DNA of 64,000 bases from Sedimenticola hydrogenitrophicus (GTDB lineage: Bacteria; Pseudomonadota; Gammaproteobacteria; Chromatiales; Chromatiaceae), in contig NZ_JANIOA010000021.1 of assembly GCF_025175675.1 (NCBI RefSeq), positions 1 to 64,000 of the forward strand. The letters are read 5' to 3'. The notes beneath the pieces are model-generated. The model ran no database searches and had not been told where the DNA came from. It was given only the letters and a program-made list of their open reading frames with translations. The position numbers and the translations under genes were made by a program. Position 1 is the first letter of the stretch. Each line of letters begins with the position of its first letter. Below, one piece after another: positions 1 through 64,000 of the stretch.

Positions 1-115
1 CTGATACGGGTATCAATCCCTACAGGGAACAATAATGAATTATTTTTCCTGCTTGAATTATACTAGATGCACTATTTTGCCTATCTCCATGGAGAAATCA
101 ATTAAAAACCGACTC
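1..115. other. Non-coding left edge
   Basis: AT-richer intergenic DNA between the window edge and the first mobile repeat. No reading frame, RNA or clear promoter is recognisable. The last bases (108-115) are the left target-site duplication of the repeat that starts at 116. Confidence 0.5.
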
Positions 116-374
116 GTAACTACTCATCCGATCTGTAAGTGATTGACCTGCCTTGTTGGCCGATCTTGATGGCGCCTCGAATCCGGCCCCTTTTTCAGAT
201 TCAAGCCTGCCCTTGTTTGAGCGCAGCGAGTTTTGTCCACGGATGGACTTATGCCGCGGAGGCCATGAATGGCCGGGAGCGGCTTGGGCAGGCACTGAAA
301 ATGGGGTCGGATTCGAGGAAACAAGCCATCGTGTGAGGCCGACAAGGCAGGCCAATCTCCCCGTGAGCAGTTAC
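116..374. mobile_element. MITE, GTAA-element family, copy 1 (259 bp)
   Basis: Imperfect palindrome whose left end begins GTAACTACTCA and whose right end read inward begins GTAACTGCTCACGGGG. It is flanked by a near-perfect 8-bp duplication, ACCGACTC at 108-115 and CCCGACTC at 375-382 (7 of 8 match). Internal arms resemble the copy at 32721-32924 in inverse orientation, but this copy carries an extra 51-bp REP unit at 233-283. It encodes no protein. GTAA ends plus 8-bp duplications are features of the IS66 family, so mobilisation in trans by an IS66-type transposase is the likely origin (inference). Confidence 0.85.
233..283 (+). repeat. 52-bp REP-like unit inserted in MITE copy 1
   Basis: Matches a unit seen elsewhere in the window (4907-4950, three in tandem at 15825-15979). 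The consensus begins TTTGTCCAGGGATGG and ends GGCC-spacer-GGCCGGGAGCGG, with a small GGCC hairpin. It interrupts the MITE: the related copy at 32721 reads straight across this point, so the REP unit arrived after the MITE. Confidence 0.75.
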
Positions 375-551
375 CCCGACTCTCTGCAATCTCATAATAA
401 CTTTTTATGGTGCACAAAGGAGTCTACGTATCCGATTACATTAGGTAGTAAACTACGCCGCTAAGTAGGGAAGCGGGGTAGAGAAGCGGGTGCACTACAC
501 TTCAGCGATCGATAGAGCGATCGATGGAACAGCATCGGATGTTGAAGGAAA
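375..551. other. Intergenic region upstream of the ETF-QO promoter
   Basis: Non-coding. Contains a 10-bp direct repeat AGCGATCGAT at 504-513 and 516-525 (12-bp period), about 30 bp upstream of the -35 element, which could be an activator or repressor half-site pair. Nothing else is recognisable. Confidence 0.45.
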
Positions 552-598
552 TTGACCCGTCTGCCTGACTCAGTATAATGACGTTTACGTAAACGTCA
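552..598 (+). promoter_or_regulatory. Sigma-70 promoter with overlapping palindromic operator for the beta-oxidation operon
   Basis: TTGACC (552-557) and TATAAT (574-579) are separated by 16 bp, a near-consensus promoter with a predicted start near 586. A perfect 20-bp palindrome TGACGTTTACGTAAACGTCA lies at 579-598, over the end of the -10 element and the start point, an arrangement typical of repression. Similar ACGT-centred palindromes have been described for regulators of fatty-acid and branched-chain amino-acid catabolism in proteobacteria (LiuR/FadP type); that link is from memory and no regulator gene lies nearby. Confidence 0.75.
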
Positions 599-660
599 AC
601 AAAGCTATCTTGGATCATCCGGAAACAACAGCCGGGACAAACACCAAAGCAAACGCCAAA

Positions 661-666
661 GGAGGT
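661..666 (+). promoter_or_regulatory. Ribosome binding site GGAGGT deciding the ETF-QO start
   Basis: A perfect Shine-Dalgarno core 6 nt upstream of GTG 673. It argues against the earlier in-frame TTG at 610, which would add 21 non-conserved residues and lacks such a site. Confidence 0.8.
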
Positions 667-672
667 GTCGCT

Positions 673-2301
673 GTGGAACGCGAAGCGATGGAATTTGATG
701 TTGTGATTGTTGGCGCAGGCCCATCGGGCCTCTCCGCGGCCATTCGACTGGCGCAACTGGCCAGCGAAAAAGAGCAGGAGTTGACGATCTGCGTGGTCGA
801 GAAAGGCTCGGAGGTGGGCGCCCATATCCTCTCCGGAGCTATCCTCGAGCCGCGTGCGCTCGAGGAACTGATTCCGGATTGGAAAGCGCGCGCCGCGCCG
901 CTGGATACCCCCGCCCTGGAGGATCGTTTCCTCTATCTTACTGAAAAGAAATCCATCGCCATGCCCAACCCGCCGCAGATGCACAACAGCGGCAATTACA
1001 TCATCAGCCTGGGCAACTTCTGCCGCTGGTTGGCAGAGCAGGCGGAACAGCTCGGGGTGGAGATCTTCCCCGGTTTTGCCGCCGCCGAGGTGCTCTATGA
1101 CGAGCAGGGCGCGGTGCGGGGTATCGCCACCGGCGATATGGGGATCAACCGTGCCGGCGAGAAGACCGACAACTTTGAACCCGGCATCGAGCTGCATGCC
1201 AAACAGACCATCTTCTCCGAGGGCTGCCGCGGCTCACTGACCAAGGAGTTGATGGAACGTTTCAAGCTGCGCGACGGTGTCGATCCCCAGACTTACGGCA
1301 TCGGCATCAAGGAGCTGTGGGAGATCGATCCGGCCAGGGTCAGACCCGGCTCCATCATGCACAGTATCGGCTGGCCCCTGGACAGTCAGACCTATGGCGG
1401 CTCGTTCCTGTATCACCTGTCGGAGAATCAGGTGGTGGTCGGCTTCGTGGTCGGCCTGGATTATAAAAATCCGCACCTCAATCCATTCGAGGAGTTCCAG
1501 CGCTTCAAGACCCACCCGGATATCTGGCCGCTGTTCGAGGGTGGCCGCCGCATCAGTTACGGCGCCCGCGCCCTCTCCGAGGGCGGCTTTCAGTCGATTC
1601 CCAAGCTTACCTTCCCCGGCGGACTGCTGGTGGGCGATACCGCCGGTTTCCTCAACGTGCCCAAGATCAAGGGTACCCACACCGCCATGAAGAGCGCCAT
1701 GGTGGCGGCGGAGGCGATCTTCGAGTCGATCGCCGGCGAGGGCCATAAAGAGGTGGGAAGCTACCCGCAGCGCCTGCGCCAGAGCTGGCTGTGGGAGGAG
1801 CTGAACCAAGTGCGCAACATCCGTCCCGGCTTCAGCAAGGGGCTCTGGTTCGGCCTGTTCAACGCGGCTCTGGAGACCTACCTGTTCCGCGGCAAGGCGC
1901 CCTGGACCCTGCACCACCACGCCGACCACGAGCAGCTCGGCAAGGCGGCCGACTACCCGCGGATCAACTACCCGAAGCCGGATGGCAAGGTCACCTTTGA
2001 CCGGCTCTCCTCGGTGTTTATCTCCAACACCAATCATGAGGAGGATCAGCCGGTGCACCTGACACTGAAGGATCCGGCGGTGCCGATCCGGGTCAACCTG
2101 GCGCTCTATGATGCCCCCGAACAGCGCTACTGCCCCGCCGGGGTGTACGAGATCATCCGCGAGGAAGGCGCGGAGCCCAGGTTGCAGATCAACGCCCAGA
2201 ACTGTGTGCACTGCAAGACCTGCGACATCAAGGACCCGACCCAGAATATCCACTGGACCGTCCCGCAGGGCGGCGGAGGTCCCAACTATCCGAATATGTG
2301 A
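673..2301 (+). CDS. Electron transfer flavoprotein-ubiquinone oxidoreductase
   Basis: Passes electrons from ETF, reduced by acyl-CoA dehydrogenases, to the membrane quinone pool. The 542-aa product has the expected family length. The FAD dinucleotide motif GAGPSG is near the N-terminus. The C-terminus holds the single [4Fe-4S] cluster cysteines (CPAGVYE, then [13 protein letters not shown]) and the family ending [13 protein letters not shown] start chosen from GGAGGT at 661-666. It heads an operon with an acyl-CoA dehydrogenase and a thioesterase, so it probably serves fatty-acid or related acyl-CoA oxidation. Expression probably responds to the operator at 579-598. A fragment of a mobile repeat lies just after the stop codon. 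Confidence 0.96.
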
Positions 2302-2308
2302 CCGCCGG

Positions 2309-2344
2309 GTTACTACTCACGGGGCGATTGTCCTGCCTTGCCGG
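2309..2344 (+). mobile_element. GTAA-element fragment (one end only)
   Basis: GTTACTACTCACGGGGCGATT followed by CCTGCCTTGCCGG matches one terminus of the GTAA-element family, but the element stops after about 36 bp and no second end follows. It is a decayed or truncated copy between the ETF-QO and acyl-CoA dehydrogenase genes. Confidence 0.65.
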
Positions 2345-2392
2345 TCATAGAAAACCGTCATCCAATTCAGGCCTTATCAAGAGGAGTCATCC

Positions 2393-4180
2393 ATGCCCAG
2401 CTACAAAGCCCCTATCCGCGATCTACAGTTTGTGTTCCATGAACTGCACGAGGCCGACAGGACCCTGAGCGCCCTCCCCGGCTTCGACGAGGTGAGCCCG
2501 GATCTGGTGGACGCGATTCTGCAGGAAGGCGGCAAGATCTGCGAGGAGTTGCTGCAACCGCTGAACCAGAGCGGCGACCTGGAGGGGTGTCGTTTCGAGG
2601 ATGGCCAGGTGACCACGCCCGAGGGCTTCAAGGAAGCCTATCGCACCTTCATCGAGGGCGGCTGGCCTTCGCTGGCCGCCGACCCGGAACTGGGCGGCCA
2701 GGGACTGCCCGAGACCCTCAGCTTCATGCTGGAGGAGATGCTCTGCTCGGCCAACGTCTCTTTCAGCCTCTACCCCGGTCTGACCCGGGGCGCCATCACC
2801 GCCCTCAGCCACCACGCCAGCGACGAGCTGAAGAAGCAATATCTACCGAAGATGGTCGAGGGTACCTGGAGCGGCACTATGTGCCTGACCGAACCGCATT
2901 GCGGCACCGACCTCGGCCTGGTCCGCACCCGGGCGGTAGCGAACGGGGATGGCAGTTACGCCATCAGCGGAACCAAGATCTTCATCACCGGCGGCGAGCA
3001 TGACCTGACGGAGAACATCATCCACCTGGTGCTGGCGCGGTTGCCGGACGCCCCGGAGGGGGTGCGCGGCATCAGCCTGTTCCTGGTGCCGAAACGGCTC
3101 CCCGACGCCAACAACGAAGCAGTCGGAGAGAATGCCGTCAGCTGCGGTTCGATCGAGCACAAGATGGGGATCAAGGCCTCGGCCACCTGTGTGATGAACT
3201 TCGATGGCGCCACCGGCTACCTGGTGGGTCCGGAGAACAAGGGGCTCGCCTGCATGTTCACCATGATGAACTCCGAGCGCCTGGCCATCGGCATGCAGGG
3301 GCTGGGGCTGGCCGAGGTGGCCTACCAGAACGCGGTTGAATATGCCCGGGAGCGCGTCCAGAGCCGCGCGGCAACCGGCGTCAAGGCGCCAGACAAGGCC
3401 GCCGATCCCCTGCTGGTGCACCCGGACATCCGCCGCATGCTGCTCACCACCCGCGCCTATAACGAGGCCGCCCGGGCCCTGGCCGTGTGGAGCGCGATCA
3501 ACATCGATCTGGCGCACCGCCATCCCGAGCCTGAGCAGCGGGAGGCGGCGGATGACTATGTCGCCCTGATCACGCCGATCGTCAAGGCGTTCTTCTCCGA
3601 TTACGGCTACGAGACCACCACCCTCTGCCAGCAGGTCTATGGTGGCCACGGCTACATCCAGGAGTGGGGCATGGAGCAGTTTGTCCGGGATGCCCGTATC
3701 GCCCAGATCTACGAAGGCACCAACGGCATCCAGGCACTGGACCTGGTCCGCCGCAAACTGTTCATCCACGACGGCCGGCTACCGCAGCGCTTCTTCGCCC
3801 TGCTGGACGACTATATTGCCGATAATCGGGGCGATGAAGCGCTCGCGGAATTCATTGACCCGTTGCGCGAGGCCAACACCCTGCTGCAGGAGCTGACGGC
3901 CTGGCTGGTCGCCGGGAGTCAGCAGAACCCGGATGAGCTCGGGGCCGCCGCCACCGATTACCTGCGCATCTTCGCCCTGACCACCTTTGCCTGGCTCTGG
4001 GCACGCATGGCGCAGCTGGCACGGGCGAGGCTGGCCGACGACAACAGCGGTTTCTACCGGACCAAGATCAACACCGCGCGTTTTTTCATGGGACGCCTCC
4101 TGCCCCAGATACAGGGGCTGAATATCGGCATCCGCTCGGGTTCCGGCCTGATGATGGCGCTTGACGAAACCGAGTTCTGA
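2393..4180 (+). CDS. Acyl-CoA dehydrogenase (long form with C-terminal extension)
   Basis: FAD-dependent alpha,beta-dehydrogenation of an acyl-CoA thioester, passing electrons to ETF. The 595-aa length and layout (extra N-terminal segment, standard core, C-terminal helical extension) fit the bacterial long acyl-CoA dehydrogenase group that includes DmdC-like enzymes; substrate cannot be read from sequence. Core signatures are visible: MCLTEPHCGTDLG in the FAD-binding beta domain, and QVYGGHGYIQEWGMEQ followed by QIYEGTNGIQALDL in the C-terminal domain. AAGAGGAG lies just upstream of ATG 2393. The position after ETF-QO and before a thioesterase supports a complete acyl-CoA oxidation module. 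A role in methylmercaptopropionyl-CoA turnover is possible but unproven. Confidence 0.93.
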   Translation: MPSYKAPIRDLQFVFHELHEADRTLSALPGFDEVSPDLVDAILQEGGKICEELLQPLNQSGDLEGCRFEDGQVTTPEGFKEAYRTFIEGGWPSLAADPELGGQGLPETLSFMLEEMLCSANVSFSLYPGLTRGAITALSHHASDELKKQYLPKMVEGTWSGTMCLTEPHCGTDLGLVRTRAVANGDGSYAISGTKIFITGGEHDLTENIIHLVLARLPDAPEGVRGISLFLVPKRLPDANNEAVGENAVSCGSIEHKMGIKASATCVMNFDGATGYLVGPENKGLACMFTMMNSERLAIGMQGLGLAEVAYQNAVEYARERVQSRAATGVKAPDKAADPLLVHPDIRRMLLTTRAYNEAARALAVWSAINIDLAHRHPEPEQREAADDYVALITPIVKAFFSDYGYETTTLCQQVYGGHGYIQEWGMEQFVRDARIAQIYEGTNGIQALDLVRRKLFIHDGRLPQRFFALLDDYIADNRGDEALAEFIDPLREANTLLQELTAWLVAGSQQNPDELGAAATDYLRIFALTTFAWLWARMAQLARARLADDNSGFYRTKINTARFFMGRLLPQIQGLNIGIRSGSGLMMALDETEF

Positions 4181-4252
4181 TTTACGACCGGCGGTTGCCA
4201 TAGCCAATGCCACGATGCCCAGCGATAGTTGCTTCCACCATCAGGAGTCCTT

Positions 4253-4702
4253 ATGCCGAAAATAACCTGCCAGGATTTTAATCACATTCTGCAGAGCGAG
4301 ATGACCTGGGCCAGCGATGCGGACATGCGGCTGGAGCGTATCGAACCCGGTCTGGCGGTCATGCGCCTGCCCTATCACCACGGCAGTACCCGACCGGGCG
4401 GCAGCATCTCCGGCCCGCACATGATGATGCTGGCGGACGCCTGCATGTACGCGGTGGTGCTGGGCCTGATCGGCCAGGTGAAACTGGCGGTCACCACCAA
4501 TTTCAACATCAATTTCCTGCGCAAACCGGAGGAGACCGATCTCCTGGCCGAGGGCAAGATTATCAAGCTCGGCAAACGGCTGGCCATTATGGAGGTCTCC
4601 ATCAGCGCCGCGACCACCGGCAAGCTGGTAGCCCACGCCACCGGGACCTATTCGATACCCCCGAGTGCGGTCAGTGAAGCGGACCTGGCAATCGGAGAGT
4701 AA
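4253..4702 (+). CDS. PaaI-family hotdog thioesterase
   Basis: Probable acyl-CoA thioesterase of 149 aa with one hotdog domain. The segment around GGSISGPHMMMLADACMYA matches the hotdog helix and its active-site region, followed by a TNFNINFLR strand. Start at ATG 4253 is supported by AGGAG at 4243-4247; an upstream in-frame TTG has no such site. Third gene of the beta-oxidation operon, 72 bp after the acyl-CoA dehydrogenase. Likely removes dead-end or excess acyl-CoA to recycle CoA. Substrate unknown. Confidence 0.88.
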   Translation: MPKITCQDFNHILQSEMTWASDADMRLERIEPGLAVMRLPYHHGSTRPGGSISGPHMMMLADACMYAVVLGLIGQVKLAVTTNFNINFLRKPEETDLLAEGKIIKLGKRLAIMEVSISAATTGKLVAHATGTYSIPPSAVSEADLAIGE

Positions 4703-4751
4703 ATAAGTATTTCATTATTTTATTGATTGATAATTCTCAATGCGATACACT

Positions 4752-4903
4752 CTCCCCGTGTGCTTCAATAGCCTCAGGTCGGCGGGACTTGGCCAAAGGC
4801 AGTATCGTAGTAGTGTCAAGTCCTGCTGTTCCTTCATATCTCCATCCTCCTTTGGTGGTTACAAGGTTACATTTCCCCGGCATCCCCGCCGGGCATTTTT
4901 TTG
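4752..4903 (+). ncRNA. Candidate small RNA (predicted)
   Basis: No credible protein frame lies between the thioesterase stop and this terminator. An AT-rich promoter-like stretch with a weak Fur-box-like core (TTGATTGATAATTCTCAAT, 4723-4741) precedes it, and an intrinsic terminator closes it at 4875-4902. The stretch TCCATCCTCCTTTGG (4841-4855) is complementary to Shine-Dalgarno sequences, a common seed type in regulatory RNAs. Alternatively this is simply the 3' untranslated region of the preceding operon. Confidence 0.3.
4875..4902 (+). terminator. Intrinsic terminator
   Basis: Stem CCCGGC (4876-4881) pairs with GCCGGG (4888-4893) across a 6-nt loop, followed by a run of seven T. It ends either the beta-oxidation operon or the candidate small RNA. 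Confidence 0.7.
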
Positions 4904-4906
4904 CCC

Positions 4907-4950
4907 AGTGACGAGCTTATACCGCGAAGGCCAGGATGGCCGGGAGCGGC
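4907..4950 (+). repeat. 52-bp REP-like unit, diverged copy
   Basis: CTTATACCGCGAAGGCCAGG followed by ATGGCCGGGAGCGG matches the REP-like unit found at 233-283 and 15825-15979. Its 5' part is diverged. It lies between the terminator and the cheX promoter. Confidence 0.65.
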
Positions 4951-4951
4951 A

Positions 4952-4980
4952 TTCCAAAACATCCGCCACTGACTTATAAT
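4952..4980 (+). promoter_or_regulatory. cheX promoter, possibly giving a leaderless mRNA
   Basis: A perfect TATAAT at 4975-4980 lies 7 nt before the cheX ATG (4988), with TTCCAA at -35 (17-bp spacing). The predicted transcription start would fall on or next to the A of ATG, and no Shine-Dalgarno sequence is visible. Confidence 0.5.
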
Positions 4981-4987
4981 CCCACAC

Positions 4988-5452
4988 ATGAAAGCGGAAT
5001 TCGTCAATCCATTCCTGAACGCAATCCTTGATGTTCTCGCCACGATGGCACGCATAGAAGCCAGACCTGGCAAGCCCTATCTCAAAAACGAGCGTACCTC
5101 ACTGGGCGATGTCAGCGGCCTGATCGGCCTGACCGGCAACCAGATGAAAGGGTCGCTCGCCATCTCGTTTTCCGAATCGGTCATTTTCCAGGTGGCGGAG
5201 AATATGCTGGGTGAGCGGGTTGACTCGGTAAATGACCTGGTCACCGACCTGGTGGGTGAAATCACCAATATGGTAACCGGTGGCGCAAAGCGGACGCTGA
5301 GCGAGATGGGCTATGACTTTGACCTGGCAATCCCGGGCGTGGTGGCAGGCAAGAACCATGTGATTACACACAAGACCAGCGGCCAGACCATTATTCTCCC
5401 CTTCCATACCGATCAGGGTGACTTTTTTGTCGAGATCTGCTTCGAAGGTTGA
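4988..5452 (+). CDS. CheX-like chemotaxis phosphatase
   Basis: CheX/CheC-type proteins dephosphorylate CheY-P or related receiver domains in the cytoplasm. The 154-aa product is the usual single-domain size. The catalytic E-x-x-N motif is seen as E91-I-T-N94 in DLVGEITNMVTGGAK, with GSLAISFSES earlier in the fold. No other chemotaxis gene is in the window, so it is an orphan that may act on a distant CheY or a diguanylate-cyclase-linked receiver. Translation may be leaderless. Confidence 0.9.
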   Translation: MKAEFVNPFLNAILDVLATMARIEARPGKPYLKNERTSLGDVSGLIGLTGNQMKGSLAISFSESVIFQVAENMLGERVDSVNDLVTDLVGEITNMVTGGAKRTLSEMGYDFDLAIPGVVAGKNHVITHKTSGQTIILPFHTDQGDFFVEICFEG

Positions 5453-5627
5453 TCTCGTTCCCCGCCCGTTCGCACTATTTTCAGCCCGGCTTTCCAGCAG
5501 TGTTTAAACTGACGATAATCGGTCTGTTGTAAACCCCCGGCGGAGATGTTGCCGCAATTTGATTCTGGACACTCGCCGAACCACGCTTGCCGGATACCTC
5601 GCCTGCCCGGATACAGGAAATCCACCC

Positions 5628-6350
5628 ATGGAAAACCGTTTGCCGCAAAAACTCCAGCTTGGCATTGAATACCTCAAGCAAGCAGGATTGAATCTTTTTT
5701 CCATTCTCGAGGTCGGGCGATTGCCGGATCGGGTGACCAGCCGGCTCGCCGATGTCGCCTTCCCGCTCTCCCCCCGGAGCCGTATCATCCTGATCGGCAA
5801 TGGCGGACGGGGCCTCTGGAAAGCCCTGTCCACGGCACAGTGGCAACAGCCGGATCCGATCAATCGCTACAGCAGCGAGGCCGCTCGCCACTTTGCCGGC
5901 CAGGTACTGACTCCGGGAAACTACCGGCTCATCTACCCCGGCGACAACCCGGTCGCCCTGCAGCAATTAGGGGCCAGCGCCGGCTGGCATACCGCCTCAC
6001 CGCTGGGGCTGGGCATCAATCCACAATGGGGGCTCTGGTACGCCTACCGCGCGGCGCTGCTAACCAATGACCCGCTGCCGGAAATGTGCCAACCGGCACC
6101 GCTCCCCCCCTGTGCCTCCTGTAGCGAAAAACCCTGTCTTTCCGTCTGTCCCGCCGGGGCGCTAAGTGAAACGGCGACCATCGACATGGATTTATGCGCC
6201 GGTTACCGGCTCAGCCCCGATTCCGGCTGTGCCGATCGCTGTCTGGCGCGTCTCAGTTGCCCTGTATCAACGGAACAGCGTTATACTCTGAAGCAGGTCC
6301 AGTATCACTATCGACTCTCCCTTGAAACATTGCGACACTACTTCAGTTAA
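5628..6350 (+). CDS. Small QueG-like 4Fe-4S protein
   Basis: A 240-aa cytoplasmic protein with two cysteine clusters near the C-terminus: C-x2-C-x4-C-x3-C-P in PPCASCSEKPCLSVCPAG, and a later group in LCAGYRL, GCADRCLARLSCP. Together they could hold two [4Fe-4S] clusters. The fold resembles the ferredoxin half of epoxyqueuosine reductases, but the protein is too short and lacks the cobalamin-binding N-terminal half, so queuosine function is not claimed. ATG 5628 has AGGA at 5614-5617; an upstream in-frame start at 5559 is possible. It ends just before ppk1. Confidence 0.7.
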   Translation: MENRLPQKLQLGIEYLKQAGLNLFSILEVGRLPDRVTSRLADVAFPLSPRSRIILIGNGGRGLWKALSTAQWQQPDPINRYSSEAARHFAGQVLTPGNYRLIYPGDNPVALQQLGASAGWHTASPLGLGINPQWGLWYAYRAALLTNDPLPEMCQPAPLPPCASCSEKPCLSVCPAGALSETATIDMDLCAGYRLSPDSGCADRCLARLSCPVSTEQRYTLKQVQYHYRLSLETLRHYFS

Positions 6351-6366
6351 GGGCCCGCCCTCACCC

Positions 6367-8595
<2,229 letters not shown>

Positions 8596-8680
8596 CCACA
8601 GGGAAGAAACAGCTGACAATGACGGTACAGGGAGAAAACACCACGCGATGACGGCAGCGGTGGTGCACGAAAAACACACA

Positions 8681-8747
8681 GGGTCGGAGTCCAGTCGCGC
8701 ACCGGCGGCGGTAAACTCCACCCGGTCCGGGAGCCTGACTCCGACCC
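8681..8747. repeat. Inverted repeat between ppk1 and the DMT transporter
   Basis: An 11-bp perfect inverted repeat, GGGTCGGAGTC (8681-8691) and GACTCCGACCC (8737-8747), encloses a GC-rich core. No T-run follows, so it is more likely an intergenic repeat than a terminator. The rest of 8596-8859 shows no feature beyond the next gene's ribosome binding site. Confidence 0.55.
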
Positions 8748-8859
8748 CTTCCACATAACGCCAAGCGTGTGTTTTTTCTGTTTGTCTCAGCGTCACAACC
8801 CTCTATAATCCTCCGCTTTCAGCCAGTCAAAAAACTGTCCTCCTGCCGGGAGATCCTGG

Positions 8860-9837
8860 GTGTTCAGCCTTTTCCGTGAATCCGAAAACCGACATATCGG
8901 TACGCTCGTGCTGGGCTGCCTGATGATGGGTTCGATGGGTATTTTTGCCAACCAGATCGTGCAGACACACCCGGTGAATGTGGTCTTTCTGCGCTTCTTT
9001 TTCTGCGTCCTCAGTTTCCCGCTGATCGCAATTATCAGCTACCCGCTGTTTCCCCGAAAAACCCGGGACAAGATCCTGGAGTCGATTGCTTTCGCAAGAA
9101 ACCAGCCCGGCCTGTGGATCATGGTCGGAATCTCCATGGCGCTGGTGCTGGCCCTCTATACCCTGGGCGCGGTCCTGCTGTCGGTGGGTCTGAGCGTGAT
9201 CCTCCTCTATACCGCCGCCATCTGGTTTCCGCTCACCGAGAAACTGGCCTGCCGCTACCTGTTCCCCGACCTGCGCCCCACCCAGTTCAGCAGTGCCTAC
9301 TATCTGTCGGTTGGAGTCAACTTGCTGGGGCTGGTGACCATCATCCTGGGGACGACCCAGCTTCCGCGCTTCGGTTCACTGTCGTCGGTGCTGGGGTTGA
9401 TCTGCTCCGTCACCGCCAGCATCGCCTTCTCTTTCAGCATGGTGCTGGTTCGGGTGATCAAGACCCGGGGGATCAAAAGCGAGCAGATGATCGTTGCCAG
9501 TTCATTCATCGGTTCACTGATCATGCTGCCGGCGCTGTTTCTGCTGCCGATCGAGCTGAGCAGTGCCAACCTGTACAACGCCGCCGGCATGGGTTTTATC
9601 GCCACGGCCCTGGGTGGGTTGATCTACTTCAAGGGATTCGGCAGTGTGCGCACCTCGCTGGCACCGGTACTGGCCTACCTGGAACCGATCTTCGGGTTCG
9701 GCCTGGCCATCCTGATCCTGGGGGAGCAGTTCACCCTGACCCTGCTGCTGGGGATGAGCATCATCCTCGCCTCAAACCTGGGTTACACACTGATTGATCT
9801 CTGGCGCAGCCGCCATCTGCTTGCCGGACTGGAGTAA
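8860..9837 (+). CDS. EamA/DMT-family inner-membrane transporter
   Basis: Drug/metabolite transporter superfamily protein of 325 aa with about ten hydrophobic helices arranged as two EamA repeats. A charged cytoplasmic stretch (FPRKTRDKILES) separates early helices. GTG 8860 is preceded by GGGAG at 8848-8852. Members export amino acids, nucleobases or other small metabolites; the substrate is not predictable. It stands alone, flanked by repeats, and is convergent with the liv cluster. Confidence 0.85.
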   Translation: MFSLFRESENRHIGTLVLGCLMMGSMGIFANQIVQTHPVNVVFLRFFFCVLSFPLIAIISYPLFPRKTRDKILESIAFARNQPGLWIMVGISMALVLALYTLGAVLLSVGLSVILLYTAAIWFPLTEKLACRYLFPDLRPTQFSSAYYLSVGVNLLGLVTIILGTTQLPRFGSLSSVLGLICSVTASIAFSFSMVLVRVIKTRGIKSEQMIVASSFIGSLIMLPALFLLPIELSSANLYNAAGMGFIATALGGLIYFKGFGSVRTSLAPVLAYLEPIFGFGLAILILGEQFTLTLLLGMSIILASNLGYTLIDLWRSRHLLAGLE

Positions 9838-9850
9838 CACACCCTGCTCC

Positions 9851-10017
9851 CGTAGGGTGGGTTAGGCGCACCCTGCGTCGGAGGTGGCCGTTTGCATTGC
9901 ATCGTGCGCGCGCCGTAACCCACCGCTTGGTGGTTGCGGCATCGGTGGGTTACGCGGCGCCCGGGTGTTGTTGCGGCCGGGAAGTATGGTGCCTGCGCGC
10001 CGCTAACCCACCCTACG
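9851..10017. repeat. 167-bp palindromic intergenic repeat, copy 1
   Basis: Begins CGTAGGGTGGGTTAGG and ends CTAACCCACCCTACG, a long terminal inverted repeat, with inner CGTAACCCACC and GGTGGGTTACG arms forming a second hairpin. An equally long copy is at 27484-27650. No reading frame is supported. GTAGGGTGGGTTAG-type repeats are common between genes in many proteobacteria. Confidence 0.8.
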
Positions 10018-10123
10018 AAACTGGAAGATTTACAGAATTCGCGTTCATTTGCGTTTAATATTCTCCTGACTGTGGCTGAGCCAGATGGGTAATCAGGTAG
10101 GATTAAACCTGACACCCCCCAGA

Positions 10124-10154
10124 CAAAAAGCCCGGCAATATGCCGGGCTTTTTG
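10124..10154 (-). terminator. Bidirectional intrinsic terminator after livJ
   Basis: AAAAAGCCCGGCA pairs with TGCCGGGCTTTTT across a 3-nt loop; A- and T-runs on both sides let it work on both strands. It lies 20 bp after the livJ stop and also faces the convergent DMT gene. Confidence 0.9.
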
Positions 10155-10173
10155 TGGCGCTTATACTCGCTGG

Positions 10174-11280
10174 TTACAGATAGTCGTACACACCGTTTTT
10201 CCATTCATACAATACGTAACCCGGTGCGGTGACATCGCCCTTCTCATCAAAACCGAATTTGCCCAGTACGGTTTCAAATTCGCCACTTTGCAGCGCCTTG
10301 ACCACCTTCCCGGTGTCGGTGGAACCGGCGGTGGTCACTGCCTGTGCCCAGGCCTGGACGGCGCCATAGGTGTACAGGACATAACCTTCCGGCTCAATAC
10401 CCTTGCTGCGGAATTTTTCCACCAGCGGTGCGGCCACCGGATTTTTGCGTGGATCCGGGCTGAAGGTCATCAGGGTGCCCTCGCCGGCGGGACCGGTGAT
10501 TGACCAGTACTCGTTAGTCACCAGGGCATCACCGGATACCAGTACGGTATCCATGCCTTGCTCGCGCATCTGCCGGACAATCAGGCCACCTTCGGTGTGG
10601 TAACCACCCAGATACATGACGCCGATATTGGCCTGCTTCATCTTTGAGACCAGCGCGGTGTAATCTTTCTCGCCCGCGGTGATGGCTTCATACATGGCCG
10701 GTTCGCCACCCAGGTTCTTGAATTCCGCCAGGGTGGCGTCGGCCAGCCCCTTGCCATAGGCGGTTTTGTCATGGATGAAGGCGATCTTCTTATCAGCAAA
10801 GTTCTCTTTGAGGAATTTACCTGCAACCGCACCCTGCTGGTCATCGCGACCACAGACACGGAATACGGTGTCGCCACCCTCTTCGGTCAGTTTCGGGTTG
10901 GTGGATGCCGGAGAGATCATCACGATGCCCTCCTCTTCATACACCTTGGATGCCGGAATGGAGGAGCCGGAGCAGAAGTGCCCCGCCATGAACACGACGC
11001 CCTTATTGACCATCTGGTTGGCCACGGCAACGGCCTGTTTCGGGTCGCAGGCATCATCACCCACCTCGAGCACCAGCTGCTGCCCCAGCACACCACCGGA
11101 TGCATTGATATCGGCAACCGCCTGTTCAGCTCCGGCCTTCATCTGCGCGCCGAAACTGGCGTACTGTCCCGTCATCGGGCCGGCAGTGGCAATCATGATA
11201 TCGGCCGCTGCCAGCGAGCCAAAGCTCATGGTCGCAGCGGTTACCGCGGCAATCATGGACAGTTTGAATGTCTTTTTCAT
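10174..11280 (-). CDS. livJ: Branched-chain amino-acid ABC transporter, periplasmic binding protein
   Basis: High-affinity periplasmic receptor (type I fold) for Leu/Ile/Val or related amino acids, delivering to LivHMGF. 368 aa with a Sec signal ending near SLAAA. The first motif of the mature protein, IMIATAGPMTGQYASFGAQMK, and ISPASTNPKLT later in the chain are family hallmarks. AGAGGAGAT precedes the ATG by about 10 nt. It is the last gene of the cluster, 175 bp after the small membrane protein, and may have its own promoter for high expression. A strong terminator follows. Ligand specificity in this family is broad, including amides. Confidence 0.93.
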   Translation of the reverse strand: MKKTFKLSMIAAVTAATMSFGSLAAADIMIATAGPMTGQYASFGAQMKAGAEQAVADINASGGVLGQQLVLEVGDDACDPKQAVAVANQMVNKGVVFMAGHFCSGSSIPASKVYEEEGIVMISPASTNPKLTEEGGDTVFRVCGRDDQQGAVAGKFLKENFADKKIAFIHDKTAYGKGLADATLAEFKNLGGEPAMYEAITAGEKDYTALVSKMKQANIGVMYLGGYHTEGGLIVRQMREQGMDTVLVSGDALVTNEYWSITGPAGEGTLMTFSPDPRKNPVAAPLVEKFRSKGIEPEGYVLYTYGAVQAWAQAVTTAGSTDTGKVVKALQSGEFETVLGKFGFDEKGDVTAPGYVLYEWKNGVYDYL

Positions 11281-11455
11281 CTCAACATATCTCCTCTAGT
11301 ACTTTCCCAGTCAAAAAATATTTATTCCACTCTTCTTATTTCCGCCCGACAGGAACTCATCGGGAAGTCACTCGAATCATGAGGAAATATGCTTCCCGCA
11401 TAACCCGATGACATACAATCCACGAACACGATTAAGTCTAGTCGGTTTCGTCTGA

Positions 11456-11782
11456 TTATTCTTCAATCTCCGTCCAGCTCAGCAGACCGGTGCGTCGGTA
11501 GAGCCAGGGATACTGGCTGATCATCCGGTTCACCCGGGTCACACGAAACGCCAGCAGGGCGATGAGGGTGATGGCGGTGGTGTCTATCAGGTAGCCGCCG
11601 AGCGAGATCAACTCTCCGTCAAACAGGGCAAACACCAGGAAACGGTCGCCGGCCCCCAGCAGCAGGGCATAGAGAAACACTTGCCGGAGGGGTCTCCAGG
11701 TGATCGCCACCGCCTGCCCCATCATGTAGCCGGCACCACCAAACAGCACCAGGGTAACGCCGATAAATACAGGTATGTTCAA
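11456..11782 (-). CDS. Small membrane protein of the liv cluster
   Basis: A 108-aa protein with about three hydrophobic segments (residues 5-22, 35-52, 62-80) and a charged C-terminus ending SWTEIEE. Its ATG overlaps the livF stop by 4 bp, so the two are translationally coupled. I recall a domain of unknown function (DUF6867) restricted to such liv clusters that resembles it, but did not check. The coupling argues for a role with the transporter, perhaps in assembly or regulation; this is inference. Confidence 0.7.
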   Translation of the reverse strand: MNIPVFIGVTLVLFGGAGYMMGQAVAITWRPLRQVFLYALLLGAGDRFLVFALFDGELISLGGYLIDTTAITLIALLAFRVTRVNRMISQYPWLYRRTGLLSWTEIEE

Positions 11783-12489
11783 TGTCCGCCCTCCAGATAA
11801 GCCGCACGCACTTCCGGTCGTTCCAACAGCTCCTTACTTTCTCCCGACAGGGTGATCTCCCCGGTCACCATGACATAGCCCCGGTGGGCCAGTTTCAGTG
11901 CATGAAAGGCGTTCTGCTCAACCAGCAGCACGGTCACCTTGTCCTTCCGGTTGATCTCCTCGATCACTTCAAAGATCTGTTTCACCACCAACGGCGCCAG
12001 GCCCAATGAGGGCTCATCCAGCAGCAGCAGTTTCGGCCGGCTCATCATCGCCCGGGCAATAGCCAGCATTTGCTGCTCGCCCCCGGACAAGGTCCCCCCC
12101 CGCTGGTTGGCACGCTTTTTCAGGATCGGGAACAGAGTCGTCACCCGCTCCAGATCCTGATCAAAATACTCCTCGTCGGCGACAATCGCTCCCATCTGCA
12201 GATTTTCCATCACCGTCATACGGGGAAAGATCCGTCTCCCTTCCGGCGACTGGGCCAGCCCCATGTGCATGATGGTGTGGGTATTCAGGTGGGTAATGTC
12301 CTGTCCCAGATAATGGATCGAGCCCCTTGCCGCCCGGGGCGTTCCGCAGATGGTCATCAGCAAGGTACTCTTGCCGGCACCGTTGGCGCCGATAAGGGTA
12401 ACGATTTCACCCGCGTCGACCGTAAGATCGACGCCTTTCAACGCCTCGATGCTGCCGTAGAAGGTATGTAAACCGGATACTTCCAACAT
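11779..12489 (-). CDS. livF: Branched-chain amino-acid ABC transporter ATPase LivF
   Basis: Cytoplasmic ATPase of 236 aa pairing with LivG. Walker A GANGAGKST, signature LSGGEQQMLAIARA, Walker B LLLLDEPSLGLAP and H-loop region VLLVEQN are all intact. ATG 12489 has AAAGGGGG upstream, 1 bp beyond the livG stop. An in-frame upstream extension to 12672 is only the shadow of livG. It overlaps the next small gene by 4 bp. Confidence 0.96.
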   Translation of the reverse strand: MLEVSGLHTFYGSIEALKGVDLTVDAGEIVTLIGANGAGKSTLLMTICGTPRAARGSIHYLGQDITHLNTHTIMHMGLAQSPEGRRIFPRMTVMENLQMGAIVADEEYFDQDLERVTTLFPILKKRANQRGGTLSGGEQQMLAIARAMMSRPKLLLLDEPSLGLAPLVVKQIFEVIEEINRKDKVTVLLVEQNAFHALKLAHRGYVMVTGEITLSGESKELLERPEVRAAYLEGGH

Positions 12490-12490
12490 C

Positions 12491-13414
12491 TCAGACGCCC
12501 CCTTTATCTGAATCAATGCTATCTGGATCATAATCCTTGCTAATGTCTTCGACGATCTCCGGAGGCAACTCTTCGGTCTCCTCCTCACCGAGATAGGCGC
12601 GGATGACATTGGGATCTGAACGGACATAAAGTGGCGTGCCGTCGGAGATCTTGACGCCATAATCGAGCACAATCACATGGTCGGAGATCTCCATCACCAC
12701 ACTCATATCGTGCTCGATCAGCAACAGTCCGATATCGTGCTCCTCCTTGATATAGTTGAGCAGCTTATTGAGTTCATGTGATTCCGTTGGATTCAGGCCG
12801 GCGGCCGGCTCATCCAGGCAGAGTATGGTCGGCCTGATGCACATAGCCCGGGCGATCTCCAGCCGACGCTGAGCGCCATACGGGAGATTGCCGGCATTGA
12901 TATCGGCCAGCCGGGTCAGCCCCACCTTGTCCAGCCAGTAGCTTGCCAGATCGGTCGCCTCCCGCTCTTTCTTGCGATAGCCGCCGAGACCGAACAGGCC
13001 GGTTACGGTGTAACCGGATGCCTTCATCAGTTCATTGTGCTGGGCGACGATCAGGTTTTCCAGGACCGACATTTCCGAGAACAGACGGATATTCTGGAAG
13101 GTCCTCGCCACATGGGCCTTCTGGGCAATGCGGAACCCGTCCATCCGTTCCAGCAGAAAGGTTTCACCCCGGGCCCGCAGGGTCAATCTGCCCACAGTCG
13201 GCGTGTAAAAACCGGTGATACAGTTGAACAGGGTGGTCTTGCCGGCCCCGTTGGGACCGATGATCGCGGTGATTTCACCCTTGCCCGCGGCAAAGGAGAC
13301 ATCATCGATGGCGATCAAGCCACCAAAGCGCATGGTGAGGTGCTCGACGGTGAGCAGCGGCTCGGCGCCACTGGGAATGACCAGTTCAGGTGGTATGGAT
13401 GAAACCTGGTTCAT
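12491..13414 (-). CDS. livG: Branched-chain amino-acid ABC transporter ATPase LivG
   Basis: 307-aa ATPase with Walker [10 protein letters not shown], Walker [14 protein letters not shown] with the LivG-typical GLNP, and [19 protein letters not shown]. The C-terminus carries an acidic extension ([17 protein letters not shown]) of about 30 residues beyond the usual length of 255-260; its role is unknown. The start overlaps the livM stop by 4 bp. Confidence 0.96.
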
Positions 13415-14757
13415 TTCATACCCCCTTGGGTAACCGCCTTGATCACCTCCTCTGGCGGCGCCTTGCCCGAATGCAATTTGATGGTGGGTTCACGGTGCGC
13501 CAACAGTCCGCGCGGTCTCCACACCATGATGGCGACCATCAGCCCCCCGAAGGCCAGCATGCGATACTCCTCGAGACCACGGAACAGCTCGGTGCCGCCG
13601 ATCAACAGCACCGCCGCAATCGCCACACCGACCTGGGAGCCCATGCCACCCAGTACCACGATGGCCAGAATCACCGCCGATTCGATAAAGGTGAAGCTCT
13701 CCGGGCTGATGAAGGCCTGCCGGGTAGCGAAGAAGGAGCCGGCAAAACCGGCGAACATGGCGCCCAGGGCAAAGGCGGTCAACTTGGTGTTGGTCGGGTT
13801 GATACCCAGTGATCGACAGGCGATCTCATCCTCCCGCAACGCCTCCCAAGCACGTCCGATCGGCATCTTGCGGATACGCAGGGTAAAGAAGTTGGTGAAC
13901 AGCGCCAATATGAGAATCAGATAGTAGAGGAAGATCAGGCGATGCATGGTGGAGTAATCGAGATTGAAAAACTGATGGAAGGTCTGTTCACCCTCTGCCG
14001 CCGTGCGTTTCAGTTCCAGTCCGAAGAAGGTGGGGCGCGGGATACCGGAAATGCCGTCCGGCCCATTGGTGAAGCTATACCAATTGAGCAGGATCACCCG
14101 GATAATCTCACCGAAGCCCAGGGTCACAATGGCCAGATAATCACCCCGCAGCCGCAGTACCGGGAACCCGAGCAGTACACCGAAGCCGGCGGCACAGAGT
14201 CCGGCCAGCGGCAGGCAGACCCAGAAGGAGAGATCGAAATAGAAGGCAAACAGGGCGTAGGAGTAAGCCCCAACGGCATAGAATGCGACGTAGCCGAGGT
14301 CCAGCAATCCGGCGAGTCCGACAACGATATTGAGCCCCCAGCCCAACATCACATAGATCAGCACATAGGTGGCCACATCCACCACATAGCGATCGGCAAA
14401 GGGCAGCAGCGGCAGGGCCAGGGCGAAGGCGATGAAGATGGGTCCGCCGATGGTGGAAAAGCGTTGCACGATAATCGCGGCCCGGTGCTCGGCTTTTTTC
14501 AGATCCCGTTGCACCGGTCGTCCGGCCGCTTTCCATTCACGTCGCAGGGCAAACAGCAGGCGCCCGACAAATACCGATACCACCGCCAGTACGACCAGTG
14601 GCCAGCGCGTGGTAATACCGAGCCCCGTGGTGGTATCCACGGTGCGCAGCCCGAGCATGACTATGGTCAGTCCCAATGCCACGAGGGCGGCGATAGCGGA
14701 CTCTTTCAACAACGCGGTGATATCGATGCCGCGCAGCCTGTTATTGTTTTCATTCAT
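13411..14757 (-). CDS. livM: Branched-chain amino-acid ABC transporter permease LivM
   Basis: 448-aa inner-membrane permease with about ten hydrophobic segments. The N-terminal 90 residues hold an extra membrane segment and a basic loop ([17 protein letters not shown]) not found in short LivM proteins. The permease core shows [16 protein letters not shown] and the coupling motif [18 protein letters not shown]. It begins 5 bp after livH ends. Confidence 0.95.
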
Positions 14758-14762
14758 GATGC

Positions 14763-15677
14763 CTACACCTTCTCGATTTCCGGTTTACCCAACAAACCGG
14801 TCGGCCTGAATATCAGCACCAGGACCAGAATAGCGAAGGCCGCCACGTCCTTGTACTCAATGGAGAAATAGGCGGACCAGAAGGTCTCGATCAATCCGAT
14901 CAGCAGGCCGCCCAGCATGGCCCCGGGCAGGGAACCGATACCGCCGAGTACCGCCGCGGTAAACGCCTTGATTCCGGCCAGGAAACCGATATAGAAATCG
15001 ATCACACCGTAGTAAAGGACAAACAGCATGCCGGCGACCGCCGCCAGTGCGGCGCCCATCACAAAGGTCAGGGAGATGGTCCGGTCTACGTTGATCCCGA
15101 GCAGTGCCGACATGGTCCGATCCTGCTCACAGCCGCGTTGCGCCCGGCCCAGGGAGGTGCGTGAAATCAGCAACGCAAAGCCGGTCATCAGTACGATGGT
15201 AAGCAGCATAATCACGATCTGCAGATAGCTGATGGTGATGGAGAAGACGCCCCCTTCCAGAAAGGTGAAGCCGCCGGAGATGACCGGCGGGATAGGCCGC
15301 ACCCGCGCCCCCTGCAGCAGCTGGACATAGTTCTGCAGGAAGATTGACATGCCGATGGCGGAGATCAACGGCGCCAGGCGGAACGAGCCGCGCAGCGGTC
15401 GGTAGGCCAGACGTTCGACCGTCCAACCATAGATGGAGGCGATGAGCATGGAGACCAGCAGCACAACCAGTAGCGCCAGTGGAATCCAGGTGATGCCGAC
15501 AATGCCGAGAACCAAAAAGGCGATCAACGATAGGAAGGCACCGATCATAAAGATATCGCCATGGGCGAAATTGATCATGCCGATAATACCGTAGACCATG
15601 GTGTAACCAATGGCGATCAGTCCGTAGATCGAACCGAGCGTGACGCCGTTGATTAACTGCTGGATAAAATATTCCAT
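14763..15677 (-). CDS. livH: Branched-chain amino-acid ABC transporter permease LivH
   Basis: 304-aa permease, first gene of livHMGF. Typical opening [20 protein letters not shown] with [14 protein letters not shown], and the coupling stretch [28 protein letters not shown] ribosome site sits just before the ATG. The promoter must lie in the region carrying the REP array upstream (15678-15824). Confidence 0.95.
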
Positions 15678-15824
15678 GAGCTCCTCACCCGTCTATTATT
15701 TTCATCATACAGTTGCGGATCGACCCGGTGGATAACGGTCAACACTGTATGCCTTTGGTGGCTTGTGGCCGTGCGGTACTGTACCGCTTTATAGTTATTA
15801 TTGACAATAATGCCAACTGTCCAA

Positions 15825-15990
15825 CTCTCCCGCCCATCCATGGGCTCCATAGTATTACGTCTTCCGTGGACACGTCCGCTCCCGGCCAACCGTGGCCTTC
15901 GCGGTATAACTCCATCCCTGGACAAATACGCTCCTGCCCATCCACGGGCTCCGCGTTATAACTCCATCCCTGGACAAATCCGCTCCCGGA
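15825..15990 (-). repeat. Tandem array of three REP-like units
   Basis: Three consecutive 50-53-bp units (15825-15874, 15875-15927, 15928-15979) and the start of a fourth. In minus-strand sense each reads TTTGTCCAGGGATGGAGTT, then a CGCGRAGsCC hairpin arm and GGGAGCG. Units match the single copies at 233-283 and 4907-4950. The array lies between the putA stop and livH, where it may act as an mRNA stabiliser or transcription roadblock. Spacers are absent, so it is not CRISPR. The remaining 15678-15824 shows no gene. Confidence 0.75.
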
Positions 15991-15997
15991 AGTGGGA

Positions 15998-18900
15998 TTA
16001 GCGGAGTACGCTGTTCTCAAGAGAAAGCAGCGTGGCATTACCACCGATGGCGGTGGTATTGATGGTGCGTGTTCTTTCTGTGGCAAAGCGCAGCAGATAG
16101 TGCGGACCGCCCGCCTTGGGACCGGTGCCAGACAGGCCGAGACCGCCAAACGGCTGCACCCCGACCACCGCACCGATCTGATTTCGGTTGATATAGACAT
16201 TGCCTACGCGCACCTTGGCGTCGATACGGCGGCTGGTGGTTTCATTGCGTGAATGTATGCCCAGGGTAAGGCCGTAACCGGAGTTGTTGATCTGGGCAAG
16301 CACATCGTCCAGGCGGGATGCCGGGAAACGGATCACATGCAGGATGGGTCCAAAATGCTCCTTCTCAAGCTGCCCCATGCCCGCTATCTCAAATGCCACC
16401 GGTGCAACAAAGCTGCCCGTCTCGGCATTCGGCGGCAGCGGGGTCTCGGCAATCAGGCTCGCCTGCTCGCGCATCTCGCCAATATGCTGCTGCAGCGCGC
16501 GACGTGCCGCGTCGTCGATCACCGGGCCCACGTCGGTATCCAGCTCGCAGGGATTCCCCACCTTCAGTTCCGCCATCGCCCCCTTGAGCAGCTCCAGCAT
16601 GCGCTCGGCCACATCCTCCTGAATGAACAGCACGCGCAGGGCGGAGCAGCGCTGCCCGGCGCTGGTAAAGGCGGAAGAGATCACATCCTTGATCACCTGC
16701 TCCGGCAGCGCAGTGCTATCGACAATCATGGCGTTCTGGCCGCCGGTCTCCGCCACCAGGGTGGCGATCGGGCCGTTACGCTCCGCCAGTGATCGATTGA
16801 TCTGCCGCGCCGTCTCGGTGGAACCGGTAAAGGCCACACCGGTGATGCGTTCATCGGCGGTGAGCAGTGGACCGATGCGGCTGCCCACGCCCGGCAGCAG
16901 TTGCAGTACCGGGCCCGGGATACCGGCCTGATGGAACAGCGCCACCGCGCGAGCGGCAATCAGACTGGTCTGTTCCGCCGGCTTGGCGATTACACAGTTG
17001 CCTGCAGCCAGCGCGGCCATGATCTGGCCGGTGAAGATCGCCAGGGGGAAGTTCCAGGGACTGATGCAGACAAACACCCCCCGGCCCTGCAGGTAGAGCT
17101 CATTGGACTCGCCGGTGGGGCCATCCAGGGTCAATGCCGAGCCGAACAACTGCCGCGCTTGCTGGGCGTAGTAGCGACAGAAGTCCACCGCCTCGCGCAC
17201 TTCGTCGATGCCATCCTGAATCGCCTTGCCGGCTTCCAGGTGGCAGAGTGCGATCAGCTCCGCCCGGTGGTTCTCCAACAGCTCCGCCGCCCGCTCCACG
17301 GCCTCGGCGCGCTTCGCTACCGGGGTGGCGTTCCAGCCGGCAAAGGCCCCGTGGGCCGCGGCGATCGCCTGTTCGGTGGTCTGCGCATCCGCCTCGAACA
17401 GACTGCCGACATGGATCACCCGGTCAAACGGCGCGTGAACCTGCTTTAGCTCGCCGATTTCGATCCGCTGACCATTGATCACCGGGGCGGCATGCCAGGA
17501 GTGGCTGAAGAATGCCTGCACCTCCCGCTGCAGTGGCAGCCACTGATCATCCACATTGATATTGATGCCACGGGAGTTGATGCGCCCCTGGCTATAGATA
17601 TGCGCCGGCAACGGAATCCGCTCATTGGCCAGGGTGGCGTAGCGACAGAGCTGGGTCACCGGATGCTCGGTCAGGGACTCCACCGGGGTTTTCTGGTCGA
17701 TCAGCCGGTGCACGAAAGAGGAGTTGGCACCGTTTTCCAGCAGCCGGCGTACCAGATAGGGCAGCAGATCCTTGTGGCTGCCGACCGGTGCATAGATCCG
17801 CACATGGCAGTTATAACGCTCCATGACCGTGTTATATAGGGCATCGCCCATGCCGTGCAGCCGCTGAAATTCATACTCGTTGTGGCTCGCCATGCTGATG
17901 ACACTGGCCACCGTGTGGGCATTGTGGCTGGCGAACTGGGGATAGAGCAGCCCCCGCACCTGCTCGCTCAGCAGGAAGCGGGCACAGACCAGATAGGAAA
18001 CATCGGTCGCCTCCTTGCGGGTGAACACCGGGTAGCCTTCCAGCCCCATTTGCTGGGCATGCTTGATCTCGCTGTCCCAATAGGCTCCTTTCACCAGGCG
18101 TATCGGGATCAGGTCGCCCTGGGAATTGGCCAGCGCCGCCAGCCAGCAGAGCACCGGCAACGCCCGCTTAGAATAGGCCTGCACCACCAGTCCCAGATTG
18201 CCCCAGCCGCGAGTGAGCTCATCGCGGTAGAGCCGTTCGAACAGCTTCAGCGACAGCTCCAGCCGGTCGGCCTCCTCGGCATCGATGGTGATACCCACGT
18301 CCAGCTCCCGGGCCATCTCAATCAGTGCCAGCATGCGCTCGCGCAGTTCACTCATCACCCGCGACTCCTGCGGTTTTTCATAGCGGGGGTGCAGAGCGGA
18401 GAGTTTGATCGAGATAGTAGGACGGGGGGACTTGTCGGCGGGGAAGGTATCCTTGCCCACGGTCTGGATGGCGCGGGAATAGGCCTGGAAATAGTGCTCG
18501 GCATCCTGACCGGTCAGGGCCGCCTCACCCAGCATATCGTAGGAATAGGTATAACCGGCCTCGCGGTTCTTGCGGCTGTTGGCCAACGCTTCGCCGATGC
18601 TGCGACCGAGCACAAACTGCTTGCCCATGATCTTCATCGCCTGATGCATCGCCTGTCGCACCACCGGTTCACTCAGCCGGTTGACCAGCCGGTTGATGAT
18701 ACTGGCCGGCTCGTCTTCAATCCCGGCATCCAGGGTGATCACCTTGCCGGTCAGCAACAAGCCCCAGGTGGAGGCATTCACCAGCAGCGATCGGCTCTGC
18801 TTCAGGTGCTGTTTCCAGTCGGCGATGGTCAGCTTGTCCTTGATCAGGGCGTCGGCGGTGGCGCTGTCGGGGATACGCATCAGCGCCTCGGCAAGGCACA

Positions 18901-19183
18901 TCAGCAACACCCCTTCACGGGTATCCAGGCTGTATTCCAGCAGCAAGGCGTCGATCATGTGCATAGCATCGTCGCGCTTGCGCACCGCCCTGACCAGTTC
19001 GGCACTCTCCCGGGTAGTCTTGTCCAGCAGCTCCCGTGTGGGTGTGGCCAGAGGAATCAGCTCCTCCAGTAACCGCGTCTCATCCATGCAATACATGGCG
19101 CTGATCCGGGATTTGAGCAGGTCGGGAGCTTGCCGGACGGTGCCGGCATCCAGGGCGGAACTGATATTGAATTCGGGCATCAC
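15998..19183 (-). CDS. putA: Bifunctional proline dehydrogenase / P5C dehydrogenase
   Basis: Oxidises proline to glutamate in two steps with FAD and NAD. 1061 aa, the size of PutA forms lacking the long C-terminal domain. There is no N-terminal ribbon-helix-helix region, so it should not autoregulate. The proline dehydrogenase barrel shows [17 protein letters not shown]. The aldehyde dehydrogenase half shows the catalytic Cys846 in [11 protein letters not shown] and the glutamate in [18 protein letters not shown] precedes GTG 19183 by 9 nt; ATG 19180 is the alternative. A TTA-element MITE lies 27 bp upstream, in the likely promoter, and an AraC regulator lies beyond it. Confidence 0.96.
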
Positions 19184-19210
19184 AACACCTGACTCCTTGG
19201 GACGGACTTA

Positions 19211-19384
19211 GGACCTGTCAATAAATAACTATCACATCTTGCTGGTCTTTTCGTCCGCCTTCGGCGTTACGGCAAGACTTACATAGAACGACTATGTGCG
19301 CCTTGCCGTGCCTTGAAGGCAAACGGCCGCTTCAATAAAATCTGTGGCCGGCGCAATCTGTAACAGCTACTTCTTTCCAGGCCC
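19211..19384. mobile_element. TTA-element MITE, copy 1 (174 bp), upstream of putA
   Basis: Flanked by TTA on both sides (19208-19210 and 19385-19387). Imperfect terminal repeats: GGACCTGTCAATAAATAACT against inward-reading GGGCCTGGAAAGAAGTAGCT. The centre folds as CGGCAAG ... CTTGCCG inside GCCTT ... GAAGGC arms. Nearly the same sequence recurs at 41394-41550, and a broken copy sits at 56660-56874. No protein is encoded. The 3-bp TTA (or 2-bp TA) duplication and GGG ends suggest mobilisation by an IS5-type transposase, tentatively. Confidence 0.8.
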
Positions 19385-19591
19385 TTAACTGGAAAAACGG
19401 CCTGTCACCCTTAGTAAAACTGTAACATGCAATTTCGGATGCGCCAGACTAGCGTTGAGCATGGCGTACTTCTTACAGAATGCTACGGTTTTTTATCGAA
19501 ATCCTACGCCAGATGGCCGATGCGGCACGAATACCAGCGGTAAACGGGTGCCCGGGGATCGGCTTTCCCAAGTATCAGTTATTGCTGAAAA

Positions 19592-19697
19592 GTTACTACT
19601 CACGGGAAATCGGCATACTTTGCCGACCTCAGGTGATGGCTGGATCAAGATCGGCCAACAAGGCAGGCAATCACTTACAGACGGGGTGCGTAGTTAT
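19592..19697. mobile_element. MITE, GTAA-element family, short copy (106 bp)
   Basis: Starts GTTACTACTCACGGG, ends GGGGTGCGTAGTTAT, and is flanked by a perfect 8-bp duplication GCTGAAAA (19584-19591 and 19698-19705). It shares the arms of the larger copies but lacks their internal hairpin, like the 56688-56795 copy. It lies between the AraC gene and putA. The remainder of 19388-19583 shows no feature. Confidence 0.88.
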
Positions 19698-19719
19698 GCT
19701 GAAAAAATCAAAAACAGAA

Positions 19720-20487
19720 CTACTGCTTGAGCCGATATTGCCGGGGCGTGATGTCATTGTACCGTTTAAACACCTGGGCGAAGGCGCTCTGACTGGAGAA
19801 TCCGGTCTGCACGCTGACATCGCTCAACGGCAGCCGAGTGCTCTCCAGGAGAAATTTGGCATGTTGCAGACGTTGCCGGGTGATGTACTGATTCGGGGTT
19901 ACCCCGGTCTCCTCCCGGAACACGCTGAAAAAGTGGCTCGGACTCATACAGGCGATCAGCGCCAACTCCCGCACCAGCATCTTCTGATTGAGATTGGCCT
20001 CGATATAGGCATCGAGCACGTCCATGTTGAGCCGTTTTGAAGGGCGTCGCTCCGCTTGCCGGCTGGCGCGCCGGGAGAGCAGTTGCAGCAGACAAACGCC
20101 AAAACTGCGCGCCAGGGACTCATCCTCGGGGTAGCTTCTCATCTCCTTGACCGAAAGCTGCAGCAGCTGGCGCACCATCGGATCCACCCTGAAAAAACCT
20201 GATCGATCAAACAGTTCCGACAGGCAGTTCAACTCCACCTGGTCCAGCGGCTCGGCCGGTCGATCCGGCACCGGTACATTCAGCACCAGGATTTCGTTGC
20301 TGTCGATGCCGCAGAACGAGTGGCTCAACGAGGACGGGATCAGGCAACCGAGATGATTGCAGACCAGATCGCCGCGGCCCTCCACCTCGAATTCCGCCCG
20401 CCCCTGCACCCCCAGGATAATCTGGTGGTACAGATGGTCATGTTCGACACTCTGTTTCGGTAACTGGATAACTTGTGTGTTCAGCAT
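19720..20487 (-). CDS. AraC-family transcription regulator
   Basis: 255-aa regulator with an N-terminal cupin-like sensing domain (residues about 5-90, DHLYHQIILGVQGRAEFEVEG) and a C-terminal double helix-turn-helix (CMSPSHFFSVFREETGVTPNQ, then VSVQTGFSSQSAFAQVFKRY). ATG 20487 is preceded by AGAAGAGAG; an upstream frame to 20721 adds residues of no recognisable type. It lies upstream of putA on the same strand. Pseudomonas PruR, an AraC-type activator of put genes, makes regulation of putA a reasonable guess, though two mobile elements now separate the genes. Confidence 0.88.
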   Translation of the reverse strand: MLNTQVIQLPKQSVEHDHLYHQIILGVQGRAEFEVEGRGDLVCNHLGCLIPSSLSHSFCGIDSNEILVLNVPVPDRPAEPLDQVELNCLSELFDRSGFFRVDPMVRQLLQLSVKEMRSYPEDESLARSFGVCLLQLLSRRASRQAERRPSKRLNMDVLDAYIEANLNQKMLVRELALIACMSPSHFFSVFREETGVTPNQYITRQRLQHAKFLLESTRLPLSDVSVQTGFSSQSAFAQVFKRYNDITPRQYRLKQ

Positions 20488-20746
20488 ATGCTCTCTTCTG
20501 AACCGATGACCAAACATTAGTCGCGGCTTTTGGCCGCTTCGCAAAGCCTGCTCTATCCGACCGGTAGGCCGGACACTAAAGAATACCCCCATTAGCTGCA
20601 TCAATAAACCTATTAATGCCAACACCCATCCCGGGGCGTCAATCGTCCGGTGGTTACCGGGGAAACCATGTCCCAAACCCGGTTGTTGCGCTGCAACCCA
20701 GCGGTTAAAGTGAGCGGTCATTTCAGTGAAAGGCCGTCACACACCC

Positions 20747-21541
20747 ATGTATTCCGAACAGGCAATCGACGACCGGGGAGCGGGCGCACCCCTGATCCTG
20801 CTGCACAGCTCCATGAGCGACCGGACCCAATGGCGCAAGCTGGGCGAACAGCTGCTGAGCCGCTACCGGGTGATCGCTATCGATCTGTACGGTTATGGCG
20901 AGAGCGAATGCCCCCCCGCTCCCGAGGATTTTACCCTGGCCGAGGAGGCGCAGCGGGTGGCCAGGATCATCCGGCAACGCCTGGGGGATCGGCGCTTCCA
21001 TCTGATTGGCCACTCCTACGGCGGCGCCACCGCGCTCCGCCTCACCCATGAACAACCGTCCAGCGTCCTGTCCCTGGGGCTGTACGAACCGGTGGCGTTT
21101 CATCTGCTGGCGAGCAGTGAACCGGCGCACCGGATCATCCGCCAAGTGGCGGAGCGGGTGGCTGAATGCCTGGCTGCCGGGAATACGGCCGCCGCCACAG
21201 CGCACTTTATCGACTTCTGGAGCGGCACGGGCACCTACCAGGGACTCCCGGCGGAGCGGCAGCAGATGCTGGACCGCTACATTGCCAAGGTGTCTCTCGA
21301 TTTTCAGGCGCTGCTGCGGGAACCCCTCAAGGCGGCCGATTACCGGGAGCTGACAGTGTCGGTCTGTCTATTGCGCAGTCGGGAGAGCCCCCTGCCGACC
21401 CGCCGCATCGCCGAGATACTGGAACGGACCCTGCCCCGGCTGGAAGCCCACTGGGTCCGCGGCGGACACATGGCCCCCATCAGCAACGCCGGGGAGGTGA
21501 ATCCGCACTGGATAGACTTTCTCGACCGCATCCGGGAGTGA
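20747..21541 (+). CDS. Alpha/beta hydrolase
   Basis: 264-aa single-domain hydrolase. The nucleophile elbow is GHSYGG (serine near residue 97), the oxyanion region is LILLHSSMSD, and a late histidine is seen in VRGGHMAP. An acid residue probably follows the strand LLRSRESPLP. ATG 20747 chosen; GTG 20726 is also in frame. Divergent from the AraC gene with about 260 bp between starts. Substrate unknown; no operon partner. Confidence 0.85.
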   Translation: MYSEQAIDDRGAGAPLILLHSSMSDRTQWRKLGEQLLSRYRVIAIDLYGYGESECPPAPEDFTLAEEAQRVARIIRQRLGDRRFHLIGHSYGGATALRLTHEQPSSVLSLGLYEPVAFHLLASSEPAHRIIRQVAERVAECLAAGNTAAATAHFIDFWSGTGTYQGLPAERQQMLDRYIAKVSLDFQALLREPLKAADYRELTVSVCLLRSRESPLPTRRIAEILERTLPRLEAHWVRGGHMAPISNAGEVNPHWIDFLDRIRE

Positions 21542-21683
21542 GTGGACCACCCCACCAGTTTCAATGGATCACCCTGGCCGGCTTGCCTGAAACACCCCCG
21601 ATTGCTAGTTTGATAACAGATCACCGACTCGTGGCGCTGACCCGTACGCGACCGGCTAACCCCCACCTATTGACAGGAGATGG

Positions 21684-22682
21684 ATGATGAGCGAAAACCA
21701 ATTTCGCGCCCTGGTCGTTGAAGAGGCCGAAGCAAAAAAATACATCTGCGGCATCAAGACCCGCGCTATTGATGATCTACCGGCCGGCGAAGTGCTGGTA
21801 CGGGTGCACTACTCCGCGCTGAATTACAAGGATGCCCTCTCTTCGGTCGGCAACAAGGGGGTGACCCGCAACTATCCCCATACCCCGGGGATCGACGCCG
21901 CCGGTAGCGTCGCCGCCAGCGAACATCCCGACTTCGCGGTGGGCGACGAGGTGATCGTCACCAGCTATGACCTGGGCATGAATACCGACGGCGCCCTGGC
22001 CGAGTATATCCGCGTGCCCGCGGCCTGGGTGATCCAGCGGCCACAGAACCTGAGCCTTAAAGAGGCCATGATGTTCGGCACCGCCGGCCTCACCGCCGGA
22101 CTGATGATGAATGCCCTGGTGAACCACGGCGTCACCCCCGAACGCAGCCCGGTGCTGGTTACCGGCGCCACCGGCGGTGTAGGCAGCCTGGCCGTGGCAA
22201 TGCTCGCCAGGGCCGGCTTCTCGGTCACCGCCGTCACCGGCAAGGCGGATGCCGCGGACTTCCTCAAGTCCCTCGGCGCCGACGCGGTGCTCGGCCGGGA
22301 GGCCATTATCGAAACCGAACGCCCCCTGCTCAAGGAGCAGTGGGCCGGCGTCATCGACGTGGTGGGGGGCGATATGCTCGCCAGCGCCCTCAAGGCGACC
22401 CGCTATGGCGGCACCGTAACCTGCGCCGGGCTGGTGGGCTCCCCGGAACTGCACACCAGCGTGTTCCCCTTCATCCTGCGCGGCATCTCGCTGATCGGCA
22501 TCGACTCGGCCGAGTGCCCCATGGCAACCCGGATGGCGGTCTGGGAGCGCATGGCCGGCGAGTGGAAACCGGACTGCCTGGAGACCCTGACCACCGAGAT
22601 CGGCCTGGATGAGGTGGCGGAACGGTTGCAGGCAATCCTCCAGGGCCAGGCCCACGGCCACTACCTGGTCAGGATAGCCTGA
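21684..22682 (+). CDS. acuI: Acrylyl-CoA reductase (AcuI/YhdH family)
   Basis: NADPH-dependent medium-chain reductase of 332 aa that in characterised members reduces acrylyl-CoA to propionyl-CoA. SALNYKDALS and the nucleotide loop GATGGVGSLAVAMLARAGF match YhdH/AcuI closely, and zinc-binding cysteines are absent as in that subgroup. GGAG precedes the tandem ATG start (21684 or 21687). Stand-alone gene; physiological role may be detoxification of acrylyl-CoA from several routes. Confidence 0.9.
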   Translation: MMSENQFRALVVEEAEAKKYICGIKTRAIDDLPAGEVLVRVHYSALNYKDALSSVGNKGVTRNYPHTPGIDAAGSVAASEHPDFAVGDEVIVTSYDLGMNTDGALAEYIRVPAAWVIQRPQNLSLKEAMMFGTAGLTAGLMMNALVNHGVTPERSPVLVTGATGGVGSLAVAMLARAGFSVTAVTGKADAADFLKSLGADAVLGREAIIETERPLLKEQWAGVIDVVGGDMLASALKATRYGGTVTCAGLVGSPELHTSVFPFILRGISLIGIDSAECPMATRMAVWERMAGEWKPDCLETLTTEIGLDEVAERLQAILQGQAHGHYLVRIA

Positions 22683-22762
22683 CACCCGTCAGATAGGGAT
22701 ATAATGGCCGCCGCGGCAGTGCTGCCGGCGGCCATTCTTCTTTCCAGACCATCGACCACACC

Positions 22763-23503
22763 ATGAAACAGGATTCAGAACAGGACCGAGTCTATGCCGA
22801 CCCCAGAAACCGGGTTGACGAATTCGTCTTCGACCAGCAGGTAGCACGGGTGTTTACCGACATGATCGGGCGCTCGGTACCCGGTTATGACAGCGTGATC
22901 AACCTCAGCAGCGTGCTGGCGGCGCAATACGTACAACCGGACAGCCTCTGTTACGACCTGGGCTGTTCCCTGGGCGCCACCGCACAGGCGTTGCGGCACG
23001 GCATCCGGGTGCCGGGCTGCCGCATCCTCGCGGTGGACAATTCACCGGCCATGCTGGAGCAGGCGGTAGAGCGATTGCCGGCGGCAGCGGACCGGACACC
23101 CATCGATTTCATCTGCGCCGACATCGCGGAGATGGCGTTCGACAACGCCTCCCTGGTGACCCTCAACTTCACCCTGCAGTTTATCCCGCTGGCACAGCGC
23201 AGCGCGTTGCTGAGCCGTATCCACGCCGGACTGCGGCCGGGCGGCATCCTGATCCTCTCGGAGAAGATCCGCTTCGACGATCCCGAGGAGGAGGCGCTGC
23301 AGATCGAGATGCACCACGCCTTCAAGCGGGCCAATGGCTATAACGACCTGGAAATCAGCCAGAAACGCAGCGCCCTGGAAAATGTACTGATCCCGGAGAC
23401 GCTCAAACAGCACCGCAACCGATTGCAGCAAGCCGGCTTCCGGCGCGCCGACCTCTGGTTCCAGTGTTTCAATTTCGTCTCCCTGGTGGCGCGCAAGGGA
23501 TGA
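22763..23503 (+). CDS. cmoA: Carboxy-S-adenosyl-L-methionine synthase CmoA
   Basis: Makes carboxy-SAM from SAM and prephenate for tRNA wobble uridine 34 modification (cmo5U). 246 aa. Opening RVYADPRNRVDEFVFDQQVARVF, split here as family-typical DEFVFDQ, then the SAM motif YDLGCSLGATAQAL and NFTLQFIP. Its stop overlaps the cmoB start by ATGA, the usual cmoAB coupling. Confidence 0.97.
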   Translation: MKQDSEQDRVYADPRNRVDEFVFDQQVARVFTDMIGRSVPGYDSVINLSSVLAAQYVQPDSLCYDLGCSLGATAQALRHGIRVPGCRILAVDNSPAMLEQAVERLPAAADRTPIDFICADIAEMAFDNASLVTLNFTLQFIPLAQRSALLSRIHAGLRPGGILILSEKIRFDDPEEEALQIEMHHAFKRANGYNDLEISQKRSALENVLIPETLKQHRNRLQQAGFRRADLWFQCFNFVSLVARKG

Positions 23504-24477
23504 TCGACTTTCGAACACTCTATTCGGCGATGCAGGCCCACGGGCTGGGAGCCTGGGCGGAACAGTTGCCGGGGCAGCTGGAGCAGCTTTTCACCCAGCG
23601 TCCCCATGGCGATCTGGAGCGCTGGCTCGCCGTGATTGCCCGACTTCCGGTACCGGAACCGGGAGTGGTGACACTGGACCGCTCCCAGGTCGGTGCCGCC
23701 GGCACCCGACCCCTGACGGAGACTGAACAGCAGACGATCCAGGCACTGCTCCAGGAGTTACACCCCTGGCGCAAGGGCCCGTACCGGATCCATGGTATTC
23801 ATATCGATACCGAGTGGCGCTCGGACTGGAAGTGGGACCGGGCGCGCCCCCACATCACTCCGTTGGCGGGCCGAAGCGTGCTGGACATCGGCTGCGGCAA
23901 CGGCTATCACTGCTGGCGCATGGCCGGTGAGGGGGCCGGTCTGGTGGTCGGCATCGACCCGACCCAGCTGTTCCTGGCCCAGTTCCTAGCCATACGCCAC
24001 TTTCTTGGCGAAGACTGGCCGGTGCATCTGTTGCCGCTGGGCATCGAGCATCTGCCGCCCGACCTGGGCGCCTTCGACACGGTCTTCTCTATGGGTGTGC
24101 TCTACCACCGGCGCTCCCCCATCGACCACCTCTATGAGTTGAAGGCGACCCTGCGTCCGGGGGGCGAACTGGTTCTGGAGACCCTGGTGATAGAGGGCGG
24201 GCCGGGACAGGTGCTGTTGCCGGAGGGCCGTTACGCGAAGATGCGCAATGTCTGGTTCATTCCCACCCCTGCCACCCTCGCGGGCTGGCTGGAACGCTGC
24301 GGCTTCCGCGACGTGCGGGTGGTGGATGTAACCCCCACCAGTACCCGGGAGCAGCGCGCCACCGACTGGATGCGCTTCGAATCCCTGGCCGATTATCTCG
24401 ATCCGGCCGATCCCGGCCGTACCATCGAGGGATACCCGGCACCCACGCGGGCGGTCCTGGTGGCCACCGCACCCTGA
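23500..24477 (+). CDS. cmoB: tRNA U34 carboxymethyltransferase CmoB
   Basis: Transfers the carboxymethyl group of carboxy-SAM to 5-hydroxyuridine 34 in tRNA. 325 aa. Family signatures: GPYRIHGIHIDTEWRSDWKW, the Rossmann motif LDIGCGNGYHCWRM and VFSMGVLYHRRSPIDHL. ATG 23500 overlaps the cmoA stop by 4 bp. The C-terminus shows RATDWMRFESLADYLDP, as expected. Confidence 0.97.
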   Translation: MIDFRTLYSAMQAHGLGAWAEQLPGQLEQLFTQRPHGDLERWLAVIARLPVPEPGVVTLDRSQVGAAGTRPLTETEQQTIQALLQELHPWRKGPYRIHGIHIDTEWRSDWKWDRARPHITPLAGRSVLDIGCGNGYHCWRMAGEGAGLVVGIDPTQLFLAQFLAIRHFLGEDWPVHLLPLGIEHLPPDLGAFDTVFSMGVLYHRRSPIDHLYELKATLRPGGELVLETLVIEGGPGQVLLPEGRYAKMRNVWFIPTPATLAGWLERCGFRDVRVVDVTPTSTREQRATDWMRFESLADYLDPADPGRTIEGYPAPTRAVLVATAP

Positions 24478-24492
24478 GGTCGGCTTGGTTCG

Positions 24493-24564
24493 CGTAAAGG
24501 GGTCCGTAAAGGGGTCAGAGCCCTTAACATACGCCCCATTAGCCCGGGGCGGGGCTCCTACAGG
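24493..24564. repeat. Small intergenic repeats after cmoB
   Basis: A direct repeat CGTAAAGGGGTC occurs twice (about 24494-24520), then AGCCCGGGGCGGGGCTCCTAC (24541-24560 region). The latter resembles stretches at 37753-37780 and 51348-51373, so it is a REP-type motif found between genes here. No coding content. Confidence 0.45.
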
Positions 24565-24570
24565 TGCTTG

Positions 24571-25455
24571 TTAATTGCCCCCCGCCGCCATCTTCAAGGC
24601 CTGCTCGATGCCATCCGGCGCATCGGATATCTTCATGAAGGTGGTCATGGTCAGATCGGGGAAGCTCTGGGCAATACGGAACTTGCCGTGCAGCATGTAG
24701 ACCTTGCCGCCCGAGACCAGCAGATCATAGGGCAGATGGGCGGTATGCCGCATCGCGGCCTGATCGATAATCTGCATCACCGGAGCGTCCGCCCCGGCAC
24801 CCTGCTTCACCGCCACATTGAACAGTGACTCCTCCTTGCCGATCACATCCACCCGGGAGATCAGGGTCACCCCCCCTTTACCGGCGGCCAGGCCGGCCTC
24901 GACGGCGTCCAGCGCCGCCTGGTGGGAGTCATAGCTGGCCAGCTCCACCTGATCGTCAAAATAGGGCATGAACATCATGTAGTGATATTCGCGCAGGTTC
25001 TCCACCGTGCGGCCACCCTCCGAACCGAAGGTGTTCTCCCGCCCCAGGGCGGCCTGCAGACGGTCGGACAGCGCCTTGAAATCACCCGCCATGCGGTAGA
25101 CATTGCCCATCCACCGCGGATCGGTATAGCTGACCTGTACGGCCCCGTCCTGCTCCGTCAGGGAGACCCGGAGGGCTACGCCATAGCCGCCCATGGGGGA
25201 CCCCGCGGCCTGCTTGCGCAGACTCTCGTCGGTAATGATCAGGATATGCGCACCGGCATAGGGGACATATTCACCGGCGATGGCAAAACCCGCCTGACCC
25301 AGTGCCGCCTGGACCGATTGCAGCTTGGCATCCAGCGGAGTCTGGCTCGTCTCCGCCAGGACGAAGGGCCTGAGCCGATCCGCGTCCTGAGCCATGAGGG
25401 AAAAACTGGTTAATAAGAGTGACAGCAGCACGGCTGCAATTTGAACAGTTCGCAT
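24571..25455 (-). CDS. Periplasmic protein of unknown function
   Basis: 294 aa with a Sec signal of about 22 residues (LLSLLLTSFSLMAQ) and a mature protein that looks like two alpha/beta halves (about 30-150 and 160-285). One stretch, GGYGVALRVSLTEQDG followed by VQVSYTDPRW, is reminiscent of DUF302-type proteins, but I cannot assign the family. GGAGGAAACC before the ATG is a strong ribosome site. No cysteine pairs or metal motifs are evident. Monocistronic. Confidence 0.75.
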   Translation of the reverse strand: MRTVQIAAVLLSLLLTSFSLMAQDADRLRPFVLAETSQTPLDAKLQSVQAALGQAGFAIAGEYVPYAGAHILIITDESLRKQAAGSPMGGYGVALRVSLTEQDGAVQVSYTDPRWMGNVYRMAGDFKALSDRLQAALGRENTFGSEGGRTVENLREYHYMMFMPYFDDQVELASYDSHQAALDAVEAGLAAGKGGVTLISRVDVIGKEESLFNVAVKQGAGADAPVMQIIDQAAMRHTAHLPYDLLVSGGKVYMLHGKFRIAQSFPDLTMTTFMKISDAPDGIEQALKMAAGGN

Positions 25456-25640
25456 GGTTTCCTCCCAAGATTGTAACGGGCCTTCGCACCGGCCTCTTTT
25501 ATCTGCTCACAGGGGTGAGCGATACAAATCTAGCAGATCGATCCTGAGAATAACATTCGATATTTTTAATTTGGCAATAAGCCATCGAACACAAAACCCT
25601 GGGATTGGGAGGTTTTTGCATGCCGACCAGAGACCCGGGA

Positions 25641-25720
25641 GAACCACGGACTCACACAGATAAACACCGATTCAGCATTCTGATCTCCTATCTGTGTGAA
25701 TCCGTGTCCATCCGTGGTTC
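25641..25720. repeat. Long hairpin repeat
   Basis: Arms GAACCACGGACTCACACAGAT and ATCTGTGTGAATCCGTG then TCCGTGGTTC form an 80-bp imperfect palindrome. No T-run or frame accompanies it. AACCACGGATTCACACAGAT-type repeats are common in proteobacterial intergenic DNA. The rest of 25456-25836 holds only the divergent promoter area and nothing recognised. Confidence 0.65.
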
Positions 25721-25836
25721 CTTATTAGCCGGGAATTGGAGAACTAAACGGCTATTGAAAGCCATAACTTAGAATTGCTGCCGTAGAGCAACGCGCCTTG
25801 CGCTGATCAGCGGGCTGTCGCTAGAATGGGCGCGAT

Positions 25837-26003
25837 GGTTCCGACCGGCGTCAGCCGATGGGATTAAAAAGGGAACACGGGAGGGGAAACCCGAGCCGTG
25901 GCTGCCCCCGCAACTGTAGGCGGAGAGTTCATGTCATCTTGCCACTGGAGAGATCCGGGAAGGCGACATCCGAACAGCGACCCGCGAGCCAGGAGACCTG
26001 CCA
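25837..26003 (+). promoter_or_regulatory. Cobalamin (B12) riboswitch
   Basis: All conserved aptamer blocks are present in order: GGTTCC-type P2 start (25837), GGGAACACGGG, GCCGTGGCTGCCCCCGCAACTGT (split: GCTGCCCCCGCAACTGT at 25901-25917), GCCACTGG (25941), CCGGGAAGGCGACAT, and the B12 box AGCCAGGAGACCTGCC (25988-26003). Such RNAs switch off expression when adenosylcobalamin or methylcobalamin is bound. Unusually, no transport or B12-biosynthesis gene follows; the next frames are a 27-aa ORF and an Xre-type protein. Confidence 0.93.
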
Positions 26004-26053
26004 TCGACCATTCACCTTTTCACTGGGGCGGGGTGTCCCAAAGGAACCAGACC

Positions 26054-26137
26054 ATGACGAACCTGCACTATCCGGCGGTGTGCCTGACCCGCCAGCATCT
26101 TACCTGCCTGCGCCATCCGCTGACCGACGCTCTGTAA
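26054..26137 (+). CDS. 27-aa ORF directly under the B12 riboswitch
   Basis: Short frame with a good ribosome site (AAGGA at 26041-26045, 8 nt spacing). The peptide contains two related halves, CLTRQHLT and CLRHPLT, giving two cysteines and three histidines. It may be a B12-controlled small peptide, an upstream ORF governing the next gene, or the stump of a lost gene. I do not recognise it; conservation in relatives would decide. Confidence 0.45.
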   Translation: MTNLHYPAVCLTRQHLTCLRHPLTDAL

Positions 26138-26179
26138 ACCGTCGCGGCCGCCTTCATTCCCGATTTCGCAGGAAGCAAC

Positions 26180-26404
26180 ATGCATAACAGTGACCCCGAG
26201 GCGTTTGCCCAACGACTGAACAGCTGTCTCCATCAGGCCCGTATCTCGCAACTGGAGCTGGCCAACCGGACCGGCCTCAAGCCGAGTCAGATCAACCACT
26301 TCTGCTGCGGCAGACGGCTACCCAATCTCCGCAACTTCACCAAGATCTGCCGCTCCCTGCCGGGCGCCGATCCACGCTACCTGATGGGGCTGAAAGAGGG
26401 TTGA
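26180..26404 (+). CDS. Small Xre/Cro-type helix-turn-helix protein
   Basis: 74 aa, almost entirely one lambda-repressor-like domain: AQRLNSCLHQARISQLELA, recognition helix NRTGLKPSQINHFCCGRRLP and the closing helix TKICRSLPGADPRYLM. AGGAAG precedes the ATG. It lies 42 bp after the 27-aa ORF and 46 bp before nudC, in the transcript controlled by the riboswitch. Such single-domain proteins can be autonomous repressors or antitoxins; no toxin-like partner is visible. Confidence 0.75.
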   Translation: MHNSDPEAFAQRLNSCLHQARISQLELANRTGLKPSQINHFCCGRRLPNLRNFTKICRSLPGADPRYLMGLKEG

Positions 26405-26450
26405 TCGCGATTTTGCATTCGCGCCCGATATTGGCCATGCTACATTCATC

Positions 26451-27371
26451 ATGAATCAACCCAACTACTACAGCAGCCAGGGCTTTGACCGACTGGATCG
26501 TTATCGGGATGATCCCGAGTGGCTGCAGGCGATGCTGAACGCGGAAAACAGCCGCCTGCTGCCGGTATGGCGCAATAAGCATCTGGTCAATCGCCAGCAG
26601 CGGCCGATCTCCTTTCCGGGCAACCGGGATGCCGGACTACTGGCCCTGGACGGGGAACTGGTGCTGCTAGGCAGCGATCCCGACGGCATCGTCTGGCTGG
26701 CCCTGGACATCTCCCACCTGGAGCAGCCGACAGAACACCTGCCCGCCCGGCCGGAGCAGCGTTTCGAGGATCTTCGGGTCGTCGGACCGCTGCTGGACCA
26801 TCGCAGCGGTGCCCTGCTGGCCCATGCCCGGGCGATGACCTACTGGCATCGGCAGCACCGCTTCTGCGGGGCCTGCGGCAACCCGACCAAGTCCACCCGC
26901 TCCGGACACATGCGGGTCTGCAGCAATCCGGCCTGCGGGCGGTCGCACCATCCGCGGACCGACCCGGCGGTGATCATGCTGGTGCACGACGGCGACTACT
27001 GCCTGCTGGGCCGACAACCGAGCTGGCCGCCGGGCATGCATTCCACCCTGGCCGGTTTTGTCGAGCCGGGCGAGAGCCTGGAGGACGCGGTGGCGCGGGA
27101 GGTGAGCGAGGAGGCCGGCATCCGCGTGACGGAAATCCGCTACCACTCCTCTCAGCCCTGGCCGTTCCCCTCCTCCATCATGCTCGGCTTCTACGCCCGG
27201 GCGGCCTCCACCGCTATCCAGGTGGACGGCCTGGAACTGGAGAGCGCCGGCTGGTTTCACCGGGACCAACTGCTGAACTCACCCGAGAACGAACAGTTCC
27301 ATCTCCCCAGACGGGACTCCATCTCCTGGCGCCTGATCGAGACCTGGATGCACGGGGAGCATTGTGACTGA
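26451..27371 (+). CDS. nudC: NADH pyrophosphatase / deNADding enzyme NudC
   Basis: Hydrolyses NADH, and removes NAD caps from RNA in characterised homologues. 306 aa. Zinc ribbon FCGACGN ... CSNPACGRSHHPRTDPAVI, Nudix box GFVEPGESLEDAVAREVSEEAG and the NADH-specificity motif SQPWPFPSSIM are all intact. It may be co-transcribed with the upstream Xre gene and so sit downstream of the B12 riboswitch. Confidence 0.96.
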   Translation: MNQPNYYSSQGFDRLDRYRDDPEWLQAMLNAENSRLLPVWRNKHLVNRQQRPISFPGNRDAGLLALDGELVLLGSDPDGIVWLALDISHLEQPTEHLPARPEQRFEDLRVVGPLLDHRSGALLAHARAMTYWHRQHRFCGACGNPTKSTRSGHMRVCSNPACGRSHHPRTDPAVIMLVHDGDYCLLGRQPSWPPGMHSTLAGFVEPGESLEDAVAREVSEEAGIRVTEIRYHSSQPWPFPSSIMLGFYARAASTAIQVDGLELESAGWFHRDQLLNSPENEQFHLPRRDSISWRLIETWMHGEHCD

Positions 27372-27483
27372 GGGCCGCGAGGAGTGGTGCAGGAGGAGTG
27401 GTACAGGGATGTACCGATAACGGAGCCGAGGATGCAATGCACCGTTTACGAACCTAAGGATGGAATGAACGCGAATAAGGGGT

Positions 27484-27650
27484 GTAGGGTGGGTTAGGTG
27501 TGCCCTGCGCTGGGGGTGGCGGTCTGCATCGCTCCATGCGCGCACCGTAACCCACCGTTTTGGCCACCGCCGATGTGTTGGGTTACGCGGCGCCCGAGCC
27601 TTATCGTGGTCTGGATGCGCAGTGCCTGTGCGCCGCTAACCCAACCTACG
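27484..27650. repeat. 167-bp palindromic intergenic repeat, copy 2
   Basis: Begins GTAGGGTGGGTTAGG and ends CTAACCCAACCTACG; the same length and inner arms as 9851-10017. It fills the convergent space between nudC and the Sco-fusion gene (27372-27710), followed by a small GTGGGCAC/GTGCCCAC hairpin near 27675-27700. No gene in the gap. Confidence 0.8.
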
Positions 27651-27710
27651 GGACTCCCATGCGCGGTATCCGCGTGGGCACAAACTGCGTGCCCACCCTA
27701 CCCGCCTTGA

Positions 27711-29198
27711 TCAGGGTTTAGCAGCCGTCTGTTTCGGCAGATAGGCGTTCAGCCCCTCCACCATCTGTTTGGCCGAGATGCCATGGGCGAACTTGGTGAT
27801 GAACTCGCCGTTGGGCGCCATCAGATAGACGCTGGCCGAGTGATCCATGATGTAGAGATCGGGATCGCCGCCCTCCTCGATCACCTTCTCGTACCTCACC
27901 TTGTAGGCCTTGGCCACCCGCTCGATCATCGCCTTGGTGCCGGTGAGTCCCATCAGCTCCTGATTGAAGTACTTGACGTAGTTCTTCATCACCTGGGCAT
28001 TGTCCCGCTCCGGGTCCACGGTGATGAAGTAGGGTTTGATCAGGGCGGCCCGCTCGCCGAGCATATCCAGCGCCAGCGACATCACCTGCAGCGAGGTGGG
28101 GCAGATATCGGGGCAGAAGGTGTAGCCGAAATAGAGCATCTGGTACTTGCCCAGCAGGTCCTTCTCGGTGACCAGCTTGCCGTTGTGGTCGATCAGCATG
28201 AACTTGCCGCCGATGCGGTTGGTTTCCGGTTCAAACTGCTCAGCCGTTGCCAGCGCGGCCGGCTCGCCGCTGTACTGGAGACAGCTCTTGATGGCGGCGG
28301 TGTTCTCCTCCATGAGCTGGAAATAGAGCTCCGGACCGGCGGCGAAGCCGCTGCCCAGGCTATCCAGGACACCGATATTGATATCGACCCCCTCGGTCAG
28401 CAGCGGCAGTTCCGGCATCGGCATGCCCCGTTCGGTCAGCAGACAGCTGTAATAACCCTCTTTCAGCCGGGCATGGCTCTGCAACAGGTTGATCGCCTCC
28501 AGCGGCTGTTCCGGCGACTGGGTCAGCACCCCGCGAATCTTCAGCGCATAGGCCTGCTCGAAATACTGCAAGGTATCAAAGTAGGCCATGCCCACCCCGC
28601 TCTTCAGCCCCCGGTAGCCATACTCCAGGCGCCGGTCCAGCTCGGCCACCCGCACCAGCAGCTTGGCGCGGTTCCTCCGGTAGAGATGGGCGCGGCCGTT
28701 GTCCGCGTCCATCAGGGCCCGGGCCAGCTCATCCACCAGGATCAGGGTATTGCGGCTGTCCATCCAGATAAACGGGTCGCGTTCGGTTGAATCCTCGCGC
28801 TTGCTCCAGCGGGAGGGCAGAATCTTCAGTTCCGGATTATCCAGCAGGGTGACCACCTGCCTGCCCGACTGTTGCGCCTGCGTCACCGGTCCGATCAGAA
28901 ACTTCTCCAGCTCAGGCCCCACCCAGACGACCAGGTCGGCCGCGGCCAGGCTGGCCTGCTGCGCCTCGCTCAGCCGGTAGCCGAACGGCAGCGCATCCCC
29001 CTCCAGCAGCAGCTCCGGTCCTTCGGTACCGACCATCAGGCCGGCCAGGATGGAGTGGATCGGCTTGATGCTGGTGACCACGCGGAAGGCCGTCTCCGCC
29101 AGCAGAGACTGGCTGCCCAGCAACAGCAGAAGCGCCAGCAATGGAACCGGCACTGAATGAAGAATCGAACGGGAAAAAGCTGCGCTGAATCTGTTCAC
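27711..29198 (-). CDS. Fusion of a degenerate ZnuA-like domain with a Sco1/SenC domain
   Basis: 495-aa exported protein (signal ending LLGSQSLLA). The N-terminal part (about 35-290) follows the TroA/ZnuA cluster-9 binding fold: VTSIKPIHSILAGLM, ADLVVWVGPELEKFL, and the conserved aspartate in VLDSLGSG. The three zinc-ligand histidines are all Phe: LPFGYRL for SPHdY, DPFIWMD for DPHIWLD, AYFDTLQYF for fHDAYgYF. The C-terminal part (about 315-485) is a Sco domain with the copper/redox motif CPDIC (C362, C366), DPERD and H453 in DHSASVYL. Sco proteins deliver copper to cytochrome oxidase CuA. GTG 29198 chosen; GTG 29225 adds nine residues. Couples with the small gene upstream. Confidence 0.85.
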   Translation of the reverse strand: MNRFSAAFSRSILHSVPVPLLALLLLLGSQSLLAETAFRVVTSIKPIHSILAGLMVGTEGPELLLEGDALPFGYRLSEAQQASLAAADLVVWVGPELEKFLIGPVTQAQQSGRQVVTLLDNPELKILPSRWSKREDSTERDPFIWMDSRNTLILVDELARALMDADNGRAHLYRRNRAKLLVRVAELDRRLEYGYRGLKSGVGMAYFDTLQYFEQAYALKIRGVLTQSPEQPLEAINLLQSHARLKEGYYSCLLTERGMPMPELPLLTEGVDINIGVLDSLGSGFAAGPELYFQLMEENTAAIKSCLQYSGEPAALATAEQFEPETNRIGGKFMLIDHNGKLVTEKDLLGKYQMLYFGYTFCPDICPTSLQVMSLALDMLGERAALIKPYFITVDPERDNAQVMKNYVKYFNQELMGLTGTKAMIERVAKAYKVRYEKVIEEGGDPDLYIMDHSASVYLMAPNGEFITKFAHGISAKQMVEGLNAYLPKQTAAKP

Positions 29199-29228
29199 GA
29201 ATACCTGCCCACCTGCGGTTGCCACGAT

Positions 29229-29576
29229 TTATTGCTCGGCAAACACGGCATCCAATACCAGGATTGCCGCGTCTACCTGTTTGCTGAAGGCCACTTCCGC
29301 GGGACAGCTCGCCTTGGTTTCAATGAATTTCAGAAAGGCGGTATTGGTCTCCTGGTCGAATGCCTCGCCATATTGCCGGCGCTTGGGAAGCGCCAGCACC
29401 AGGGCCTTTTTCATGCGCTGGGTTTCGCTCAGAAAACGGCAGTGGAGTGCCACGCCGTTCAGTTCGCCCAGTTGCTGTATGGCGTTGAACTGCTTGTCAT
29501 CCATGCCTTCCGCCTGCGCCAGGCCGTTGAACAATAACGCTGCTAGCAATGGCACAATCAACCGCATACCTATCAT
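29229..29576 (-). CDS. Small exported protein paired with the Sco fusion
   Basis: 115 aa with a signal peptide (IVPLLAALLFNGLAQA). The mature protein is mainly helical, with two cysteines (in ALHCRFLSE and KASCPAEV) that may form a disulphide. It ends about 30 bp before the Sco-fusion start on the same strand, so the two form an operon. No family recognised; a periplasmic accessory role is inferred from context only. Confidence 0.65.
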   Translation of the reverse strand: MIGMRLIVPLLAALLFNGLAQAEGMDDKQFNAIQQLGELNGVALHCRFLSETQRMKKALVLALPKRRQYGEAFDQETNTAFLKFIETKASCPAEVAFSKQVDAAILVLDAVFAEQ

Positions 29577-29671
29577 CTGTCTCTCTCACGCATTGATTTA
29601 AGGGAAATCGAAGCGCCGATTATAGAGACCCCTGACAACAGGGTAATTGCCCAATATCAATTGAAAACTGA

Positions 29672-30235
29672 TCAGCCCTCATCATCCCGGGGACCGGTGA
29701 AGAATTCCGGCCAGCGCTGCTTGACCTCCGGACCGTCGCTGACCAGGGCGATGCAGGTGTCGAGGATGCGCGGCCGGCTGCGCGTTGGTTGCCGACTGGC
29801 GCGCTCCTCCAGGGCCGAATGCATGGTCTGATAGGCGGTGGTGGCGAGCGGTCCCAGCAGTTCCATCAGATGGGTGCAGCTGGCCCGGCGCTCCACCCGG
29901 CTCCTCACCTCGCGCATCCAGCCGGGACCGATCTTCAGGCCGATCAGCCGGCGCATCGCCTCCGCCGTCTGCTTGCACACCGGATAAGGGGTGTCGTCGG
30001 AGACGGCAATCACATCATGAATGACAAAATCGAGATCCAGGGTCACCCGCAGATGCAGTCCATGCACCGGCGCACCGGGTTGCATGTAGCCGCGGTGACG
30101 GGTATCGAAGCCGAAGGTCTTGGTATCGGTCAGATGGGCTTCCAGATCCCACAGCCCATCCTTGCGCAGATAGCCCTCGCAGGTGATTTTGCGGGTATGG
30201 AGATGTTCACGTTCAACAGGTCGGGGTAACGGCAC
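29672..30235 (-). CDS. DUF2889-family protein
   Basis: 187 aa, soluble. The opening pattern RKITCEGYLRKDGLWDLEAHLTD (a strand-rich segment), the HLRVTLDLDFVIHDV stretch and the late CTHLMELLGPLATTAYQT are typical of DUF2889, whose function is not established. GTG start at 30235. Members often sit near phenylacetate or acyl-CoA metabolism genes, but nothing here supports that. Confidence 0.8.
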   Translation of the reverse strand: MPLPRPVEREHLHTRKITCEGYLRKDGLWDLEAHLTDTKTFGFDTRHRGYMQPGAPVHGLHLRVTLDLDFVIHDVIAVSDDTPYPVCKQTAEAMRRLIGLKIGPGWMREVRSRVERRASCTHLMELLGPLATTAYQTMHSALEERASRQPTRSRPRILDTCIALVSDGPEVKQRWPEFFTGPRDDEG

Positions 30236-30414
30236 GGCGGTTCTGTCTCATCGGTCGAGGGGGACTGGGAAAGATAATATCAACTGCAACGAATATCAAA
30301 TCAGAAGCCGACTATCGAGCGAAACAGGCGGCTCCGGTGGCCGGATTCGGCTTGCCGGGGGCCTGTCACGATGCGGCTTGACGGCACCTCCACCGGCGCC
30401 TATCGTCGCCCAAT

Positions 30415-31398
30415 ATGTCTCGATATAAATCACTCGCATTGCTGCTGATCCTCTCCCTGCAGGGCCTCCCGGGGCACTCCGCCGGCCTGGTCGGAGAGCC
30501 GATCCGTCTCGCCAACGGTGTCGGCGACGGCGACCGTTTCATGGGCGTCGAGTTGCTGGGGAGCCTGTCGTTGAAGGGAGATCCGGCGCTCGCTGAACTC
30601 TCCGGTCTGGCCTGGGATGAGGACGAGCAGACACTGCTGGCGGTCTCGGACAGGGGATGGCTGCTGTGGCTGAAGCCTCACTTCAGCGAAGGGCATCTCA
30701 GCCAGGTGGAGTTGACGGCCAGCTACCCGCTACGCGACCGGCGGGAGGCCCCACTACGCAGCGGCTGGCGCGACGCCGAAGGCCTGACCCTGGAACAGAG
30801 CGCCAACGGGATCCAGGGAGACACCCGTCTGATAGTCTCGTTCGAACGCCGTCACCGGATCGAAAGCTACCGCCCCGACGGTCGCTGGCTGGCCACCCTG
30901 CCCCTGCCCGCAAGATTGCGGGAAACCGGTTACCGACCGAAAAGCAATCGCAGTCTGGAGGCGGTCACCCTGCACCCGCAACACGGCCTGGTCACCGGCC
31001 CGGAGTCCCCCCCCGATGGCCGCCCCCCTTATCTGGCCAATTATCTGATCAATGCCGCCGGACAGGTCTGGGAGTATGCGTTCAAGGAGCCGGATGGTGC
31101 CCTGGTGGCGCTGGAGGCGCTGCCGAATGGCGACCTGATCCTGCTGGAGCGGGCCTACACCTCGATCTTCTCTCCCTGGGTGATCAGTCTGACCCGCATC
31201 CGCGCCACCGACCTCGCTACCGGCTCAACCATGGACACAGAAACCATCGCCCGCTTCGACAGCGGCCAGGGCTGGCTGATGCAGAACATGGAGGGGCTGA
31301 CCCGCCACCGGGAGATGCGCTTCTTCATGGTCAGCGACGACGGGAGCCTGCCCTGGGCCCAGACTCAGCTGCTCTATTTCCGCATCGTCTCTGAGTGA
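30415..31398 (+). CDS. Exported esterase-like phytase family protein
   Basis: 327 aa with a signal peptide (LALLLILSLQGLPGHSA). The mature part is a beta-propeller of the esterase-like phytase type: ELSGLAWDEDEQTLLAVSDRG, DAEGLTLE, SFERRHRI and NMEGLTRH are characteristic repeats. Actual substrate unknown. Its 3' end overlaps the convergent tesA end by 25 bp. Confidence 0.85.
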   Translation: MSRYKSLALLLILSLQGLPGHSAGLVGEPIRLANGVGDGDRFMGVELLGSLSLKGDPALAELSGLAWDEDEQTLLAVSDRGWLLWLKPHFSEGHLSQVELTASYPLRDRREAPLRSGWRDAEGLTLEQSANGIQGDTRLIVSFERRHRIESYRPDGRWLATLPLPARLRETGYRPKSNRSLEAVTLHPQHGLVTGPESPPDGRPPYLANYLINAAGQVWEYAFKEPDGALVALEALPNGDLILLERAYTSIFSPWVISLTRIRATDLATGSTMDTETIARFDSGQGWLMQNMEGLTRHREMRFFMVSDDGSLPWAQTQLLYFRIVSE

Positions 31399-32027
31399 GT
31401 CACCGCCAGGTCCCCTGCCGGCTCACCGTCCAGCATCGGCCGCAGCCGCTCCCAGACATGCTCCAGCATCAGCGGTTGGCCTTGCGCGTTGGGATGGATC
31501 CCGTCGCCCTGCATCCACTCCGGCCGATCCGCCACCCCCGCCAGAAAGAACGGCACCAGGGGCACACGGTGCTGTTCGGCCAGCTCCCGGTAGATTCCCA
31601 GGAACTTCTCGGTGAACGCCTTGCCGAAATTTGGAGGCAGCATCATCCCCAACAGCAGCGGGCGGCTATCGGCGTTCCGGGCAAGTGTTATCATCTGATC
31701 CAGGTGGTCGCGAGTCTGATGGTTGCCGAGCCCCCGCAGGCCGTCGTTGCCACCCAGTTCGATAATCAGGATCTCCGGCTGGAACTGTGCAAGCGCCCGG
31801 GGAAGCCGTGCCAGACCACCGGCCGTGGTGTCACCCGAGATACTGGCGTTGACCACCCGATGCGGGTAACCGGTCTCCTGCAGGCGGATCTGCAGCAAGG
31901 CCACCCAGCCGCGGCTACGCTCAATACCGTAGGCCGCGCTCAGACTGTCACCCAGAACAACAATCACCGGCTCGGCAGCCGATACATTGGACATAGCCAA
32001 AATCAACAACAGGAATAGTCTCTTCAT
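31374..32027 (-). CDS. tesA: Periplasmic GDSL acyl-CoA thioesterase I / lysophospholipase
   Basis: 217 aa with a signal peptide (LFLLLILAMSNVSA). Block I VVLGDSLSAAYGI (catalytic Ser), block II SISGDTTAGGLAR, block III ELGGNDGLRG and block V DGIHPN with the catalytic Asp/His are all present. Broad esterase, thioesterase and lysophospholipase activity is known for the family. Its ATG overlaps the divergent ybbA ATG within CATG at 32025-32028. Confidence 0.94.
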   Translation of the reverse strand: MKRLFLLLILAMSNVSAAEPVIVVLGDSLSAAYGIERSRGWVALLQIRLQETGYPHRVVNASISGDTTAGGLARLPRALAQFQPEILIIELGGNDGLRGLGNHQTRDHLDQMITLARNADSRPLLLGMMLPPNFGKAFTEKFLGIYRELAEQHRVPLVPFFLAGVADRPEWMQGDGIHPNAQGQPLMLEHVWERLRPMLDGEPAGDLAVTHSETMRK

Positions 32028-32724
32028 GGACACAGATCATACCCCAGACAGCATCCTGGTAAAGGCCACCGGCGTGGGTAAACGGGTAAACGGACCGGGT
32101 GGCAGCCTGACCATCCTGGACGATGTCTCGTTGCAACTCGCCAGCGGCGAGGTCACTGCCATCCTCGGTGCCTCCGGCTCGGGCAAGTCCACCCTGCTGG
32201 GACTGCTGGCGGGGCTGGACGAGGCGAGCAGCGGCCAGATCGAACTGTTCGGTACCCCGCTGAACGCGCTCGATGAGGACCAGCGCGCCGCCCTGCGTGC
32301 CGGCAAGGTCGGCTTTGTCTTCCAGTCCTTCCAACTATTGCCCGGCATGACGGCCTTGGAGAATGTGATGCTGCCGCTGGAGCTGGCGGGGGTCGCCCGC
32401 CCGGCGCAGGGGGCCGGCGAGGCGCTGCGCCAAGTCGGCCTGGCCGATCGACTGCACCACTATCCCGCCCAGCTCTCCGGCGGCGAGCAGCAGCGGGTCG
32501 CCATCGCCCGCGCCTTCGCCTCCGGCCCCAAGGTGCTGTTCGCCGATGAGCCCACCGGCAGTCTCGATCAGGCCACCGGCAGCCGCATCATCGACCTGCT
32601 GTTCCGGATGCGCGAGCAGACCGGGGCGGCACTGCTGCTGGTCACCCACGACGAGCGGCTGGCGGCGCGCTGCGATCACCGCCTGCAGATCGAGAACGGA
32701 CGTTTGGAGCAGGACACATGGTAA
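32026..32724 (+). CDS. ybbA: ABC transporter ATPase YbbA
   Basis: 232-aa ATPase of the LolD/MacB type: [34 protein letters not shown]. Partner of the large permease that follows; divergent tesA next door is the order seen in E. coli. ATG 32026 chosen. The stop codon TAA (32722-32724) is supplied by the inserted MITE: without it the gene would end EQDT with TGA overlapping the ybbP ATG. The final Trp is therefore element-encoded. Confidence 0.94.
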
Positions 32725-32924
32725 CTACTCACGGGGTGATTGGCCTGCCTTGCCGGCCTCACACGATGGCTTGTATCCTCGAATCCGGCCCCTATTTCAG
32801 CGCCTGCCCAAACTCGCTTCGCTCAAACAAGGGCAGGCTTGAATCTGAAAAAGGGGCCGGATCCGAGGCGCCATCAAGATCGGCCAACAAGGCAGGCCAA
32901 TCCCTTACAGACCGAGCGAGATAC
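32721..32924. mobile_element. MITE, GTAA-element family, copy 3 (204 bp), at the ybbA-ybbP junction
   Basis: Begins GTAACTACTCACGGGG and ends CCGAGCGAGATAC. It is flanked by a perfect 8-bp duplication GACACATG at 32713-32720 and 32925-32932. The right duplication supplies the ybbP start codon. Arms pair over CCTGCC/GGCAGG and GGGGCCGGAT. Removing the element and one duplication restores GACACATGAAC, an ATGA overlap of ybbA and ybbP. Confidence 0.92.
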
Positions 32925-32929
32925 GACAC

Positions 32930-35419
32930 ATGAACACCCTCCTGCTGGCCCTGCGCTTCCTGCGCCACGACTGGCGCAGCGGTGAACTGCGGCTGCTGGT
33001 GCTGGCCCTGATTATCGCCGTTTCGGCCGTGACGGCGGTGGGATTCTTCACCAACCGGGTCGAGCAGGCGATGGTGCTGCAGGCCAATCAGGTGATGGCG
33101 GCCGATCTGGTACTCTTCAGCCACCGCCCGATTGCCGAATCCTTCGAACAGCGCGCGACCGAACTCGGTCTGCGCACCGCCCACACCCTCAGTTTCCCCA
33201 GCGTCATCCTGCACCGGGACGAGACCCAGCTGGTGGAGGTCAAGGCGGTGAGCCGCGACTATCCCCTGCGCGGCGAGCTGCGTGTCCGACCCCAGGCGGC
33301 GGCCGAAGAGCAGCGCGTCACCCGTCCACCCGCGGCGGGCAACCTGTGGGGCGAGGCGCGGCTGATGGCGGCCCTCGAACTGCAGCCGGGAGACCGGGTC
33401 TCCCTGGGTGAGCTGAACCTAAACCTGGAGCAGATCCTGAGCCGTGACTCGGCCCTCGGCAACAACTTCTTCCGCCTCGGCCCGGAAGTGCTGATCGCCC
33501 TGGAGGATATCCCGAAAACCGGCCTGGTCACCCCGGCCAGCCGGGTGCACTATCGCCTGCTGGTGGCCGGCGAGCGGAACCCGGTGGAGAGCTACCAGCG
33601 CTGGGCCCGGACACGGCTGCCGCGCGGGGTGCGCCTGGAGCACCTGAGCAGCGCCCGCCCCGAACTGCGCAACACCCTGGACCGGGGCAGCCGCTTCCTC
33701 AGTCTGGCGGCGCTGGTGGCGGTGCTGGTGGCCGGCGCCACCGTCGCCCTCTCTACCCGCCGCTTTGTCGAACGCCAGTCGGACACCAGTGCCATCATGC
33801 GCTGCCTGGGGGCCAGCCAGTCGCTGATCCTGTGGGTGCTGCTGCTGCGGCTGCTGCTGCTCGGCCTGCTGGCGAGCCTGCTGGGGATCGCCGTTGGCTG
33901 GTTGGCGCAGTACCTGCTGGCCGGCCTGCTGAGCGACTGGTTCGGCGGCACCCTGCCGTCGCCGACCCCCTGGCCGATCCTGGTGGGGCTGGGCACCGGC
34001 CTGATCACCCTGGTCGGCTTCACCCTGCCGCCGGCCCTGCGCCTGGGCGCCGTGCCGCCGCTCCGGGTGCTGCGCCGCGACCTCGGGGCACCGCCCGTCA
34101 GCACCTGGCTGCTGGCCGTTTGCGCCATCGGCGCCATGGCGCTGCTGATGCGCTGGCAGGCCGGCGATGCGACCCTGGCCGGCTGGGTTCTGCTCGGCAC
34201 CCTCGGCACGGTCTCGCTGCTGCTGTTGGCGGGCTGGCTGCTGATCCGCCTGCTGCGGCCGTTGCGCCATCGCGGCGGAACGCGTTGGCGCCAGGGGCTC
34301 GCCGGACTGCTGCGGGACCCCGCCATGACCACCCTGCAGCTCACCGGCTTCGGCCTCGGGATACTCGCCATGCTGCTGCTGGGGATTATCCGCACGGATC
34401 TGCTGGACGCCTGGCACCGCACCATCCCGGAGCAGGCCCCCAACCATTTCTTGATCAACATCCAACCGGAGAACGTGGCGGGGATGCAAGAGTTCTTCCG
34501 CCGCGAGCAGATCCAACCGGCCGGCATCTACCCCATGCTGCGCGCCCGCCTCACCCGCATCAACGACAAACCGGTGGCTCCCGAACAGTATCAGGATGAC
34601 CGCGCCCAGCGACTGGTGGAGCGGGAATTCAATCTCTCCTGGGCGGTCGAGCCGCAAACCGGTAGCCGGATTGTCTCCGGCCGCTGGTGGGGGGATGAGA
34701 ACCGGGAGGCGCCCCTGTTCTCGGTGGAGACGGGGATCGCGGAGACCCTCGGCATCAAGCTGGGTGACCGGCTCGGTTTTGACCTCGCCGGGGTGCCCAT
34801 AGAGGCCCGGGTCGCCAACCTGCGGCAGGTGCGTTGGGACTCGTTCCAGCCCAACTTTTTCGTCATCGGCACCCCGGCCCTGCTGCGGGATCATCCCACC
34901 AATTACATCACCAGTTTCTACCTGCCGCCGGGCCGGGAGGCGCTGCTGGCGCAACTGGTACGCCAATACCCCTCGGTCACCATCATCGACGTCAGCGCCA
35001 TTATGCGGCAGATCCGCGAGATCATGCAGCGCGGTTCGCTGGCGGTGGAGTATGTCTTCCTGTTCACCCTGGCGGCCGGCCTGCTGATGCTCTACGCCGG
35101 CATCCAGGCGAGCCGCGAACACCGCCGCCAGGAGTCGGTGGTGCTGCGCACCCTGGGGATGCAGCGCCGCGGGCTGATCGAGGCGGCCGGGATCGAGTTC
35201 GTCACCCTCGGCCTGCTGGCCGGCACCCTGGCCAGCCTGTGCGCCACCGCCACCGGCTGGTTCATTGCCACCGAGGTGTTCGGCTTCAATTTCCAGCCCA
35301 GTCTCTGGACCGCCATTGTCGGCATCCTCGGCAGCGGTTCCGCCATCGGTATCGCCGGGGTATTGGCCACCTGGCCGTTGACAGTGCGGCCGCCGTTACG
35401 GATGCTGCAGGACGGCTGA
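32930..35419 (+). CDS. ybbP: ABC transporter permease YbbP
   Basis: 829-aa FtsX-like permease with an N-terminal helix (LLVLALIIAVSAVTAVGFF), a large periplasmic region, and two sets of transmembrane helices (about 250-430 and 700-829) carrying FtsX motifs such as LRTLGMQRRGLIEAAG. In E. coli the YbbA-YbbP complex is an MacB-like mechanotransmission system acting with TesA at the envelope. The ATG comes from the target duplication of the upstream MITE, and the only ribosome-site-like sequence (GAGCGAG) lies inside the MITE. Its stop overlaps polB (TGATG). Confidence 0.93.
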   Translation: MNTLLLALRFLRHDWRSGELRLLVLALIIAVSAVTAVGFFTNRVEQAMVLQANQVMAADLVLFSHRPIAESFEQRATELGLRTAHTLSFPSVILHRDETQLVEVKAVSRDYPLRGELRVRPQAAAEEQRVTRPPAAGNLWGEARLMAALELQPGDRVSLGELNLNLEQILSRDSALGNNFFRLGPEVLIALEDIPKTGLVTPASRVHYRLLVAGERNPVESYQRWARTRLPRGVRLEHLSSARPELRNTLDRGSRFLSLAALVAVLVAGATVALSTRRFVERQSDTSAIMRCLGASQSLILWVLLLRLLLLGLLASLLGIAVGWLAQYLLAGLLSDWFGGTLPSPTPWPILVGLGTGLITLVGFTLPPALRLGAVPPLRVLRRDLGAPPVSTWLLAVCAIGAMALLMRWQAGDATLAGWVLLGTLGTVSLLLLAGWLLIRLLRPLRHRGGTRWRQGLAGLLRDPAMTTLQLTGFGLGILAMLLLGIIRTDLLDAWHRTIPEQAPNHFLINIQPENVAGMQEFFRREQIQPAGIYPMLRARLTRINDKPVAPEQYQDDRAQRLVEREFNLSWAVEPQTGSRIVSGRWWGDENREAPLFSVETGIAETLGIKLGDRLGFDLAGVPIEARVANLRQVRWDSFQPNFFVIGTPALLRDHPTNYITSFYLPPGREALLAQLVRQYPSVTIIDVSAIMRQIREIMQRGSLAVEYVFLFTLAAGLLMLYAGIQASREHRRQESVVLRTLGMQRRGLIEAAGIEFVTLGLLAGTLASLCATATGWFIATEVFGFNFQPSLWTAIVGILGSGSAIGIAGVLATWPLTVRPPLRMLQDG

Positions 35420-37740
35420 TGACCCGGCAGCACTACAACGCCTTCCTGCTGACCCGACACTGGCGCGACACCCCGCAGGGGGTCGAGCTGCAGTTTTGGG
35501 CCCATTCACCCGCCGGGCCGCTGCGGCTGATCTATCCGCGGCAGCAGGCGGTCTGTTTCATCGCGCGGGACTCCGAACTGCAGCTGGATAGCCCCGCGGT
35601 GACGCGCAAGCCACTGCAACTGACCGATCTGCACGGCCAACCGGTGGATGGGCTCTATTTCCACCAGCAGCGCCAGTTGCAGCAGTTCCGCGAACGTACC
35701 GCCGGCAGCAGCACCCTGCTGCTGGAATCCGACATCAAGGTTGTCGACCGTTTCCTGATGGAGCGCTTCGTCACCGCACCGCTGCAGGTGAGCGGCGAGC
35801 CCGTCCAGCGCAACGGTTATCTTGAGCTGATCAATCCGCGCATCCGGCCCGCCGATTACCAGCCGGAACTCAGTTACCTGAGCCTGGATATCGAGACCGA
35901 TGGGACCGCCAACCAGGTCCTCTCCATCGCCTTCTGCGGTCCCGGGGTGGCGCGCATACTGATGCAGGGTACCGCGGCCGACTGGCCCAGCGACCAGCCG
36001 ATCCACTGGGTCGACGACGAGGCGCAGCTACTGCGGACCTTCCTGCAGCAGTTCGCGGAACTCGATCCCGACCTGATCCTGGGCTGGAACCTGATCAATT
36101 TCGACCTCGACTACCTGGAGCGGCGCTGCAAGGCGCACCACATCCCCTTCACCCTGGGGCGCGGCGGCGAGCCGGCGGCCGTCCTGCAGCCGCGGCAGAG
36201 CGGCCAGGGGCGGGTGGCCAGCATCCCCGGTCGGGTGGCGCTGAATGGCATTGACAACCTGCGCGCCGCCTTCTGGTCGTTCGAGAGCTTCTCGCTGAAC
36301 CATGTGGCGGGGGAGCTGCTGGGGCGCAAAAAGCTGATCAGTGACGGTCAGGACAAGGTGGCCGAGATCCGCCGCCAGTTCCGCGAGGAGCGCCCGGCGC
36401 TGGCCGCCTACAACCTGGAGGATTGCCGGCTGGTCGAGGATATCGTCCACAAGACCGACCTGATCGCCTTCGTGCGCCAGCGCGCCACCATGACCGGCCT
36501 GGCGCTCGGCCGCCAGGGGGGATCGGTGGCGGCATTCGACAACCTCTACCTGCCAATGCTGCACCGCGAAGGGGTGGTGGCCCATGACATCGGTGCCTTC
36601 CGGCACTCGCAAACCAGCCCCGGCGGCTATGTGATGGATTCCCAGCCGGGACTTTACCGCAACGTGCTGGTGCTCGATTTCAAGAGCCTCTATCCCAGCA
36701 TCATCCGCACCTTCCGCATCGATCCGCTGGGCATGGCCTTTCCCGGTGACGATCCCATCCCCGGATTCCTGCAGGCGGAATTTTCCCGGGAGCGCCATCT
36801 ACTCCCCTCGATCATCTCCGCCCTCTGGGCCAAACGTGATAGCGCCAAGCTGCGCCAGGACAAGGCGCTCTCCCAGGCGACCAAGATCATCATGAACTCC
36901 TTCTACGGGGTGCTCGGTTCCAGCGGCTGTCGCTTCTACGACCCGCGCCTGGCCAGCAGCATTACCCGACGCGGCCATGAGATCATCACACGCAGCCGCG
37001 ACTGGCTGGAGGAGGCCGGCTATCCGGTGATCTATGGCGATACCGATTCGCTGTTCGTGCTGGTCGGGGAGGATTTTGACGAGGCCCGGGCCAAGCGGAC
37101 GGGTCAACAGCTGGCCGTCGATCTCAACCACTGGTGGAACGACACCATCGCCCGGGAATTCCGCGTTGAATCGGCCCTGGAGATCGAGTTCGAGACCCAC
37201 TTCATCCAGTTCATCATGCCCACCATCCGCGGCGCCAGGATCGATATTGGAACCGGCAGCAAGAAGCGCTATGCCGGGGTGGTCCGCAATGCGGCGGGGG
37301 AGTACGAACTGGTGTTCAAGGGGCTGGAGAGCGTGCGCAGCGACTGGACACCTCTGGCGCAGCGCTTCCAGCGCGAGCTCTATCGGCGGATCTTCTTCAA
37401 CGAACCCTACGCGGCCTATATCAGCGACCTGGTCCAGCGCCTGAAACGGGGTGAGCTGGACCGGGAACTGGTCTACCGCAAGCGGCTGCGCCGCAAGCTG
37501 GACGAGTACCTGCGCAATGTCCCGCCCCATGTACAGGCAGCGCGAAAACTGGACAAGCCACGCCGCACCGTCAGTTACCTGATCACCCTGAACGGACCGG
37601 AACCGGTGGAGCGGCACACCAGCCCCATCGACTACCAGCACTATATCGACCGCCAGATCGCCCCGGTGGCCGACGGCATCCTGCACTTTCTCGACGACAG
37701 CTTCGAGCGCATCACCGCGGACCAGCTGACGCTGTTCTGA
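35419..37740 (+). CDS. polB: DNA polymerase II (family B)
   Basis: 773-aa replicative-type repair polymerase for translesion and restart. 3'-5' exonuclease motifs: DIETDG (Exo I), LGWNLINFDLDYLE (Exo II), YNLEDCRLVEDI (Exo III). Polymerase motifs: DFKSLYPSIIRTF, KIIMNSFYGVLG and YGDTDSLFV. The start overlaps the ybbP stop (TGATG), so it is probably translated from the ybb transcript, an unusual pairing of an envelope exporter with a repair polymerase. Confidence 0.97.
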   Translation: MTRQHYNAFLLTRHWRDTPQGVELQFWAHSPAGPLRLIYPRQQAVCFIARDSELQLDSPAVTRKPLQLTDLHGQPVDGLYFHQQRQLQQFRERTAGSSTLLLESDIKVVDRFLMERFVTAPLQVSGEPVQRNGYLELINPRIRPADYQPELSYLSLDIETDGTANQVLSIAFCGPGVARILMQGTAADWPSDQPIHWVDDEAQLLRTFLQQFAELDPDLILGWNLINFDLDYLERRCKAHHIPFTLGRGGEPAAVLQPRQSGQGRVASIPGRVALNGIDNLRAAFWSFESFSLNHVAGELLGRKKLISDGQDKVAEIRRQFREERPALAAYNLEDCRLVEDIVHKTDLIAFVRQRATMTGLALGRQGGSVAAFDNLYLPMLHREGVVAHDIGAFRHSQTSPGGYVMDSQPGLYRNVLVLDFKSLYPSIIRTFRIDPLGMAFPGDDPIPGFLQAEFSRERHLLPSIISALWAKRDSAKLRQDKALSQATKIIMNSFYGVLGSSGCRFYDPRLASSITRRGHEIITRSRDWLEEAGYPVIYGDTDSLFVLVGEDFDEARAKRTGQQLAVDLNHWWNDTIAREFRVESALEIEFETHFIQFIMPTIRGARIDIGTGSKKRYAGVVRNAAGEYELVFKGLESVRSDWTPLAQRFQRELYRRIFFNEPYAAYISDLVQRLKRGELDRELVYRKRLRRKLDEYLRNVPPHVQAARKLDKPRRTVSYLITLNGPEPVERHTSPIDYQHYIDRQIAPVADGILHFLDDSFERITADQLTLF

Positions 37741-37772
37741 ATCAGGAACATGCCCGGTCCGGGGCGGGTCTC

Positions 37773-38699
37773 CTACCGGTTAATGCGCTCTTCGGGCAGG
37801 CAGTTCGACGCGGGCGGCCCGGGGATTGTTCCGATCACATCCAGGTCCTGACAACCATAATTACGGCCATCCGGCAGTACGCAAAGCCGATCGAAAAAAT
37901 CCCCGGGTAACCGCCGGTACTGCTCGATAAGATGGGATTCATCCAGCATGTCCAGGTAGCCCGAGACGGCGTTGCGATAATAGCCGGTGGTACGCCCGGG
38001 GGAGGTGTACCATTGGCGAAACGCCGCCCGCATTGCCGCCAGCTCGTCACCCGACTTACCGATCTCGCTCTCGAACGCGCGGGCAATATCGGCATACTTC
38101 GGGAAGCCCAGCAGTGTGTCCCAGAGCCCGGACTCACCCCGCTGTTTCAGGCGCCAGGCAAACAGCGCCGAGAACGCCTGTACATCCGCCTCCACGGCGA
38201 AGGTGAGGCGCACCATTTCGGGCATGGCGTAGTCCAGTGATTGCCGGTAACCCTGCTGTACATGGGCGACGTGCCGCAGCTCGTGCACCACGATGGCCGT
38301 CTGCTGCGGAAGACTGAGATGCTCCCTGACGGCAATCACGTTATAGCCATAGTCGTAATAGCCACGGTTACCGTCGGCACGGTCCTCGATGCAGAAGGCG
38401 ACACCGGCCTGGCTCGCCGTCGCCAGCGGGTAGCCGGCAAGCTCCCGATCCCGTCTCAGATAGGCAAAAATGACCCCAAACCGGCTGGCGGCCTGGTTGA
38501 CCTCATGCGGTCTGTCAAACCGGTAACAGCGTGATGCGGCGTCCGGGTGCCACTGCCTCAGCCCGCCCGCCTCCCGGGAATCCGAATTCTGATCAAGGGT
38601 GTCGCCACGCAGCGGCGCCAGGCAGAGGACAGAAAGCACAAGGAGTACCCCCGACCAGAATCGATTGCGGTACAAGTCATGTGCTGCACGAGTTGGCAT
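37773..38699 (-). CDS. Putative secreted zinc metallopeptidase (DUF6782-like)
   Basis: 308 aa with a signal peptide (LLVLSVLCLAPLRG). The zincin motif H-E-x-x-H is seen at H139 in VVHELRHVAH, with a downstream acidic stretch FAVEADVQAF that could carry the third ligand. Further aromatic and acidic C-terminal region. ATG 38699 has AGGATGGA upstream. Convergent with polB. Substrate unknown; the family name is recalled, not verified. Confidence 0.7.
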   Translation of the reverse strand: MPTRAAHDLYRNRFWSGVLLVLSVLCLAPLRGDTLDQNSDSREAGGLRQWHPDAASRCYRFDRPHEVNQAASRFGVIFAYLRRDRELAGYPLATASQAGVAFCIEDRADGNRGYYDYGYNVIAVREHLSLPQQTAIVVHELRHVAHVQQGYRQSLDYAMPEMVRLTFAVEADVQAFSALFAWRLKQRGESGLWDTLLGFPKYADIARAFESEIGKSGDELAAMRAAFRQWYTSPGRTTGYYRNAVSGYLDMLDESHLIEQYRRLPGDFFDRLCVLPDGRNYGCQDLDVIGTIPGPPASNCLPEERINR

Positions 38700-38817
38700 A
38701 GGTTCATTCCATCCTGGATTCCGCGATTTCCGAATCAGCATAAATCACTGATACCTATAACATGCAAGCGCCACTCAAGGCCATGATCGACCCGGAGAGA
38801 AGTGCTAAAGTAACGGC

Positions 38818-39498
38818 ATGCATCTACTACTGATTGAAGACAATCCTGATCTGGTCGAGAACCTGTGCGAGTTCCTTGAGTCCACGGGACACACGGTGGA
38901 TATCGCCTACAACGGCATCACCGGCCTGGGGTTTGCGATAGAGAACAGCTATGACGTGATCATCCTCGACCTGATGCTGCCCGGCCTGGATGGTCTGGAG
39001 GTCTGCGCCTGGTTGCGCCGGGAAGGCCGCGACACCCCGGTACTCATGCTGACCGCGCGCGACACACTGCACAACAAGCTGGAGGGATTCGCCAGCGGGG
39101 CTGACGATTATCTGGTCAAGCCCTTCGCGCTGCCCGAACTCGGGGCGCGCGTCGGCGCCCTGGCCCGGCGTGCCCGCCGGGAGATCACCCAGCAACGCCT
39201 GATTGTCGCGGACCTGCAGTATGATCCCGATACGCTGCGCGTGGAACGCGCCGGACGACACATCGAACTCGCCCCCATACCGCTGAAGATTCTCGCCCTG
39301 CTGATGCGCCGATCCCCCGGCGTGGTGCGGCGCGAAGAGATCGAACGTGAGATCTGGGGCGACGCTCCCCCCGACAGCGACACCCTGCGCGCCCATCTGC
39401 ACGCCTTGCGGACCGCCATCGACCGCGGCTTTGAATCCACTTTGCTGCACACCATCCGCGGCATGGGCTATCGGATCGCCGGCCCCAATGGCCAGTAA
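38818..39498 (+). CDS. OmpR-family response regulator
   Basis: 226 aa: receiver domain (acidic pair in LLIEDN, phospho-acceptor Asp51 in VIILDLMLPG, Lys102 in LVKPFALPEL) and C-terminal winged helix ending ESTLLHTIRGMGYRI. Overlaps the sensor kinase gene by 11 bp, a normal two-component operon. Its regulon is not evident; the SulP transporter downstream is a possibility. Confidence 0.95.
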   Translation: MHLLLIEDNPDLVENLCEFLESTGHTVDIAYNGITGLGFAIENSYDVIILDLMLPGLDGLEVCAWLRREGRDTPVLMLTARDTLHNKLEGFASGADDYLVKPFALPELGARVGALARRARREITQQRLIVADLQYDPDTLRVERAGRHIELAPIPLKILALLMRRSPGVVRREEIEREIWGDAPPDSDTLRAHLHALRTAIDRGFESTLLHTIRGMGYRIAGPNGQ

Positions 39499-40765
39499 CT
39501 GGAGTCTGCGCAACCGGGTTGCCGTCACCCTCGCCCTGTTCGGCGCCGTGGTCAGCCTGGCACTGGCCGTCATCATCTATCTCACCTCGCACGATCTGGA
39601 GACGCGACTGATCGATGACACCCTGGTGGCGGAGCTGGACGACTACGTGGCGCGGCGGCAGCGCAATCCACTCTCCCTGCCCGTGCGCACGGCCACGATC
39701 CGCACCTACGTGGTCGCCGAACAGGGAGGGACCCACCCCATCCCCGAGGAAGTCAGCGCACTCGGTCCGGGGCGCCACAGTCTGAAGGTCGACGGCGTCG
39801 GTTATCGTGCCGCCGTGCGCGAGGTGCGGGAACAACGCTTCGTCGTACTCTATGACACCAGCGCGCTGCAACGTCGGGAGCGGGGTTTCCTGCTCCTGCT
39901 GTCCGGCAGCGTGCTCATCGTCACCCTGATTTCCGCCCTGGCCGGACGCTGGCTGGCGGCGCTGATCATCGCCCCGGTCACCGAGCTGGCACGCCGGGTG
40001 GCACGGCTCCATCCCGAAGATGAACCGACCACGCTGGCGCGTGAGTTTCCCTGGCTGGAGATTCACCAGCTGGCCGGGGACTTCGACACCTATCTCAAAC
40101 GGTTACACGATTTCATCGAGCGCGAGCGCCTGTTCACCGGTGATGTCAGTCATGAATTGCGCACCCCCATTGCGGTCATCAACGGCGCCACCGAATTGCT
40201 GATGATCGATCCGACACTCGACGAAAAAAACCGCAACCGGGTTGCCCGTATCTCCCGTGCCGCCACCGAGATGGGCGAGATCTCCGCCGCCCTGCTGGCG
40301 CTGGCCCGGGAACAGGGTGATGCCAGCAGCCAATCCACGGAATGCGACATCCTGGGGATTGTGCGGGAGCTGATTGCGCGCTATCGCGACTTCTTCAGTC
40401 ACAAGCCGGTCGAACTGCTGCTGGAGGTCGGGGCGTTATCGGACAGGCAGGTGGATCACGCCATCCTCTCCATGGTGCTGGGTAATCTGCTGCGCAATGC
40501 CCTGAGCTTCACCGCGCGGGGCGAGGTGCGCATCCGCCTTGATGCCGAGACCATCCGTATAGAAGACTCGGGACCAGGGCTGGACACCGCGAATCCGGCG
40601 GAACTGTTTCGGCCCTACGTGCGGGGCAGCCAGAGCAACGGGGCGGGCCTGGGACTCTCACTGGTATGGCGCCTGTGCGAACATGAAGGCTGGCAAATTT
40701 CGCTGGAGAATCTTCCTGGCGGCGGAACCCTGGCCCAACTCGACCTGTCACCCTCCAGCCGCTGA
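39488..40765 (+). CDS. Sensor histidine kinase
   Basis: 425 aa. Two membrane helices (about residues 10-34 and 133-155) enclose a 100-residue periplasmic sensor domain. A HAMP-like linker follows, then the H-box DVSHELRTPIAVI, N-box MVLGNLLRNAL and G-boxes EDSGPGLD and GAGLGLSLV. Partner of the upstream regulator. No ligand-binding motif is recognisable in the periplasmic part. Confidence 0.94.
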   Translation: MASNWSLRNRVAVTLALFGAVVSLALAVIIYLTSHDLETRLIDDTLVAELDDYVARRQRNPLSLPVRTATIRTYVVAEQGGTHPIPEEVSALGPGRHSLKVDGVGYRAAVREVREQRFVVLYDTSALQRRERGFLLLLSGSVLIVTLISALAGRWLAALIIAPVTELARRVARLHPEDEPTTLAREFPWLEIHQLAGDFDTYLKRLHDFIERERLFTGDVSHELRTPIAVINGATELLMIDPTLDEKNRNRVARISRAATEMGEISAALLALAREQGDASSQSTECDILGIVRELIARYRDFFSHKPVELLLEVGALSDRQVDHAILSMVLGNLLRNALSFTARGEVRIRLDAETIRIEDSGPGLDTANPAELFRPYVRGSQSNGAGLGLSLVWRLCEHEGWQISLENLPGGGTLAQLDLSPSSR

Positions 40766-41060
40766 TTTTTTCAGCCCCCAGACCGTTTATACACTCCCTT
40801 AACATTGCCTATCCACTCCCTATACCACCGATTCTGTAAGGTAACGCGGTGTGAATGCCAAGTCCGTTAGGTTGGGTTCGCAAGCTCACCCCGACCTACA
40901 AACTGTCCACCCCGCAGACACCCGCTGGCCCTATACCGGGAACGGATCCTCCCCTTGTCGAGGCGCTGCACGGGCATGGCGCGCACGGAAAATACGAGTC
41001 GGGAGGGCGTGTCCGCTATCCCCTTAGGTTTCTCATTGAACCATCACTTCAGGATTTACC
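40766..41060. other. Intergenic region with a small palindrome
   Basis: No gene. Contains GTTAGGTTGGGTT ... CACCCCGACCTAC (about 40867-40901), which resembles the termini of the 167-bp repeats and may be a decayed copy. Otherwise nothing recognised. Confidence 0.4.
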
Positions 41061-41411
41061 ATGCAGTACATACATGCCTTACCCTGCACCCCGCTGAAAA
41101 GTGGCCTGCGGTTTCTCCGTAACCGCTACCTGCTGTCGATCCCTCTGCTGTTGCTGGCCGCCTACGTACTGAGTGTCGGCCAGTTGATGCTGCTCGCCCT
41201 GGCGTTCGGACTTGCGCTGGGTTTTGTTGAGCGGATCAATAATTTGGAGCATGTCGCCGCGCGGTTCAGCCCAGGCACCCACACCCTGAAAACCTTCGAT
41301 GGCGGCGCATTTCCGACCGAGCAGCGGCCTGCGCGTCCACGGGCGGGCGGCAAGGTCGTCCATGACGGTGGCAGCTTTGAACGTGCGCGCTTAGGGTCTG
41401 TCAAGAAATAA
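41061..41411 (+). CDS. Small membrane protein coupled to the SulP transporter
   Basis: 116 aa with two hydrophobic segments (about 25-42 and 44-58) and a hydrophilic C-terminal tail. The last five residues (GSVKK) and the stop lie inside a TTA-element. Without that element and one TTA the frame would end RARLPR with TGA overlapping the next ATG (CGATGA), so it was once translationally coupled to the sulP gene. This supports it being a real gene. Function unknown. Confidence 0.6.
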   Translation: MQYIHALPCTPLKSGLRFLRNRYLLSIPLLLLAAYVLSVGQLMLLALAFGLALGFVERINNLEHVAARFSPGTHTLKTFDGGAFPTEQRPARPRAGGKVVHDGGSFERARLGSVKK

Positions 41412-41550
41412 AGGTCACATCTTGCTGGTCTTTTCGTCCGCCTTCGGCGTTACGGCAAGACTTACATAGAACGACTATGCGCGCCTTGCCGCGCCTTGAA
41501 GGCAAACGAAAATCCGGCGCAATCTGTAACCTTTATTTCTTTCCAGGCCC
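41394..41550. mobile_element. TTA-element MITE, copy 2 (157 bp)
   Basis: Flanked by TTA (41391-41393 and 41551-41553). Terminal repeats GGGTCTGTCAAGAAATAAAG and inward-reading GGGCCTGGAAAGAAATAAAG agree over about 30 bp. The centre is nearly identical to copy 1 (CATCTTGCTGGTCTTTTCGT). It sits precisely at the stop/start junction of the small membrane gene and sulP. Confidence 0.85.
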
Positions 41551-41558
41551 TTACCACG

Positions 41559-43412
41559 ATGAAAGCACTCTCTGCTGATGCAAACAGCTTTACCGGGGCG
41601 GATCAACCGATCTCGATTCCCCAGCGCCTGCTGCTTCTGCTGCCGTTCCTGCGCTGGCTACCCGGAGTCACCGGCCAAAGTCTTCGACTCGACCTGATGG
41701 CCGGGTTGACCGGGGCGGTCGTGGTACTGCCCCAGGGTGTCGCCTTTGCCACCATCGCCGGCATGCCGCCGCAGTACGGCCTCTACACGGCCATGATCAC
41801 CCCCATCATCGCCGCACTGTTCGGCTCGTCACGGCATCTGGTATCCGGTCCGACCACGGCCATCTCCATCGTCGTCTTCTCCTCCGTCAGTCAATACGCC
41901 ACCCCGGGCACCCCGGAGTTTGTGCAACTGGTGTTGACCATGACTTTCCTCGCCGGCGTCTATCAGTTCGCCTTCGGCGTGGCGCGCCTCGGCGCGCTGG
42001 TGAATTTTGTTTCCCATACCGTGGTGGTGGCCTTCACCGCCGCGGCGGCGATCCTGATCGCCACCAGCCAGATCAAGCATGTCCTGGGACTGGAACTGGC
42101 GCGTGGCCACTCCTTTGCCGACACCTGGATCGGTGTCTTTCAGCAGCTTAACCAGACCAACGGCTACGTGCTGGTCATCGCCATCGCCACCCTGGGCGTG
42201 GCACTGTTCAGCCGGCGCCTGTCACGCAGAATGCCGCATCTGCTGCTGGGCCTGGTCGTCGGTTCGCTCGCCGCGCTGTTTGTGGGCGCTTCCGCGCACA
42301 ACGTCGCCCTGGTCGGCAGCATTCCGGCCCAGCTGCCGCCACTCTCCAGCCCGCTGTTCAGCATGGACGCCATTCGGATGCTGGCGCCTCAGGCGTTCGC
42401 GGTGGCGCTGCTTGGCCTGATCGAGGCGGTATCCATCGCCCGCTCCGTCGCCACCCGTTCCAACCAGCGTATCGACGGCAATCAGGAGTTCATCGGACAG
42501 GGTCTCTCCAATATCGTCGGCAGCTTCTTCTCCAGCTATGCGGGTTCCGGCTCCTTCACCCGCTCCGGCATCAACTATGACGCCGGCGCCCAGACCCCTA
42601 TGTCGGCCATCTTCGCGGCACTCATGCTGATGATCATTGTCCTGCTGATAGCCCCCTTGACCGCCTATCTGCCGGTGGCGGCGATGGGTGGTGTTATTTT
42701 GCTGGTGGCCTACAACCTGGTCGATTTTCACCACATCCGTGCCATCTTTAAAACTAGCCGGCCGGAGACGGCCATCTTTCTCGTCACCTTCTTCTCCACC
42801 CTGTTTCTGGAGCTCGAATTTGCCATCTATATCGGGGTTCTGCTGTCACTGGTGATCTTTCTGGCCAACACCTCAAAGCCCAAGATCACCCTGCTGGCAC
42901 CTGACCTGACACAGAAAAGCCGGGTGTTCACCGATATTGAGACCAAGCCGCTCCAGGAGTGCAGACAGCTCAAGGTGGTGCGCGTGGACCGCTCCATCTA
43001 TTTCGGTTCGGTCAGTTATCTGCAGCTGAAACTGCAGACGATCGAGGCCAGGTACGGTGTCAAGCATATCCTGCTCATTGCATCCCGTATCAACTATATC
43101 GACATGGCGGGTGCCGAGCTGCTTACCCAGGAGGCAAAACGCCTCAAGGCGGCGGGCGGCGGACTCTATATCTACGGGTTGAAGGATGAACTCTGGCAGT
43201 TTCTGGCCGAAGGCGGTTATCTGCGGAGCATCGGCGCGCAGTATTTCTTTGACAACAAATCCGATGCCATCAGCGCCATCTACCGCAAACTCGACCGGCA
43301 GGTCTGCCGGCAGTGCGTCAACCCCATCTTCATCGAATGTCAGCGCGAACAATTGACCACATCTGACGGCATTGCCCACCGGCCACGGGCCGACGCGGTA
43401 GTGGGCGTATGA
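41559..43412 (+). CDS. SulP-family anion transporter with STAS domain
   Basis: 617 aa. Membrane domain of about 14 segments opening with DLMAGLTGAVVVLPQGVAFA and AGMPPQYGLYTAM, the SulP signature; the C-terminal STAS domain (about 455-570) shows RVDRSIYFGSV and YIDMAGAELL. Transports sulfate, bicarbonate or other anions; the substrate is not predictable. A C-terminal tail with two cysteines (CRQCVNP) follows the STAS domain. ATG 41559 lies 5 bp beyond the TTA duplication; no good ribosome site remains, so translation may have changed since the insertion. Confidence 0.93.
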   Translation: MKALSADANSFTGADQPISIPQRLLLLLPFLRWLPGVTGQSLRLDLMAGLTGAVVVLPQGVAFATIAGMPPQYGLYTAMITPIIAALFGSSRHLVSGPTTAISIVVFSSVSQYATPGTPEFVQLVLTMTFLAGVYQFAFGVARLGALVNFVSHTVVVAFTAAAAILIATSQIKHVLGLELARGHSFADTWIGVFQQLNQTNGYVLVIAIATLGVALFSRRLSRRMPHLLLGLVVGSLAALFVGASAHNVALVGSIPAQLPPLSSPLFSMDAIRMLAPQAFAVALLGLIEAVSIARSVATRSNQRIDGNQEFIGQGLSNIVGSFFSSYAGSGSFTRSGINYDAGAQTPMSAIFAALMLMIIVLLIAPLTAYLPVAAMGGVILLVAYNLVDFHHIRAIFKTSRPETAIFLVTFFSTLFLELEFAIYIGVLLSLVIFLANTSKPKITLLAPDLTQKSRVFTDIETKPLQECRQLKVVRVDRSIYFGSVSYLQLKLQTIEARYGVKHILLIASRINYIDMAGAELLTQEAKRLKAAGGGLYIYGLKDELWQFLAEGGYLRSIGAQYFFDNKSDAISAIYRKLDRQVCRQCVNPIFIECQREQLTTSDGIAHRPRADAVVGV

Positions 43413-43481
43413 GTATGGTTGCCTGGTGTCACGGCATTTCGGCATATCCACATCTTTGGCCGTGATTGCGGGCCGATCGGT

Positions 43482-44855
43482 CTAGGCTCGCGCCCTGTCA
43501 TTGCAGACCAAGCGTAGCCAGAGCCAGCCCAGGATCCCGGCCAACAGGGAGGCCACAAGAATGCCCGATTTGGCGGCGACCAGCTGATCGGCCTGGGTGA
43601 AGCCGAGATCGGCAATGAAGATCGACATGGTAAATCCCATGCCACCCAGCATACCGATACCGATAATGTGCCGCATATCAAGCCCCTCCGGAAGACGACC
43701 CAGCCGGAGTCTGACCGCGAGCCACGCCAGCAGCGGGATGCCGATGCTCTTGCCCAGCACCAGGCCCAGCACGATACCCGAAGCGAGGGCGTGATCCCAC
43801 AGGGCATGGAGGGTGTTGGGCGAGATTGGGATACCAGCATTCACCAGGGCGAACAGCGGTAATACGAACAGCGCTACCGGGTGCTCCAGCGCCCGCTCCC
43901 AACGGCGCAGCGGGGTGGTGGCCTTCTCCGCCGCCACCTGCACCCCCTCGACGAGGTCGTGCTGATCGTTACTGCTGAGGATGTTTTCCGAGCTGTCACT
44001 CTGCCGTTCAATGTGTTCAAAACGCCTCATCAGACGCCGTACACGTTGCAAGAACCAGTCGGGCTCCCGCGTCGGGCGCGCCGGTACGGTGAACGCCACC
44101 AGGATGCCGGCCACCGTGGCGTGAACCCCCGACTGGTACAGCGTGCCCCAGACCAGCACACCACCTGCCAGATAGGCCCAGGATTTGCGGACACCGAGGA
44201 GATTAAACAGCAATAGCGCGGCAAAGCCGAGGGCACTTGAAGCCAGGTAGAGGAAATCGATGGTGTCGGTGTAAAAGACCGCAATCACCAGGATGGCTCC
44301 TATATCGTCAATAATGGCCAGCGCGGTCAGGAAGACGAAGGCCGTGGGTGGAATCCGCCGTCGCAACAGCGCCAGTATACCCACTGCAAAGGCGGTATCG
44401 GTGGCCATGGGAATCCCCCAGCCATGTTCCGTAGCGGTACCGAAGTTGAGCGAAAGAAACAGCAAGGCCGGAAACACCATGCCGCCGATGGCGGCGGCAA
44501 TCACCGGCATCATCCGCTGCAGATTCCTCAGTTCACCTGCCAGCAATTCCCGCTTGATCTCCAGGCCCAGTAAAAAAAAGAACAACGACATGACGGCTTC
44601 ATTGACCCAATGATGCAGGCTCATGCTCAGGAGTTGGTTGCCCACCACCAGGCCGAAGGGGAGCTCGACAAAGGCCTGGTAATCATCCCGGAATGGCGAA
44701 TTGGCCAACAGCAGTGCGATAGCGGTACAGAGGATCAGCAATATACTGCTGGTGGTTTGATCCCGGATGAAATACTGAAACGGCGTGACTACCTTTTCAA
44801 ATCGCCGTTCCAGTTTGGTTTGAATTGAACTCCCGTCTGTTGACTGTTTATCCAT
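43482..44855 (-). CDS. nhaA: Na+/H+ antiporter NhaA
   Basis: 457-aa inner-membrane antiporter extruding Na+ for H+. TDTAFAVGIL and the essential Asp pair in LAIIDDIGAI are intact. A hydrophilic insert of about 60 residues (DWFLQRVRRL to HDLVEG) lies in the middle, a feature of the longer NhaA subgroup. Divergent from the N-type ATPase operon across a 266-bp region with a palindrome. Confidence 0.95.
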   Translation of the reverse strand: MDKQSTDGSSIQTKLERRFEKVVTPFQYFIRDQTTSSILLILCTAIALLLANSPFRDDYQAFVELPFGLVVGNQLLSMSLHHWVNEAVMSLFFFLLGLEIKRELLAGELRNLQRMMPVIAAAIGGMVFPALLFLSLNFGTATEHGWGIPMATDTAFAVGILALLRRRIPPTAFVFLTALAIIDDIGAILVIAVFYTDTIDFLYLASSALGFAALLLFNLLGVRKSWAYLAGGVLVWGTLYQSGVHATVAGILVAFTVPARPTREPDWFLQRVRRLMRRFEHIERQSDSSENILSSNDQHDLVEGVQVAAEKATTPLRRWERALEHPVALFVLPLFALVNAGIPISPNTLHALWDHALASGIVLGLVLGKSIGIPLLAWLAVRLRLGRLPEGLDMRHIIGIGMLGGMGFTMSIFIADLGFTQADQLVAAKSGILVASLLAGILGWLWLRLVCNDRARA

Positions 44856-44990
44856 AAATTATTATCGCCGGCTGAAAATCCTCTATCGGCCATACACGCA
44901 ATGGGGAACAACGGCATGGGAGTTTCACACCAGTATAGTTGCTCCCCGGTGCAGCAATCCGGATAACGCCCCACTTCGACCGCCCTGTCG

Positions 44991-45006
44991 ATGGTAAAAA
45001 TACCAT
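44991..45006. promoter_or_regulatory. Palindrome in the nhaA/atpD divergent region
   Basis: ATGGTA-AAAA-TACCAT is a perfect 6-bp inverted repeat with a 4-bp spacer, about midway between divergent nhaA and atpD. It could be an operator shared by the two units. No confident promoter hexamers could be placed; TTGTCT at 45045-45050 is a possible -35 for atpD. Confidence 0.35.
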
Positions 45007-45094
45007 TAGATCGTTATGCTTTTTTCTCACGCCGCCGAGCGGGGTTGTCTACTATTTGTTTAGGGAATAACTGATCAGAGACAGGGCCGGATGA

Positions 45095-46934
<1,840 letters not shown>

Positions 46935-46938
<4 letters not shown>

Positions 46939-47205
46939 AACCGGGCAATGACCGCCTGGCCAGGCGGGTCGAACAGCAGGCGAAACGCATGCAACGGGCC
47001 GAGCGCGAGCGGCCGACCCTGCTGGCGCAGACCGTCTATCTCGGCAGCCTGGGCCTGATGTTTATCCTGCCGGTGGTTGGCGGCGTCTATCTGGGCCACT
47101 GGCTGGATGAGCAGTTGGCCGGCTACTCCATGCGCTGGACCCTGAGTCTGCTGTTTCTCGGTCTGCTGGTCGGGGCGTTCAATGTCTACTGGATGATCAA
47201 GAGCC

Positions 47206-47213
<8 letters not shown>
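46935..47213 (+). CDS. atpQ: N-ATPase accessory subunit AtpQ (AtpI-like)
   Basis: 92 aa with a basic N-terminus and two transmembrane helices (LGLMFILPVVGGVYLGHWLDE and LSLLFLGLLVGAF). GVYLGHWLDEQL fits the AtpI/AtpQ pattern. ATGA overlaps on both sides with atpC and atpB. Known N-ATPase operons usually add a separate atpR here; none fits, since atpQ and atpB overlap. Confidence 0.85.
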
Positions 47214-48164
<951 letters not shown>

Positions 48165-48176
48165 GGAGCGTGCATC

Positions 48177-48926
48177 GTGGAACTCGACTGGTCGACCTTT
48201 GCCCTGGAGGTGGTCAATTTCCTGATCCTGATCTGGCTGCTGAAACGCTTCTTTTACCAGCCGGTACTGAATGTGATAGCACAGCGTCGCCGACAGATCC
48301 GCGAGGAGCTGCGCCAGGCATCCCGCGAGCAGGCGGAGGCAAATCAGCTGAAGACCCGGTATGAGGCCCGCCTAGGCGACTGGGAAACGGAGAGACAGGC
48401 GGCCCGGGCAGCCCTGGAGCAGGAACTGGTCCAGGAGCGCGGCAAGCGGCTGCGGCAGCTCGACGACGAGCTCGACCGGCAGCGGCTCAAGCATGCGGCC
48501 CGCGATCTGCAACAACAGACACAGTGGCGCCGGCAGGCCGAGACCGAAGCGCTGCAGCTGGGGGCGGCCTTTACCAGCCGCCTGCTCACCACCCTCGCCG
48601 GCCCCGAGCTGGACCGGCGCCTGCGACAGCTGTTTATCGATCAACTGACGACGCTGCCGGAAAGCGCACTCAAGCAACTGCATCAGGGCCGACTCGATGA
48701 AGCTCCAAGGATCGAGGTGGTCAGCGCCCTGCCGCTGGATGAATCGCAACAGCAGGCGATCCGCCAGGCCCTGGAGCAACGGATCGGTCCAAGCCTGGGT
48801 CAATGGCAGTTTCGCCAGGATACACAGCTGATCGCCGGCCTGCGCATTTCAATCGGTGGCTGGCTGTTGCATGCCAACCTTCAGGATGAACTGCGCTTCT
48901 TCAGCGAGGCCGCTCATGCCGAATGA
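48177..48926 (+). CDS. atpF: N-type F-ATPase subunit b with delta-like C-terminus
   Basis: 249 aa. One N-terminal membrane helix ([19 protein letters not shown]), a long charged coiled coil (about 40-130), and a C-terminal segment [18 protein letters not shown] with [18 protein letters not shown] that corresponds to the delta subunit. This b-delta fusion explains the absence of atpH. GTG 48177 has AAGGAG 8 nt upstream. Confidence 0.93.
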
Positions 48927-50409
48927 TCCATTCCCCGCACTGCGGCGCCAGCGCCGCTGGCTGGACGACTACCGGCCCGCGCTGCGCCTGGCCGAACGCG
49001 GCACCCTGGTCGCGATCGGTGATGGTATCGCCTGGATCGAGGGACTCCCGTCCGCGGCACTGGATGAGCTGCTCAACTTTGCCGACGGCAGTCTGGGCCA
49101 GGTCCTGCATCTTGGAGAACGGCTGCTTGCTGCCGTGCTGCTGCGAGAGACGGAAAAGTTGACCGCCGGCACCACGGTCCGGCTCGGCGGGCGGCGGGTC
49201 AGCGTACCGGTGGATGAGGCGCTGCTGGGACGGGTGATCGACCCGCTGGGTCTGCCCCTGGACGGCCAACCGATGCCCCCCGGCCAGGTGCGGCGCAATC
49301 TGGAGGGACCGTCACCGCAGATGATCGAACGTGACTTCGTGCAGCGACCGCTGTACACCGGCATCCGCCTGATCGACAGCCTGCTGCCGATCGGCAAGGG
49401 CCAACGCCAGCTGATCATCGGAGATGAGGGGCTGGGGCGCACCAGTATCGCCCTGGATAGCGTCATCAACCAGCGCGGGAGGGGAACACGCTGTGTCTAT
49501 GTAGTGGTGGGACAGAAACGCTCCGAGGTGATCAACATCATCGACCGGCTGCGCGAATACGGCGCACTGGAATACACCACCGTGGTGGTTGGCGAGGCCA
49601 GCGCCCTCCCCGGGCTGAAATACCTTGCCCCCTATGCCGGCTGCGCCATCGGCGAGGCGTGGATGCGTCAGGGCCATGACTGCCTGGTGATCTATGACGA
49701 CCTCACCCACCACGCCCGCGCCTACCGTGAACTCTCGCTGCTGCTGCGCCGTCCCCCCGGGCGCGAGGCCTATCCCGGTGACATCTTCTATCTGCATGCG
49801 CGGCTGTTGGAGCGGGCCACCTGCCTGGCGCCCGCACAGGGCGGCGGCAGCCTCACCGCGCTGCCCATTGTCGAGACCCAGCAGGGCGAGATCGCCTCCT
49901 ACATCCCCACCAATCTGATCTCCATCACCGACGGTCAGATCTACCTGGAGCAGAAACTGTTTGCCGCCGGTGTGCGTCCGGCCATCGATGTGGGCAAGTC
50001 GGTCTCGCGGATCGGCGGCAAGGCCCAGCACCCGCTGATCAAGCAACAGGCGGCACGGATCAAGCTCGACTACCTGCAGTTTCAGGAGCTGGAGTCTTTT
50101 ACCCGTTTTGGCGCCCGACTCGAACCGCAGATGCAGGAACGCCTGCAACGCGGCCGCATCCTGCGCGAATTGTTGAAACAGGACCGGCTCAAACCGGGCA
50201 GCGAAACCGAACTGCTGGTCTGGCTGATCGCCTACAATGACGGCCTGCTGGACGCTATGGAGCCGGAACGGGCGCGTGATCACCTGGAACGGCTGGATCA
50301 GGGTATCCGGCAGAGTGAACTGTCACTCGATACCCCGCTCGAGGATTGGCAAAAATGGATTCGTCATTGGTGGTCGGAAAGCGGAGCGGAGCATGAGCAG
50401 ACGACATGA
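48916..50409 (+). CDS. atpA: N-type F-ATPase alpha subunit
   Basis: 497 aa. The alpha fold is clear ([51 protein letters not shown]). The Walker A loop is GDEGLGRT: Arg175 replaces the usual Lys, and the loop residues differ from GDRQTGKT. Alpha sites are non-catalytic, so the enzyme may still work, perhaps with weaker nucleotide binding. Overlaps atpF by 11 bp and atpG by 17 bp. Confidence 0.95.
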
Positions 50410-51265
50410 TATAGAGGAGCGTATCGAGGCGTTCAAGGAGATCCGCGGCATCATGGAGAGCATGAAAAACCTGGCCATGATGGAGACCCGTAAACTGGCC
50501 CGTTATCACCAGACCCAACAGCGCGTGGTCAGCTCCATCCGCGATGCACTCAATGACGTGTGGCGCTTCAACGCACCCGATACGGGGTTGCCGGATGCGC
50601 CGCCGGTCTACCTGCTGTTCGGTTCGGAACGCGGCTTCTGCGGTGCCTACAACGAGCAGTTGCTGAGCCGGCTGGAACAGCAGCCCGATCATCTGCGCGC
50701 ACCGCTGATCAGCATCGGATCACGCCTCAACGGGTTGATACGGCAGAAGTATCCCCATGCCGTCTGCCTGACGGGCGCCGTGGTGGCCGGCGAGGCGGCG
50801 GCAGTGCTGGCGGACATTATCGAGACCCTGAACCGGCTGCGCCGGCAACTGGGCCCGCTACGCCTGGAGGTGATCCATTTCACCCCCGACAGCCAGGCAC
50901 CTCTCTGTGAGCCGGCCCTGCCGTCATTGGCCGAACGCGCTGACCGGGGTCTGCCGCCGCTGCTCAACCTGCCGCCCCGGCAACTGCTCGGCGAGCTGTT
51001 GGAACAGTACCTATTCGCCCTTGCCAATGCCTGGTTCTTCACCGCACTGATGGCGGAAAACCAGCGCCGCATGCAGCATCTCGATCAGGCGGGCCACCAC
51101 CTGGGAGGCCGGATGGACGAACTGGCCAAGCGGCGCAATGTGCTGCGCCAGGAAGAGATTATCGAGGAGATCGAAGTGATCCTGCTTAGCGCCGAATCAG
51201 TCTGCGTACCCGGAATCGACAGCAATGGAACAGTCCACAAGGAGAACAGGAAACCCTTGGGCTAA
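50393..51265 (+). CDS. atpG: N-type F-ATPase gamma subunit
   Basis: 290-aa central stalk. N-terminal helix [21 protein letters not shown], a Rossmann-like middle ([17 protein letters not shown]) and the C-terminal helix EENQRRMQH-type region ([20 protein letters not shown]). Ends with [17 protein letters not shown] and a short polar tail. Last gene of the operon. Confidence 0.93.
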
Positions 51266-51702
51266 GGATCCGCACCATGTGTCGGGTCAGTGAGAGTAAT
51301 CCCGGGCATTGTAAAAATCGACCTGTAGCGACGCCTCGCCGCGAAATCGGCCCGGGGACGGACCTCCTACGGGGCGCAATGCCGGACTGCACCAGCGGTG
51401 CATTCCAGGAAGCCATGCAACATGCCCTATTTCATCCGGCAGATAATGGGGTGAAATAAATTGTTGGATCATGATTAATGCAACTACCGGGTAATGCCTG
51501 ACCGATCCATCGAATTAAATGCTCTGATAGGCATATTATTTTCTTAGATAGCCAGAACCACTTCACTATCTGAAAAAGGGAACTCGATAATCAAAAGTTA
51601 ATCGCACCATCCACCAGTTTGATGATATTAACCCTACTCTTCATGTAGACTTGGCGCATTGCTTGTCCTATTTCTATAAGACCAATTGACAGGTTATCGC
51701 TT
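51266..51702. other. Intergenic region after the N-ATPase operon
   Basis: 437 bp without a gene. Contains a REP-like stretch CGGCCCGGGGACGGACCTCC (51347-51366 region), similar to those at 24541 and 37753. The 3' part is AT-rich and holds the promoter of the next operon. No clear terminator follows atpG. Confidence 0.5.
51651..51680 (+). promoter_or_regulatory. Candidate promoter of the binding-protein/GGDEF-EAL operon
   Basis: TTGGCG (51651-51656) and TATAAG (51675-51680) with 18-bp spacing, 22 bp before the ATG. Moderate match to sigma-70 consensus. Confidence 0.4.
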
Positions 51703-52470
51703 ATGCGCAGTTTAGTGAGGCGGGTCTGCTTGCCGGTTTTGGCACTCATTTCATTGGCAGCCACCTTCCCCGGCAATGCCGCTGAAATCACCCTTGCCGT
51801 AGCCAATTCCACCTGCAGCGCCATCAAGGCGGTGGGGGCGCGTTATATTGAAACCCATGACATCAAGATCAATTATCTCTGCAAGTCCTCGGGCCTGCTG
51901 GCCAAGGGTATTCGCGGCGGGGCCATCAAGGCCGATATCTATATCTCCGCCAGTCGGCGCTGGATGGAGTACATGACTAAAGGTGGTCTGGTAGCTGCCG
52001 ATAAGGTCGTCAGTCCCTGGGGCAATCGCCTGGTGGTCGGTGCACCTGCCGGCAGTCCCCTGAAGCTTGAGGCATGGAATGATTTGAATACGGACAGGGT
52101 AAAAACAATTCTCATAGGTGACCCCGGCACGGCACCCTTTGGCCGCTATGCAAAGGAGGCCCTGCAGCGGACCGGTATCTGGGAGCAGATAAAACAGAAG
52201 ATCACCACGACAAGACATATCACCCTGCTGGCGGATAGACTCGCGCAATCGGATAACCGGACCGTCGGCATCCTGTTTTCAACCAATCTCACGGACCGGT
52301 TGCGTTCGCTCTACGCCGTCGACCCGACCTGGCACCCGGAGATCCGCTACTACATGGCACCGCTTGGAGCCTCCGAAACCGGGGCCGAGGCAAGCCGGTT
52401 TTTCGAATTCGTCAACGGCGACGCCGGTCGAGAGGTGTTCCGATCGGCCGGCTTCGATGTGAGCGGATAG
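51703..52470 (+). CDS. ModA-like periplasmic substrate-binding protein
   Basis: 255 aa with a signal peptide ending AATFPGNAA. The mature chain follows the type II binding fold used by ModA: ITLAVANSTCSAIKAVGARY, ADIYISASRRWMEYM, VSPWGNRLVVGAP and GDPGTAPFGRYAKEAL. No ABC permease or ATPase follows; instead a membrane GGDEF-EAL protein begins 6 bp later. It probably senses an oxyanion or other small ligand for that protein rather than for transport (inference). Confidence 0.85.
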   Translation: MRSLVRRVCLPVLALISLAATFPGNAAEITLAVANSTCSAIKAVGARYIETHDIKINYLCKSSGLLAKGIRGGAIKADIYISASRRWMEYMTKGGLVAADKVVSPWGNRLVVGAPAGSPLKLEAWNDLNTDRVKTILIGDPGTAPFGRYAKEALQRTGIWEQIKQKITTTRHITLLADRLAQSDNRTVGILFSTNLTDRLRSLYAVDPTWHPEIRYYMAPLGASETGAEASRFFEFVNGDAGREVFRSAGFDVSG

Positions 52471-52476
52471 CCCGCT

Positions 52477-55023
52477 ATGCTCAAAAGGCTGAGAAACTGC
52501 TCGCTTTATCGGCAACTGATCATCCCCATGATTGGTATCGGGCTGATCTCACTACTCGGCACCGTCTACTTCTCCAACATCCTCAAGCAGTCGGTGGCCG
52601 CGCTGGACACGATCTATGTTGACGGTGATATCCGGCTGCACAACCTCGAACAGATAGAGCGACGAGTCACCGCTTATCGGGCACTGAGCCTCCGGCACCT
52701 GACCACGGAAAGTTTCAGCAGCATGGAGGAGATCAATCGGCAACTACAGCAGACCCGTCTGGAAATCCTGGACGCCCTGCCAGGTGCCCGCCCCCCCCCT
52801 GCGGCAACAGAACAACCGGTGCCGGAGAGCGATGTATACACACACGACCTCGCTGCTGCCCTGCGAAGCTATTTTGCTGAGACCGGCGTTGCGATCAAAC
52901 TGAGTGCCGAGTTTGAAAAAGAGGCCGCATTTATCCTGCTCAGCCGCGTCGAATCGAAATACGTACCCCGCATCAAGGAGATCACATCGCAACTGATCCG
53001 TCATGAGTTCGAAGACATTGCCGTTTCGCGCCAAATACTCATGTCGGTCGCCACGCAAAATCTTTATATCACTATCGCCATCGGCATCAGTGGCGGAGGC
53101 CTGCTGCTGTTGATCGCCTTTGCCGTGATCCGCGGCGTTACCCGACGATTGTCGCGACTGCTCATCTGGTCCCAGGCGATATCGGAGGGAAATTATTCTG
53201 CCCCCCTCACCCGGAATTCCAGCGATGAGGTAGGACAACTGACCCAGGCGATGATGGAGATGGCGGACAGCATTTCCGACGCACATGGCAAGTTGGAGAG
53301 GGCGAAAAAAAATGCGGAAACGATCGCCGAAACCCTGCAGATCTATGCCAACGCCTTTGAGAACAGCGGCGAGGCGATACTCATCACGGACCGGAATAAT
53401 CACATTATCAACGTCAACACCGCGTTTACTCGGCAGACCGGCTACGAGCTGGCGGATATTGCCGGCAGGAATCCGCGGATACTTTCGGGCGGCAACACCA
53501 CCATCGGTACCTACCGCGAGATGTGGCGGGCCCTGGAGAGCAACAGCTTCTGGCAAGGCGAGCTGTGGGACAAAAAGAAGTCCGGCGAACTCTATCCCAA
53601 ATGGGCGGCGATTTCCGTCATCCGCGATCCCGACGGCGAGGTCCTGTTCCATATCGCCAGCTTCACCGATATCAGCGACCGCAAGGCGGCCGAAGCCAGA
53701 ATCGAACATCTGGCCCACTATGACATGCTCACCGGACTGCTCAATCGCTTCAGCCTGGAGAGCCGCATGGAACAGGCCGTACTGGCGGCAAAAAGGGATA
53801 ATCAGCAACTGGCCGTGCTGTTTGTCGATCTCGATCGCTTCAAATATATCAACGACTCGATGGGACACCAGGTGGGGGACCAGCTGCTGATCGAGGTGGC
53901 CAGCCGCTTGAAGGAGTGCCTCAGGGAGAGTGATATTGTTGCCCGAATTGGTGGTGATGAGTTTGTCCTGGTGCTCACCGGGCTGAAAGATACCAACCGG
54001 GTACCCACCCTGGCCGGGAATATCATCGATCGCATTTCGCAACCCTATACCGTCAATGACAACGTATTCGACAGCAGCCCGAGTATCGGTATCAGCATCT
54101 ATCCCGATGATGGCGACAACATCGATGAGCTGTTGAAGAACAGCGACATCGCCATGTATCACGCCAAGGATCAGGGCAGAAGGAACTTTCAGTTCTTCAC
54201 CGAGAGTCTGTTGGTGGCCTCCGAGGAGCGGCTTGATATCGAACACCAACTGCGTAGCGCCCTCGAACTCGACCAGTTCGAACTCTACTATCAGGCACAG
54301 GTCCACACTCAAGGCAACCACATCTACGGCATGGAGGCGTTGATCCGTTGGAATCACCCCGTCCGTGGCTTCATCGGTCCCGACCGGTTTATTCCAATCG
54401 CCGAGGAGATCGACGTAATCCAGCAACTGGGGGCCTGGGTTATCGACGAGGCCTGCCGGCAACTGGCGATCTGGAAGCAGACTACCACCAACCCCCTGCA
54501 GATCTCCGTCAATCTCTCGGCCAAGCAGCTGCACTCGGATTCGCTGATCGAGACCGTGCGCGAGGCCATGGAGCGGCACCGAATCCGGGAGGGGGAACTG
54601 GAGCTGGAGATCACCGAAACCGCCACGATGTCCGATCCCGAACTGGCGGTACGCCAGCTCAACAGATTGAGTCAGCTGGGGGTGAGCCTGGCGATTGATG
54701 ACTTTGGTACCGGCTACTCCTCCCTCGCCTACCTGAAAAAGCTGCCGATCAACACACTCAAGCTCGACCGGGCCTTCGTCGGCGACATTGAGAACGACCG
54801 CAACGACGCCGAGATCTGCATGGCCACCATCGCCCTCGCCCACAACCTCGGCCTGAAAGTGGTCGCCGAGGGGGTGGAGACCACCACCCAGCGCGACTTC
54901 CTGGCCGAACACCGCTGTGACTATCTGCAGGGCTACCTGTTCAGCAAACCGGTGCCGCCGGACGCGGCCGGCGCGCTACTCGAAGCGCGCGACGCTCCCC
55001 GGGAAACGGAGACCTGCCGGTAG
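52477..55023 (+). CDS. Membrane PAS-GGDEF-EAL cyclic-di-GMP protein
   Basis: 848 aa. Helices at about 13-34 and 190-212 enclose a helical periplasmic sensor; then HAMP (about 215-270), PAS (about 285-405), GGDEF (active loop GGDEF near 491) and EAL (EALIRW near 619, with LELEITETA, IDDFGTGYSS, VAEGVET). Both catalytic motifs look complete, so it could make or degrade c-di-GMP. It starts 6 bp after the binding-protein gene, indicating shared expression and probable direct sensing partnership. Confidence 0.94.
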   Translation: MLKRLRNCSLYRQLIIPMIGIGLISLLGTVYFSNILKQSVAALDTIYVDGDIRLHNLEQIERRVTAYRALSLRHLTTESFSSMEEINRQLQQTRLEILDALPGARPPPAATEQPVPESDVYTHDLAAALRSYFAETGVAIKLSAEFEKEAAFILLSRVESKYVPRIKEITSQLIRHEFEDIAVSRQILMSVATQNLYITIAIGISGGGLLLLIAFAVIRGVTRRLSRLLIWSQAISEGNYSAPLTRNSSDEVGQLTQAMMEMADSISDAHGKLERAKKNAETIAETLQIYANAFENSGEAILITDRNNHIINVNTAFTRQTGYELADIAGRNPRILSGGNTTIGTYREMWRALESNSFWQGELWDKKKSGELYPKWAAISVIRDPDGEVLFHIASFTDISDRKAAEARIEHLAHYDMLTGLLNRFSLESRMEQAVLAAKRDNQQLAVLFVDLDRFKYINDSMGHQVGDQLLIEVASRLKECLRESDIVARIGGDEFVLVLTGLKDTNRVPTLAGNIIDRISQPYTVNDNVFDSSPSIGISIYPDDGDNIDELLKNSDIAMYHAKDQGRRNFQFFTESLLVASEERLDIEHQLRSALELDQFELYYQAQVHTQGNHIYGMEALIRWNHPVRGFIGPDRFIPIAEEIDVIQQLGAWVIDEACRQLAIWKQTTTNPLQISVNLSAKQLHSDSLIETVREAMERHRIREGELELEITETATMSDPELAVRQLNRLSQLGVSLAIDDFGTGYSSLAYLKKLPINTLKLDRAFVGDIENDRNDAEICMATIALAHNLGLKVVAEGVETTTQRDFLAEHRCDYLQGYLFSKPVPPDAAGALLEARDAPRETETCR

Positions 55024-55076
55024 CCCGCATGGGCCGTCACGGCCCCACGAATCCCCACCCTTCCCGGCATGCCTTG

Positions 55077-55143
55077 CCCTTTACCCATAAGTGGGTCGGA
55101 CTGCATCCTACACGCGTGTTCATCGGCATTTGTGGGTAAAGGG
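55077..55143. repeat. Inverted repeat after the GGDEF-EAL gene
   Basis: CCCTTTACCCA (55077-55087) pairs with TGGGTAAAGGG (55133-55143) around a 45-bp core. No T-run, so it is either a repeat or a barrier between the convergent operons. A smaller GGGCC/GGCCC hairpin is at 55031-55046. Confidence 0.6.
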
Positions 55144-55148
55144 TAGGG

Positions 55149-55425
55149 CTAGAACTGCTCGGCGCGCACCCGCCAGCGATGGCCGTGACACGCCCGCACC
55201 ACCTGCCGGTGCAGGCTGTCGGGGCCACAAACATAGCAGACGGGGGTCACACCGGTACGGGAAATCTCGCCCAGCAGGCACGGCCAGTCGGGGCGTCCCT
55301 CGCGGAGTGCGAACGGCCGGGGACAATCATCGGGACACTCCCCGTCTACATAGATATGCCAATGACAGCGGTGACAGCGGGCACCTGATCTCCAGGGTAC
55401 AGAGCCCCTCCCTGGGCTCTGGCAT
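55149..55425 (-). pseudogene. Small Cys-rich gene with a +1 frameshift
   Basis: ATG 55425 follows AAGGAG by 9 nt, and the frame opens MPEPREGLCTLEIRC, then dies. One extra C in the run of three at 55379-55381 accounts for it: dropping one C continues as CRCHRCHWHIYVDGEC to a TAG at 55149. The corrected 91-aa product has ten Cys and several His, in C-x2-C type pairs (CYVCG, ECPDDCP), suggesting a metal-binding or zinc-ribbon protein. It lies directly after the cytochrome c stop. Mutation, sequencing error or programmed frameshift are all possible. No family recognised. Confidence 0.55.
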
Positions 55426-55438
55426 CCGTTACCTCTCC

Positions 55439-56053
55439 TTATCCGCTTTCATTGGTTGCGTGAACGTCTTCATTATCGATCATCCTGGAGAGATGGAACC
55501 CCTTGTGGATCTGCAGATGGATATAGGTCAACACATCCCATCGCTGCTTCTCGGTAAGGCTGCCTTTGAAGGCCGGCATGGCCGAATTCGCTGATTTGAA
55601 GGGTTCCACCGTGCCCCCCTCACTCACACGCCAGAAAAGGTAGGCGTCACTGACACCGTCCCTGGCATGAAAATGTTTACTGAGATCGGCCGGCTTGTGG
55701 CTCAGGTTCACGGCCACGGGGCCATCCCCGGTACCGGAGACGCCGTGGCACTGGGCGCACTGTTGGGCAAAAATTCCCATTCCCTGGAGCACAGCATTTC
55801 GGTCATTCCAGTTGGCATTTCTCTTGTCCCGATACTCAGGGGGTGGGGTCACCCAGAAATCGTGGCCATGACTTTCCATCCCGGATGAATGCCCGGATTC
55901 CGTCTCCATATGCTCACCGCGGTCGCTCATGCCATGGTCTTTATCGTGATCGTCCATGTGCATCCCCTCACTGGCAGAAACAGAAAATGTGAGCAGCAGG
56001 GTGCTTGATAAAAGTAAATTGCTGACTAGTTTTAATACGTTACTACGGATCAT
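55439..56053 (-). CDS. Exported cytochrome c with His/Met-rich N-terminus
   Basis: 204 aa. Signal peptide to about residue 28, then a His/Met/Asp-rich stretch (MHMDDHDKDHGM and further HGH) that could bind copper or other metal. Haem motif C99-A-Q-C102-H103 and axial Met159 in SAMPAFKG, a class I monohaem cytochrome. The stop codon lies within the ribosome site of the downstream Cys-rich gene, so they are one operon. Partner oxidoreductase unknown. Confidence 0.88.
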   Translation of the reverse strand: MIRSNVLKLVSNLLLSSTLLLTFSVSASEGMHMDDHDKDHGMSDRGEHMETESGHSSGMESHGHDFWVTPPPEYRDKRNANWNDRNAVLQGMGIFAQQCAQCHGVSGTGDGPVAVNLSHKPADLSKHFHARDGVSDAYLFWRVSEGGTVEPFKSANSAMPAFKGSLTEKQRWDVLTYIHLQIHKGFHLSRMIDNEDVHATNESG

Positions 56054-56136
56054 CTCGTATCACCTTCTAACGATTCATACAGGCACGCACTCACAGGCAC
56101 GTGCGCACGGCCTGAAAAACAGGGTTGGTATCTGGT

Positions 56137-56514
56137 TCAGATCGTATGAAGGATTGGGGGTCTGAGCAGGAGGGAGGGCGCCGATTCGATCAGTGGCGGA
56201 ACGAATGCGCTGAGGTGGGTTCTCTTGCCGAGGCCGGCAGCGACGGCATGGGTTACGGGGCTGACAAAATGACAAAAAATCCCGCAGCAGTTGTCTGAAT
56301 GCAGTGGTTGACCGTAATCGCCTTCGTCACACGCTTCCTGGTCAATCCCGATGACATGGTCGTAGCCGACATCAAACCCCGAGGACAAAACATTCTGCTC
56401 GTTCAATGATGGAAAAATCTGGCTGGCGTGGATACTGCTGGACAGCACGGTCAGCACCAAGATCACCATTACAGTGCAGGATATGAACCTGTTTTTTCTC
56501 CTGCCTGTTGCCAT
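56137..56514 (-). CDS. Small exported/membrane Cys-rich protein
   Basis: 125 aa from ATG 56514 (CAGGAT upstream). N-terminal hydrophobic segment (TVMVILVLTVLSSSIHA) as signal or anchor, then a cysteine group in HSDNCCGIFCHFV with an upstream DQEACDEGDY. The pattern is reminiscent of DUF2946-type proteins linked to copper, but not firmly so. First gene of the unit leading to the His-rich cytochrome c, 83 bp away. Confidence 0.6.
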   Translation of the reverse strand: MATGRRKNRFISCTVMVILVLTVLSSSIHASQIFPSLNEQNVLSSGFDVGYDHVIGIDQEACDEGDYGQPLHSDNCCGIFCHFVSPVTHAVAAGLGKRTHLSAFVPPLIESAPSLLLRPPILHTI

Positions 56515-56659
56515 GTGATCCTGAAATATGAGAAATGTCAGAAGTAGTTGCAATGTTGACCGAAAGCTTAGTGCTCAACGTAACATAAGACAGATTGTAA
56601 GGAAAAAGTTCCTGCGGGCATCCCTGCCCCTGCGGCATAAGTGAATCCGTTCACGTCGC

Positions 56660-56874
56660 ACGGCAAGGCGCGCATGGTCGTTCTATGGTGACCACTCACC
56701 TGGTCTGTGAGTGATTGGTCCGCCTTGTTGGCCGATCTTGATCCAGCCATCGTGTGAGGCCGGCAAGGCAGGCCAATCACCCCGTGAGTAGTTACATTCT
56801 ATGTAAGTCTTGCCGTAATGCCGAAGGTGGACAAAAAGACCAGCAAGCCGGCGTAGTTATTTATTGACCGGCCC
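56660..56874. mobile_element. TTA-element MITE, copy 3, disrupted and truncated
   Basis: Reverse orientation. Its clean end abuts the gltBD stop: TAA at 56875-56877, then inward (minus sense) GGGCCGGTCAATAAATAACT. The GCTGGTCTTTTTGTCC and GGCAAGACTTACATAGAA blocks match copies 1 and 2. The element is split at 56688-56795 by a GTAA-element, and the far end (beyond about 56660) is not recognisable. The rest of 56515-56659 holds only upstream DNA of the small Cys-rich gene. Confidence 0.75.
56688..56795. mobile_element. MITE, GTAA-element family, copy nested in a TTA-element (108 bp)
   Basis: Starts GTGACCACTCAC and ends GTGAGTAGTTAC, with flanks GTTCTATG (56680-56687) and ATTCTATG (56796-56803), a 7-of-8 duplication. 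The undisturbed TTA-element copies read GTCGTTCTATGTAAGTC across this point, which proves insertion here. Confidence 0.92.
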
Positions 56875-59800
56875 TAAAGTCCTCGCGGCCACAGCGGCGG
56901 ATTGTGCGTGGCCAGGCTGGCGGGCAAACGGGTCACGCCGGTCAGATAGCAGTCGATGGCGCGCGCCACGTCACGCCCCTCGCCAATCGCCCACACCACC
57001 AGGGAGGCGCCCATGCGGGCATCGCCGGCGACGAACACCCCGGGCAGCGCGGTCATCATGGCGGCATCGCTGGCGATGGTGCCGGCCGGCGTGGTATCAA
57101 GCCCTGATCCGATGAAGGGCGCCATCTCGGGACCGCTGAAGCCGGCGGCGATCAGCACCAGGTCGGCGTCGAGACGGACACCCGCGTCCAGCACCTCCTT
57201 GTCGGTCCTGCGGCCGCTCTCGTCGAAGCTCCAGCGCACCCGTTCAAACTCGATGGCGTTGACGTGCCCGTCTCCGTCGCTGTCGACGAAGCGGGCCGAG
57301 TTGAGGTCGAAGACCTCCTCGCCGCCTTCGGCAATGGCATAGGTCATCTCGTAGGTTCGGGGATGGGCGGGCCAGGGATTGCCGCGCGGGCGGGCCTCGG
57401 GCGGCTTGGCGCGGATGCTCACCTGCATCACCCCCGCCGCGCCCTGCCGGTGCGCCGTGGCGACGCAGTCGGCGCCGGTGTCGCCACCGCCGAGCACCAC
57501 CACGCGCCGGCCCGCCGCGTCGATTGGACGCTCCACCGCGCGCTCCGCCTGGCGGCGGTTCTCGGACACCAAAAACGCCATACCGAAGTGAATGCCGTGC
57601 AGCGCGCGCCCGGGAATCTCCACATCGCGCTGTGCCAGGGCACCGTTGCTCAGACAGACCGCGTCGAAGTCGCGGCGCAGCCGCTCCAGCGGCAGATCGT
57701 CGCCCACGCTGACCCCGGTACGGAACACGATACCCTCAGCGGCAAGTTGGGCGATGCGCCTCGCCACCCGGTACTTGGCCAGCTTGAAGTCGGGTATACC
57801 ATAGACCAACAGGCCGCCGGGGGTGTCGTCACGCTCGAACACGGTCACCGCGTGACCGGCCCGGTTGAGTTGCTGGGCCGCGGCGAGTCCCGCCGGACCC
57901 GAGCCGACCACCGCGACGCGACGGCCGCCGCGCCGCGCCGGCGGTTCAGCGACGATCCAGCCCTCCTCCCAGCCGCGATCCACGATCGCCCGCTCGATGC
58001 TCTTGATCGTCACCGCCTCGCCGGTAACCGCCAGGGTGCAGGCCGGTTCGCAGGGCGCGGGACAGGTATAACCGGTGAACTCGGGAAAATTGTTGGTCGC
58101 GTGCAGCCGCTCCAGCGCCGCGCGCCAGGCGTCGCGCGACACCAGGTCGTTCCACTCCGGGATCAGGTTGCCGATCGGGCAGCCGGCCATGCAGGCGGGT
58201 ACACCGCAGTCCATGCAGCGTTCACCCTGCGACCTGAGCAGCGCGGCGTCCCAGCTCGGTAGGTAGATCTCCTGGTGATCGCGAAGCCGCTCGACCGGGT
58301 CGCGATAGCCGATCGGCCGGCGCGCATGGCGCCGGAATCCGTCCGGGTGGTTCTCGGCGGACACCGGCGGCGCGGGCGCGGGCTCGAGGGCGGACAGCTC
58401 GACGCCCTCGCGGCGGCGGCGTTCGAGGAGGTTGGCGTAGGCCTCCGGTATCACCCTGACGATTCCGGCGCGGGCCGCCTCCCAGTTCGCCAGCAGGGCG
58501 CGCGCGGTGGTACTGGCGGTAAACGCGACGTGATTGGTCAACAGCAGGCGCACCCGTGCCACGTCCTGCGGGTCCTGTAGCGGACCAGCAAGCAACGGCT
58601 CGTCAGCCAGCCGCTCGTTCAGGCTGCCGTCCGGATCAAGCACATAGGCCTCGCCACCGCTCATGCCGGCACCGAAGTTGCGTCCTACCCGGCCGAGTAT
58701 CAGCACCACGCCGCCGGTCATGTACTCGCAGGCGTGCTCGCCCACCCCTTCCACCACGGCGAGCGCGCCGGAGTTGCGCACCGCGAAGCGCTCGCCGGCC
58801 TGGCCGTTGAAGTAGGCCTCGCCCGTCGTGGCGCCGTACAGCGCGACATTGCCGATCAGGATATTGTCAGCGGCGACAAAGCCTGCATCAGCCGGGGTGG
58901 CGATGCTCAGCCGACCGCCGGAGAGCCCCTTGCCGACATAGTCGTTGGCATCACCCTCCAGGTGCAGACTGATGCCCGGGCAGAGGAAGGCGCCGAAGCT
59001 CTGTCCCGCGCTACCGCGACACTGCAGGCGGATCGTGTCGGGCGGCAGGCCGGCGGCGCCATGGCGTCGTGTCACCTCGTAGCTCAGCAGCGTCCCGAAA
59101 GTGCGGTCGCTGTTACGTATCGCCACCTCCGCGGTGACCGGCCCGCCGTTTTCCAGGGCGCCGTGAACCTGCTCAATCACCCGGTGGTCGAGTTTGTCGG
59201 CGAGACGGTGATCCTGGGCATGAACCCGCCGCGGGGTATCGCTGCCGCGGGCTGGCCGCAGCAGTTCGGAGACATCGACGACGAACCCGCGGGGGTGTCC
59301 GATGGCGCGCGGCCTGAGCCGGTCAACCCGGCCGATCATTTCGTCCATACGGCGGAAGCCGAGCCGCGCCATCAGTTCGCGCACCTCCCCGGCAACGAAA
59401 CACAGATAATGGATGACGTGCTCGGGCGCTCCGGCGAAGCGCCGGCGCAGTTCCGGGTCCTGGGTGGCGATGCCGACCGAGCAGGTATTGCAGTGGCACT
59501 TGCGCAGCATGATGCAGCCCAGCGCCACCAGCGGCGCGGTGCCGAAACCGTACTCCTCGGCCCCCAGCAGCGCGGCGATCACCACATCGCGGCCGGTCAG
59601 CAAGCCGCCGTCGGTACGCAGCCGGATACGCGAGCGCAGCCGGTTTTCCATCAACACGCGGTGGGTCTCGGCCAGCCCCAACTCCCAACCACTGCCGGCG
59701 CCCTTGATCGATGTCTTCACCGAAGCGCCGGTGCCGCCCACGTCGCCGGATATCAACACCGCGTCGGCGCGCGCCTTGGCCACCCCGGCGGCGATAGTAC

Positions 59801-62800
59801 CGACCCCGGCCTTGGCCACCAGCTTGACATGGATCTCGGCCGTCGGATTGGCGCACTTCAAGTCGTGGATAAGCTGGGCCAGATCCTCTATCGAATAGAT
59901 GTCGTGGTGCGGCGGCGGTGAGATCAGGCCGATGCCGGGCACCGTGAAACGCACCTCGGCAATGCCCGCGTCCACCTTGCTGCCCGGCAGCTCGCCGCCC
60001 TCACCGGGCTTGGCGCCCTGCGCCATCTTGATCTCGATCTGGCGCGCCGAGCCGAGGTAGTGGGCGGTGACACCGAAACGCCCGCTCGCCACCTGCTTCA
60101 TGCTGCAGGCACGCTCGGTGCCGAAGCGCTCCACCTGCTCTCCGCCCTCGCCGCTGCCGGAGAGACCGCCGAGCCGGTGCATCGCCACCGCCAGCGCCTC
60201 GTGGGCCTCCCGGCTCAGCGAGCCGAAGGACATGGAGCCGGTGGCGAAGCGCGCCACGATCGCCTCCAGCGGCTCGACCTCGCCCGGGTCGATCGCCTGA
60301 TCGGACCGGTCGTCGAAGTCCAGCAGCCCGCGCGGGTTGTGCAGCAGGCCATGATCGCCATTCACCGCGGCGGCGAAGTCGCGGTAGGCGTCGCGGTCGT
60401 TCTCGCGCGCCGCCTGCTGCAGCTTGCCGATGGTGTACGGGTTCCAGTGGTGAGTTTCGCCGTCACGCCGCCAGTAGAGTTCGCCGCCGGAGCCGAGCAG
60501 GACGCTCCCGGGAAGCCGCTCGGCAAAGGCCTGGCCATGGCGGGCGCGGGTCTCGCGCTCGAACTGGTCCAGGCCGACACCGGGCAATGCACTGTCGGTA
60601 CCGCTGAAAAACTCGTCCACAAACTCACGGGTCAGGCCGATCGCCTCGAAAATCTGCGCCCCCTTGTAGCTGGCCAGGGTGGAGATGCCCATCTTCGCCA
60701 TCACCTTGAGCAGGCCGCCTTCCAGCGCCGCGCGGTAGGCGGCCAGCGGATCGGGACGGCGCGCCAGCCGGCCCGAGGCGACCAGGGATTCGATACTGCG
60801 ATAGGCGAGCCAGGGATGCACCGCATCGGCCCCGTAGCCGATCAGCGTGCACAGGTGGTGCACCGCCGCCGGTTCGCCCGAGCTCAGGATCAGCGCGACG
60901 CGCAGACGCAGGCCGGCGCGGATCAGGTGGTGATGCACCGCGGCGACCGCGAGCAGGCTGGGGATCGGAATACGGGCCGGATTCACCGCGGCATCGCTGA
61001 GCAGCAGGATCTCGCAACCGGCCTCGATGGCCGCGCCGCAGTCGGCGCGCAACCGCTCGATCGCCGCCCGCAGGGAACCACCGGGGGCGAAGGTGATATC
61101 GATCTCGCGCGTGCGGATACCGTTGCGCGGCCGGGTGGCGAGGGTGGCGACCGCGGCCATCGCGGCGTCGGAGAGGATCGGCGAATCGAGCAGCAGTTGC
61201 CGGCAGTGCCCGGGTGCCGGTTCCAGCAGGTTACCGTGGCGACCCACCGGGGCGGCGAGCGCGGTCACCAGCGCCTCGCGCAGGTAGTCGAGCGGTGGAT
61301 TCGATACCTGGGCGAACTGCTGCTTGAAGTAGGCGAACAACGGCCGGCCGTGGGCCGAGAGCACCGCCGGCGGCGCATCGTCACCCATCGAGCCGATCGG
61401 GTCCTTGCCCCCCTCGGCCATCTTCTCCACCAGTACCCGCAACAGCTCTTCGCTGTAGCCGAAGGCGCGTTGCAACCGGGTGAGGCCGACCGGCGGGGCG
61501 GCAACGGGCCGTCCGGCGGATGCTCGTGCCAGGTCACTCAGGCGCGGCTGGTGGGTGCGCAGCCAGGCCCCGTAGGCGGGGCGCGTGAGCTCCGCGAACA
61601 CCTCCTCCTCCGGCACGATGCGCCCGGCATCCGCATCGGCGACGAACAGCTGGCCCGGCTTCAGCCGGCCCTGCAGGCGGATCTCGCTGGCAGGTGTCTC
61701 CAGCACCCCGGTTTCGCTCGCCAGGATCAGCCGACCGGCATTGGTTACGCAGTAGCGGCAGGGACGCAGACCGTTGCGGTCGAGAATCGCCGCAACCCGC
61801 CCGCCGTCGGTGGCCACCACCAGCGCCGGTCCATCCCAGGGTTCCATCAGCGAGGCGTGCCAAGCGTAGAAATCACGCCGCGCCGGGTCCATGAAACGGT
61901 CGCGGTGCCAGGCCTCGGGGATCATCATGCGCAGGGCGTGCGGCAGGCTGCGCCCGGCCTGAACCAGCAGGTCGAGCACGTTGTCGAACAGGGCGCTGTC
62001 GCTCAACCCCTCGCCGCTCACCGGCAATACGGTTGCCAGTGCATCGCCGAACAGCGTCGAGGACATGCCCGCCTCGTGCGCCCGCAGCCAGTTGAGATTG
62101 CCGCGCAGGGTGTTGATCTCGCCGTTGTGCACCAGGCGCCGGTACGGGTGGGCCAGCTCCCAGGCACCCAGGGTGTTGGTGGAGAAACGGGCGTGCAACA
62201 GCACCAGCGCCGATTCGGTGCGTGGATCGGTCAGGTCCGGATAGAAGCGCGGCAATTGGGGACAGGTCAGCAGGCCCTTGTAGACGATGGTACGACGCGC
62301 CAGCGAACAGAGGTAGAACAGCTCGCGGCCGCTGCCGCAGAGCTTCTGCCGGACAACCTCCCGCTCGATTGCGTGCAGCAGCACATAGAGGGCGAGATCC
62401 ATTCGCCTGGCATCGCGTTGTTGCCGGGGTACGACGAAGAACTGCCACACCTCGGGGCGGGACTCCGCGGCTGTGCGCCCCAGACCGGTGGCATCCACCG
62501 GTACCCGACGCCAGTCGAGCAGGTCGAAATCCTGCTCGCGACACGCCGAATCGATCAGGCGGCGCAGCCGGTCGCGGCGCCGCGAATCCTGCGGCAGGAA
62601 CACCTGGCCGACGCCATACGTCCCCCTCGCCGGCAGGCCGTCCACCTCCGAGGCGAACAGTGCGTGCGGCGTCTGTAGCAGGAGTCCCGCGCCGTCACCG
62701 GTCTCTTCCTCCGCCCCGCGGGCACCGCGGTGGTCGAGGTTCGCGAGTACCCGGAGGCTGTCCGCGACCAGGGCATGCGTACGACGCCCCGAGAGATCGA

Positions 62801-62849
62801 CAAGGGCGCCGACTCCGCAACTGGCGTGGTTCCTGGGAATAATGTGCAC
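56874..62849 (-). CDS. gltBD: Single-chain glutamate synthase (GltB-GltD fusion)
   Basis: 1991 aa joining both GOGAT subunits, which are normally separate in proteobacteria. Residues about 11-400: glutaminase with nucleophile Cys11 (HASCGVGALVD). About 780-1150: FMN domain (GSGEGGE, AQGAKPGEGGELPG) and 3Fe-4S motif CIMLRKCHCNTCSVG. About 1200-1450: GXGXG structural domain. About 1480-1991: GltD with two 4Fe-4S groups (GERCMDCGVPACMAGCP, TCPAPCEPACTL), FAD loop VVGSGPAGLAAAQ and NAD(P)H loop VLGGGDTGADC. GTG start, since a stop lies two codons upstream; no strong ribosome site. Its stop codon runs into a TTA-element. Confidence 0.95.
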   Translation of the reverse strand: MHIIPRNHASCGVGALVDLSGRRTHALVADSLRVLANLDHRGARGAEEETGDGAGLLLQTPHALFASEVDGLPARGTYGVGQVFLPQDSRRRDRLRRLIDSACREQDFDLLDWRRVPVDATGLGRTAAESRPEVWQFFVVPRQQRDARRMDLALYVLLHAIEREVVRQKLCGSGRELFYLCSLARRTIVYKGLLTCPQLPRFYPDLTDPRTESALVLLHARFSTNTLGAWELAHPYRRLVHNGEINTLRGNLNWLRAHEAGMSSTLFGDALATVLPVSGEGLSDSALFDNVLDLLVQAGRSLPHALRMMIPEAWHRDRFMDPARRDFYAWHASLMEPWDGPALVVATDGGRVAAILDRNGLRPCRYCVTNAGRLILASETGVLETPASEIRLQGRLKPGQLFVADADAGRIVPEEEVFAELTRPAYGAWLRTHQPRLSDLARASAGRPVAAPPVGLTRLQRAFGYSEELLRVLVEKMAEGGKDPIGSMGDDAPPAVLSAHGRPLFAYFKQQFAQVSNPPLDYLREALVTALAAPVGRHGNLLEPAPGHCRQLLLDSPILSDAAMAAVATLATRPRNGIRTREIDITFAPGGSLRAAIERLRADCGAAIEAGCEILLLSDAAVNPARIPIPSLLAVAAVHHHLIRAGLRLRVALILSSGEPAAVHHLCTLIGYGADAVHPWLAYRSIESLVASGRLARRPDPLAAYRAALEGGLLKVMAKMGISTLASYKGAQIFEAIGLTREFVDEFFSGTDSALPGVGLDQFERETRARHGQAFAERLPGSVLLGSGGELYWRRDGETHHWNPYTIGKLQQAARENDRDAYRDFAAAVNGDHGLLHNPRGLLDFDDRSDQAIDPGEVEPLEAIVARFATGSMSFGSLSREAHEALAVAMHRLGGLSGSGEGGEQVERFGTERACSMKQVASGRFGVTAHYLGSARQIEIKMAQGAKPGEGGELPGSKVDAGIAEVRFTVPGIGLISPPPHHDIYSIEDLAQLIHDLKCANPTAEIHVKLVAKAGVGTIAAGVAKARADAVLISGDVGGTGASVKTSIKGAGSGWELGLAETHRVLMENRLRSRIRLRTDGGLLTGRDVVIAALLGAEEYGFGTAPLVALGCIMLRKCHCNTCSVGIATQDPELRRRFAGAPEHVIHYLCFVAGEVRELMARLGFRRMDEMIGRVDRLRPRAIGHPRGFVVDVSELLRPARGSDTPRRVHAQDHRLADKLDHRVIEQVHGALENGGPVTAEVAIRNSDRTFGTLLSYEVTRRHGAAGLPPDTIRLQCRGSAGQSFGAFLCPGISLHLEGDANDYVGKGLSGGRLSIATPADAGFVAADNILIGNVALYGATTGEAYFNGQAGERFAVRNSGALAVVEGVGEHACEYMTGGVVLILGRVGRNFGAGMSGGEAYVLDPDGSLNERLADEPLLAGPLQDPQDVARVRLLLTNHVAFTASTTARALLANWEAARAGIVRVIPEAYANLLERRRREGVELSALEPAPAPPVSAENHPDGFRRHARRPIGYRDPVERLRDHQEIYLPSWDAALLRSQGERCMDCGVPACMAGCPIGNLIPEWNDLVSRDAWRAALERLHATNNFPEFTGYTCPAPCEPACTLAVTGEAVTIKSIERAIVDRGWEEGWIVAEPPARRGGRRVAVVGSGPAGLAAAQQLNRAGHAVTVFERDDTPGGLLVYGIPDFKLAKYRVARRIAQLAAEGIVFRTGVSVGDDLPLERLRRDFDAVCLSNGALAQRDVEIPGRALHGIHFGMAFLVSENRRQAERAVERPIDAAGRRVVVLGGGDTGADCVATAHRQGAAGVMQVSIRAKPPEARPRGNPWPAHPRTYEMTYAIAEGGEEVFDLNSARFVDSDGDGHVNAIEFERVRWSFDESGRRTDKEVLDAGVRLDADLVLIAAGFSGPEMAPFIGSGLDTTPAGTIASDAAMMTALPGVFVAGDARMGASLVVWAIGEGRDVARAIDCYLTGVTRLPASLATHNPPLWPRGL

Positions 62850-63056
62850 CCATTATCTGAAAACACTCGCCTGAGTATAGGCCATGGCCAATGGCGCAAC
62901 GGGGCGGGACAGCCGGCCCGTGACGCGAACCGGGCCTGCGCCGATCACGGATACAAAAAAAATATTTTCCGCGACGTGAAATTTTCCTTCCGCCCCCCGG
63001 GTCTTTTTCGACAAGGACCACTTCTCAGGTCCACTCACTTGAACTGGAGAATGACC

Positions 63057-63290
63057 ATGAAAAACATACTTATTGCTACCGCCCTGGCCTCACTGTTTGC
63101 CGTAGGCGCCGCCTCGGCCGACATCCAAACCGACCTGAACACTGATCTGCTCTACGGTACGCCCGCTAGCAGCGAACAGAACTTCACCAACCTTCCAGCT
63201 ACCGGTGCCGGCCGTACCTCCGAGACCGGGGTGGCGCAGGAGATTGGCGGAATGCAGGACAAACCCAGCGAGCGGGTTTCCGGTATCTGA
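63057..63290 (+). CDS. Small secreted protein
   Basis: 77 aa: signal peptide MKNILIATALASLFAVGAASA, then a short polar mature part without cysteines. ATG 63057 fits GGAG at 63045-63048; ATG 63051 is too close. Divergent from gltBD and closed by its own terminator, so it is a real transcription unit. Function unknown. Confidence 0.75.
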   Translation: MKNILIATALASLFAVGAASADIQTDLNTDLLYGTPASSEQNFTNLPATGAGRTSETGVAQEIGGMQDKPSERVSGI

Positions 63291-63306
63291 TCCTCTACAG
63301 CACCAA

Positions 63307-63340
63307 CAAAAAACCACGTCTCGATGAGGCGTGGTTTTTT
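63307..63340 (+). terminator. Intrinsic terminator after the small secreted protein
   Basis: AAAAAACCACGTCTC pairs with GAGGCGTGGTTTTTT (one G-T wobble) around GAT, ending in six T. Confidence 0.9.
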
Positions 63341-63404
63341 CGTCTGTTCTTTTTGGGGATCGTTGCCGTGCGCGCACCGAAAGCGTGCCCGGACCAATCC
63401 GGAT

Positions 63405-63568
63405 ATCGACAAGACGGCGACATCGAATCCAGCCTTCAGCAGTTGCACGGAATGGAAGCCGGCGCCGGTCGCCACGTCCAATATTTTTTTCGCGCCGTAT
63501 TCCTTGAGCAGCCGAATTAAGAAGTCACCTTCGCTGCCCGCTCGGGTGAAATTATTCTCGCGCGAGCC
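63405..63568 (-). pseudogene. Remnant of a glycine/sarcosine N-methyltransferase
   Basis: The minus-strand frame reads NNFTRAGSEGDFLIRLLKEY, then GAKKILDVATGAGFHSVQLL and KAGFDVAV. This is SAM motif I with flanks as in glycine/sarcosine methyltransferases of glycine-betaine synthesis. A stop lies just upstream of the homologous part and the sequence degenerates after about 50 residues, so only a fragment remains. It suggests loss of a betaine-synthesis gene. Confidence 0.6.
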
Positions 63569-63594
63569 CTAAAAAGCCATAGTGGGTCTTGTAA

Positions 63595-64000
63595 TTATTG
63601 TAATGCTGGAGCCGCAGGCGCCGATTGCACCTGGTTGCGCCCCATCTGCTTGGCCTTGTACAAGGCGATGTCTGCCGCGCGAAGCACGCTCTCCGTACCC
63701 CCTTCCGCGCCGGGCATCACGGTAGCCGTGCCGGCACTCACGGTAACCACCGCTCCCGCCGAGGAGTACGCGTGTACGATCGCCAGATTCTCTACCGCGC
63801 GGCGGACCTTCTCAGCCACCTGGGCCACACCGTTGTGGTCAGTATTGGGCAGGATGAGCATGAACTCCTCTCCACCATAACGGGCAACCAGGTCCGCCGG
63901 CCGCAGCAACTGTTCCCGCACCATTTCAGCCACCACCACCAGGCAGTCGTCGCCGGCCTGGTGACCGTAGTTGTCGTTGAAGGCCTTGAAGTGGTCCACA
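63595..64000 (-). CDS. GGDEF diguanylate cyclase, C-terminal part (cut by window edge)
   Basis: At least 134 aa of a GGDEF domain: [19 protein letters not shown], the active loop [11 protein letters not shown] (GGEEF variant, normally active) and [16 protein letters not shown]. The N-terminal sensor and start lie beyond 64000, so the domain architecture is unknown. Minus strand, stop at 63595-63597. Confidence 0.92.

Follow-up and report, generated by a model that had tools for sequence, protein, structure and literature searches.

A ZnuA-like domain with phenylalanine at the zinc-ligand positions, fused to a Sco domain, in a two-gene module that tracks clade II NosZ

Why would a ZnuA-like domain with phenylalanine in place of its zinc histidines be joined to a Sco copper chaperone, and which copper protein would such a fusion serve? 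The question was raised by a gene in the window (the whole stretch of 64,000 nucleotides that was analysed), which the initial annotation had described as a ZnuA-like/Sco fusion whose N-terminal half was perhaps repurposed as a protein-docking or hydrophobic ligand domain guiding copper delivery, with oxidase CuA assembly as the suggested client. Both domains were indeed found in a single open frame (Table 1), in the order signal peptide, ZnuA fold, complete Sco domain. PF01297 scored 108 bits over the coordinates of its domain and 106 bits on the protein (cut-off 29), and PF02630 (SCO1-SenC) 164 bits on the protein (cut-off 22.8; a value of 167.6 bits was also obtained). The GTG at 29198 (VNRFSAAF) appears a likelier start than the outermost GTG, since L010 and L013, two relatives, share the VNR reading at that point. 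The fusion belongs to a conserved family, with 62 relatives found; both domains lay in one frame in 60 of these and the two others were cut by contig ends, which excluded a chance resemblance or an assembly artefact. Among the papers listed in literature searches, none dealt with a ZnuA-Sco fusion.

Table 1. Features of the fusion locus (positions are those of the window).
Feature	Position	Strand	Detail
ZnuA-like/Sco fusion gene P0001	27711..29225	-	one open frame, 504 aa from outermost GTG
ZnuA-like domain	28281..29081	-	residues 49-315; PF01297
Site 1, F81 (E. coli ZnuA His)	28983..28985	-	alignments
Site 2, F152 (E. coli ZnuA His)	28770..28772	-	alignments
Site 3, F216 (E. coli ZnuA His)	28578..28580	-	alignments
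Site 4, retained Asp D288	28362..28364	-	alignments
Sco domain	27801..28211	-	residues 339-475; PF02630
Sco CxxxC motif CPDIC (C371, C375)	28101..28115	-	alignment
Sco copper-ligand His H462	27840..27842	-	His in 61 rows
Small exported two-Cys four-helix protein P0002, 115 aa	29229..29576	-	constant neighbour of the fusion
FNR/DNR-like site TTGATATTGGGCAA	29647..29660	-	weak (8 of 10 matches); 70 bases upstream of the small gene

In the Sco half the CPDIC motif and the histidine were intact, as had been claimed. CPD[IV]C was present in all 61 family rows covering the region (2 of 63 rows were cut by contig ends), H462 was also invariant in a 28-row alignment (A2), and the model of this half gave a TM score of about 0.9 to ScoI structures (Bradyrhizobium ScoI) and to human SCO1. 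For the N-terminal half, structure prediction upheld the TroA/ZnuA fold (AlphaFold model; TM 0.84-0.89, target-normalised, to E. coli ZnuA entries). The three histidines of E. coli ZnuA, which we take to be its metal ligands, aligned with F81, F152 and F216 (LPFGYRL, DPFIWMD and AYFDTLQ), and the ligand Asp was kept as described (D288; at this site Asp was found in 55 and Asn in 14 of the 69 family sequences with a letter). The cysteine pair of ZnuA was also retained (C261 and C315), and the ZnuA-like loop of the window, KILPSRWSKREDSTERD, contained no histidine and is thus not a His-rich charged loop. Together these data support a repurposed ZnuA fold without a zinc site. The fusion is flanked in the window by the small gene and a DUF2889 gene upstream and by a NUDIX gene downstream. 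A second PF01297 protein encoded in the same genome reads E-H-H at the ligand sites, and by eye an ABC-ATPase-like frame adjoins its gene.

The residues at the three ligand sites were counted in 71 family domains, including two stand-alone domains (L097 and L111) and excluding identical rows (L087, L105 and L108), with L136 and L138 outside the count, and in 22 canonical ZnuAs (Sco-less proteins of the same class, picked because they matched the family profile strongly; the E-H-H protein was not among them). Only Phe, Tyr or Trp occurred at all three sites in 39 of the 71 family domains, at least one His was retained in 25, and all three sites were Phe in seven, namely the window and its close kin; residues at the three sites were drawn from Phe, Tyr, Trp and His in 59 domains, with Leu, Gln, Gly, Thr and Asp in a few. 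Uniform replacement of His by Phe, as originally proposed, therefore holds for the window and its close kin and was dropped as a rule for the family, in which the replacement is an aromatic mixture with some His. All three histidines were present in 5 of 71 family domains versus 22 of 22 canonical ZnuAs. Such all-His fusions had been named in advance as evidence against repurposing, but a phylogenetic tree (8 duplicate loci removed beforehand) makes a regain of the histidines probable, because the five members nest within the aromatic family. The ZnuA-like domains of the fusion family formed a clade separate from 23 canonical proteins, with minimum numbers of changes of 20, 15 and 22 at sites 1, 2 and 3, and the five members fell inside a 17-row clade with support of 100/99 (support for their exact sister branch was weak, 91/39). 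Retention of an ancestral all-His site in these five is thought unlikely, as a simple and crude three-state model gave aromatic residues at their parent node; at site 3 the probability of His in the family ancestor was 0.45.

Could the ZnuA-like half still bind metal in another way, through Tyr/His/Asp or as cation-pi bound Cu(I), and store copper or hand it to the Sco half? The retained histidines, the five all-His members, the frequency of Tyr, and an Asp or Asn in every sequence with a letter at site 4 would all agree with an altered site. Against it stand the domains with Phe, Tyr or Trp alone, which include the seven all-Phe members, and the window's own combination of three Phe and one Asp, a poor metal site beside a loop without His; we consider this explanation unlikely. 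A transferrin-like Tyr/Tyr/His/Asp iron site was also considered; YYHD was read in 1 of 63 rows (L040), and the FFFD of the window cannot form one.

The small two-Cys protein claimed beside the fusion was present, encoded directly upstream, with a signal-like N-terminus and two invariant cysteines (C46 and C91); its structure model had a pLDDT of 91.5. Tight spacing and conserved adjacency suggest that the two genes would be co-transcribed. The protein matched no Pfam or NCBIfam family (the best Pfam value over 26 aligned members was 0.00029, to DUF3218, for one member), none of the 47 matches in a fold search reached E <= 0.001, no match was found among 72,556 plasmids, and plasmid and phage searches returned nothing useful. 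Its identity with Pden_4445 of P. denitrificans was considered; in the one P. versutus Sco region examined the small protein was absent.

Gene neighbourhoods pointed towards nitrous oxide reduction. With nosZ, nosB, nosD, nosG, nosH, nosL and nosY counted as nos neighbours over loci L009-L070 (two generic ABC-ATPase clusters excluded), nos genes neighboured the pair in 24 of 62 loci, and the pair occupied two different positions relative to them. In 20 loci nosZ itself adjoined the pair, 19 times directly downstream and once (L029) upstream on the opposite strand, and in four others (L034, L048, L060 and L061) the pair was separated by 0 to 3 genes from a preceding run of nos maturation genes whose last member was nosY. 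Two neighbours were verified, as NosZ in L046 (TIGR04246, 880 bits) and as NosD in L030 (TIGR04247, 86 bits, truncated where the contig ends). No nos gene lay within the retrieved stretch in 38 of 62 loci, many of which were on short contigs. FNR/DNR boxes with at least 9 of 10 matches were found in 17 of 60 upstream regions versus 0.71 expected from shuffles, including sites in L010, L013 and L014 near the position of the window's weaker one; a scan for promoters and terminators gave values near those of shuffles. Split forms of the module were also found: small and Sco genes at the end of nosBDGHFLY (G919), the small protein fused to Sco (G201), and small and Sco genes or a small-Sco fusion together with a separate ZnuA-like gene (G223 and G526, the latter with the small-Sco fusion and so outside the counts of ZnuA-Sco fusions). 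All these forms sit in NosZ genomes. In the genome of the window itself, the module (contig C47) is not adjacent to nos genes; nosZ lies on another contig (C82), which also bears another Sco and a PCuAC, so that copper delivery could proceed without the module.

Co-occurrence was tabulated over the order, with genomes lacking a listed match scored as negative. NosZ-positive genomes included strong fragments (G060 at 121.7 bits) and excluded full-length best matches of 430-500 bits (clade I type), G206 (pieces of the same type) and G011 (122.5 bits). Fusion-positive genomes omitted 13 of 88 matches, which covered ZnuA or Sco alone, and included partial (G168, G170, G173 and G176) and split cases (G003, on two contigs; G078, in two frames). 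Among good genomes (at least 90% complete, at most 5% contaminated), 58 had fusion and NosZ, 2 the fusion only, 24 NosZ only and 84 neither (kinship ignored), so that all but 2 of the 60 good fusion genomes had NosZ, and the module is not essential for NosZ, given the 24 genomes that do without it. NosZ was not found in 10 of all 75 fusion genomes, 8 of which were at most 84% complete. Each of the two good-quality exceptions has a possible explanation: in G137 the fusion contig stops about 200 bases past the gene, and in G014 genes that are presumably transposase-like lie just upstream of nosY-small-fusion. In a sample of 369 genomes of the class, clade II NosZ was present in 7 of 7 fusion genomes versus 14 of 362 others (kinship ignored), or 5 of 5 versus 13 of 360 after removal of the window's own family; beyond the order, all 10 genomes that carried the module in one form or another had clade II NosZ, and the fusion was found in none of 38 class-sample genomes whose only NosZ match fell below the clade II cut-off.

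The oxidase had been put forward as the copper target, and the best-known role of Sco proteins is indeed in CuA of cytochrome c oxidase. If the Sco half served an aa3-type oxidase, the NosZ link would be a by-product of lifestyle. Two CoxB genes occur in the genome of the window, and fusion and CoxB were associated both across the order (both, fusion only, CoxB only, neither: 43/32/31/104; kinship ignored) and in NosZ-negative genomes (6/4/19/83, p 0.008). However, 28 of the 75 fusion genomes had NosZ and no CoxB, the association of fusion and NosZ persisted among CoxB-negative genomes (28/4/21/83), that of fusion and CoxB was weak within NosZ-positive genomes (37/28/12/21, p 0.087), and the recognised neighbours were nos genes (cox genes were not part of the neighbour count). 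The pair of small gene and fusion thus tracks clade II (Sec-dependent) NosZ more than cytochrome oxidase; the evidence favours NosZ as the target, and we regard the oxidase explanation as quite improbable. There is very little to be said for maturation or protection of some other protein of denitrification, be it cytochrome cd1 nitrite reductase or a c-type cytochrome, with NosZ merely co-carried by denitrifiers: NirS-like genes lay near the fusion in five loci (L025, L029, L036, L066 and L069; PF02239 verified for L025 only) and FNR/DNR boxes would fit any denitrification gene, but nos neighbours were commoner and in two positions, and the absence of the fusion from the 38 genomes with sub-clade-II matches is unlike the prediction of a general denitrification role (NirS being known from the loci alone). 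Equally hard to credit is a ZnuA-like half that is a decaying passenger, its zinc site lost after fusion and its residues drifting, since the frequent changes on the tree (the minimum numbers given above), the occasional Leu, Gln, Gly, Thr or Asp and the small-Sco pairs without a ZnuA-like half in some NosZ genomes are set against 22 family-specific positions fixed at 85% or more (100% for K134, E201, Y204, R205, Y215 and A227), 33 conserved positions common to the family and ZnuA, and the restriction of the three sites to Phe, Tyr, Trp and His in most domains.

The fusion and its small partner probably belong to the NosZ copper-assembly kit, because the pair travels with NosZ in relatives. 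The reading that we favour, and hold to be rather likely, is a two-gene periplasmic module that matures a copper site of clade II NosZ, most likely CuA, with the ZnuA-like half as a metal-free docking domain. Homology to Sco proteins suggests copper delivery, and the literature on Sco and NosZ points to CuA as the target. The Sco half would carry Cu(I) and/or reduce the CuA cysteines through CPDIC and the distal His, in the manner of ScoI/SenC proteins. In most members the ZnuA-like half would no longer bind zinc; it may instead keep a client, either NosZ or a partner like the small protein, in place for Sco. The small two-Cys helical protein, as constant partner of Sco, might act in thiol/disulfide exchange or hand over copper. 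The same role may apply in this organism, whose nosZ is on another contig. The earlier idea of repurposing for copper delivery fits a ZnuA fold without a zinc site joined to a motif-intact Sco, with the target altered. More speculatively, the module could be a dedicated three-part CuA machine of clade II N2O reducers, made up of the small protein, the ZnuA-like half and Sco, in which the ZnuA-like half is a former ABC-transporter binding protein turned into an aromatic-lined, metal-free clamp that catches an organic copper complex or the CuA loop of NosZ and presents it to Sco, and in which one Thiodiazotropha-like lineage regained the three histidines and perhaps metal binding. As a biological sink for the greenhouse gas N2O, clade II NosZ is important, and a conserved Sco module that tracks it, often behind an FNR-type box, supplies named genes for testing. 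The ZnuA-like half is a substrate-binding protein without a metal site that is still strongly constrained, and the graded His/Tyr/Phe series in living relatives can be assayed directly.

Among known systems, the fusion resembles ScoI/SenC/Sco1 proteins in the thioredoxin-like fold, CPD[IV]C, the distal His and the export signal, and differs in bearing a ZnuA-like domain (about 270 residues) at its N-terminus, in its place behind a small two-Cys protein and in its tracking of clade II NosZ. With ZnuA and cluster A-I (TroA-like) proteins it shares a whole-domain match, the fold, the Asp and the cysteine pair; unlike them, most members have Phe or Tyr for the His ligands and the domain is joined to Sco, and whereas ZnuA works with ZnuB and ZnuC, whose genes are usually adjacent, neither gene lies beside the fusion in the window. 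NosL (PMC6530538) is likewise a nos-linked periplasmic Cu(I) chaperone, but of a different family and serving CuZ; the fusion does not simply replace it, because several nos clusters have NosL-like genes close to the fusion (one that was checked scored 23.5 bits, below the cut-off of 24). The same account describes P. denitrificans NosZ as Tat-exported, not Sec-exported. According to a review (PMC7558416), reduction of N2O by P. denitrificans when copper is scarce is supported by senC2, which encodes a Sco homologue, together with pcuC and Pden_4445; as in the module, a Sco homologue and a protein of unknown function back NosZ, with an action thought to be directed at CuA. Section 31 of the review, which describes this set, mentions no ZnuA-like fusion.

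Both halves of the fusion proposed in the initial annotation, a ZnuA scaffold joined to a Sco protein, were recovered as Pfam domains above cut-off in a single reading frame (see table). Elsewhere in this genome the profile search gave one further match to PF01297 (228 bits) and five to PF02630, two of them weak. Alignment with E. coli ZnuA placed F81, F152 and F216 opposite the three zinc histidines (sites 1 to 3) and showed the cysteine pair and the ligand Asp (site 4) to be retained, in agreement with the earlier reading that all three His had become Phe with the Asp kept. An AlphaFold model of the fusion from a 28-row alignment (mean pLDDT 83.6, pTM 0.59) matched E. coli ZnuA entries with TM scores of 0.84-0.89 and ScoI with about 0.9 (target-normalised), which bears out the ZnuA fold; given the lower pTM, the model does not fix how the domains sit relative to each other. 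The small two-Cys protein of the initial annotation was likewise recovered; it is exported, has two invariant cysteines and occurred in 62 of 63 loci (window counted), the exception being a locus (L062) whose sequence begins at the fusion. The window's copy, P0002, matched no Pfam or NCBIfam family, its confident four-helix model (pLDDT 91.5) gave no solved-fold match at E <= 0.001, and in a phylum-wide draw the small protein was present in 4 of 378 genomes, this one included.

Features of the window in and around the module
Feature	Position	Strand	Details
ZnuA-like/Sco fusion	27711-29225	-	504 residues with export signal
ZnuA-like domain	residues 49-315 of fusion		PF01297, 106 bits (cut-off 29)
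Sco domain	residues 339-475 of fusion		PF02630, 164 bits (cut-off 22.8)
Small exported protein P0002	29229-29576	-	115 residues, two invariant Cys; directly upstream of fusion
FNR/DNR-type site	29647-29660		8/10 matches; near position of the 9/10 sites of loci L010, L013 and L014
Exported-looking protein	24571-25455	-	294 residues; no Pfam or NCBIfam match
TesA-like esterase, ABC ATPase, large FtsX-like permease	31374-35419		presumably the common YbbA-YbbP-TesA set

Scanning a genome collection with the window protein yielded 64 loci, of which 62 (L009-L070) held the ZnuA-like part and two a Sco match only; Sco followed in frame in 60 of the 62, and the other two were truncated at contig ends. 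Because the site 2 residue of the window itself was written into one of the six search patterns, sampling leaned towards window-like sequences. By record title the 62 loci were gammaproteobacterial, many coming from Chromatiales bins or from sulfur oxidisers of the Sedimenticola and Thiodiazotropha kind, and the closest relative was from Sedimenticola hydrogenitrophicus (93% identity). Sites 1 to 3 were tabulated for 71 distinct domains of the family and for 22 canonical ZnuAs, every one of the latter being HHH. In the family, site 1 was Y in 36, F in 15, H in 9 and W in 3, plus others; site 2 was F in 39, Y in 21, H in 9 and L in 2; and site 3 was Y in 25, F in 23 and H in 19, plus others. 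All three sites were F, Y or W in 39 of 71 domains, and F, Y, W or H in 59. The triad is therefore lost as 'aromatic' rather than as 'Phe': the claimed loss of zinc ligands stood (complete triad gone in 66/71), whereas uniform Phe did not (FFF in 7/71), and family members with histidine exist (HHH in 5/71, at least one His in 25/71). The domain is far from decayed, with 33 conserved positions common to the family and ZnuA and 22 positions at least 85% fixed in the family yet at most 15% in canonical ZnuA, among which K134, E201, Y204, R205, Y215 and A227 were invariant (100%).

In a tree of 97 N-domains (74 family rows and 23 canonical proteins), the family was separated by a single branch (support 100/100), and the minimum number of changes over the whole tree was 20, 15 and 22 at sites 1, 2 and 3, respectively. 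The HHH sequences (L042, L044, L053, L056 and L059) formed one clade, all with Asn at site 4, nested in a clade of 17 rows (support 100/99) that otherwise comprised YYY, YYH, YYF, YFF and HFY sequences; the exact sister branch was weak (91/39). Under a three-state likelihood (H, aromatic, other) the parent node was aromatic at >=0.95 for all three sites, and the HHH domains contained 11-12 His against 3 in the window. Judged from these sequences, the clade looks like a regain of the histidine triad within a mostly aromatic family, which is suggestive only, since it represents one event.

Clade II (Sec-dependent) nosZ lay beside the pair in 20 of the 62 loci, directly downstream on the same strand in 19 and upstream on the other strand in one (L029); its identity was profile-verified at L046 (880 bits) and assigned by sequence cluster elsewhere. 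After nosZ often came c-type cytochromes, nosB and nosD, and in four further loci (L034, L048, L060 and L061) a nos maturation run ending in nosY preceded the pair, with 0 to 3 genes between. NapH-type NosH and the ABC-2 permease (NosY) were profile-checked, NosL was borderline (23.5 bits, cut-off 24), and for nosB and nosG the names follow from likeness and gene position. No nos gene was present in the fetched stretch of 38 of the 62 loci, many on short contigs. Five loci carried nirS-like genes, one profile-verified. Matches of at least 9/10 to the FNR/DNR-type box TTGAT-N4-ATCAA occurred in 17 of 60 upstream regions, compared with 0.71 expected from base-composition shuffles, although these are not 17 events because the loci are related. 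Genes similar to the 294-residue protein occurred near the module in five Sedimenticola loci. L016 encoded one protein with NapC/NirT cytochrome and ethylbenzene-dehydrogenase-like domains (10289-12121, minus strand).

Co-occurrence was counted as raw genome numbers, uncorrected for shared ancestry. Among good-quality genomes of the order (>=90% complete, <=5% contaminated), 58 carried both genes, 2 the fusion without NosZ, 24 NosZ without the fusion and 84 neither; for all 210 the figures were 65, 10, 33 and 102, and 8 of the 10 fusion-only genomes were at most 84% complete. Of the two good-quality exceptions, one (G137) has a fusion contig that stops about 200 bases past the gene, and the other (G014) has W, F and Q at the sites and, by eye, transposase-like genes just upstream of nosY-small-fusion. 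Locus L110 (6531-10374) shows nosY-small-fusion with transposase-like genes directly upstream and sites W, F and Q; clade II NosZ was not detected in its genome. Among 369 genomes sampled across the class, clade II NosZ exceeded cut-off in 7/7 fusion genomes versus 14/362 others (5/5, from four families, versus 13/360 without the window's own family). None of the 38 genomes with below-cut-off NosZ matches alone had the fusion, although a few of these matches are fragments. In G011 a 122-bit partial match to the clade II NosZ model (contig C44:24080-25078), lying in a 592-residue frame, is perhaps another NosZ type. Cytochrome oxidase, the client guessed initially, is on balance less favoured than NosZ. 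The fusion was associated with CoxB, the oxidase CuA subunit, overall (43/32/31/104 for both, fusion alone, other gene alone and neither) and in NosZ-negative genomes (6/4/19/83, p 0.008), but that association was weak among NosZ-positive genomes (37/28/12/21, p 0.087), whereas the fusion-NosZ association remained strong in CoxB-negative genomes (28/4/21/83). Fusion and NosZ occurred without CoxB in 28 of 210 genomes, fusion and CoxB without NosZ in six; of these six, four are no more than 82% complete and the remaining two are G014 and G137.

Two of the 14 NosZ genomes without the fusion carried the module split: G223 had small protein and Sco at one locus and a stand-alone ZnuA-like protein (F, Y, H) at another, adjoining DsbD-type membrane and thioredoxin-fold proteins, and G526 had a small-Sco fusion and a stand-alone ZnuA-like gene on separate contigs. 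Further forms were the small protein with stand-alone Sco closing nosBDGHFLY (G919; genes named by likeness), a small protein-Sco fusion with the ZnuA-like part absent (G201), and small protein plus Sco (G334); six genomes, all from a single genus, had weaker matches to the small protein adjoining a Sco. All genomes with split or rearranged forms carried clade II NosZ, and beyond the order the ten genomes that had the module in whatever form all had clade II NosZ over cut-off. The small protein and Sco are therefore the core, with the ZnuA-like domain a third part, usually fused. At L097 (4964-7439) a stand-alone ZnuA-like protein of the family (F, Y, H) adjoins a DsbD-type membrane protein and a thioredoxin-fold protein, hinting at thiol-redox partners.

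Sco proteins deliver Cu(I) to CuA sites or reduce CuA cysteines. Given this role and a precedent in P. denitrificans, the module is probably a maturation factor for the CuA of clade II NosZ, in which the ZnuA-like half would serve as a metal-free clamp holding client or partner. Against this reading, nosZ, a second Sco and a PCuAC lie on another contig of the window's genome, so the module may be an auxiliary or low-copper route. A P. denitrificans Sco homologue and PCuAC aid N2O reduction at low copper, and a review concludes that NosZ CuA is assembled more like oxidase CuA (PMC7558416), separately from the NosL route that serves CuZ (PMC7558416, PMC6530538). Sco and ZnuA are each known, but searches of the open-access literature turned up no paper describing their fusion, the module, the aromatic site, the small family or the NosZ link.
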